Shown here piece after piece: positions 1 through 33,995 of a stretch of 33,995 nt of DNA. This stretch comes from an uncultured Ignavibacteriota bacterium (GTDB lineage: Bacteria > Bacteroidota > Ignavibacteria > Tepidaquicellales > Tepidaquicellaceae). How positions within the stretch are numbered: position 1 is the first letter of the stretch; each line of letters opens with the position of its first letter. The stretch is taken from positions 1 through 33,995 of the forward strand of contig CAIKZJ010000372.1 of NCBI GenBank assembly GCA_903831845.1. The letters run 5' to 3'. Position numbers and translations under genes: made by a program. The notes below the pieces were generated by a model. The model saw only the letters and a list, made by a program, of their open reading frames with translations. It was not told the origin of the DNA and did no database searches.

Positions 1-1
1 C

Positions 2-301
2 GGAGACAATCTGTTTTATGTTTTTCTGGAAAACGATTTCGGTAAAATCTTCCCCTCATCCCTGCCTGTTCTTAAAAGCATTAACTTCATAGGTTTCTTC
101 AACGCGGGAAGAAGCTTTTTCAGCGACGCAAATAAATTGAAATTTGCTGACAGGAATCTGAAGAGCACAGACGGCGTTTTTCTCGAGACAGGATTCGCTC
201 TGGACAGGATCTTTGATATGTTAAGACTCGATTTCGGCTGGAGACTTAACAACTACAAACAGGGAAGCAATTTCATCTTCATCCTCAACGCGGCATTATA
301 A
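2..301 (+). CDS. C-terminal end of an outer-membrane beta-barrel protein (partial, possibly DUF5686-like)
   Basis: The reading frame is open from the window edge and ends in TAA at 299-301, giving the last 99 residues of a larger protein. The fragment alternates hydrophobic and polar residues and has many aromatics (GRSFFSD, LETGFALDRIF, LRLDFGWRLNN). It ends in FIFILNAAL, like the last strand of an outer-membrane barrel. The pattern of a strand, ETG.., F.(M/I)LR(L/I)DF.WRL and a final strand resembles the C-terminus of DUF5686/CarboxypepD-regulatory-like barrel proteins of Bacteroidota, but the fragment is too short to be certain. The 5' part lies outside the window, so no start can be assigned. 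It is followed by 163 bp of AT-rich sequence before the next gene. Confidence 0.6.
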   Translation, partial: GDNLFYVFLENDFGKIFPSSLPVLKSINFIGFFNAGRSFFSDANKLKFADRNLKSTDGVFLETGFALDRIFDMLRLDFGWRLNNYKQGSNFIFILNAAL

Positions 302-464
302 AGTCCTTTTCACTTCATTATTTTTTTGTTAAATCGGACTCAAAAATCGCATTTCGTTGTTTTTTCAAAAATTTAAGAAATACAAAAATTTTTATGTAAA
401 GTGTTTACTTTTTAAACAGTGTTTCTTAAATTTACCGAACCTCATTAATTAATTATTTACTGTT

Positions 465-1250
465 ATGCTAAAAAAGATTTATCTGACAACTGCTGTCTTA
501 CTTCTGGCAGGTTTGTTCATTTCCCTGATGCATACGGCTTCAGTTTCGTATCCTTCGGGAAGAACGGGCTGCACAAAAAAGACTACAACCGCCGGTTGTA
601 ACTGCCATTCATACGGCACTACTGTAAACGGCGCGATAACAGGATCGGATTCCGTATTAGCGGGTTCGACTGTTACATTCACTCTGACAATTACCTGCAC
701 AGGTGGTTCCGGAGCTCTCGGCTGCGACATCGCCGCTAAAAACGGAACGCTGGCTGTCATTTCGGGTTCAGGCCTTAAGCTGCTAAACGGAGAACTTACT
801 CACAGCTCGGCAATCTCTTATGTAAGCCCGAAGGTAATCAATTTTTCGTACACTGCTCCGGGCTCCGCAGGCTCCGATACACTCTACGCTACTGTCGACA
901 GAGGATATTCAGGCGCATGGAACTGGGCTCCGAACAAAGGATTTAAGATATACACTGTTTCCGGTATCGTCAACAACGAAACACCTGTCAGCTTTTACCT
1001 GAACCAGAACTTCCCGAATCCTTTCAACCCCGTAACTAAAATTACTTACGGAATTGCAAAGGCTTCAAACGTGAAAGTATCGGTATACGATATGACAGGC
1101 AGACAGGTTGCCTCTCTTGTCAACGAATATCAGAATGCGGGTAATTACTTCGTGAATTTCGACGCTTCAAAGTATTCTTCAGGAATCTATTATTATAAAA
1201 TAGAAGCAGGTGATTTCAAAGAAGTAAAGAAAATGTCGCTTATTAAATAA
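465..1250 (+). CDS. T9SS-sorted choice-of-anchor V-type protein, copy 1 (CNCH variant)
   Basis: A 261-residue exported protein. It has an N-terminal signal peptide (MLKKIYL then a hydrophobic stretch to about residue 25), a central beta-sandwich region of about 120 residues, and a T9SS type A sorting domain from about residue 180 (NQNFPNPFNP, VYDMTGRQV, SSGIYYYKI, KKMSLIK). The segment just after the signal peptide (GRTGC..KK, then C45-N-C47-H48) matches the start of choice-of-anchor V domains, which usually carry a CxxCH motif. This copy has CxCH and three extra cysteines (C36, C78, C87) absent from its neighbours. It is the first of three tandem paralogues and ends in its own terminator. 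The expected location is the cell surface or medium. Whether the Cys/His motif binds haem or metal is unknown. Confidence 0.85.
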   Translation: MLKKIYLTTAVLLLAGLFISLMHTASVSYPSGRTGCTKKTTTAGCNCHSYGTTVNGAITGSDSVLAGSTVTFTLTITCTGGSGALGCDIAAKNGTLAVISGSGLKLLNGELTHSSAISYVSPKVINFSYTAPGSAGSDTLYATVDRGYSGAWNWAPNKGFKIYTVSGIVNNETPVSFYLNQNFPNPFNPVTKITYGIAKASNVKVSVYDMTGRQVASLVNEYQNAGNYFVNFDASKYSSGIYYYKIEAGDFKEVKKMSLIK

Positions 1251-1271
1251 AAACTTTAATCAGACAAATTT

Positions 1272-1310
1272 TAAAGGTTTGGGCTCATACCCCAAACCTT
1301 TATTTTTTTT
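1272..1310 (+). terminator. Intrinsic terminator after T9SS paralogue 1
   Basis: An 11-bp perfect stem (aaaggtttggg at 1273-1283 pairing with cccaaaccttt at 1291-1301) is followed by a T-rich tract. It lies 22 nt past the stop codon, so copy 1 appears to be a single transcription unit. Confidence 0.85.
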
Positions 1311-1481
1311 TAACATCCTGTAAACAATCCCTCTATAACACTGTTAATACAGTACTTTATTGTTTTTTCATATATTTTGAATATCTAATGTTAAATTTTC
1401 ATTTTTGATATATTTTTGTCGGAATAGTGTTTATTTTTTATACACTCTTTTTTATTTTTGTATTACCTCATAAACCAATTA

Positions 1482-1497
1482 CATAAAAATTTTTATG
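1482..1497. repeat. 16-bp perfect palindrome overlapping the start codon of paralogue 2
   Basis: CATAAAAATTTTTATG is a perfect palindrome whose last three bases are the ATG of the next gene. A related string (acaaaaatttttatg) lies at 382-396 upstream of paralogue 1, and ACATAAAAATG forms the start of paralogue 3. It may be an A-rich translation leader or an operator. The AT content makes chance likely. Confidence 0.35.
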
Positions 1498-2280
1498 CAA
1501 AAAAAGATTTACTTTCTTTCTGCAGCGATTATTGCTGTCGTATTCATTTCCCTGTTAGTCACTGAATCTTTTGCTTATCCTGGCGGGGTTGCTCTTAGAA
1601 CAAAGAAACATGTAACAACAGGTTGCGGCGGGTGCCACTCGCAAAATTCTGCGATCACAGGTTCAATAACCGGACCTGATTCAGTACTTGCCGGATCCAC
1701 AGTTACATTTACTCTTACAATCAATATGGCATCGGGTTCAGGAAAATATGGTGTTGATATTGCCGCCCTTAACGGTACGCTTGCTGTAATTTCCGGTTCC
1801 GGACTTAAACTTTTAAGCGGCGACCTCGTGCACAGCGCTGCGATTACATACGTCAATCCGAAAACCATTCAGTTCTCTTATACCGCTCCGGGCTCGGCTG
1901 GCTCTGATACACTCTATGCTACAATAGACAGAGGATATTCAGGAGCATATAACTGGACTCCAAATAAAGGTTTCAAAATTTACACGGTTTCGGGTATCGT
2001 CAACAATGAAACACCTGTCAGCTTTTACATGAACCAGAATTTTCCGAATCCTTTCAACCCCGTAACAAAAATCACTTACGGAATCGCAAAGGCGTCAAAC
2101 GTGAAAGTAACAGTATATGACATGACAGGCAGACAGGTTTCCTCACTTGTCAACGAATATCAGAATGCGGGTAATTACTTCGTGAATTTCGACGCTTCAA
2201 AATATTCATCGGGAATTTATTATTACAAAATTGAAGCAGGTGATTTCAGAGAAGTAAAAAAAATGTCGCTTATTAAATAA
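1495..2280 (+). CDS. T9SS-sorted choice-of-anchor V-type protein, copy 2 (CxxCH)
   Basis: A 261-residue paralogue of the upstream gene. It has a signal peptide (MQKKIYF, hydrophobic to about residue 27), then a canonical CxxCH motif (C44-G-G-C47-H48), a beta-rich domain containing GPDSVLAGSTVTF and SGSDTLYAT-like stretches, and a T9SS type A sorting domain. Its last 95 or so residues are nearly identical to copy 1, also at the DNA level, which points to recent duplication or gene conversion. CxxCH is the classic covalent haem c attachment motif, but there is only one and no haem-protein fold is recognisable, so haem binding is only a possibility. The start ATG lies in an A/T-rich palindrome with no Shine-Dalgarno site. 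A terminator follows. Confidence 0.87.
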   Translation: MQKKIYFLSAAIIAVVFISLLVTESFAYPGGVALRTKKHVTTGCGGCHSQNSAITGSITGPDSVLAGSTVTFTLTINMASGSGKYGVDIAALNGTLAVISGSGLKLLSGDLVHSAAITYVNPKTIQFSYTAPGSAGSDTLYATIDRGYSGAYNWTPNKGFKIYTVSGIVNNETPVSFYMNQNFPNPFNPVTKITYGIAKASNVKVTVYDMTGRQVSSLVNEYQNAGNYFVNFDASKYSSGIYYYKIEAGDFREVKKMSLIK

Positions 2281-2300
2281 TAAAAGTTAATTCCAATACG

Positions 2301-2328
2301 GCCCGGCTCTCAAAGCCGGGCTTTTTTA
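2301..2328 (+). terminator. Intrinsic terminator after T9SS paralogue 2
   Basis: An 8-bp GC-rich stem (gcccggct at 2301-2308 with agccgggc at 2314-2321) has a 5-nt loop and a T-run (ttttttatt), 20 nt past the stop codon. Confidence 0.88.
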
Positions 2329-2454
2329 TTTCCTTTTACGATTTATCTCCCGTTTTCCTTCTTTTCATTAACATATATCCGTTCGTTTTACTTGCTTTTT
2401 TAATTCTTTTTTTCATAAATTTACTTCAATATCCCCCTAATAATATACATAAAA

Positions 2455-3258
2455 ATGAAAACAACAAGAGATTCAATTTTTATTGTATTCATTCCTGTCA
2501 TTGTTCTTCTGATTGCCGCATTCAATAATTCATTTTCAAACCCCAACGGAATCAGCGGCAGGACAAAAAAAACTACAAGCGCGGGTTGCAGCAGCTGCCA
2601 TAACTTCGGCACCGGAATTACCGGAACTATCGAAGGTCCCGATTCGGTGCAGACGGGGCAGACAGTTATCTTTACCGTTACGCTGCTTTTTCCCGGACCG
2701 GCAAACGCAGGCGTCGACATCGCGGTGAAACGCGGATCACTTGCAGCAGGACCCGGCTCTTCATTTCTTAAACTTCTTAACGGTGAACTCACACACAAGA
2801 ACCCGATCGTCTTTACGAGCACCATATCGGTGGACTTCTCATATACTGCACCGGCTACAAGCGGCAGCGATACGCTTTATGCGACTATCGACAGAAACTA
2901 TACCGGCGCATGGAATTACATCGATAACCGCGGGATCAGAGTTTACAATTCGATAGGCATAACCGAAAATCAGACGCCCGTATTCTTCAGCATTTCGCAG
3001 AATTATCCGAATCCGTTCAATGCCTTTACAAAAATATGCATGAATATCAGAACTCCGGGTTTCGTGGAATTATCAGTATTCGATATAAAAGGCGATAAGG
3101 TCGCGTCCCCCGTCAGCAGCAGAATGTCTTCAGGTGAATACACTGCAATTTTCGACGCGTCTTCGCTTCCTTCGGGAGTTTATTTTTACAGGCTTGTGTT
3201 TTTTGACGCGAAAAACCGGGTGTATTCGGAGACGAAAAAAATGTCGCTCGTTAAATGA
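2455..3258 (+). CDS. T9SS-sorted choice-of-anchor V-type protein, copy 3 (diverged)
   Basis: A 267-residue third member of the tandem family. The N-terminal signal anchor (MKTTRDSIFIVFIPVIVLLIAAF) is followed by NPNGISGRTKKTTSAGC45-SS-C48-H49, a canonical CxxCH. The central domain keeps GPDSV, a VDIAVK..G segment and SGSDTLYATIDR. The C-terminal sorting domain is recognisable but diverged (NYPNPFNAFTK instead of NPFNPVTK, VFDIKGDKV, ETKKMSLVK). It is clearly older than the copy 1/copy 2 split. The gene converges on the next minus-strand gene with only 4 bp between the stop codons, and no terminator is visible there. Function unknown; exported surface protein. Confidence 0.85.
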   Translation: MKTTRDSIFIVFIPVIVLLIAAFNNSFSNPNGISGRTKKTTSAGCSSCHNFGTGITGTIEGPDSVQTGQTVIFTVTLLFPGPANAGVDIAVKRGSLAAGPGSSFLKLLNGELTHKNPIVFTSTISVDFSYTAPATSGSDTLYATIDRNYTGAWNYIDNRGIRVYNSIGITENQTPVFFSISQNYPNPFNAFTKICMNIRTPGFVELSVFDIKGDKVASPVSSRMSSGEYTAIFDASSLPSGVYFYRLVFFDAKNRVYSETKKMSLVK

Positions 3259-3262
3259 GCTG

Positions 3263-4462
3263 TCAGAGATAAAAAACGTTTTCCAGCTTGATTATCTTCA
3301 GAAGAGCCGACATCACAAAGTCGGTTGACGAATGAGGCTGCAGCAGGTCGCTCAGTATAAGATATTCGGCGGACTGGTACGCGTCCTCTATTACTTCCTG
3401 TATGTGAGCGTTGAATGGTTTCCATGTTGACTTCATGGAATAACCCTTGATTCCCCACATAAGGTTTTTATTTATGTTCCTTATCCTGGCGTCGATTGAC
3501 AATGCGCCCTTGCCGTGCGAATTGTCAGACAGGTCGACACCTTTAATCTCGTATATCCTGTGGTCTTTTCTTCCGGATGTCTCTTTTGCAATGCCTTCAA
3601 GATACAGATTTCTGTAGCATTCCCATCTGAGCGCTTCGATTAAATTGCCCTCCGTTTCTGCATTCAGAAAGACACCGTGCATCTTTTCAGCATAGACGGA
3701 GAGCTCTCTGCTTTTAAGCGAGGCAATTTTATCGATCTCCGAAAGTATGTTCTTCAGAGTATATGCCTTGTCTTCCTCTTCAAGTATATCGATAACATAG
3801 CTCAAAAGGATGTTGTAATGGTTTGTGAGAATTTTCACCCCGCTCTGTAAACGTTCCGGTATATTTTCGTCTATGAAACGGTTATACGAATCGACGTCGA
3901 GCTTCCCGTTCGATTTCCTTTTAAGCCGCGCAAGATCTTCAATCGCGTCGTGAAGCATTGCGGTAGCGCTGTATTCATAAGTACCGGGATCGTTCATCTT
4001 CAGCTGAAATACGACAGCTCCTACCCTGTTAAGGTGTGTTGCCGCTCCTATCTCGCATTTCCTTTTAAGGTTAAGTTCGTTGTACTTGATTATTATATTC
4101 CTGATGCTTTCCGAGTAATTTCCGTAAAATACCCCCAGATGCTTTGTATCGGGTATCCTGTTAAGCAGTATTGACGAATGCACGTTCTGATAATCGGCGT
4201 TTCTCTCTATCGCGTTTCTCGCAAGAGTGATTTCCATAGGAGAATCCGGATTATGTGAACGCACCTTTCTTGCGCTTTGAAAATTGCTTTTTATAAAATT
4301 CCTGATAAGCTGCTGAATTGCGCCTGCTTTTTGCCTTCCGTAAAGTGTTTCGAGTTTTTTTATATCGGGGCAGTTCAATTCGAGTATATCTCGCAGAATT
4401 GAATATGCAATCTCATAATTTTTGTTTAATTTTAATAATGATATGTCAGGAATAATAAACAT
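3263..4462 (-). CDS. Predicted HD-domain protein, SpoT/Mesh1-like hydrolase fold (tentative)
   Basis: A 399-residue soluble protein with no signal peptide. The middle contains H143 (ATHLNRVGAVVFQL), then a strong TAMLH171-D172-AIED176 motif, and later KGVD310-LSD313-N314. The order H, HD..ED, D-x-x-D-N resembles the metal-binding HD domain of RelA/SpoT/Mesh1-type (p)ppGpp hydrolases (H, HDxxED, then KLADR/LxN). The N-terminal 130 residues and C-terminal 80 residues are helical and not recognised; no synthetase, TGS or ACT domain is visible. The length is far from Mesh1 (about 180) and full SpoT (about 700), so this is either a divergent member or another HD phosphohydrolase. It is divergent from the BNR protein gene, with 81 bp of AT-rich promoter space between them. 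Substrate unknown. Confidence 0.6.
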   Translation of the reverse strand: MFIIPDISLLKLNKNYEIAYSILRDILELNCPDIKKLETLYGRQKAGAIQQLIRNFIKSNFQSARKVRSHNPDSPMEITLARNAIERNADYQNVHSSILLNRIPDTKHLGVFYGNYSESIRNIIIKYNELNLKRKCEIGAATHLNRVGAVVFQLKMNDPGTYEYSATAMLHDAIEDLARLKRKSNGKLDVDSYNRFIDENIPERLQSGVKILTNHYNILLSYVIDILEEEDKAYTLKNILSEIDKIASLKSRELSVYAEKMHGVFLNAETEGNLIEALRWECYRNLYLEGIAKETSGRKDHRIYEIKGVDLSDNSHGKGALSIDARIRNINKNLMWGIKGYSMKSTWKPFNAHIQEVIEDAYQSAEYLILSDLLQPHSSTDFVMSALLKIIKLENVFYL

Positions 4463-4543
4463 TTTTTTATTTTATATATTTTTTACAAAAATTTCAATTT
4501 TATTCAGTCTGCATATTTTATAAAATCAATACTAACAAAATCA

Positions 4544-6997
4544 ATGAGTAAATTTCATTATCTGTTTCTTATAATGCTCTTTCCTGTGCTCGTACAGGCG
4601 CAGGAATTCAGCTTTACGGGAAGCCCGTACAACAACGCGGATGACAACACGAAATCTTCCGTTCCGTTTAACAGGGAAAGATGGTTTTACGAACAAAGAA
4701 TGTACCCTGACGGATTCATTCCTCAAAACGCATATGCTAACGCTCTTAAACAGCGCGACGAACTCAGGAAGCAAAACGGCTTTTTCCTGAATCCTAAAGA
4801 CGTGTACTGGACAAATCTCGGGCCTACACCCGGCTATTATTTCAATTACGGAAACATATCGGGAAGAACTGTAACGATCAAACTCGACCCGAACAATCCG
4901 AATATCGTATACATTGGCGCGGCTTTCGGCGGCGTGTGGAAGTCGACTAACGGCGGTCTCAACTGGACGCCTAAAACCGACTTCGAAGTATCGATGTCTT
5001 CAGGAGCGCTTGCAATCGACCCGACAAACACGAACATAGTTTATTACGGAACGGGCGAAGCCACTTACAGCGGCGCTTCGTATTACGGAAGAGGGCTTTT
5101 AAAATCAACGAACGGCGGAGACAACTGGACAAACTATACTACTGGTCTTCCTACAAGTTCATATTTCTCGAGAATAGTGATAAAACCCGGAAACTCTAAT
5201 TACCTCCTTGCCGCCATGGGAACAAGCGGTCTCATGCGCTCGACAGACGGCGGCATGAACTGGAGTTCCGCTGTTTCGGGAAGATGCGACGACGTCGTAT
5301 TCTCGCCCGACGGCTCGAAAGTTTATATTATCGGACAGGGAAGCGGGTACAAGATATCCACTGACGGAGGCGCTACTTTTACGGCAGGAACTTTTCCGTC
5401 GCTCGGCTCAAGAAATCACATTGCAATCTGCAAACTCCACCCGAGAGTCCTTTATGCTTCCACTTATTCAGGATCGACGGTGAACGCATATAAATCAACG
5501 GACGCAGGCGCTACTTTCACGCAGATTTCCGTGGGAACGAATTTCAACGGCGGTCAGGCATGGTATGACTTCTATGTGCAGGCAAGCCCTATCGATTCCA
5601 ACCTCGCTTTCATCGGCACTATTGACGTGTGGAGAACACAGGACGGAAATAATTTCATGAACGTGACAAACGGATATTCCGGCGGCAACGTTCACGTCGA
5701 TAACCACAACTTCGAATTCCATCCTACCGATGTGAATTCGATGTACTGCGTCAACGACGGCGGCGTATGGTTCTCTTCTAATCAGGGCACAACATGGCTC
5801 AACAGAAATGCAGGCCTCACTATTACACAGTTTTACAGAATGACTTCCGACCCGAATAATGCGGCGCATCTAATGGGAGGAACGCAGGACAACGGCTCGC
5901 AGCAGACGTTCGGAACAACGAACTGGACTGCCGGATTCGGCGGCGACGGCGGCGAAGTCTGTTTCCAGCCGAACAACTCCAATTATATGCTCGGCGAAAC
6001 ACAGAATAACGGCCTGCAGAGATCCGTTAACAACGGAACTTCATGGGCGGCAGCAACGACAGGTCTTTCAGGTTCGGGAGCATGGGTCGCTCCGATTATT
6101 GCTCATCCAGATTCTGTCGAAATATTCTATACCGCGAGAAACAACGTGTTCAAAACCACTAACATGGGCGCATCATGGTTCCAGATATCGAGTGCTTTCA
6201 GCGGCTCGGTTTCAAATATGGCTATCAGCAAAACAAACCCGAATTATATTTACGCAACCTACGGATCGGTAGTGTACAGGTCAACCGACGGCGGATATAC
6301 TTTTACGAACGCAAACACGGGTCTGCCGAGCAAGACAATAACGAGCATTTCCGTTCATCCGGATTCAAATCTTGTCTGCCTCGTTTCCATGTCTGGATTC
6401 GGCGGCAATAAAATTTACAAGACATCAAACGGCGGTGCAAGCTGGTTCAGTTTAAGCTACGCGCTTCCTGATTCTCCGGCAAACGACGCGATGTTCTATT
6501 ATCCGGGACATAACACGAACGTCGTGCTCTGCGCTACGGATATAGGTGTTTTCATGACTACAAACAACGGTACAAACTGGACCGAACTCGCCACGGGACT
6601 GCCGAACACAGTGGCAATGCATCTTGATTACAACCAGGCATCCGGCAAGCTTAGAATCGGCACGCACGGAAGAGGCACGTGGGAACTGAACGGCGCGCTT
6701 ATCGGTATCACCAACTACAACACAACTGTTCCGGATAAATTCTTCCTCGGACAGAACTATCCGAATCCTTTTAATCCTTCGACACTGATTAAATTCGGCA
6801 TACGGGAATCGGGATTCGTTACTCTGAAAATTTACGACATGCTCGGACGCGAAGTCACTACCCTGGTGAACTCCGACCTCAAATCAGGCACTTACGAGGC
6901 GACTTTCAGGGCTGACAAACTTACAAGCGGAATTTATTTCTACAGGCTAAGCACTAAAAACTACAGCGAAACAAAAAAACTGTCGGTAATCAAATAA
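4544..6997 (+). CDS. T9SS-exported BNR/VPS10-like beta-propeller protein
   Basis: An 817-residue exported protein. A signal peptide (MSKFHYLFLIMLFPVLVQAQ) is followed by about eleven Asp-box/BNR repeats of the type S/T-T-[ND]-G-G-x-[NT]-W (KSTNGGLNW, KSTNGGDNW, RSTDGGMNW, KTTNMGASW, RSTDGGYTF, KTSNGGASW), which build sialidase/VPS10-type beta-propellers. There is a WTNLGPTPG entry motif near residue 90. A T9SS type A sorting domain fills the last 85 or so residues (LGQNYPNPFNPST, IYDMLGREV, TSGIYFYRL, TKKLSVIK). No catalytic glycosidase residues can be assigned, so binding or scaffolding at the surface is as likely as enzyme activity. It is transcribed alone and ends in a strong terminator 2 nt past the stop. 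Confidence 0.85.
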   Translation: MSKFHYLFLIMLFPVLVQAQEFSFTGSPYNNADDNTKSSVPFNRERWFYEQRMYPDGFIPQNAYANALKQRDELRKQNGFFLNPKDVYWTNLGPTPGYYFNYGNISGRTVTIKLDPNNPNIVYIGAAFGGVWKSTNGGLNWTPKTDFEVSMSSGALAIDPTNTNIVYYGTGEATYSGASYYGRGLLKSTNGGDNWTNYTTGLPTSSYFSRIVIKPGNSNYLLAAMGTSGLMRSTDGGMNWSSAVSGRCDDVVFSPDGSKVYIIGQGSGYKISTDGGATFTAGTFPSLGSRNHIAICKLHPRVLYASTYSGSTVNAYKSTDAGATFTQISVGTNFNGGQAWYDFYVQASPIDSNLAFIGTIDVWRTQDGNNFMNVTNGYSGGNVHVDNHNFEFHPTDVNSMYCVNDGGVWFSSNQGTTWLNRNAGLTITQFYRMTSDPNNAAHLMGGTQDNGSQQTFGTTNWTAGFGGDGGEVCFQPNNSNYMLGETQNNGLQRSVNNGTSWAAATTGLSGSGAWVAPIIAHPDSVEIFYTARNNVFKTTNMGASWFQISSAFSGSVSNMAISKTNPNYIYATYGSVVYRSTDGGYTFTNANTGLPSKTITSISVHPDSNLVCLVSMSGFGGNKIYKTSNGGASWFSLSYALPDSPANDAMFYYPGHNTNVVLCATDIGVFMTTNNGTNWTELATGLPNTVAMHLDYNQASGKLRIGTHGRGTWELNGALIGITNYNTTVPDKFFLGQNYPNPFNPSTLIKFGIRESGFVTLKIYDMLGREVTTLVNSDLKSGTYEATFRADKLTSGIYFYRLSTKNYSETKKLSVIK

Positions 6998-6999
6998 TG

Positions 7000-7024
7000 A
7001 AGGGGGCTTAAGCCCCCTTTTTTT
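7000..7024 (+). terminator. Intrinsic terminator between BNR protein and amidohydrolase
   Basis: A perfect stem (aagggggc / gccccctt) with a TTAA loop is followed by a T-run ending at 7024. The next start codon lies only 5 nt further on, which leaves almost no room for a separate promoter. Confidence 0.88.
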
Positions 7025-7029
7025 GTAAT

Positions 7030-8598
7030 ATGAAAACCCTTTTGCACAACGCCAAAATATGGCTCGGTAAAAATTATTTTGCTTCTTCCGCCGGCATCGA
7101 CGACGAAACGGGAAAAATAATATTCGCAGGCAGCGGAAAAAATACGGACAATCGCTACGATACTATGCTCGATCTTAAAGGCAGGTTCGTTATGCCTGCC
7201 TTCTCCGACGGACACGTCCATCTTTTCAAGGGAGCGCTCGTTAGCTCTGAAGTGGACCTTAGATATGCAGGTACTGAATCGGAATTCAGGTTAAGAATTC
7301 AGAGTTACAGGTCTGGGTTGAAGGGCGGAAACTGGATTGTAGGGGGGTATTTCTCCGAAACAAATTTTAAAGAAAATTTCAGCGTCAGCAGAGACCTTCT
7401 CGACAGCATATGCAGCGATGTTCCTGTTGTAATATTCAGGACCGACCTTCATTCAGTTATATGCAACTCACTTGCACTGCAGATGATTGGCATTGAAAGC
7501 AAAAAAGGAGAGTTTCACGCCGACGAACTGATTACGGATAAAGAAAACGTTCTGACGGGAGAACTTAAAGAACGCGCGATGTATTACGCGCTTAAATTCA
7601 TTCCCGAAAAATCGCTTGCGGAAAAGCAGTCTGTACTGGCTGACGAAATCAGCAGGCTTCACAGACAGGGCATCACATCCGTTACGGATATTTCCTGGCG
7701 CGAAGATCTGGACGTGTACAAATCGCTTTACGAAGCAAACAAGCTTGAACTTAGAATTAATTCGGTAATACCGTTCGGAGAATTCGGCAAAATCAAATCT
7801 TACAAAGAGGAATTCTCCCCGTACAGAGATTTTATACGCTTCGGCGGATTAAAGGCGTTCTACGACGGCTCGCTCTCAAGCAAAGCTGCGCTGTTCTTCG
7901 ACAATTACAAGGGTATAGGTTATAACGGCCTTAGAACCGAGATGGTATTGAACGGCGAATTCAGAGAAACAGGCGAGTTAATCGATAAAGCGGGATACCA
8001 GATCGTTGTACACGCAATCGGAGACCTTGCTGTATCGGAAGTGCTTGATTTCGCTGAACATCTAGCTGAAAAAAACGGCAGCAAAAACCGCAGGTTCAGA
8101 ATGGAGCATGCCCAGCATATCGCAGACAAGGACGTTGAAAGATTCGCAAGACTCGGTATTATTGCTTCCGTACAGCCGGCGCATATTTTCTTCGACGCTA
8201 AAGTGGCGGACGAATCTCTGGCACATCCAGAGACTACGCACGTGTTTAAAAAACTCGCCGGTAAAGGCGTCAGACTCTGTTTCGGTACTGACTTTCCCGT
8301 AGTGCCGGTAAATCCTTTCGATAATATTTATTATGCGATGACAAGAAAAGCAAACGGTTTTCCCGAAGGGTTCAGAACAGAATACGCTCTCGGCCTTGTT
8401 ACATGCCTTGAGGCCTACACGGCGAATAACGCTTATGCATCTTATACTGAAAAGACAGCCGGTTCCGTCGCTGTCGGAAAAAACGCCGACCTTATCGTAC
8501 TTGACAGGGATTTGTTCGTGTCAACTCCGGAGGAAATAAAAAATACCGTTGTGGAAACTACGTTCCTCAACGGTAAAATTGTATTCGGCCGGGTATGA
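7030..8598 (+). CDS. YtcJ-like amidohydrolase
   Basis: A 522-residue cytoplasmic metal-dependent hydrolase of the amidohydrolase superfamily (YtcJ-like branch). The beta-sandwich start (KTLLHNAKIWLG) leads to the strand-1 metal motif SDGH62-V-H64, and further on VVH328AIGD, MEH360AQH363 and the late catalytic aspartate in FGTD421FP. The C-terminus returns to the sandwich (GKNADLIVLDRDLF, TFLNGKIVFGR). These are the ligands expected for a one- or two-metal TIM-barrel hydrolase acting on amide or ester bonds; the substrate cannot be read from the sequence. An in-frame stop at 7009-7011 and the absence of other ATGs fix the start. There is no Shine-Dalgarno site. The gene abuts the convergent lipoprotein gene with no spacer. 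Confidence 0.88.
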   Translation: MKTLLHNAKIWLGKNYFASSAGIDDETGKIIFAGSGKNTDNRYDTMLDLKGRFVMPAFSDGHVHLFKGALVSSEVDLRYAGTESEFRLRIQSYRSGLKGGNWIVGGYFSETNFKENFSVSRDLLDSICSDVPVVIFRTDLHSVICNSLALQMIGIESKKGEFHADELITDKENVLTGELKERAMYYALKFIPEKSLAEKQSVLADEISRLHRQGITSVTDISWREDLDVYKSLYEANKLELRINSVIPFGEFGKIKSYKEEFSPYRDFIRFGGLKAFYDGSLSSKAALFFDNYKGIGYNGLRTEMVLNGEFRETGELIDKAGYQIVVHAIGDLAVSEVLDFAEHLAEKNGSKNRRFRMEHAQHIADKDVERFARLGIIASVQPAHIFFDAKVADESLAHPETTHVFKKLAGKGVRLCFGTDFPVVPVNPFDNIYYAMTRKANGFPEGFRTEYALGLVTCLEAYTANNAYASYTEKTAGSVAVGKNADLIVLDRDLFVSTPEEIKNTVVETTFLNGKIVFGRV

Positions 8599-9285
8599 TT
8601 ATTTCTTGAGACGCGCTTCGAGAAAAAGAAGCGACGGGTCTTCTGCAAGGTTTTTCATTCCGATAATCCATTCAGCCTTTTTCCCCGAATATTTTGCGGC
8701 GTTCGTGGATAAAATCTCATAAGGGAATTCTATGTTTACTCTCATCTGCTTGCCCTCAAACATATAGCTCATTTCCTTGCCGGACGAGTTGTCTCCGCTG
8801 TCCTGCGGCTTGTATATAAGAGAGAATAACACTTCCCTGCCCTTGTCTTCCCATTTAATATCTGCTTTTGAATCCCCTCCAAGACCATCGGGATTTGTGT
8901 TCGTCATTTTTCCGAGTGCTTCAATTTTGTTGAAGGCATAGTCGATAAAATATGTCGTTGAGGAATCGGCGTTGGTCATTCCTTCAAGCCGTTTCAGTTC
9001 AGTCTCCTTCGAATTTTCGAAATCCGAACGGATCTTTTTCACAAAATCCTCGTGGTTATATAACGAATCCCTTATGCTTTTTCCTTTCGCAGTGTCCAGG
9101 GATGATACGAGCATTATCATCATATCGTAGAACGACCTGTCAATGCTTATCTTCTGACTTTCAGTTCCGCTGCCGTCCGAATTGATTTTAATGTTCCTTT
9201 CGATTTCTATACAGGATGACAACTGCATAAGCATCACCGCGGCAATAAAAAGGGCGGTAAAATATTTAACATTTCCGATTTTCAT
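8599..9285 (-). CDS. Putative lipoprotein, conserved hypothetical
   Basis: A 228-residue protein with a type II signal peptide (MKIGNVKYFTALFIAAVMLMQ) and a lipobox ending LSSC25, so it should be lipid-anchored in the envelope. After the cysteine comes IEIERNIKINSDGSGTES, a pattern common in lipoproteins of unknown function from this group (a short beta-hairpin motif reading as charge-rich strand, DGSG, strand). The remainder is a mixed alpha/beta domain without recognised catalytic residues. A good ribosome binding site (AAGGAGAG) lies about 7 nt before the ATG. It is divergent from uvrA and convergent with the amidohydrolase, so it forms its own transcription unit. Function unknown. Confidence 0.75.
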   Translation of the reverse strand: MKIGNVKYFTALFIAAVMLMQLSSCIEIERNIKINSDGSGTESQKISIDRSFYDMMIMLVSSLDTAKGKSIRDSLYNHEDFVKKIRSDFENSKETELKRLEGMTNADSSTTYFIDYAFNKIEALGKMTNTNPDGLGGDSKADIKWEDKGREVLFSLIYKPQDSGDNSSGKEMSYMFEGKQMRVNIEFPYEILSTNAAKYSGKKAEWIIGMKNLAEDPSLLFLEARLKK

Positions 9286-9311
9286 GCTGACTCTCTCCTT
9301 ATTCTGTTTAT

Positions 9312-9341
9312 AATATAATTTGCTATATTTAATTACTGCAA
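9312..9341 (-). promoter_or_regulatory. Possible sigma-70-like promoter for the lipoprotein gene
   Basis: Reading the minus strand, TTGCAG (9341-9336) and TATATT (9317-9312) are separated by 18 bp and lie just upstream of the AAGGAG ribosome binding site. The match to a -35/-10 pair is only moderate. Confidence 0.3.
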
Positions 9342-9357
9342 GTTAATAAAAATTAAC
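9342..9357. repeat. Inverted repeat GTTAAT-N4-ATTAAC in the lipoprotein/uvrA intergenic region
   Basis: A perfect 6-bp inverted repeat with a 4-bp spacer directly abuts the possible lipoprotein -35 box. It is a plausible operator, but it does not match a LexA box that I know and is AT-rich. Confidence 0.3.
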
Positions 9358-9481
9358 AGTTTACAAAACACCATTATTTCAATAATAAACCGGTAAAATT
9401 GCGCGGTAATTTATCAAAAACAACCTGAACTCCTGTACATTCACATTTTCGATTTAGACAGGGTTTTTTCCTGAATTTTCA

Positions 9482-12415
9482 TTGTTTTTTGACTTTCATA
9501 CGAAATTACCGATTGGTAAATTCCAAGTTGACCGTAAAGAATTGAAGGAAAAGAAAACTACATACAGGAAAAAGAAATCCGTACCGGCTGACGATTCGAA
9601 GAACTTCATCGTTATCAAAGGCGCGAGAGTGAACAACCTTAAGAACGTTAGCATTAATATTCCCAAATACAAACTTGTAGTGTTCACGGGTGTAAGCGGT
9701 TCGGGAAAATCATCGCTGGTATTCGATACTGTCTACGCCGAAGGCCAGAGAAGATACGTTGAGAGCCTCTCTTCATACGCCCGTCAGTTTCTCGAAAAAA
9801 TGAACAAGCCCGAGGTCGATTTCATTTCAGGGCTTGCGCCCTCGATGGCTATCGAACAGAAATCCACTTCAAGAAACTCGCGTTCTACCGTAGGCACGGT
9901 AACTGAAATTTACGATTACCTGCGGCTACTGTTCGCGCGTATCGGTGAAACAGTTTCGCCCGTCAGCGGCAAAACCGTCAGAAAAGATTCACCTGCATCA
10001 ATCATAAATGAAATTTCCGCAGGAGGCAGGCAGAAACTTTTCGTTCTTGCGGGCATTAAGAAAGAGAATATTAAGAATCCGGAGGAGCTTTTCTCTGCGC
10101 TGCGGGCAAAAGGATTTTATAAAATTATAGTTAATACCGAAACAGTCGATATTAATGAAATTGAAGGACGTACTCCGGCGGAATTAATCAAATCCCTGAA
10201 AGAGTCTCATCTTTACATGGTTATAGACCGCCTTAATTTCGACCCTGATGACAGCGAATCTGTAACTCGCCTGACCGATTCACTCGAATCGGCTTTCGCG
10301 GAAGGAAACGGTTACCTGACGATAAGGATATTCGGCGACAGGAATTTTGCAGACAGGCATTACAACAAGTTTTTCGAAACCGACGGAATGACGTTCGAAG
10401 AGCCGGAACCGAGGCTTTTCTCGTTCAACAACCCGTTCGGCGCCTGCAAGAAGTGCCAGGGTTTCGGGAGAACAATGGATATCGACATGGACCTCGTCAT
10501 TCCCGACAGGAATAAATCGCTTGTCAACAACGCAATAGTTCCTTTTTCAACTCCCAAGCATTCAAAACATCTGACTGACCTTATCCTCGAAGCGGAAGAC
10601 TACGGGGTCGACGTTAACGTTCCGTTCAGAACATTAAATCAGAAAGCCCTCGAATTCGTGTTCAAAGGCGGGAAAAGATACAGCGGAATAAATAAGTTCT
10701 TCAGAATGGTCGAGCGGGAAGCAATGTACAAACTACATTACAGGGTGCTGCTCAACAGGTACAGGGCTTACACCACATGCAGCGAGTGCGGCGGAGCAAG
10801 ACTGCGGAAGGAAGCGCTGTATGTGAAGATAAACGGAATGTGCATTCACGACATAGTCAGAATGAAGATTTCGGAAGCTTATGAATTCTTCTCGACGCTT
10901 AACCTCGACGAGTACAGCAAAAAGGTGTCGGGCAGGATTCTTGACGAAATAGTTTCACGCCTGAAGTTTCTTGTGGACGTCGGCCTGACGTATCTTACTC
11001 TCGACAGGCTTTCGGCCACTCTCTCCGGCGGAGAAGCGCAGAGGATTAATCTCGCCACATCTCTGGGCTCGTCGCTGGTCGGCTCGATTTACGTTCTTGA
11101 TGAACCTTCAATAGGGCTTCATCCGAGAGATAACGAAAAACTTATCAACATTATGAAATCGCTGCGCGACATAGGCAATTCCGTGCTCGTAGTAGAACAT
11201 GACAAGGACATGATGAAAGAAGCCGACGAAATTATCGATATCGGACCGCTTGCGGGCGAAAACGGCGGCGAGATAGTTTTCCAGGGCACTTATGACCGGC
11301 TTCTCGAAGACGGAAAGTCACTGACCGCAAAGTACATTAACGGAAGAAACGGAATTGAACTTAACCGCGACCCTAAAGAAATCACGAAGGAAACGAAATT
11401 CATAAAAATCGTCGGAGCCAGGGAAAACAACCTGAAGAACATTGACGTTAAAATTCCTCTCAATACATTCACCTGCATTACAGGCGTAAGCGGTTCGGGA
11501 AAATCCACGCTCGTAAACAATATACTCTACGGGGCTCTCAAGAAAAAGCTCGAAGGATTTTACGAGGACAAGATCGGCGAGCACGACAGAATAGAGGGAT
11601 GCGAGAATCTTGAGAACGTAGAGCTTATCGACCAGTCGCAGATAGGCAAAAGCATACGCAGCAATCCGGTTACTTACATAAAGGCATTTGACGACATCAG
11701 GGAAGCTTTCGCGTCGACTCCCTACGCGAAACGGAAGAACTTCGACAGCGGCACTTTTTCTTTCAACGTGCCGGGAGGCAGGTGCGAAACCTGCGAGGGG
11801 GCAGGCGTGATTAAAGTCGAAATGCAGTTCATGGCTGACATATTTCTCGAATGCGAGTCGTGTTCGGGAAAAAGATACAAGGCGGATACACTGGAAGTCA
11901 AAATTCAGGGAAACAACGGACACGGCAGGAACATCTGCGAAGTGCTTGATATGACGGTATCGTCGGCGATAAAGTTCTTCAAACCGTATCCGAAGATAGT
12001 AAAAAAACTCAAGGTTCTGGAAGACGTCGGTCTGGGTTACATTAAACTCGGCCAGTCTGGAACTTCGCTCTCGGGCGGCGAATCGCAGCGAGTTAAACTC
12101 GCTTACCACCTCGCCAACCAGATGAAGTCTTCGAACACACTTTTCATATTCGACGAACCTACAACGGGCCTTCACTATTATGACATATCAAAACTTATGA
12201 GATGCTTCGACGCTCTTATAAAACGCGGCAACTCCGTTCTTGTAATAGAGCATAACCTGGAGGTGATAAAAAACGCCGACCACATTATCGACCTGGGACC
12301 CGAATCTGGCGACGAAGGCGGGAAAATAGTCACGGCGGGTACTCCGGAGGAAATCTCATTCTGCAGAAATTCATATACAGGAAAATTCCTGAAAAATCTT
12401 TTCGATTTGAGTTGA
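9482..12415 (+). CDS. uvrA: UvrABC excinuclease subunit A
   Basis: The ATPase and damage-recognition subunit of nucleotide excision repair, working with UvrB and UvrC. Visible in order: Walker [10 protein letters not shown] (70-78), first zinc module (C322/C325 with C433/C436), ABC signature LSGGE (514) and Walker B region [10 protein letters not shown], second Walker [10 protein letters not shown] (668-676), second zinc finger (C768, C771, C791, C794), and second signature LSGGE (863) with [11 protein letters not shown]. Both ABC modules look intact. The frame has no ATG near the front: only TTG codons at 9482 and 9542 precede the conserved [14 protein letters not shown] segment, so the protein starts from TTG with a 25-45 residue lysine-rich leader. 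The canonical CPxCG after LLFARIG is replaced by SPVSGK, as I recall for some Bacteroidota paralogues. A weak 8-bp stem without a T-run overlaps the stop codon. Confidence 0.95.
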
Positions 12416-12649
12416 AAAGATAACCAAAAAGGGATATTTTTACTTGATCTCTCAAAAGTTTAGGAGAAAGCGGAGGAAATACAACTTTTGGAAATCACTT
12501 ATTATTAGGGATAACAGGTAACATTTCCAAATTAATCATCTGTCCGGCATTTGTATATAGCGAGGGATAGACCGGCCAGTTTTCAGCGGCATTTTTGTTT
12601 AACAGAAAGAATAGGGTAATTCTGTATCTGTTCAAATCAAAAAAAATAA

Positions 12650-14197
12650 ATGATCAATAGGGAAATGGACATCAGAGATGTTTCGGTAAACACTTCATTT
12701 TCGGCGCAGCATTACGATAAATCGCCGGACGCCATCGTTGTTTTGAATAAAAAGAACGAGGTGATACACGTCAACGAATCTTTCGAAAAACTGTTCAATT
12801 ACTCATTCGACGAGATCAGATCAAAGAACATCAACCAGTTCATTGTGCCGGAAAGCCATCTCGAGGAAGCAGGTGAACTCTCGAGAAACGCGCTCGGCAG
12901 AATGATAGTGAGAAAAGACACGAAACGCAAAAGCAAGGACGGGAAAACGATCTGGGTTTCGGCGCTGGGGCTCCCGGTAAAGATCGAAAACAAAGAGGAC
13001 GGAATTCTCGTCATCTACAACGACATTTCAAGAACAATCGAAGCGAAGGAAAAAAGCGAAGAGGCGAACAGAATGAAAACTGCGCTCATTGCAAACATGA
13101 GCCACGAGTTCAGAACGCCGATGAGCGCGATTCTCGGCTTCTCCGACATACTTAAAGAAGAACTCGAGAACAAGGAGCATCTCTCGATGATACGCGATAT
13201 TCATTCCTCGGCAAGAAGACTTTTAAACACTCTGAATTCGATACTCGAACTTGCTCACCTCGAATCCGACAATTTCAGGCCGAATTATTCGGAAGTCAAC
13301 CTTTCCGTTGAAATCGCTTCCCTTTCGAAGATATTCAGGAACCTTGCGGCAAACAAAAGCCTTAATTTTTCTCTCGATATAGACGACAATAACTGCATGG
13401 TGGTTATTGATACGGAGATTTTCAACCAGATAATAACCAACGTATTTGATAACGCTCTTAAGTACACGCATAAAGGCGGTATAGGCGTTAAAGTCTACAG
13501 AAAAAGAGTCGGGGGAAAAGAAGTCGTTGTTGTAAGCGTTTCAGATACGGGCATAGGTATTACAAGAGACAACCAGAAAATCATATTCAACGAGTTCAGG
13601 CAGGTAAGCGAAGGCATCAGCAGAAATTACGAGGGAACAGGCCTCGGGCTCACGCTTTCGAAAAAGATGGTCGAGCTGATGAACGGCAAAATTGAAGTCG
13701 AAAGCGAACTTGGAAAGGGCTCCGTATTTACGATTTGCTTCCCGGCCGCCGCAGAATACAAACACAAGGAACATCAAACGGAATTACCGGTTCACGGCAA
13801 AGTGACACAGGATTCACAGAACACGAAACAGAAGATTCTACTCGTAGAGGATAATAAAACAAACAAAGTGCTGATCAAGCGTTTTCTGCAGACGCATTTT
13901 GATGTCGATGACGTATCGTCGGGAATGGAAGCGCTCAAGGCAATACCTAAGGAAAAATATGTCCTTATAATGATGGACATTAATCTCGGAATCGGTATGA
14001 ACGGCCTTGAAACGGCCCGGGAAATAAGGAAACTGCCTGCTTATAAAAGTATTCCGATAGTCGCGGTTACAGGTTACGCGCTCGCGGGAGAAAAAGAAAA
14101 AATTCTTGCTAACGGTTTTACCGACTATATTTCAAAACCGTTCACGCGCGAACAGCTGCTCGAAGTGCTTATCGCGGCTCTGCAGCGTGAATACTGA
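12650..14197 (+). CDS. PAS-hybrid histidine kinase with C-terminal receiver
   Basis: A 515-residue soluble hybrid sensor kinase with no transmembrane segment. A PAS domain covers about residues 20-138 (SPDAIVVLNKKNEVIHVN, then SKDGKTIWVSALGLPV). The HisKA H-box is ANMSH152EFRTPMSAILGFSD. The HATPase domain shows the N-box (VFDNALKYTHKGG), G1 (DTGIGI), F-box and G2 (GTGLGLTLSKKMVEL). The C-terminal receiver (KILLVEDNKTNK) has its phosphoacceptor D443 in MMDINLG, a T in VAVTGYA and K in ISKPF. All residues needed for autophosphorylation and phosphotransfer are present. A second ATG at 12665 is an alternative start. It is a lone gene with no cognate output regulator alongside, so a soluble cytoplasmic signal is likely and the pathway unknown. 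Confidence 0.9.
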   Translation: MINREMDIRDVSVNTSFSAQHYDKSPDAIVVLNKKNEVIHVNESFEKLFNYSFDEIRSKNINQFIVPESHLEEAGELSRNALGRMIVRKDTKRKSKDGKTIWVSALGLPVKIENKEDGILVIYNDISRTIEAKEKSEEANRMKTALIANMSHEFRTPMSAILGFSDILKEELENKEHLSMIRDIHSSARRLLNTLNSILELAHLESDNFRPNYSEVNLSVEIASLSKIFRNLAANKSLNFSLDIDDNNCMVVIDTEIFNQIITNVFDNALKYTHKGGIGVKVYRKRVGGKEVVVVSVSDTGIGITRDNQKIIFNEFRQVSEGISRNYEGTGLGLTLSKKMVELMNGKIEVESELGKGSVFTICFPAAAEYKHKEHQTELPVHGKVTQDSQNTKQKILLVEDNKTNKVLIKRFLQTHFDVDDVSSGMEALKAIPKEKYVLIMMDINLGIGMNGLETAREIRKLPAYKSIPIVAVTGYALAGEKEKILANGFTDYISKPFTREQLLEVLIAALQREY

Positions 14198-14311
14198 TAC
14201 GATTCCAAAAATCACGATTATCGGCAAACGGAAGTACACGGCAGAACACCGGAGTAAACCGTTCACATAGTTTAATCATTTGATTGAAAGCAGGTTAAAA
14301 AACAGGGCTGT

Positions 14312-14614
14312 TCAAAGCTTTCTTAATATATCCCACGTGTAAATTCCAGTATCGTGACCGTCTTTCCACTTTATCGTTATCGCGTAATTACCCATCACTT
14401 CTATCTTGTCAATCTCGTAATATCCCGCGGCTTTGAACGGTGTTTTTATCGGTATGTAACTTTCGAATAATACGGATTCACCTTTGCAGTGTACGCAGGG
14501 ACATTCGTCCCTTAGTTTTGTAAGTGCTATTTCGGATACCTTGCCGTCGCTCCATTGCACCCTCAGCGCAGTATTATCGATTTTCTTAATCTGAGTCGGA
14601 TAGTTGTTTTCCAT
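14312..14614 (-). CDS. DUF971 (gamma-butyrobetaine hydroxylase N-terminal-like) protein
   Basis: A 100-residue protein that is essentially one DUF971 domain: W-S-D-G-K in the first strand, LRDECPCVHCKG with three cysteines at the centre, then YEIDKIEVMGNYAITIKWKDGHDTGIY-W..LR. The layout (strand, DG, LR..C-C..C, then W.DGH..GIY) is the family signature. Stand-alone DUF971 proteins are found across bacteria, often near Fe-S cluster or Mrp/ApbC carrier genes; the cysteine cluster suggests metal or Fe-S contact, but the role is not established. It is downstream of, and convergent with, the hybrid kinase, and appears to be transcribed alone from the roughly 120 bp upstream of it. Confidence 0.85.
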   Translation of the reverse strand: MENNYPTQIKKIDNTALRVQWSDGKVSEIALTKLRDECPCVHCKGESVLFESYIPIKTPFKAAGYYEIDKIEVMGNYAITIKWKDGHDTGIYTWDILRKL

Positions 14615-14730
14615 GCTTTGTTTACCCTGTGAAAATGTGTATAAATTGTTTCTCTTAACCTAAAAACTTACTCTAATAATACAAAAAAAACAATGACGAA
14701 GTACGCTTGATTCCGTGTTTACAATTTGAT

Positions 14731-14760
14731 AATAAAAAAGGCTGCCTGATGGCAGCCTTT
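14731..14760 (-). terminator. Intrinsic terminator of the C25 peptidase gene
   Basis: A perfect hairpin (aaaggctgcc / ggcagccttt, loop TGAT) has an A-run on the plus strand, giving a T-run in the minus-strand transcript. It lies about 20 nt past the peptidase stop codon. Confidence 0.88.
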
Positions 14761-14780
14761 AAATATCTTTCAGATAAATA

Positions 14781-17700
14781 TTACTTCACGAGTATCATTC
14801 GCTTCACGTCTGTGAAATCGTTCGACTCGATCCTGTAGAAGTATACGCCGCTTGAGAATTCCGCGCCGTTGAAGTCGACGGAATAGTTACCCGCCTGCTT
14901 CACTTCGTTAACGAGTGTCCTTACTTCCCTTCCGAGAACGTCGTATATCTTCAGAGTTACAAGACCCTGTTTCGGCAGTGCGAAGTTGATCTTCGTCACC
15001 GGATTGAACGGGTTCGGATAGTTCTGCGACATTTCGTACTTGTCGGGAATGACTGTCGTGCTGTTTCCCGTTCCGAGCGCGGTTGAAATCGTAAGCGCGA
15101 GGTTAGGTCTGTATGACTGTACTGCACCGCTGGTCATCGTACAGCCGGTGCTGTTGTCAGTGTAATAGCCGTAAGTCATGTTTGCAACCGATGTGGCATT
15201 TACCGGTGAATACGACGTATACGAAGTGTTGTCATAGCAGATCTCGACAAGCAGGTTGCTTGTTCCGTTGTATACGAAATAAGGAGACGCCATGTCTATC
15301 ATCTGCCAGCCGGTTCCGGGTACCGCGTATGTTCCCGAGAATGCTGTCGTCCAGCCCGTTGATACCCAGCCCGTAAGCGAGGTCTGACTTGTATGCTGGA
15401 ATCTTACGTTGAATCCGTTCATCACCTGCGTCGAATTCGAAATTACGTTGAATCCTATCTTCATTATCGCGCTGTTAATGCCCGCGCCCGCGGCGTTTAG
15501 CTCAGCTGCGGTAAATAACATCTGAGTCCTTCCGTCCATCCAGTATGTAGTAAACGGATAGTTCGATGATGATGTTCCTGTCCCGATGTAGATGTTGGCC
15601 TGATTGATTATTTTGAATTTATACAGCGCTGTCGAGTCCGTATTATGTCCGCTCGATACGTCTCTGGCAAATACTCTGTAGAATATTGAGTCGTTGTACG
15701 CGACATCATTATTCAGAGAATTGAACGCCGCCGAATATGTATTGCCGCCGGCAAGATTAAGCTTGAAGTGCTTTATTCCTGTTGAGGTGTTATTCTTGTA
15801 CCATCTCACCCATACGGAATCGACTCCGATATTATCGGTTACGCTGGCCGATACGGTCGCAGGCCACTGTACTTTGGGTACATCGCTCATCCCTGTATGC
15901 GTAATAACGGGATTCTGCGTATCCGTGCTCGCGACGAACTGGAAGTAGTTCGCTGGCGCTCCGCCCGGAAGATATGTGACTCTTCCCATAGCATCCTGTG
16001 TCCTGATGTAGTACTTATATGTAGCGACTGAACCGTTACCGGGAATGTTCGCTGTCCAGTTGTTTCCGCTTGTATTCGTCATTGTGACGCTGTCGAACGC
16101 GCTTGTCCTTGTCCAGAACATCTTCGTTCCCGTAATCGCGCTGCCCGAAGGACTTACTACGCAGTTAACCGCGTATGGTCCTGCAAGGTTTTCCGTGTTC
16201 GGAAGCGGAGTGTGCGATATTGCGGGTCCGTACGCTCTCTGATAGATTGACGGATCGCCCATGCAGTTGTACATTTCAATGTATCTCTGCATTGTCGCTG
16301 TTATGCTGCCATAGTACTGAATAAGATAAACTTTGCCTTTTACGAAGTTCTCGGCGTTTCTCTTTAGATTATCGGTGAACAGCGCCCTTTCAATTCTTCT
16401 TTCGAGAATATCGTCTTCATCCCAGTAAGAGTTTACGGACGAACCCCAGAAAATAACGCCACCCTTGGCGATTCTTATCCAGGTTTCCGCGAAACATTCG
16501 CCGCTGATGTGGTATGAGCCCGTAATACAGGCAAATGAATACACGAACGGGAATATCGTGTTGTTCAATGCGTTTACATTCGACTGGTAGAAAACAGGTC
16601 CGTCAGCCCAGTAAGTTTCCGCACCGTGACCGGAATAAATCGCGAAAATCTTTCCTGAGTCGATCGACTGCGCTACCTGTGTTGTCGTCGCGCCGCTGTG
16701 GCTGTACAGTTTGGTGTTTACCGTATACTGGTTTGGGGTAAAGAATGAATCGATTACAAAATTGTGCGTCGCTTCTGTTATAGAATAGTTGTCTGTCGAG
16801 GCCATGAACACGTTCTTCTTCCAGAGACTGTTCACGCCGTTTTCCATGTATATCGTCTTAGTGATTATGTTTGACAATTGCGTAAGATTCTGAATCGGGA
16901 ACCTTCCTACAAAAGCGTCTACATACTGGTCGCCGCCTTCAAGAAGTCCGTAGTTCCAGTCTGTATGAGGAGTGCCTTCGCCGATGCCTATCCATTCGGG
17001 AATCTTGTCGATATCGCCGACAAGAAGAATGAATTCAGGCCTGGTCGAAACGTTGTTGTAGAGGTTCTGTATGTATGCCTTTACCGCGGTATTTGTCGTT
17101 CCTGTAACGCCCGTGTTCACGACTGTAACGTTGTATCCGAGTCCCTGTTTATGGGTTACGAACGGCGCAAGCCCGCTTTCAAATTCGGGAGCAGTGATTA
17201 TAAGATAATTGTTCGTGCCTTTGGTGTTCTTCTGGCTGTAGTTTACGAACATGCTTCCGAAATACTCGTCCATGGCCGGTCTCGGCGAAAAATCCACGTC
17301 CGCCGCGTACTGAAGGTTTATGTTGAAACTTCCGGAACGGGTTTCAGTAAGTTCGTTCCTTGAAGGATTATATGCGAAAGGATAAATCGTGACCATAACG
17401 CCCTTCGCGCCGCCCATGATGAAAGGTTCCGACACGACGACGAAAGGTCCGTCCACGCTTTCCTTTGAATTGTAATACTGTTCGTTTATAACAAACGGCC
17501 TGTCTTCAAGCCTGTTGTTCTTTTCCCAGGGCATCTGTTTGGGATATATGCGGTTATTCAGAACGCTCTTTATATTGTTCTGATTTATTTCGCTTACAGA
17601 TACTTTCTGCTCATTCTTTCCTATTAACATGAAGAAAGAAATCTGCGGAAGCTGCGGTAACCCTGTTTCCGATGTGATTCCGTATTCGGGAACGTTCAGA

Positions 17701-17885
17701 AGCAGGTATTCCTGACCGCCTGCTTTGACATAATCCCTGCCGTATTCGGGAAGGTTAAAATCAACTCTGTATCCGCTGCCGTTCTGCGACAATTTTACTC
17801 CTCTCGGAGTCGTGGCGGAGTAGAGTACTGAAGAAGTAACGATGATGCAAAGAGTAAGGAATAAAATCCTCTTGAAATTTTTCAT
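14781..17885 (-). CDS. Gingipain-like C25 cysteine peptidase with T9SS sorting domain
   Basis: A 1034-residue secreted peptidase. The signal peptide (MKNFKRILFLTLCIIVTSSVLYSA) is followed by a propeptide-like region of about 200 residues. The C25 catalytic domain (about 220-560) starts at NYLIITAPEFESGLAPFVTH and carries LLVGDIDKIP, the catalytic His in IYSGH420GAETYW and the catalytic Cys in SFAC453ITGSYH. The His-Cys distance of 33 residues equals that of gingipain R (H211/C244 as I recall). Ig-like domains follow (about 570-760), then a beta-rich region, and a T9SS type A sorting domain ends the protein (NYPNPFNPVTKINFALPK, IYDVLGREV, SSGVYFYRI). T9SS cargo peptidases act at the surface or outside the cell. 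Monocistronic, with its own terminator. Confidence 0.92.
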   Translation of the reverse strand: MKNFKRILFLTLCIIVTSSVLYSATTPRGVKLSQNGSGYRVDFNLPEYGRDYVKAGGQEYLLLNVPEYGITSETGLPQLPQISFFMLIGKNEQKVSVSEINQNNIKSVLNNRIYPKQMPWEKNNRLEDRPFVINEQYYNSKESVDGPFVVVSEPFIMGGAKGVMVTIYPFAYNPSRNELTETRSGSFNINLQYAADVDFSPRPAMDEYFGSMFVNYSQKNTKGTNNYLIITAPEFESGLAPFVTHKQGLGYNVTVVNTGVTGTTNTAVKAYIQNLYNNVSTRPEFILLVGDIDKIPEWIGIGEGTPHTDWNYGLLEGGDQYVDAFVGRFPIQNLTQLSNIITKTIYMENGVNSLWKKNVFMASTDNYSITEATHNFVIDSFFTPNQYTVNTKLYSHSGATTTQVAQSIDSGKIFAIYSGHGAETYWADGPVFYQSNVNALNNTIFPFVYSFACITGSYHISGECFAETWIRIAKGGVIFWGSSVNSYWDEDDILERRIERALFTDNLKRNAENFVKGKVYLIQYYGSITATMQRYIEMYNCMGDPSIYQRAYGPAISHTPLPNTENLAGPYAVNCVVSPSGSAITGTKMFWTRTSAFDSVTMTNTSGNNWTANIPGNGSVATYKYYIRTQDAMGRVTYLPGGAPANYFQFVASTDTQNPVITHTGMSDVPKVQWPATVSASVTDNIGVDSVWVRWYKNNTSTGIKHFKLNLAGGNTYSAAFNSLNNDVAYNDSIFYRVFARDVSSGHNTDSTALYKFKIINQANIYIGTGTSSSNYPFTTYWMDGRTQMLFTAAELNAAGAGINSAIMKIGFNVISNSTQVMNGFNVRFQHTSQTSLTGWVSTGWTTAFSGTYAVPGTGWQMIDMASPYFVYNGTSNLLVEICYDNTSYTSYSPVNATSVANMTYGYYTDNSTGCTMTSGAVQSYRPNLALTISTALGTGNSTTVIPDKYEMSQNYPNPFNPVTKINFALPKQGLVTLKIYDVLGREVRTLVNEVKQAGNYSVDFNGAEFSSGVYFYRIESNDFTDVKRMILVK

Positions 17886-18200
17886 TGCTGATTCGGTTGA
17901 ATTAAAAAATTATTTGAAATGTATTTAATATTGATATGCTTATTTTCCGCGCATGTAAAATATAAAGTATATTCTCTGTTAAGAGAAATCGTGGGATTTA
18001 TTTCAGATTTCTTCACTTTTTTCATTCGGGGAAACGAAGAATATTATACAATAATAACTTAATTAATTATTATTATTTACTACCTACAAAAGTATGAAAA
18101 AACGCATCTCAGGCTGACATATTTGCGATTTGCGGTAATTCCATAATACATGTAAACGGATGTTTAATTATTTCGCTTTGTAGGAACTTCGGGGAATGAT
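17886..18200. other. AT-rich non-coding stretch upstream of the C25 peptidase gene
   Basis: No credible gene or RNA is seen. The stretch must hold the promoter of the minus-strand peptidase gene. An AT-only inverted repeat (aataataa / ttattatt around 18050-18075) is present but is low in complexity. Confidence 0.5.
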
Positions 18201-18244
18201 AAAAAAAGCGAACATCCCGCTTTAATTCCGGGAAGTCCGCTTTT
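18201..18244 (-). terminator. Intrinsic terminator of the divergent receiver/NuoE unit
   Basis: Arms aaaagcgaacatcccg and cgggaagtccgctttt pair with two mismatches around a loop of about 9 nt; the plus-strand A-run becomes a T-run in the minus-strand transcript. It lies about 20 nt past the NuoE-like stop codon. Confidence 0.82.
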
Positions 18245-18261
18245 CAAACTATTTAATTAAA

Positions 18262-18738
18262 CTACTTTATATCTTTGATTATCTCTACCGCCTTTTCGGG
18301 GGTGAGTTTTGTGTAAATCTTATCGTTGACCATCATCGCGGGACCCTGGTCGCACATGCCTAAGCAGTTCGTGTGCTCGAGGGTTATCTTCTTATCTTTC
18401 GTTGTTTCTCCCGCTTTGCTGATCTTAAGTTCTCTCTTTATTGCTTTTTCGACTTCTTCCTTACCCGCCATGTCGCAGACTATTGTCCTGCAGAGTCTTA
18501 CGATGTTCCTTCCCTGCGGTTCGGAATGAAGGAATGAGTAGAAGGAAATCACGCTGTAAACCTCGACGGGATGAATGTCGAGCAGACGCGCTATTTCCTG
18601 CTGAGCAAAATCCGGAATGTATCTGTGCTTGCGCTGTACAGCCTGCAGAATCGGCATAAGCGCCGAACGTTCGCTTCCGTGCTCTTTAACCAGTGCTTCG
18701 AGTTCTTCTGTAATTGAATTTTTCTCTAATACTAACAT
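18262..18738 (-). CDS. NuoE/HydC-like [2Fe-2S] thioredoxin-fold subunit (second copy)
   Basis: A 158-residue member of the 24-kDa subunit family (NuoE, HydC). The helical N-terminus ends in ALMPILQAVQRKHRYIP, then IHPVEVYSVISFYSFL. The thioredoxin-like domain carries the four cluster cysteines C83-x4-C88 and C125-x3-C129 (CLGMC), so it should bind a [2Fe-2S] cluster. The family passes electrons between flavin subunits and partner proteins. It lies 6 nt behind a receiver gene and is transcribed away from the hydCBA genes, which already contain a NuoE-like subunit. It is only moderately similar to that one (RTIVC rather than RGTAC). It could be an alternative electron-input subunit or a redox partner of the signalling proteins. 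Function inferred from context only. Confidence 0.88.
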   Translation of the reverse strand: MLVLEKNSITEELEALVKEHGSERSALMPILQAVQRKHRYIPDFAQQEIARLLDIHPVEVYSVISFYSFLHSEPQGRNIVRLCRTIVCDMAGKEEVEKAIKRELKISKAGETTKDKKITLEHTNCLGMCDQGPAMMVNDKIYTKLTPEKAVEIIKDIK

Positions 18739-18744
18739 AAGCCC

Positions 18745-19113
18745 CTACTTTTTTAAAAGGTTTTCAACTTTTTGGATTAACATATCGGGTGAAATCGGCT
18801 TCTCGACGAAATCGTCAACCGGGACCATTTCGCTCGCTCCGAAATCCATTCCGACCGCCTTCGAAATCGATGTGTACATGATTATCGGCGTCTTGTTGTT
18901 TTCCCTGCGGAGTTTCTGCGCGAGAAAGAAACCGTCGTCGGGTTCGTCCATCATTACGTCAAGTATGATTAGATCGGGCTTGTTGTTCGTGATAATTTCA
19001 TATCCTTCTTTGGGATTGCTTGCGGTGATGACCTTGTAACCTTTTGATGATAATACCAGTTCGCTGGCTTCACGGATATCAGGATCATCGTCGATGACTG
19101 CTATGAGTGCCAT
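18745..19113 (-). CDS. Stand-alone response-regulator receiver domain
   Basis: A 122-residue single receiver domain with no output domain. The acidic pocket is D8-D9-D10, the phosphoacceptor D52 (IILDVMMDEPDDGF), the switch threonine T81 (IMYTSIS) and the conserved lysine K105 (FVEKPIS). The GGAGG ribosome binding site sits 5-6 nt before the ATG. It shares an unusual extended segment (LD-x-x-M-x-[ED]-x-x-D-x-GF-x-LA, later GM-x-F) with the receiver downstream of hydS, so the two are paralogues and probably serve the same kinases. First gene of a two-gene unit with the NuoE-like subunit. Output must be by protein-protein interaction or phosphorelay. Confidence 0.9.
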   Translation of the reverse strand: MALIAVIDDDPDIREASELVLSSKGYKVITASNPKEGYEIITNNKPDLIILDVMMDEPDDGFFLAQKLRRENNKTPIIMYTSISKAVGMDFGASEMVPVDDFVEKPISPDMLIQKVENLLKK

Positions 19114-19155
19114 TTATTCCTCCGGAAATGTTTTAAAGATTTATGAAACATAAAT

Positions 19156-19177
19156 AATAGTCCGCTGAATTACTATT
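19156..19177. repeat. Inverted repeat AATAGT-N10-ACTATT
   Basis: Perfect 6-bp arms separated by 10 bp lie 43-64 bp upstream of the minus-strand receiver start, where a promoter is expected. This would suit a dimeric regulator, but no regulator is known. Confidence 0.35.
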
Positions 19178-19260
19178 CAAAAATTTTTCACCACCCCGCA
19201 TCACATCCTTTGTCATTGATAGATGATTTTATAAAGAGTAATTTTGTACAGGAGTCGAAA

Positions 19261-19458
19261 ATGTTTCCCTGTTACTCCATAGAATACACAAAACAATTCA
19301 CAAAGGAAAAAACATATAACCGCTGCATACTCCCGGAATGCAACGCTATGAAAAAAACTGATCTCCTGTCTCAGTCTCCGGACAGACAGGACGCGGCAGC
19401 GGAAGGAAAAACAAAAAACTCAAAGGTCAAACCATGCCCCTTACAGGGCTTGCTATAG
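19261..19458 (+). CDS. Possible small cysteine-containing protein (doubtful)
   Basis: A 65-codon frame starting ATG-TTT-CCC-TGT, with AGGAG 7 nt upstream, encodes MFPC, NRC..PEC and KPC segments (four cysteines) and a hydrophilic middle. It resembles no family I know. It overlaps a hairpin and lies in the leader region of the hyd operon. It could be a leader peptide or chance; the Shine-Dalgarno-like site is the only support. Confidence 0.2.
   Translation: MFPCYSIEYTKQFTKEKTYNRCILPECNAMKKTDLLSQSPDRQDAAAEGKTKNSKVKPCPLQGLL
19365..19390 (+). repeat. Hairpin in the hyd upstream region
   Basis: CCTGTCT (19365-19371) pairs with AGACAGG (19384-19390), with an inner GTC-TCCG-GAC stem offset by a 2-nt bulge. 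No T-run follows, so it is not a typical terminator. Confidence 0.4.
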
Positions 19459-19477
19459 GTATTTAAGTTTTTATTTG

Positions 19478-19512
19478 TATAATTATTTTCCCCGGAAACC
19501 GCGAAGGTTTCC
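19478..19512 (+). promoter_or_regulatory. Candidate hydCBA promoter element and 5' stem-loop
   Basis: A consensus TATAAT at 19478-19483, with a poor -35, would start transcription near 19490, immediately before a perfect stem-loop GGAAACC-GCGAA-GGTTTCC (19494-19512). The mRNA would then begin with a hairpin about 22 nt ahead of the hydC start codon, which can stabilise transcripts or control translation. Confidence 0.35.
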
Positions 19513-19534
19513 AAAAGACAAATTAAAGAATCAT

Positions 19535-20017
19535 ATGCATAAACAAATTTTTCAGAAGTATCCCGCCAAAGACAAGAGCAATCTTATAGCTCTTCTCCAG
19601 GCAGTACAGGATATTTACGGATATTTGCCCGAAGGCGCGTTGCAGGAAGTATCGGATTTTGTCGGCTTGCCGCTCAGCCGTGTTTACGGCGTCGCTACTT
19701 TCTACAACCAGTTCAGACTCACCCCGCTGGGCGAAAACGTAATACGCGTGTGCAGGGGTACTGCGTGCCACGTTTGCAATTCGGCGAACATATTGTTTAC
19801 ACTCGAAACCAATCTGGGTATCAAAGCGGGTCAGACAACCAGAGACAAGAAATTCACTCTCGAAACTGTCGCCTGTATCGGCGCTTGCTCGATCGCGCCG
19901 GTAATTACAGTCAATGACGAGTACTACGGAAAAATAACCGTTAAGGAAATTCCGGGCATTATCAAGAAATACAATGTTACTAAAGTTCAGGACAAACAGA
20001 AAGCAGGTGTAAAATGA
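19535..20017 (+). CDS. hydC: [FeFe]-hydrogenase HydC subunit (NuoE-like, [2Fe-2S])
   Basis: A 160-residue NuoE-family subunit of a trimeric NAD-linked [FeFe]-hydrogenase. Start chosen at the ATG giving MHKQIFQKYP; an upstream in-frame TTG (19475) would add 20 residues that run through the leader hairpin and do not look conserved. LIALLQAVQDIYGYLP and LSRVYGVATFYNQF are typical family stretches. The [2Fe-2S] cysteines are C73-x4-C78 (CRGTAC) and C114-x3-C118 (CIGAC). Known role: electron transfer next to the flavin subunit HydB. Its stop overlaps the hydB start (ATGA), showing translational coupling. Confidence 0.93.
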   Translation: MHKQIFQKYPAKDKSNLIALLQAVQDIYGYLPEGALQEVSDFVGLPLSRVYGVATFYNQFRLTPLGENVIRVCRGTACHVCNSANILFTLETNLGIKAGQTTRDKKFTLETVACIGACSIAPVITVNDEYYGKITVKEIPGIIKKYNVTKVQDKQKAGVK

Positions 20018-21999
20018 AAACATTCATAGACGTATGCTGCAAGGAATGCTGGCACTCGCCCGAAAAACCGTGCGACCAGTTCGTCAGATGCTGTACGGAA
20101 GGCCCTCTGTGCCACCACAACACTGACTGCGAAAAGAAATTCAGGGACCTGAATAAGAAATTAAGATACGAGGAACACGACGTTCCTATCATTATAATCG
20201 GAAAAGGCACCTGCGGCCTCGCCGCCGGCGCGCAGAAGGTCGAAGACGCGATAAGAGCCGAACTTTCTAAACTTAACATTAAAGCTAAGATAGAAACCAC
20301 AGGCTGCGTCGGATGCTGCGCCCAGGAACCGATAGTCGATATAAAACTCCCCGGCGGAGACAGGATTTCCTATTCGCAGGTCAGTCCGAAAATCGTACCG
20401 AGACTCATAAAGAAAACTCTAGTCGAAAAAGGAATTTTTTCCGAGAACGTTCTCGGCACGTACGGCAAATCTAACGGCGAAGTAAAGAACATAAACAAAA
20501 TCCCGTTCTTCGAACACCAGTTAAAGGTCGTTCTGGAGAACTGCGGGGTTGTTAACCCGACCTCCATCGACGCGTACATTTCAAACGGCGGTTTCAAGGC
20601 TCTCGATAAGGTCATATGCCACATGAAACCCGATGAAGTAGTGAAAGACGTTCTCGCAAGCGGTCTGCGCGGAAGAGGCGGCGGCGGGTTCCCGACAGGA
20701 AAGAAATGGGAATTTGCGCTTAAACAGAAATCCGAAACAAAGTATATAATATGCAACGCCGACGAAGGCGACCCGGGCGCGTTCATGGACAGATCGGTCC
20801 TCGAAAGCGACCCGTATAAGGTCGTCGAAGGTATGCTCATAGGCGGCTACGCTATCGGAGCTTCGCTCGGATACATTTACTGCCGCGCCGAATACCCGCT
20901 GGCTATCGAAAGACTCGAAAACACGATAAAGGAATGCAAGAGATACGGTCTGCTCGGCGAGAATATTCTCGGCAGCGGATTCACCTTCAACCTCAAGATT
21001 AAAAAAGGCGCCGGCGCGTTCGTTTGCGGCGAAGAAACCGCTCTGATTGCTTCTATCGAAGGCAAACGCGGCATGCCCAAACCCCGTCCGCCTTACCCGG
21101 CTGTCTCCGGTTTATGGAACAAACCGACTGTCATCAACAACGTCGAAACGTTCGCGAACATTCCGCAGGTATTCAAAAGAGGCTCGGAATGGTTTGCTTC
21201 TGTAGGAACGGCGTCCAGCAAAGGCACAAAAGTATTCGCTCTAAGCGGCAAGGTCAAGAATACCGGTCTCGTAGAAGTCCCGATGGGCATTACATTAAGA
21301 GAAGTCGTATTTAAAATCGGCGGCGGCATTCCTGAAAACAAGAAATTCAAAGCAGTACAGATAGGCGGTCCTTCCGGCGGTTGTCTGCCCGACCAGGTTC
21401 TCGATACCGTCGTCGATTACGAATCACTAAAGAAAGTCGGCGCGATGATGGGCTCGGGCGGTTTCGTTGTTATGGACGAAACCACGTGCATGGTCGACGT
21501 AGCGAAGTTCTTCCTCACGTTCATTCAGAACGAATCGTGCGGGAAATGCGTACCCTGCCGCGAAGGCACGAAACGTATGCTCGAAATAATCGAAAAGATT
21601 CCCCAGAGTTACAAGAACACAAAAAACAAACTGGACCAGCTTCAGAGATTCAAAGGCATCATTCACCTGCAGCGTCTCGCAGACGTTATCAAGGATACAT
21701 CGCTCTGCGGTCTGGGTCAATCGGCGCCGAATCCCATTCTCTCGGGACTGATGTATTTCCGCGACGAGTACGAAGAGCATCTGTATGACAGAAAATGCTC
21801 CGCAGGAGTCTGCAAGGAACTTCTCACGTTTGTTATCAACAACGACCTGTGCGAAGGCTGCGGACTCTGCGCCCGCAGATGTCCCGTCGAAGCTATCGTC
21901 GGTGACAAGGGTCAGGCGCATTACATCGTTGAAGACAAGTGCATTAAATGCGGAATGTGTGTCGACAACTGCAAGTTCGAAGCAGTGCTCGTTTCGTAA
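20014..21999 (+). CDS. hydB: [FeFe]-hydrogenase HydB subunit (NuoF-like, NADH/FMN/Fe-S)
   Basis: A 661-residue diaphorase subunit. Residues 8-39 form a cysteine-rich module (C8, C9, C12, C20, C26, C27, C33, C39) that I cannot assign. Next comes a thioredoxin-like [2Fe-2S] domain (GTC67GLAAG, C98VGCC102). Then the NuoF core: the FMN/NADH glycine-rich loop GLRGRGGGGFPTG from residue 217, ICNADEGDPGAFMDR, and the [4Fe-4S] site C509GKC512VPC515 with C565. The C-terminus is a two-cluster ferredoxin (C613, C616, C619, C623 and C643, C646, C649, C653). This is the domain order of HydB in HydABC-type electron-bifurcating hydrogenases, where NAD(H) reacts at the FMN. It lies between hydC and hydA in one operon. 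Confidence 0.95.
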   Translation: MKTFIDVCCKECWHSPEKPCDQFVRCCTEGPLCHHNTDCEKKFRDLNKKLRYEEHDVPIIIIGKGTCGLAAGAQKVEDAIRAELSKLNIKAKIETTGCVGCCAQEPIVDIKLPGGDRISYSQVSPKIVPRLIKKTLVEKGIFSENVLGTYGKSNGEVKNINKIPFFEHQLKVVLENCGVVNPTSIDAYISNGGFKALDKVICHMKPDEVVKDVLASGLRGRGGGGFPTGKKWEFALKQKSETKYIICNADEGDPGAFMDRSVLESDPYKVVEGMLIGGYAIGASLGYIYCRAEYPLAIERLENTIKECKRYGLLGENILGSGFTFNLKIKKGAGAFVCGEETALIASIEGKRGMPKPRPPYPAVSGLWNKPTVINNVETFANIPQVFKRGSEWFASVGTASSKGTKVFALSGKVKNTGLVEVPMGITLREVVFKIGGGIPENKKFKAVQIGGPSGGCLPDQVLDTVVDYESLKKVGAMMGSGGFVVMDETTCMVDVAKFFLTFIQNESCGKCVPCREGTKRMLEIIEKIPQSYKNTKNKLDQLQRFKGIIHLQRLADVIKDTSLCGLGQSAPNPILSGLMYFRDEYEEHLYDRKCSAGVCKELLTFVINNDLCEGCGLCARRCPVEAIVGDKGQAHYIVEDKCIKCGMCVDNCKFEAVLVS

Positions 22000-22035
22000 C
22001 TCTGTTTTTGAAAATAAAATTTGAATTTTAATAAT

Positions 22036-23751
22036 ATGGTAGAACTCACAATAAATAAGATAAAAGTTAATGCTGAAGAAGGAATGACGATTCTCGACGC
22101 CGCCAAATCGGCGGGAATCGCAATCCCGACTCTGTGCCACATGAAGAACCTCTTCCCCACCGGCGCCTGCAGAATATGTTCCGTCGAAGTGGAAGGCCAG
22201 AGAGGCCTCATTCCGAGCTGCGCGTATCCCGTTTACGAAGGCATGGTCGTGGATACGAACTCCCCGAGAGTGAGAAAAGCAAGGAAGACGATCGTTGAAC
22301 TTCTCATAGAAAACCATCCGCAGGATTGCCTCATTTGCGTCAGGAACAAGAACTGCGAACTTCAGGACCTTTCGGCGCAGTACGGCATCCGCGAGCACCG
22401 TTACGCGGGCGAATCCAAAGACCACGCTATCGATATTTCGAGCCCGTCGATGGAACGCGACCCTGCAAAGTGCATACTATGCGGCAGATGCGTGCGCGTC
22501 TGCAACGAAGTGCAGCAGGTCGGCGCCATCGATTTCACGAAGAGAGGTTTCCAGAGCATAGTTACCACTCCCTACAACAAAGGACTTAACATCAGCGACT
22601 GCATTCTCTGCGGACAGTGCATACTCGTATGCCCGACTGCGGCTCTTCGCGAAAAAGGCCAGTTAAAGGAAGTAGCTAACGCTATTAACAACAAGAATAA
22701 ATTCGTCGTGGCGCAGATAGCACCAGCGGTCCGCGCATCACTCGGCGAAGAATATAATATGCCGCTGGGCTCCGATGTGACCGGACAGCTCGTTACGGGA
22801 CTTAAAAGACTCGGATTCAAGAGAGTATTCGACACGAACTTCGCGGCCGACCTTACTATCATGGAAGAAGCCACTGAACTCGTAAACAGGGTTGCAACAA
22901 ATAAACCCCTTCCGATGTTCACGAGCTGCTGCCCGGGCTGGGTAAAGTACATTGAACACAGAAGACCGGAACTTCTTAAGCACGTTTCCACCTGCAAGTC
23001 GCCTCACGAAATGGAAGGCGCCGTGCTGAAAACATATTACGCGAAGAAAATCGGCATAGATCCGAAAGACGTTGTAGTGGTTTCAATAATGCCATGTACC
23101 GTTAAGAAATTCGAATCGAGCAGGCCGGAACTTTCCGAAGAATACATGCCCGACGTTGACGCGGTTCTCACAACAAGAGAACTCGTCAGGTATTTCAACA
23201 TGGCAGGCATCGATTTCTGCGATCTCCCGAGCACTGATTTTGATAATCCGCTCGGAGAATCAACAGGAGCAGCCATAATTTTCGGTACTTCAGGCGGCGT
23301 AATGGAAGCGGCCATAAGAACCGCGCACTTCATGATAACAGGCAAGGAACTCGAAAAACTGGAATTTGAACAGATAAGAGGTTTCGACGGGATTAAGGAA
23401 CTGTCGCTCGATCTCAACGGATTGAAACTCAATTTCGCGGTCGTTAACGGCATCGGCAATGTTGCGCAGGTTCTCGACCAGGTCGAAAACGGCACGTGCA
23501 AATATCACTTCATCGAAGTAATGGCATGCCCCGGAGGCTGCATTAACGGCGGCGGACAGCCCATTCATCAGAAACCCGAAAAGGTAATCAAGAGAGTAAA
23601 AGCTCTGTATGAGATCGACTCAAAGATGATGCACAGAAAATCGCACGAGAACGAATCAGTGAAAATACTTTATAAGGAGTTCTTCGGAGAGCCCAACAGC
23701 CATAAGGCTCACGAAATTCTCCATACTCATTATAAAAGCAGAAAAAAATAA
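22036..23751 (+). CDS. hydA: [FeFe]-hydrogenase catalytic subunit HydA (group A3 type)
   Basis: A 571-residue catalytic subunit that makes or splits H2. Start chosen at ATG 22036 (MVELTINKI); a TTG 15 nt earlier is possible. Domains: plant-type [2Fe-2S] (C34, C45, C48, C62), His-ligated [4Fe-4S] (H94, C98, C101, C107), two-cluster ferredoxin (C146-C156 and C189-C199), then the H-cluster domain. All three signature loops are canonical: L1 TSC298C299PGW, L2 MPC354TVKKFE, L3 EVMAC498PGGC502INGGGQP. The proton-relay cysteine C298 and the acidic pair in TIMEE278 are kept, so it should be fully active once matured. The NuoG-like front and the HydB/HydC partners point to the trimeric NAD/ferredoxin-linked type. 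Maturation genes hydEFG are not in the window. Confidence 0.96.
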   Translation: MVELTINKIKVNAEEGMTILDAAKSAGIAIPTLCHMKNLFPTGACRICSVEVEGQRGLIPSCAYPVYEGMVVDTNSPRVRKARKTIVELLIENHPQDCLICVRNKNCELQDLSAQYGIREHRYAGESKDHAIDISSPSMERDPAKCILCGRCVRVCNEVQQVGAIDFTKRGFQSIVTTPYNKGLNISDCILCGQCILVCPTAALREKGQLKEVANAINNKNKFVVAQIAPAVRASLGEEYNMPLGSDVTGQLVTGLKRLGFKRVFDTNFAADLTIMEEATELVNRVATNKPLPMFTSCCPGWVKYIEHRRPELLKHVSTCKSPHEMEGAVLKTYYAKKIGIDPKDVVVVSIMPCTVKKFESSRPELSEEYMPDVDAVLTTRELVRYFNMAGIDFCDLPSTDFDNPLGESTGAAIIFGTSGGVMEAAIRTAHFMITGKELEKLEFEQIRGFDGIKELSLDLNGLKLNFAVVNGIGNVAQVLDQVENGTCKYHFIEVMACPGGCINGGGQPIHQKPEKVIKRVKALYEIDSKMMHRKSHENESVKILYKEFFGEPNSHKAHEILHTHYKSRKK

Positions 23752-23754
23752 TAT

Positions 23755-25725
23755 ATGTACGGCACTGTTGAGACAATACCGGATCTGTGCAAGAGATGTT
23801 ACTCCTGCGTGAGAGAATGCCCGGCTATCGCCATCCGCGTAGAGCACGGGCAGGCAGTAGTCATGTCGGAGAGATGCATCGCATGCGGACACTGCGTCAC
23901 GGTATGCTCGCAGAACGCCAAACACACAAAGAGTGAAGCCGGCTACGTTCTCGGCGAGGTAATACCCCGCGGGAACGTAGTTGCCGTCGTTGCTCCCTCA
24001 TTTCCCGCGTCCTTCCCGGAAAATTTCCCGAAGGTCGCATCGGCATTGAGAAAACTCGGTTTCAGCAAAGTCTGCGAGGCGGCCTTCGGCGCCGATCTGA
24101 TAAGCCCGAAGTATCTCTCTGAAATCGAAAGGAACGGCAAAAAAACAATTATAAGTTCGGCCTGTCCCGCAATTTATAATTATATCGAAATGTATTTCTC
24201 CGAACTCGTACCGAAACTCGCTAAAATTGTCTCGCCGATGGTAGCTATGGGAAGGTACGTCAAGGAAACATTCGGGAAAGATACAAGCGTCGTATTCATC
24301 GGCCCGTGCATCGCGAAGAAAAGCGAATGCCACGACGAAAAAGTTGAAGGCGCGATTGACGCTGTGCTTACTTTCGCCGAACTCAAACAGATGCTGAATG
24401 AAAACAACATCGATTTGTCGGACCTTGATGAATCGGAATTTGACCCGCCTGAAGGACTCGTCGGCAAATCATTCCCCCTCGCTGGCGGACTGATAAAAAC
24501 CGCCGATATTCCGGGCGATATTCTCGAAAAGGAAATTATAGTGGTCGAAGGAAGAAGCAAGGTCGAGGAAATACTTCACGAACTGCTCAACAACAAGATT
24601 AACGCCAGATTCATCGACATACTTTTCTGCGAAGGATGCATTAAGGGACCGGCTATAGACAGCAACCTTAATTACTATTCAAGACGCGAAAAGGTAATTA
24701 ATTACATCCACGACAGGATGAGGGCTGCGGATAAACAGGTATGGAAAAGCAATATTTACAACGCCCGGAATATAGACCTGTCGAGGGAGTTCGAGAACCG
24801 CGATAAACGCCTTCCCGCTCCTGACGAAGAACAGATAAAGGAAATTCTCGCACAAACGAACAAGTTTTCAAAGCAGGACGAGCTGAATTGCAGAGCCTGC
24901 GGATATCTTTCATGCAGGGAATACGCGATTGCAATAGCTAAAGGCCTGGCCGAAAACGACATGTGCCTGCCTTACATGATAGATAAACTCGAAAAGGCAT
25001 ATAAGGAGCTTCAGGAAACACAGGAACAGCTTCAGTCGGCGGAAAAACTCGCGTCAATCGGACAACTCGCGGCAGGCGTAGCTCATGAGATAAACAATCC
25101 GCTCGGTACGATTCTCCTCTATACTTCCCTTCTCAAGAAAGACCTCGAGAAGAAACTCGAATCGCACCAGCCTATCGAGGATCTCGAACTCATCGCCGAG
25201 GAAACTAACAGGTGCAAGAATATTGTTTCAAACCTGCTTAACTTCGCAAGACAGGGACGCCTGAAAATTTCGGACGTCGACGTGTACGACCTGATTAACA
25301 CTATACTCAAGCCCGTGCGCGTCAGGCCTGAATTCAAGGGTATTTCATTCTCTGTCGAATGCGAGGCCGATGATACGACTATCAAAGGCGATTCCGACCA
25401 GCTGAAACAGGTTTTCATGAACGTTATTAACAACGCCTGCGAAGCGCTCGAAGAAAGCGAACAGAAAAGAGTGACAATTAAAATTTCCAAAGACGATACA
25501 TTTATAAATATTGAAATAAAGGATACAGGAAGCGGCATACCCAAAGAGAACATGGGTAAACTCTTTACTCCGTTCTTTACGACGAAAAAGATGGGCAAGG
25601 GCACGGGACTCGGTCTCGCCATAGTCTACGGCATTATCAAAATGCATAAAGGCGATATACGCGCGGCAAGCGACCCGGGGAAAGGCACAGCTTTTAACAT
25701 CAAATTACCATTAAATTTACAATAA
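23755..25725 (+). CDS. hydS: Sensory [FeFe]-hydrogenase-like protein fused to a histidine kinase (HydS type)
   Basis: A 656-residue fusion, 3 nt behind hydA. Order: two-cluster ferredoxin (C12, C15, C18, C22; C41, C44, C47, C51); H-cluster-like domain (about 75-320); a Fe-S module C379-x2-C382-x4-C387-x16-C404; a short coiled coil (about 410-430); HisKA with GVAH444EINNPLG; HATPase (NNACEAL, DTGSGIP, GTGLGLAIVYGI). H-cluster ligand cysteines are present: L1 SSA136C137PA, L2 GPC185IAKK, L3 FC292EGC295IKGP. Against HydA, the proton-relay Cys is Ala, the L2 Met is Gly and the L3 spacing is CxxC instead of CxxxC. Family knowledge: group C HydS proteins bind an H-cluster, have low activity and are thought to sense H2. 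No PAS or membrane segment is present. The likely role is to report H2 or redox state to the nearby receivers. Confidence 0.9.
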   Translation: MYGTVETIPDLCKRCYSCVRECPAIAIRVEHGQAVVMSERCIACGHCVTVCSQNAKHTKSEAGYVLGEVIPRGNVVAVVAPSFPASFPENFPKVASALRKLGFSKVCEAAFGADLISPKYLSEIERNGKKTIISSACPAIYNYIEMYFSELVPKLAKIVSPMVAMGRYVKETFGKDTSVVFIGPCIAKKSECHDEKVEGAIDAVLTFAELKQMLNENNIDLSDLDESEFDPPEGLVGKSFPLAGGLIKTADIPGDILEKEIIVVEGRSKVEEILHELLNNKINARFIDILFCEGCIKGPAIDSNLNYYSRREKVINYIHDRMRAADKQVWKSNIYNARNIDLSREFENRDKRLPAPDEEQIKEILAQTNKFSKQDELNCRACGYLSCREYAIAIAKGLAENDMCLPYMIDKLEKAYKELQETQEQLQSAEKLASIGQLAAGVAHEINNPLGTILLYTSLLKKDLEKKLESHQPIEDLELIAEETNRCKNIVSNLLNFARQGRLKISDVDVYDLINTILKPVRVRPEFKGISFSVECEADDTTIKGDSDQLKQVFMNVINNACEALEESEQKRVTIKISKDDTFINIEIKDTGSGIPKENMGKLFTPFFTTKKMGKGTGLGLAIVYGIIKMHKGDIRAASDPGKGTAFNIKLPLNLQ

Positions 25726-25755
25726 CAATAAACTGATTATATTTAAGGAGAAATC

Positions 25756-26175
25756 ATGACCGATACAGAAAACAAACCGAAGAAAGTCCTGCTTGTCGAT
25801 GACGACTATGACCTTCTCGAACAGAACAAAATGCTTCTGGAATCGAAAGGCTACAAAGTCGTAACGGCCGACAGTGTTGACAGCGCCTGGAAAATTTTTA
25901 AGGAAGAAAATCCGGACGCAGCTGTTCTGGACCTGATAATGGAAGAACACGATTCTGGGTTCATACTCGCGCACAGGATTAAAAGAGACGCTTACGGCAA
26001 AACAATACCCGTATTCCTTCTTACTTCGGCTACAATGGTCACCGGAATGAAATTCGGCGTGACAACGGGCGAAGAGAAAGAGTGGATTAACTGCGACGCC
26101 TGGTTCAACAAACCCATAAATATCGACGAACTTTCGACGAAACTTGAAGAGTGTTTCGAAACAAGGAAAATGTAA
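25756..26175 (+). CDS. Stand-alone response-regulator receiver domain, hydS partner
   Basis: A 139-residue single receiver domain with the acidic pocket D15-D16-D17, phosphoacceptor D59 (VLDLIMEEHDSGF), T90 (LLTSAT) and K119 (FNKPI). AAGGAGAA sits 7 nt before the ATG. It is the first gene after hydS and therefore the most likely phosphotransfer partner of its kinase. It is paralogous to the receiver on the other side of the hyd genes (shared LD..M.E..DSGF.LA and GM.F segments), although the loop before the conserved lysine is longer here (TTGEEKEWINCDAW). No output domain is attached. An intrinsic terminator follows. Confidence 0.9.
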   Translation: MTDTENKPKKVLLVDDDYDLLEQNKMLLESKGYKVVTADSVDSAWKIFKEENPDAAVLDLIMEEHDSGFILAHRIKRDAYGKTIPVFLLTSATMVTGMKFGVTTGEEKEWINCDAWFNKPINIDELSTKLEECFETRKM

Positions 26176-26188
26176 TTTCATCTTTCAG

Positions 26189-26222
26189 ACCGCGGGAAGA
26201 GTTCGCTTCCTGCGGTTTTTTA
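26189..26222 (+). terminator. Intrinsic terminator between the receiver and the receiver-kinase genes
   Basis: An 11-bp stem (accgcgggaag / cttcctgcggt, one G-U pair) with a 6-nt loop is followed by a T-run. It closes the hydCBA-hydS-receiver unit, or attenuates read-through into the next gene. Confidence 0.85.
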
Positions 26223-26249
26223 ATTTTTCGAACGATACATTATACGTAA

Positions 26250-27737
26250 ATGACACAAATGGAAGATCACAGACCCAGAGTAATAATTATTGACGATGAA
26301 AAAGGACTTCGCATTGGCACGCAGAGACTGCTGCAAAGCGAGAATTTCGAAGTGGATACCGCAGAGAACGGAATGACAGGCATTAAGATGGCAACAGACT
26401 TTGAATACGACCTTGCAATAATCGACCTGAAAATGCCCGATATAGACGGCATTTCTGTATTGAAAGAAATTAAGAAAGCACATCCAAACACGATTTGCTT
26501 CATCGCCACGGCATATGCCAGCTACGATACGGCTATCGAAGCTACAAAGCTCGGAGCATTTACTTATATACCCAAACCATTCACGCCAGAAGAGCTTTTA
26601 CGAAACCTTAACGCCGGTTACGAAAGAAGGCTTCTTACCCTCGAATCGGAACGCCTGAAAAGGGAACGCGAAGAAAGACTCCTTGAACTCGCGTTCGAAA
26701 AATCGCGTCTGAATACGATAGTTAATTCTCTCGCCGACGGCGTATTCGTTGTGAACAAAAACGGCGAACTCGTTCTTTTCAATCCCGCGGCGATTAAGTA
26801 TATCGAACTGAACGAAATAATTCTCGGCGAAAAAATTCTCGGCATTCTGCCGAAGAAAATCAGCGAACTGCTTAGAAAAATACTCGACAACCCCGACTTT
26901 GAGAATAAAACGCTGTCGGCGGAAGTCGAACTGAAACCCGACCGCGAACTAGTAGTGGAAATAAAATGCTCGCCTGTCCCCCACCCGGACGGCTCTCTTG
27001 CGGGAGTTGTCACGGTTATCCGTAATATTACGGAAATGAAAAAGGTCGAATACGTTAAATCGCAGTTCGTGTCCATGGTGGCTCACGAGCTGAAAACCCC
27101 TATGGCTGCGGTTCTCGGCTTCTTCAACATTATTCTTAATCCGGATCTAAAGACAACCCCCGAACAGCAGACAGATTATCTTAACCGCTCAAGAAACAGG
27201 CTGCAGGGACTCGTCGAAATGGTAAACGACCTTCTCGATATATCGAGAATGGAAATGAAGACAAAGCAGCGCGAACTGAAAGAACTCAATATCGGCGAAA
27301 TTGTCAAAGGCACCGTCGATTTCCTCGAGCTCGAATGGAAAAAGAAAGGAATCTCTGTTACTTCGAAGTACGAAGATAACCTTCCCGTTTTCAAGGCGGA
27401 CAACAACGAAATCACGAGGCTCTTTACGAATATCATTGGCAATGCGATTAAATACAATAAGGACAACGGTACAATAGACGTGCAGGTTTATACGAACAAG
27501 AATTATATCGTCACGAAGATTTCAGATACGGGTATCGGAATGAGACCCGAAGATAAGGCTAGATTATTCTCCGAGTTCTTCAGGGTCAAGAACGAATACA
27601 CGAGAAACATAAGCGGCACAGGTCTCGGATTGTCTATAGTGAAAAGAATTGCTGAATCTTATTCAGGAAAAATCGAAGTTGAATCAGAATACACAAAAGG
27701 TTCGACATTCACAATCTATCTCCCCTTCACAAAATAA
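26250..27737 (+). CDS. Receiver-PAS-histidine kinase
   Basis: A 495-residue soluble protein. The N-terminal receiver (VIIIDDEKGLR, phosphoacceptor D59 in IIDLKMPDIDG, K in YIPKPFTPEEL) leads through a charged coiled coil (about 125-150) to a PAS domain (about 155-265: IVNSLADGVFVVNKNGELVLFNPAA). HisKA follows with MVAH279ELKTPMAAVLGF, then HATPase (IGNAIKYNKDNG, DTGIGM, GTGLGLSIVKRI). An alternative ATG lies 9 nt downstream. Having the receiver in front suggests that it is itself controlled by phosphorylation, for example by the upstream HydS kinase, and then signals onward. No DNA-binding domain. It may be a separate transcript, because a terminator precedes it by about 28 nt, but its position and strand tie it to the hydrogenase island. 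Confidence 0.9.
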   Translation: MTQMEDHRPRVIIIDDEKGLRIGTQRLLQSENFEVDTAENGMTGIKMATDFEYDLAIIDLKMPDIDGISVLKEIKKAHPNTICFIATAYASYDTAIEATKLGAFTYIPKPFTPEELLRNLNAGYERRLLTLESERLKREREERLLELAFEKSRLNTIVNSLADGVFVVNKNGELVLFNPAAIKYIELNEIILGEKILGILPKKISELLRKILDNPDFENKTLSAEVELKPDRELVVEIKCSPVPHPDGSLAGVVTVIRNITEMKKVEYVKSQFVSMVAHELKTPMAAVLGFFNIILNPDLKTTPEQQTDYLNRSRNRLQGLVEMVNDLLDISRMEMKTKQRELKELNIGEIVKGTVDFLELEWKKKGISVTSKYEDNLPVFKADNNEITRLFTNIIGNAIKYNKDNGTIDVQVYTNKNYIVTKISDTGIGMRPEDKARLFSEFFRVKNEYTRNISGTGLGLSIVKRIAESYSGKIEVESEYTKGSTFTIYLPFTK

Positions 27738-27767
27738 TAGATCGAAAAAACAAGTATAATAAAAACT

Positions 27768-27803
27768 ACTGGTTCCCAAAGCCCTCATTGGGAACCAGTT
27801 TTA
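27768..27803. terminator. Bidirectional intrinsic terminator
   Basis: A perfect 12-bp stem (actggttcccaa / ttgggaaccagt) with an 8-nt loop has T-runs on both sides in the respective strands. It serves the kinase gene and the convergent NmrA-like gene. Confidence 0.9.
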
Positions 27804-27814
27804 ATATACAAATT

Positions 27815-28765
27815 TCATTCCAGCGGTATTGCCTTTTTGTTCATCCTCGCCCATGTCTCGAATGACTGAAGCGCGGGATTTAGCCTCTTGCTTTCTTCCA
27901 GATTCCTTGCTCCGCAGAAATAATCTTCGAAGTCATGCTTGAACTGGAACATGTTGCCCAGGTCGTCCGCTCCCGGGAAACCGAATCCCCTGTATACATC
28001 GAAAGGCACATTGTTGTAGACAACGTCGACACCCAGTACTTTTGAAAGCACTTCAGACATCTTCGCGCCTGTCAGGTGATCGCCGGCTATCCCGACTGTC
28101 TTCCCGATATAACCGCTTCCGTTCTTAAATATACCGTATGCGCATTTACCGATATCCTCGGCTGCTATGCCTGGTAATTTCTTATCGCCCATCGGCATCG
28201 TAAAATAATATTTTCCGTCCTCGCCTTTCTTCGGCGCCATTCCGAAATAAATCAGGTTGTCCCAGTAAAATGATGTAAGCAGATTTGTTGTCGGCACGCC
28301 GTAGTCCGCGAAGAAATGATTTCCTTCACCCTTTGCGTCGAAATGCGGCACTTTGTATTTTCCGGCTAAAGTCGGCATTCTGCCGTCTTCAAGCGGGACC
28401 CATTTTCTCGTGTCTTCCAGCGTTGACCATATTACGTGCTTCACTCCCGCTGCCTTTGCTGCCGCGGCAATATTCTTGATCTGTTCCAGCTCTTTGTCAG
28501 CGGAAAAATGCTCCCAGAAATTTGTTACAGCATAAACACCGTACGCGTTTTCGAATGCTTTTTTCAGACTGTCCGAATCGTCAAGGTCTGCCGAAACCAG
28601 ATCCGCCCCTATATTTGCAAGCGAAACCGCCTTTTCCGAATCGGGCTTCCTTGTTACTGCTCTTACCCTGAACTCGCTTTCATTATCGCTTAATATTGCC
28701 TGGGCCAGACCGCCTCCCTGCGCGCCTGTGGCTCCCAGAACAACTATAGTTTTTCTTTCTGACAT
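27815..28765 (-). CDS. NmrA-like family NAD(P)-binding protein
   Basis: A 316-residue atypical short-chain dehydrogenase. The N-terminal Rossmann motif G11-A-T-G14-A-Q-G17-GG is followed by VRAVTRKP, VSADLDDSDSLKKAF, VYAVTNFWEH and VKHVIWSTLEDT, which is the order seen in NmrA/HSCARG redox-sensor-like proteins and related reductases. The usual SDR catalytic YxxxK is not evident in its normal place, which fits the NmrA group. A strong ribosome binding site (AAAGGAGAA) precedes the ATG. It is transcribed alone and converges on the kinase through a shared terminator. Possible roles are NAD(P)H sensing or reduction of a small molecule; the sequence does not decide between them. Confidence 0.85.
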   Translation of the reverse strand: MSERKTIVVLGATGAQGGGLAQAILSDNESEFRVRAVTRKPDSEKAVSLANIGADLVSADLDDSDSLKKAFENAYGVYAVTNFWEHFSADKELEQIKNIAAAAKAAGVKHVIWSTLEDTRKWVPLEDGRMPTLAGKYKVPHFDAKGEGNHFFADYGVPTTNLLTSFYWDNLIYFGMAPKKGEDGKYYFTMPMGDKKLPGIAAEDIGKCAYGIFKNGSGYIGKTVGIAGDHLTGAKMSEVLSKVLGVDVVYNNVPFDVYRGFGFPGADDLGNMFQFKHDFEDYFCGARNLEESKRLNPALQSFETWARMNKKAIPLE

Positions 28766-28839
28766 TGCGTTCTCCTTTAATTATATTGTTTCTCATTAAA
28801 CAAAGCGGAATATAAATTAATTCACTCATATCCCGCAAA

Positions 28840-28874
28840 AGAAAAAAGCGGAACGAAAGAATTCGTTCCGCTTT
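28840..28874 (-). terminator. Intrinsic terminator of the BNR/anchor-J T9SS gene
   Basis: A perfect 13-bp stem (aaagcggaacgaa / ttcgttccgcttt) has the A-run at 28842-28847 on the plus strand, that is a T-run in the minus transcript. It lies 20 nt past the stop codon. Confidence 0.9.
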
Positions 28875-28894
28875 AATCAAATATCTGTTTAACC

Positions 28895-31621
28895 TTATTT
28901 TATTATAACCATCTTTTTTGTGTCGACAGGCTTTCCGTTCACCGTAAGCTTATAGAAATAAACACCGCTCGAAAGCGAACTGCCGTCAAACTGATACGAG
29001 AATGTGCCCGCGTTCAATTCGGTATTCCTTACAACCGAAGCGATTTCCCTTCCTGCAAGGTCGTATACATGCAGAGAGACATTTCCCGATTTCGGAAGAG
29101 CAAACCTGATTGTCGTCACAGGATTGAAAGGATTCGGATAATTCTGCTCAAGCATATATTTTTCCGGTATAACCGAAGTGTATTCGTTTCCTGTTGTTAT
29201 TGTGTTCGAATTCTTGAATATGGATGCGTGCGGAAATACCTGTCCGTTTCCGACAATGTAACTGTTTCCGTTCGCGAACATCTTGCAGGCAATCATGTTG
29301 CCGTCGTTAGCATTCTGGAATGTCCATGTGGTACCGCCGTTTGTAGTCATGCATACAAGTGATGTGTTCGCAACCACAAGTCCGAGATTATCGTTTGCAA
29401 AACTGACACCATTGTATCCCGTTGAGAAAGGAAGAGCTACCGGGAACCAGTTTGTTCCGCCATTGGTGGTCTTGATGAGACTCGAAGAAGCATAACCGCC
29501 TACGATGAATCCCGTATTGGCGTTCAGCATCTGTATGCCGCTGAGGACTGCCGGCCATGTACCGCTGAAATCGTCCTGTCTTGTCCATGTTGCGCCGCCG
29601 TCTATAGTCTTGTAGGGCCTTGGAGTCAGTGCCGGAAGACTGCTTATGACCCAACCTGTATTCGCGTCCACCATGTGCGCGCCTGTGATTCTGGTGCTGT
29701 CCGTACCCGAAAGAAGGCTCTGCGTCCAGTTAAGGCCGCCGTTTGTTGTTTTAAATACAGTTCCTGTGGCATTGTATGAATTTGAGAATGTCCAGCCGGT
29801 ATTCGTATTGATGAACTGAATTTTGTAAAGCGATTCTGTCGAAGGTATGTTCGTCGTGAGCGCCGTCCAGTTAAAACCTCCGTTGGTGGTCTTCTGTATT
29901 TCGCCTCCTGATCCGCATATGAATCCCGTGTTCGCGTCAACCATATTCACGCTTCTGAAATTCTGCGAAGAAGTAATGCCTGCAAGCGACCAGTTTGTTC
30001 CGCCGTTCGTGGTTATCATAATCTGGTCGTTCGCGCCCGCTGCGCCGAGATTTCCTACCGTGATGGCTTTACCCGTCGGTGATTCCGCCCATATGTCGTT
30101 CCTGTTGCCCGCGCTCTTCATGAATGTCTTGTCGCTCCAGTTCGCGCCTGCGTTTGATGAGAAATTGATCAGACCCTGTCCGCCTGCAGCTAACCAGTAA
30201 TTACCGAGTTTGCTCGAGGAAAAATACTGCGATGTCCACATCTGCGTCGGACCGAGCAATGGAATGGAAACCCAGTTCGTGTCCGTAAGCGTCCGTTTGA
30301 AAATATTGAACGGGTCTCCGGTCACGTATATATTCGTCGTCGCGGAAGACGTGCGCTCTATCGAAACATCGTCGATGAGAATCCCTTCTCCGTTGTCGTC
30401 ACCATGTTTGAATGCTATGAAAATTCCCTGTCCGGCGTATGCGTTAAGACTCACCGCAAATCTCTGCCAGTTGGGTATTGCAGGATATGTGTTCTGGTCA
30501 AGATACAATATCCTTGTTGTGAAACTTGAAAGATTGCTGTCGGTAGTCGATATTCTGACGCAAAGCGAATCCGCGTTAGTGCCGCTCATGAATTCCCTGA
30601 GCCAGAAAACAAGGGAATCGCCGGCCTGTATGTTCCACCTCGGTGTTATCAGCCAGTCTTCGCCGGGTCCGGGATACTGGAAAGCGCATATCGCGCTCTG
30701 TGCCCCGCTGTGGAACCAAAATGAACGCATCCACACTACGTTTCCGGCAACGTTGACGTTTGTCCAGCCTGCCGGTGGGAATGTAGTCGGATTTTCGAAT
30801 CCCTCAAAATATGGCTGCGATGTAGTTCCTGATGTTTCCGTAAAAATATGATATTCCGTGTTCGCTCCGGATGTAGGATTGTAAATCCAGTTGAATCCTC
30901 CGTTAGTCGTGTAAAACACTTTGCCTGCATTACCGCAGACGAAACCGGTGTTCTGGTCTATGAAGTTCACATCCTGAGCAAAACTCAGACCGAAAGACGC
31001 GGAAGGATAATTCCATGTTGTTCCCGCGTTTGTTGTAAATCCGACTCTGCCGTTTGAAAGGCTGCACCAGATATAATTCGTATCGAGTGCGTAAACGTTG
31101 TACATCGTGGTCGTGAATCCCGAAACTGTCATTAAACTCCAGTTCAGTCCCGCGTTCGTTGTCTTGAGCAGCTTTGCGCTGCTTCCGCACATGTAACCTG
31201 TGTTGTCGTTGATGAAATGTATGCCGTACAGGCTTGATGTCACTCCGGTCGTTATCGTTGTGTCCCATGTCTGACCGCCGTTCGTTGTTCTGGCATAATA
31301 GCCCAGAAATCCGCAGACCATGCCTGTATTCGCGTTGAAAAACCAGCCGTTGTATAAAGGCTTGCTCTGCATGTTGCCCGGAGGATAAGGTGTGCCTGCA
31401 TTTGAGTATACTGTGAAATTCTGACCGCCGTTGGTCGTCTTTATGAAAGTTCCGGATTCTGCTACCATTACCCAGTTCTGAGCATCGATGACTTTTGTGT
31501 AACGGATAATATTACCCTGAGGAAACGGATGCTGCCATTTCCAATCCTGATTAACTTGCGAGAATAAATCTCCGGTTAATAAGATTAAGAAAATTGTCAG
31601 GTAAAAAATACAGTTCTTCAT
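28895..31621 (-). CDS. T9SS-exported BNR-repeat protein with a choice-of-anchor J domain
   Basis: A 908-residue exported protein. The signal peptide (MKNCIFYLTIFLILLTGDLFS) is followed by a first set of Asp-box repeats (KTTNGGQNF, RTTNGGQTW, KTTNAGLNW, FTTNAGTTW, YTTNGGFNW), the Ycf48/BNR-like propeller type. A jelly-roll domain follows at about 265-430 (FEGFENPTTFPPAGWTNVN, GEDWLITPRW, ILIDDVSIER), matching choice-of-anchor J/cleaved-adhesin domains. A second set of repeats comes next (ITTNGGTNW, KTTNGGFNW, KTIDGGATW, KTTNGGTNW, MTTNGGTTW), then a T9SS type A sorting domain (NYPNPFNPVTTIRFALPK, VYDLAGREI, SSGVYFYKL, KKMVIIK). Likely an adhesin or surface-binding protein. The gene starts only 25 nt after a TrmB-type regulator with no terminator between, so the two are probably co-transcribed. 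Confidence 0.88.
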   Translation of the reverse strand: MKNCIFYLTIFLILLTGDLFSQVNQDWKWQHPFPQGNIIRYTKVIDAQNWVMVAESGTFIKTTNGGQNFTVYSNAGTPYPPGNMQSKPLYNGWFFNANTGMVCGFLGYYARTTNGGQTWDTTITTGVTSSLYGIHFINDNTGYMCGSSAKLLKTTNAGLNWSLMTVSGFTTTMYNVYALDTNYIWCSLSNGRVGFTTNAGTTWNYPSASFGLSFAQDVNFIDQNTGFVCGNAGKVFYTTNGGFNWIYNPTSGANTEYHIFTETSGTTSQPYFEGFENPTTFPPAGWTNVNVAGNVVWMRSFWFHSGAQSAICAFQYPGPGEDWLITPRWNIQAGDSLVFWLREFMSGTNADSLCVRISTTDSNLSSFTTRILYLDQNTYPAIPNWQRFAVSLNAYAGQGIFIAFKHGDDNGEGILIDDVSIERTSSATTNIYVTGDPFNIFKRTLTDTNWVSIPLLGPTQMWTSQYFSSSKLGNYWLAAGGQGLINFSSNAGANWSDKTFMKSAGNRNDIWAESPTGKAITVGNLGAAGANDQIMITTNGGTNWSLAGITSSQNFRSVNMVDANTGFICGSGGEIQKTTNGGFNWTALTTNIPSTESLYKIQFINTNTGWTFSNSYNATGTVFKTTNGGLNWTQSLLSGTDSTRITGAHMVDANTGWVISSLPALTPRPYKTIDGGATWTRQDDFSGTWPAVLSGIQMLNANTGFIVGGYASSSLIKTTNGGTNWFPVALPFSTGYNGVSFANDNLGLVVANTSLVCMTTNGGTTWTFQNANDGNMIACKMFANGNSYIVGNGQVFPHASIFKNSNTITTGNEYTSVIPEKYMLEQNYPNPFNPVTTIRFALPKSGNVSLHVYDLAGREIASVVRNTELNAGTFSYQFDGSSLSSGVYFYKLTVNGKPVDTKKMVIIK

Positions 31622-31646
31622 TCTCTTTTTCTTAAAATTTATAAAA

Positions 31647-32486
31647 TTAATTAAGTTGATATGATATTTCTTTATTCTGATATTCCTCGAGTGTCATGCT
31701 GAGATTCCAGTATGTCTCGAAGACGAATTTCATCATTTTGGCAAAATCAGGATGCGTGACTACCATCGCCGTCAAATCCGTTGTCAGAGATACCCTGTTC
31801 TCAAGAACGAACATTGTCACCATCTCGTCGCTTATCACAAGTTTCATCGGTAGTTCTTTAATGAGCCTCACTTCTTCTCCAAGTCTTTGATAAGAGCTTA
31901 CACCCTTCACAAGTTCGATTTTCTCCTCTTCAGTGTTCGCGTGCGAATATTCGTAAATTCCCCTCAGAACAACTTTGTTCGTAGCAGGCGCTTCCTGATA
32001 TTCCAGCGTATCTTCAAAAGAAATGACGTACGGGGGTTTGGTAAATCCTATCAGTTCCTTTTTTGTATTTTCCTGTATCTGTATCCACCTCTCTCTCAAT
32101 CGTCCCAGATCGCTTATTACCTCTATGTAATCTAGCGGGTCATCCTTTTTCGCTTTCCGGATAAACAATTCCATAAGTTTACCCTCAAGCGTATCCGCTA
32201 TGTCTTTCTTTCTTCGTAATTCCTCTTCATCCGAATGAAGTATGTTCTTTATCGCGATACCCGGTTCTATACATCCGAAAACTTTGAGACCGTTACGGTA
32301 ATTTTCCGTGCAGAGTTTTTTCTTTACAAGGTTCTGAAGTATCTCATAGGTTTTGGTGCGGGAAACTGTTGTGATTTTTGCGACCTCGGGAGCAGTAAGT
32401 TCGTTTTTCTGTAGCAGCGCCATGTAAACTTCCGCTTCTCTTCCCGAAATTCCCAAATCCTGAAGTTTGGATATTAAGTCTGTCAT
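31647..32486 (-). CDS. TrmB-family transcriptional regulator
   Basis: A 279-residue regulator. The N-terminal winged helix-turn-helix of TrmB type spans residues 1-75 (LQDLGISGREAEVYMALLQ, ELTAPEVAKITTVSRTKTYEIL, LVKKKLC). A coiled-coil helix (about 85-115: EEELRRKKDIADTLEGKLMEL) and a C-terminal alpha/beta effector domain (about 118-260) follow. TrmB proteins are best known as sugar-responsive regulators in archaea and are scattered in bacteria; the effector here is unknown. It is first in a probable two-gene unit with the BNR/anchor-J surface protein, so it may control that gene and itself. The DNA upstream holds three inverted repeats that are candidate operators. Confidence 0.85.
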   Translation of the reverse strand: MTDLISKLQDLGISGREAEVYMALLQKNELTAPEVAKITTVSRTKTYEILQNLVKKKLCTENYRNGLKVFGCIEPGIAIKNILHSDEEELRRKKDIADTLEGKLMELFIRKAKKDDPLDYIEVISDLGRLRERWIQIQENTKKELIGFTKPPYVISFEDTLEYQEAPATNKVVLRGIYEYSHANTEEEKIELVKGVSSYQRLGEEVRLIKELPMKLVISDEMVTMFVLENRVSLTTDLTAMVVTHPDFAKMMKFVFETYWNLSMTLEEYQNKEISYQLN

Positions 32487-32498
32487 TTTTTTATATTT

Positions 32499-32563
32499 GT
32501 GTCCCCGTGTCGGGGAATGTGTCCCTTAATAAGGGGTACATAAAAATCTTGAATAATATTCAA
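32499..32563 (-). promoter_or_regulatory. Inverted-repeat cluster upstream of the TrmB-type gene
   Basis: Three inverted repeats sit in 65 bp: TCCCCG-TGT-CGGGGA (32502-32516), CCCTTA-A-TAAGGG (32523-32535) and TTGAATA-A-TATTCAA (32549-32563). A direct repeat GTGTCCC recurs 20 bp apart (32499 and 32519), two helical turns. This suggests a multi-site operator for autoregulation. Confidence 0.5.
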
Positions 32564-32594
32564 AAAAGCAAGTTATTTTTTTATAAAAATGGGT

Positions 32595-32631
32595 ATAAAA
32601 AAAGCCCGTTTCCATTTCAGGGAAACGGGCT
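32595..32631 (-). terminator. Intrinsic terminator of the TonB-dependent receptor gene
   Basis: A perfect 11-bp stem (agcccgtttcc / ggaaacgggct, 7-nt loop) with an A-run on the plus side gives a T-run in the minus transcript, 20 nt past the receptor stop codon. Confidence 0.9.
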
Positions 32632-32651
32632 CCAATAAAGTATAACTGATC

Positions 32652-33995
32652 CTAGAAATCTAATTTAAGTTTCGCGTAGAAATTCCTGCCCGGTTCTATG
32701 GTAATCAATCCTCTGTTTGACGATAAATGGTTCCTGTATTCCTTGTCGAATATGTTTTCAACACCCGCGAACAACTGCACGACTGCATACTGAAATTTGA
32801 AAGGCATCGATGAAACCGACGCGTTAAACACTCCGTATCCCGGTGTGTCTGTTTCACCTGGCGCCGTGTTTTCCTGCTTGTTGTACAACGAAGCATTTAA
32901 ATCCAGATTAACATAACTGTAAACCGGGAATCTGAATCCCGCTCTTGCGTTAAGAGGAGCAATCTGAGTAAGGTTCACGCCGTTCTGCGTATCTTCACCC
33001 CGTACATAAGAAAGCGAACCGTATGCTACAAAACTTCTGTAGAAATTGTACATGAAATCGACATCATATCCGTATAATCTCGCTTTGCCGATGTTTGTCT
33101 TTATAAAAGCAGGTTTGTTCTCGTACGTTCCGGGGATTTCCGCGACAAGATCTTCAAAATGATTGTAGAATACATTTCCTGTAAACGTCATGTTGTCTCT
33201 CCAGACTCTGAATCCGAGATCGGCAAAGAATCCCTTTTCCGGTGCAAGGTCGGGATTGCCCAATCTTATCGAACTGCCTAAATCGATGTACTGGTATCTT
33301 TCTTCGAGAGCAGGCGAACGGAACGACCTTGATACGTTGAATGTCAGATCGTAATTCTTTGTGAGCGAGTATATCAAACCGAGATTCGTGCTCCATGAAA
33401 CGTCATCCGCCTGTCGCGAATTCCACATAACTTTCTGACCTGTAGGCGTGTTGTTTCTTACGCCGTTGACAATCTCATAAACAGGCTGGTAAGCAAGCGA
33501 GTTCGTTACCTTTATCTGGTCGACTCTGCCGCCGATGTTGATTTTTAGTTTGTCGCAAAGAACCTTTATTTCATCCTGCACGTACGCCCCGATGCTTCTG
33601 TAATCCGCATCGGGTATGGGTTTTTCGCCGATTGTCTTATACACAGTGCTTAGTAATGCTCCCGATGTCGTATCGTAATTTTCAATTCTCTGGTTCTTCT
33701 CGCGCTTGCTGTCGAGAGCCCTCATCCAGAAATCAACGCCCGTGATAAGGTAATTTGACTTGCTGAACTGCCAGTCGGCCTTGAACTGAAGTCCGTTTGT
33801 GTAATGGCGCGCGTTAGGCGTAATATCAAGCACATAAACTTTCTGCTTGAGTTTGCCCGAAGCGGTTTTAACCTGCGATATGGTGTTAGGAACGTTATCA
33901 ACATCCCTTAATATTGACTGATAATAATACTTAACTGAAAATTCCTTCAGCGGTTCGGCTATATCTTTTATCCTGTATTCGCCGGATACCATATC
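32652..33995 (-). CDS. TonB-dependent outer-membrane receptor, C-terminal part (partial)
   Basis: The frame is open through the window edge (GAT precedes the first in-frame ATG at 33992), so the 447 residues seen are the C-terminal barrel part of a longer receptor; signal peptide, TonB box and plug lie outside. Typical barrel segments are FNVSRSFRSPALEERYQY, GNPDLAPEKGFFADLGF, a girdle of alternating aromatic strands (VAYGSLSYVRGEDTQNG), GVENIFDKEYRNHLSSNRG and a final strand EPGRNFYAKLKLDF ending in Phe. These fit FepA/BtuB-like receptors for siderophores, haem or cobalamin. The ligand cannot be told from this part. It ends in its own terminator, separate from the TrmB-type gene. Confidence 0.88.
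   Translation of the reverse strand, partial: DMVSGEYRIKDIAEPLKEFSVKYYYQSILRDVDNVPNTISQVKTASGKLKQKVYVLDITPNARHYTNGLQFKADWQFSKSNYLITGVDFWMRALDSKREKNQRIENYDTTSGALLSTVYKTIGEKPIPDADYRSIGAYVQDEIKVLCDKLKINIGGRVDQIKVTNSLAYQPVYEIVNGVRNNTPTGQKVMWNSRQADDVSWSTNLGLIYSLTKNYDLTFNVSRSFRSPALEERYQYIDLGSSIRLGNPDLAPEKGFFADLGFRVWRDNMTFTGNVFYNHFEDLVAEIPGTYENKPAFIKTNIGKARLYGYDVDFMYNFYRSFVAYGSLSYVRGEDTQNGVNLTQIAPLNARAGFRFPVYSYVNLDLNASLYNKQENTAPGETDTPGYGVFNASVSSMPFKFQYAVVQLFAGVENIFDKEYRNHLSSNRGLITIEPGRNFYAKLKLDF

What the first reader, a model, noticed from the sequence alone, without database searches (positions are those of the whole stretch)
18262..18738. Second NuoE-like subunit coupled to a receiver gene
A complete [2Fe-2S] NuoE-type protein (C83, C88, C125, C129) is translated 6 nt after a receiver, away from the hydCBA genes, which already have their own. 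It could be an exchangeable subunit that changes the electron donor of the complex, or a redox partner through which the receiver acts. NuoE-regulator pairings near [FeFe]-hydrogenases have been noted in Clostridia as I recall, but their role is unclear.
Basis: partly seen in the sequence, partly recalled or inferred. Interest (0 to 1): 0.5.

Follow-up and report, generated by a model that had tools for sequence, protein, structure and literature searches.

The report
Displaced subunit of a second hydrogenase
The small iron-sulfur protein next to the receiver gene is most likely not a spare part of the hydrogenase beside it, but the missing subunit of a second, simpler hydrogenase whose other two genes lie elsewhere in the same genome.

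Summary
In detail: window 18262-18738(-) is an intact NuoE-type [2Fe-2S] protein ("NuoE2") 6 nt after a receiver gene (RR1), divergent from an electron-bifurcating-type hydCBA. The suggested partner, HydB, is very probably wrong. On contig C207 of the same genome lies a two-gene operon, NuoF'-HydA': a second [FeFe]-hydrogenase without its own NuoE. In relatives these genes form one operon, RR1-NuoE2-NuoF'-HydA' (NuoF' directly follows NuoE2 in 70 of the 80 best-matching loci). In a genome inferred to be Melioribacter roseus, NuoE2 and NuoF' are one fused protein. In 149 class genomes, NuoE2 and NuoF' occur in the same 28 (ten longer HoxF-like hits set aside); bifurcating-type HydB is in only 14 of those. 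In 11 of 13 split genomes NuoE2 and NuoF' are the only unpaired NuoE and NuoF; contig breaks blur the other two. On the tree the split is one event. NuoF' lacks bifurcation-type features, so the second enzyme is probably a plain NADH-dependent hydrogenase, like Syntrophomonas Hyd1ABC. Some relatives carry both hydrogenases and an H2-sensor-like kinase cluster in one array. RR1's role is unresolved. Ordinary enzyme, mildly unusual gene arrangement.

The parts
18262..18738 (-). NuoE2: thioredoxin-fold [2Fe-2S] subunit (gamma/NuoE type), inferred subunit of the NuoF'-HydA' hydrogenase encoded on contig C207 of the same genome (L062:902-2101 and 2104-4020)
   Evidence: PF01257; orthology, fusion, co-occurrence and NuoE/NuoF bookkeeping
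18745..19113 (-). RR1: single-domain receiver directly upstream of NuoE2, 6 nt apart
   Evidence: PF00072; acidic triad, phospho-Asp context and Lys found in 97 of 97 sequences (about 87 distinct genes); upstream of NuoE2 in 79 of 80 loci
19475..20017 (+). hydC: NuoE-type subunit of the bifurcating-type hydrogenase (ATG at 19535 is an alternative start); ligand loop CRGTACH
20014..21999 (+). hydB: bifurcating-type beta subunit (A/M, GAGAF, GGPSG, CCxxC prefix domain, C-terminal ferredoxin-type motifs)
22021..23751 (+). hydA: catalytic subunit, NCBIfam [FeFe] group A6
   Evidence: NF040763 870.6 bits against cut-off 765
23755..25725 (+). HydS-like kinase: Fe-hydrogenase-like domain, FeS domain, HisKA, HATPase ('HydS-like' is my label, by recall of sensory hydrogenases)
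   Evidence: in relatives it precedes RR2, RR-PAS-HK, RR1 and NuoE2 in one array
25756..26175 (+). RR2: second single-domain receiver
26250..27737 (+). receiver-PAS-histidine kinase (RR-PAS-HK); in many relatives directly upstream of RR1

Best explanation
NuoE2 is the [2Fe-2S] gamma (NuoE/HydC-like) subunit of a second, probably non-bifurcating, NADH-dependent three-subunit [FeFe]-hydrogenase. Its flavin subunit NuoF' and catalytic subunit HydA' are encoded elsewhere in the genome (contig C207). Shown by sequence: NuoE2 is orthologous to the operonic and to the fused NuoE of that enzyme, it occurs where NuoF' occurs, and it is the only NuoE found that is left for it. Inferred: NuoE2 assembles on NuoF', and electrons pass between NADH/FMN and the H-cluster of HydA'. 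Inferred, weaker: RR1 is a phosphorylated receiver that regulates this hydrogenase, as a relay step in the neighbouring kinase cascade or by direct contact. Inferred: RR1-NuoE2 was separated once from an ancestral array hydCBA-HydS-RR2-(RR-PAS-HK)-RR1-NuoE2-NuoF'-HydA'-HK.
For: (1) Operon: NuoF' directly downstream of NuoE2 in 70 of 80 loci; next to it or fused in 28 of 28 loci L171-L198 (partly the same species as before). (2) Fusion: one 560-aa NuoE2::NuoF' protein followed by HydA' (Pfam) in a genome of 3,300,414 bp, the length published for M. roseus, whose paper calls Mros2487 'fused'. (3) Co-occurrence: NuoE2 in 28 of 149 class genomes and the 395-aa type of NuoF' in the same 28; bifurcating-type HydB in 22, of which 14 have NuoE2. 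(4) Bookkeeping: in 11 of 13 split genomes exactly NuoE2 and NuoF' are the unpaired NuoE and NuoF. (5) No NuoE beside NuoF' in the 11 of 13 split genomes where the DNA upstream of NuoF' is held; in G007 and G028 the contig ends there. (6) The 13 split NuoE2 sequences are one side of one branch, SH-aLRT 91 (quick tree). (7) Ligand loop C[RKQ][TN]I..C in 101 of 101 NuoE2 sequences, against C.GTACH in 9 of 9 HydC and in the 5 PDB gamma subunits whose alignments were shown. (8) NuoF' has T/K and no GGPSG in 89 of 89, as non-bifurcating beta subunits do.
Against: No physical evidence: no complex was modelled or measured; NuoE2 could bind HydB as well. Co-occurrence follows phylogeny, so the Fisher p-values overstate independence; NuoE2 is also associated with HydB (HydB in 14 of 28 genomes with NuoE2 against 8 of 121 without). 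The split is one event, so 13 genomes are not 13 observations. The window's genome is a 470-contig MAG; often only 8 first-look candidates per genome were scored, so HydB may be undercounted. G005 and G019 have extra unpaired pieces. The GGPSG criterion is not clean: the NiFe-type HoxE::HoxF fusions L158-L161 have T/K and yet GGPSG, and HydB of G007 lacks GGPSG. RR1's role rests on neighbourhood, and RR1 was not found beside NuoE in deeper relatives (G012, G013, G069, G137, G391, G405, G489).
Confidence: 0.91

Rival explanations
1. NuoE2 is an exchangeable alternative to HydC on the adjacent bifurcating-type HydAB and changes its electron donor.
For: Same fold family; in 9 family genomes, window included, the pair sits divergently next to hydCBA. 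NuoE-type subunits dock on NuoF-type proteins (established knowledge, not tested here).
Against: 14 of 28 class genomes with NuoE2 lack the bifurcating-type HydB, and 8 HydB genomes lack NuoE2. HydB has its own hydC. Ligand loop unlike that of the 9 HydC checked. NuoE2 is fused to NuoF' in L199.
Confidence: 0.05
2. (On RR1 only) RR1-P binds NuoE2 or the NuoE2-NuoF' module and controls activity or assembly of the second hydrogenase; the pair is a regulatory unit.
For: RR1 directly upstream in 79 of 80 loci, in most overlapping or within 15 nt; no output domain; phospho-site found in 97 of 97; beside NuoE2 in 13 of 13 split genomes; present in G010, G017, G018, G024 and G025, whose only [FeFe]-hydrogenase domain hit is HydA', so without the HydS-like kinase.
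Against: Only one split event. Deeper relatives have NuoE-NuoF'-HydA' without RR1 beside it, with a GntR gene upstream in G013. No interface evidence.
Confidence: 0.25
3. (On RR1 only) RR1 is an ordinary phosphorelay or cascade component of the neighbouring kinases, merely co-transcribed with the enzyme it helps to regulate.
For: Order HydS-RR2-(RR-PAS-HK)-RR1-NuoE2 in many relatives; RR1 and RR2 are related receivers; a membrane-type kinase like that at the operon's 3' end is found in 18 of 18 family genomes with RR1 and in 1 of the 11 others (G016, 67% complete).
Against: No DNA-binding output or target gene was identified; no phosphotransfer was tested. Three genomes have two such kinases, and in several the copy lies on the contig of another NuoE-NuoF cluster, about 10 kb away, so orthology is unsure.
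Confidence: 0.65
4. NuoE2-RR1 is a decaying relic left behind after the operon was broken.
For: It is separated from NuoF'-HydA' in 13 genomes.
Against: Intact in all 13, low dN/dS among the few usable pairs, cysteines kept; NuoF' and HydA' are intact in the window's genome.
Confidence: 0.02

Closest known systems
[quoted passage not shown] Losey 2020, PMC7311640: passages and one whole section seen)
   Same: NuoE-type gamma, NuoF-type beta and [FeFe] alpha subunit; the beta residue pattern; in S. aciditrophicus gamma and beta are fused, as in L199. The paper names Ignavibacterium among genera with predicted non-bifurcating enzymes.
   Different: Here gamma is encoded apart from beta and alpha, behind a receiver gene and beside another hydrogenase's operon. 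Activity is untested.
Melioribacter roseus MROS_2480-2488 (PMC3534657 and PMC5492636: passages seen)
   Same: By inference the L199 locus: HydC-HydB-HydA-HydS-RR2-(RR-PAS-HK)-RR1-[NuoE2::NuoF']-HydA'-HK. [quoted passage not shown]
   Different: Gamma and beta are fused there; in the window's genome they are on different contigs. The genome paper likens its hydrogenases to the bifurcating T. maritima enzyme.
Electron-bifurcating HydABC / BfuABC (Feng 2022, PMC9304861: passages seen)
   Same: The adjacent hydCBA fits: HydB with extra clusters, A/M, GGPSG; HydC with C.GTACH.
   Different: NuoE2 and NuoF' lack these features.
NAD-reducing [NiFe] HoxEFUYH type
   Same: The next NuoF relatives found in this class (50-52% identity) are, in the four examined, NuoE-NuoF (HoxE::HoxF-like) fusions; Pfam shows [NiFe]-hydrogenase and receiver genes after the one in L158.
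   Different: Catalytic subunit is [NiFe].

Membership tests
NuoE / [2Fe-2S] thioredoxin-like subunits (PF01257) | Full-length domain match and four cysteine ligands | tested here: met
   E 5.2e-50 over 14-158; 4 Cys in 101 of 101; model pLDDT 83.8, pTM 0.61, best fold matches are NuoE-type chains, with TM about 0.5 and rmsd about 10, probably because the two parts are not in the bound orientation
Non-bifurcating NADH-dependent trimeric [FeFe]-hydrogenase (Hyd1ABC type) | Beta subunit without the extra [Fe-S] domains of bifurcating enzymes | tested here: met
   NuoF' 399 aa: Complex1_51K, SLBB (below cut-off) and NADH_4Fe-4S only; no CxxCxxCxxxC motif
Non-bifurcating NADH-dependent trimeric [FeFe]-hydrogenase (Hyd1ABC type) | Beta residues T/S and K/S/A at T. 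maritima HydB 232/234; no GGPSG at 427-431 | tested here: met
   T and K in 89 of 89, GGPSG absent in 89 of 89; positions counted by hand on the 7p5h_B alignment
Non-bifurcating NADH-dependent trimeric [FeFe]-hydrogenase (Hyd1ABC type) | Tyr instead of Phe at the position printed as 367 | tested here: inconclusive
   By my count on 7p5h_B 367 is not Phe; the residue described may be that of GAGA[F/Y] (312), where 79 of 89 NuoF' have Y (10 not parsed) and 7 of 7 HydB have F
Non-bifurcating NADH-dependent trimeric [FeFe]-hydrogenase (Hyd1ABC type) | H2 production from NADH without ferredoxin | not testable with these tools
   needs enzymology
Bifurcating HydC (BfuC) of the adjacent HydABC | Tracks HydB across genomes; C.GTACH ligand loop | tested here: not met
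   14 of 28 NuoE2 genomes lack HydB; loop absent in 101 of 101. That C.GTACH marks the type is my inference from 9 HydC and 5 PDB chains
Response-regulator receiver (RR1) | Acidic residues, phospho-Asp and conserved Lys | tested here: met
   97 of 97

The most novel reading that the evidence does not exclude
RR1 is a phosphorylation-controlled protein switch that docks on NuoE2 and decides whether the plain NADH-dependent hydrogenase is assembled or active, so that H2 or redox signals sensed by the cluster's kinases select between the bifurcating and the non-bifurcating hydrogenase after translation. The pair stayed together when the operon broke because it is a working unit.
Probability: 0.15. 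Interest if true: 0.7.

Novelty: new member of a known kind. Interest (0 to 1): 0.3.

Why it matters
It assigns a misleadingly placed subunit to its enzyme, predicts two [FeFe]-hydrogenases of different energetics (bifurcating and plain NADH-dependent) near one two-component cluster in Ignavibacteria, and warns against assigning NuoE-type subunits by neighbourhood. If the receiver acts on the enzyme, it would be a direct route from H2 sensing to the choice of hydrogenase.

Tried and rejected
Exchangeable HydC: rejected on distribution, fusion and bookkeeping. Decaying relic: rejected on intactness and dN/dS. Phage origin: tblastn in phage records gave 9 weak matches, all under 60% identity (best 36.1%). 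The structure model shows only the fold and says nothing about the partner. The Fisher p-values ignore phylogeny and are not relied on. Paper searches: all five of response regulator, NuoE, FeFe, histidine kinase and operon in one paper gave none; others (12 of 47 listed; 11 listed) showed, by title and start of abstract, nothing on this pair; I did not open those papers on this question except PMC9304861 (passages). This is no proof that it is unpublished.

Corrections and rows set aside: the first map of the 80 loci lost NuoF' where it overlaps HydA'; a laxer overlap rule was used. One search scores 78 of 80 with RR1; L081 fails only through a spurious 93-aa ORF between (RR1 is listed there and) and L119 is a contig edge, hence 79 of 80. 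The 80 loci are the best 80 of 372 confirmed places, so they lean to close relatives. In one search a strict pattern passed 83 of 97 receivers; a relaxed one passed 97 of 97. Of the sets, ten genes are present twice (family genomes and named records). In one search I left out one weak NuoF hit of G022 (E 1.1e-5) and counted three pieces on G007:C292 as one gene; the weak partial NuoE hit on C75 was also not counted. Of ten long NuoF hits only four were examined.

Full report
Observation. The ORF at 18262-18738(-) is a complete 158-aa NuoE-type protein (PF01257, E 5.2e-50) with the four stated cysteines; the receiver at 18745-19113(-) ends 6 nt before it. The pair is transcribed divergently from hydC-hydB-hydA-HydS-RR2-(RR-PAS-HK) on the + strand. 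The genome (G000, 470 contigs) has four full NuoE-type genes: one on C322 (complex I-like, my reading of the map), hydC and NuoE2 on C372, and one on C75; a fifth, partial hit lies within the NuoF gene of C75.

The missing partner. NuoE2 orthologues were found in 21 of 29 family genomes at E 1.5e-37 or better, plus a contig-end fragment in G016. Gene maps showed RR1-NuoE2 alone, or RR1-NuoE2 followed by a 395-419-aa NuoF (NuoF') and a roughly 623-aa [FeFe]-hydrogenase (HydA'); G012 and G013 have a more distant NuoE-NuoF'-HydA' without RR1, and in G011 the contig ends upstream of NuoE2. A search with NuoF' found it at 48% identity or more in 22 of 29 genomes, including all 13 genomes with a lone pair; in the window's genome it is on contig C207. 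There NuoF' (399 aa) and HydA' (638 aa) form a two-gene operon with no NuoE beside it. The same is seen in the other split genomes, with these gaps: in G007 and G028 the contig ends at NuoF', so the upstream side is not held, and in G005 HydA' is cut.

Bookkeeping. Pairing NuoE and NuoF genes by position in the 13 split genomes leaves exactly NuoE2 and NuoF' unpaired in 11; in G005 hydC and HydB lie on different contigs, and in G019 one extra NuoF piece is left (rows set aside are told under Tried and rejected).

Wider distribution. A scan of named genomes with a NuoE2 alignment kept the best 80 of 372 confirmed places; most titles name Ignavibacteria, Ignavibacteriae, Melioribacter or Stygiobacter or their higher groups, the rest only Bacteroidetes, Bacteroidota, Chlorobiota or 'bacterium'. 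RR1 is directly upstream in 79 of 80 and NuoF' directly downstream in 70 of 80; the other ten are the split type. In 30 of 80 the stretch held also shows the A6-type HydA or HydB, the HydS-like kinase and RR-PAS-HK. The whole eleven-gene order is seen in L167 and, with NuoE2-NuoF' fused, in L199. A quick tree of 100 NuoE rows puts the 13 split sequences on one side of one branch (SH-aLRT 91). In a sample of 395 genomes of the phylum, NuoE2 (E up to 1e-30) was in 43, all of this class; in the 28 new loci from it RR1 is upstream and NuoF' next or fused in 28 of 28, though some are genomes already seen.

Partner test by co-occurrence. In 149 genomes of the class, NuoE2 (E up to 1e-32) is in 28. 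NuoF' (E up to 1e-110) is in 38; ten of these are 50-52% identical hits inside 608-647-aa frames, of which the four examined (L158-L161) are NuoE-NuoF fusions, and Pfam on L158 shows the next genes to be of a [NiFe]-hydrogenase. The remaining 28 are the same 28 genomes as for NuoE2. The adjacent type of HydB (E up to 1e-230) is in 22, of which 14 have NuoE2 (often only 8 candidates per genome were scored).

Fusion. G309 has a 560-aa ORF whose N-terminal part is NuoE2 and whose remainder is NuoF', followed by HydA'. Its 3,300,414 bases equal the published length of Melioribacter roseus, whose genome paper calls Mros2487 'fused' and names Mros2488 as a catalytic subunit. [quoted passage not shown] The identity of G309 with M. 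roseus, and of the genes, is inferred.

What kind of enzyme. Losey 2020 gives criteria for bifurcating and non-bifurcating beta subunits. NuoF' has T and K at the first site and lacks GGPSG in 89 of 89; HydB has A and M in 7 of 7 and GGPSG in 6 of 7. GGPSG is not clean, since the HoxF-like fusions have it together with T/K. The residue printed as 367 could not be placed with certainty; at GAGA[F/Y], NuoF' has Y in 79 of 89 (10 not parsed) and HydB has F in 7 of 7. NuoF' lacks the N- and C-terminal domains of HydB. NCBIfam's A6 model matches HydA' above its cut-off too (786.7 against 765), so the two catalytic subunits are relatives and this model does not tell them apart. NuoE2's ligand loop differs from the C.GTACH of HydC and of five bifurcating-enzyme chains in the PDB. 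The second enzyme is therefore predicted to be a plain NADH-dependent hydrogenase.

The receiver. RR1 keeps its phosphorylation residues in 97 of 97. It is present in five family genomes whose only [FeFe]-hydrogenase domain protein is HydA', hence without the HydS-like kinase. A kinase like that at the operon's 3' end occurs in 18 of 18 family genomes with RR1 and in 1 of the 11 others (G016, 67% complete); three genomes have two copies, and in several the copy lies on the contig of another NuoE-NuoF cluster, so it is only a candidate. RR1 was not found beside NuoE in G012, G013, G069, G137, G391, G405 and G489; whether it is elsewhere in these was examined only for G012 and G013, where no close match appeared. 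Whether RR1 touches NuoE2 is open.

Verdict. The gene is an ordinary subunit with a displaced address; the neighbouring operon misled the interpretation. The open, testable point is the function of the receiver.

Noticed in passing
L158-L161 (e.g. L158:5166-6980): HoxE::HoxF-like fused proteins whose NuoE part shows only three of the four cysteine ligands, with a receiver gene downstream; in L158 Pfam shows [NiFe]-hydrogenase genes between.
   Followed up: partly
L104, L109, L111, L128, L144, L169, L170, upstream of RR1: HydC-like genes of 120-184 aa stand next to RR1 or one gene away, without hydB-hydA-HydS-RR2 between: probable deletion remnants of the ancestral array.
   Followed up: partly
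G000 contig C75 (L057:11100-13455) and L059:10140-16737: A further NuoE-NuoF pair with the loop CHGTACH, followed in L059 by a 1238-aa molybdopterin / FAD / NuoG-like fusion.
   Followed up: no
L054:8960-9634: In G013 a GntR-family gene, not RR1, precedes NuoE-NuoF'-HydA'.
   Followed up: no
L110, L113, L128, L170: HydA' appears as two ORFs, perhaps assembly frameshifts.
   Followed up: no
window 23755-25725: The HydS-like kinase runs from an FeS domain (PF04060) into HisKA; no PAS domain was listed by Pfam at E 0.001.
   Followed up: no
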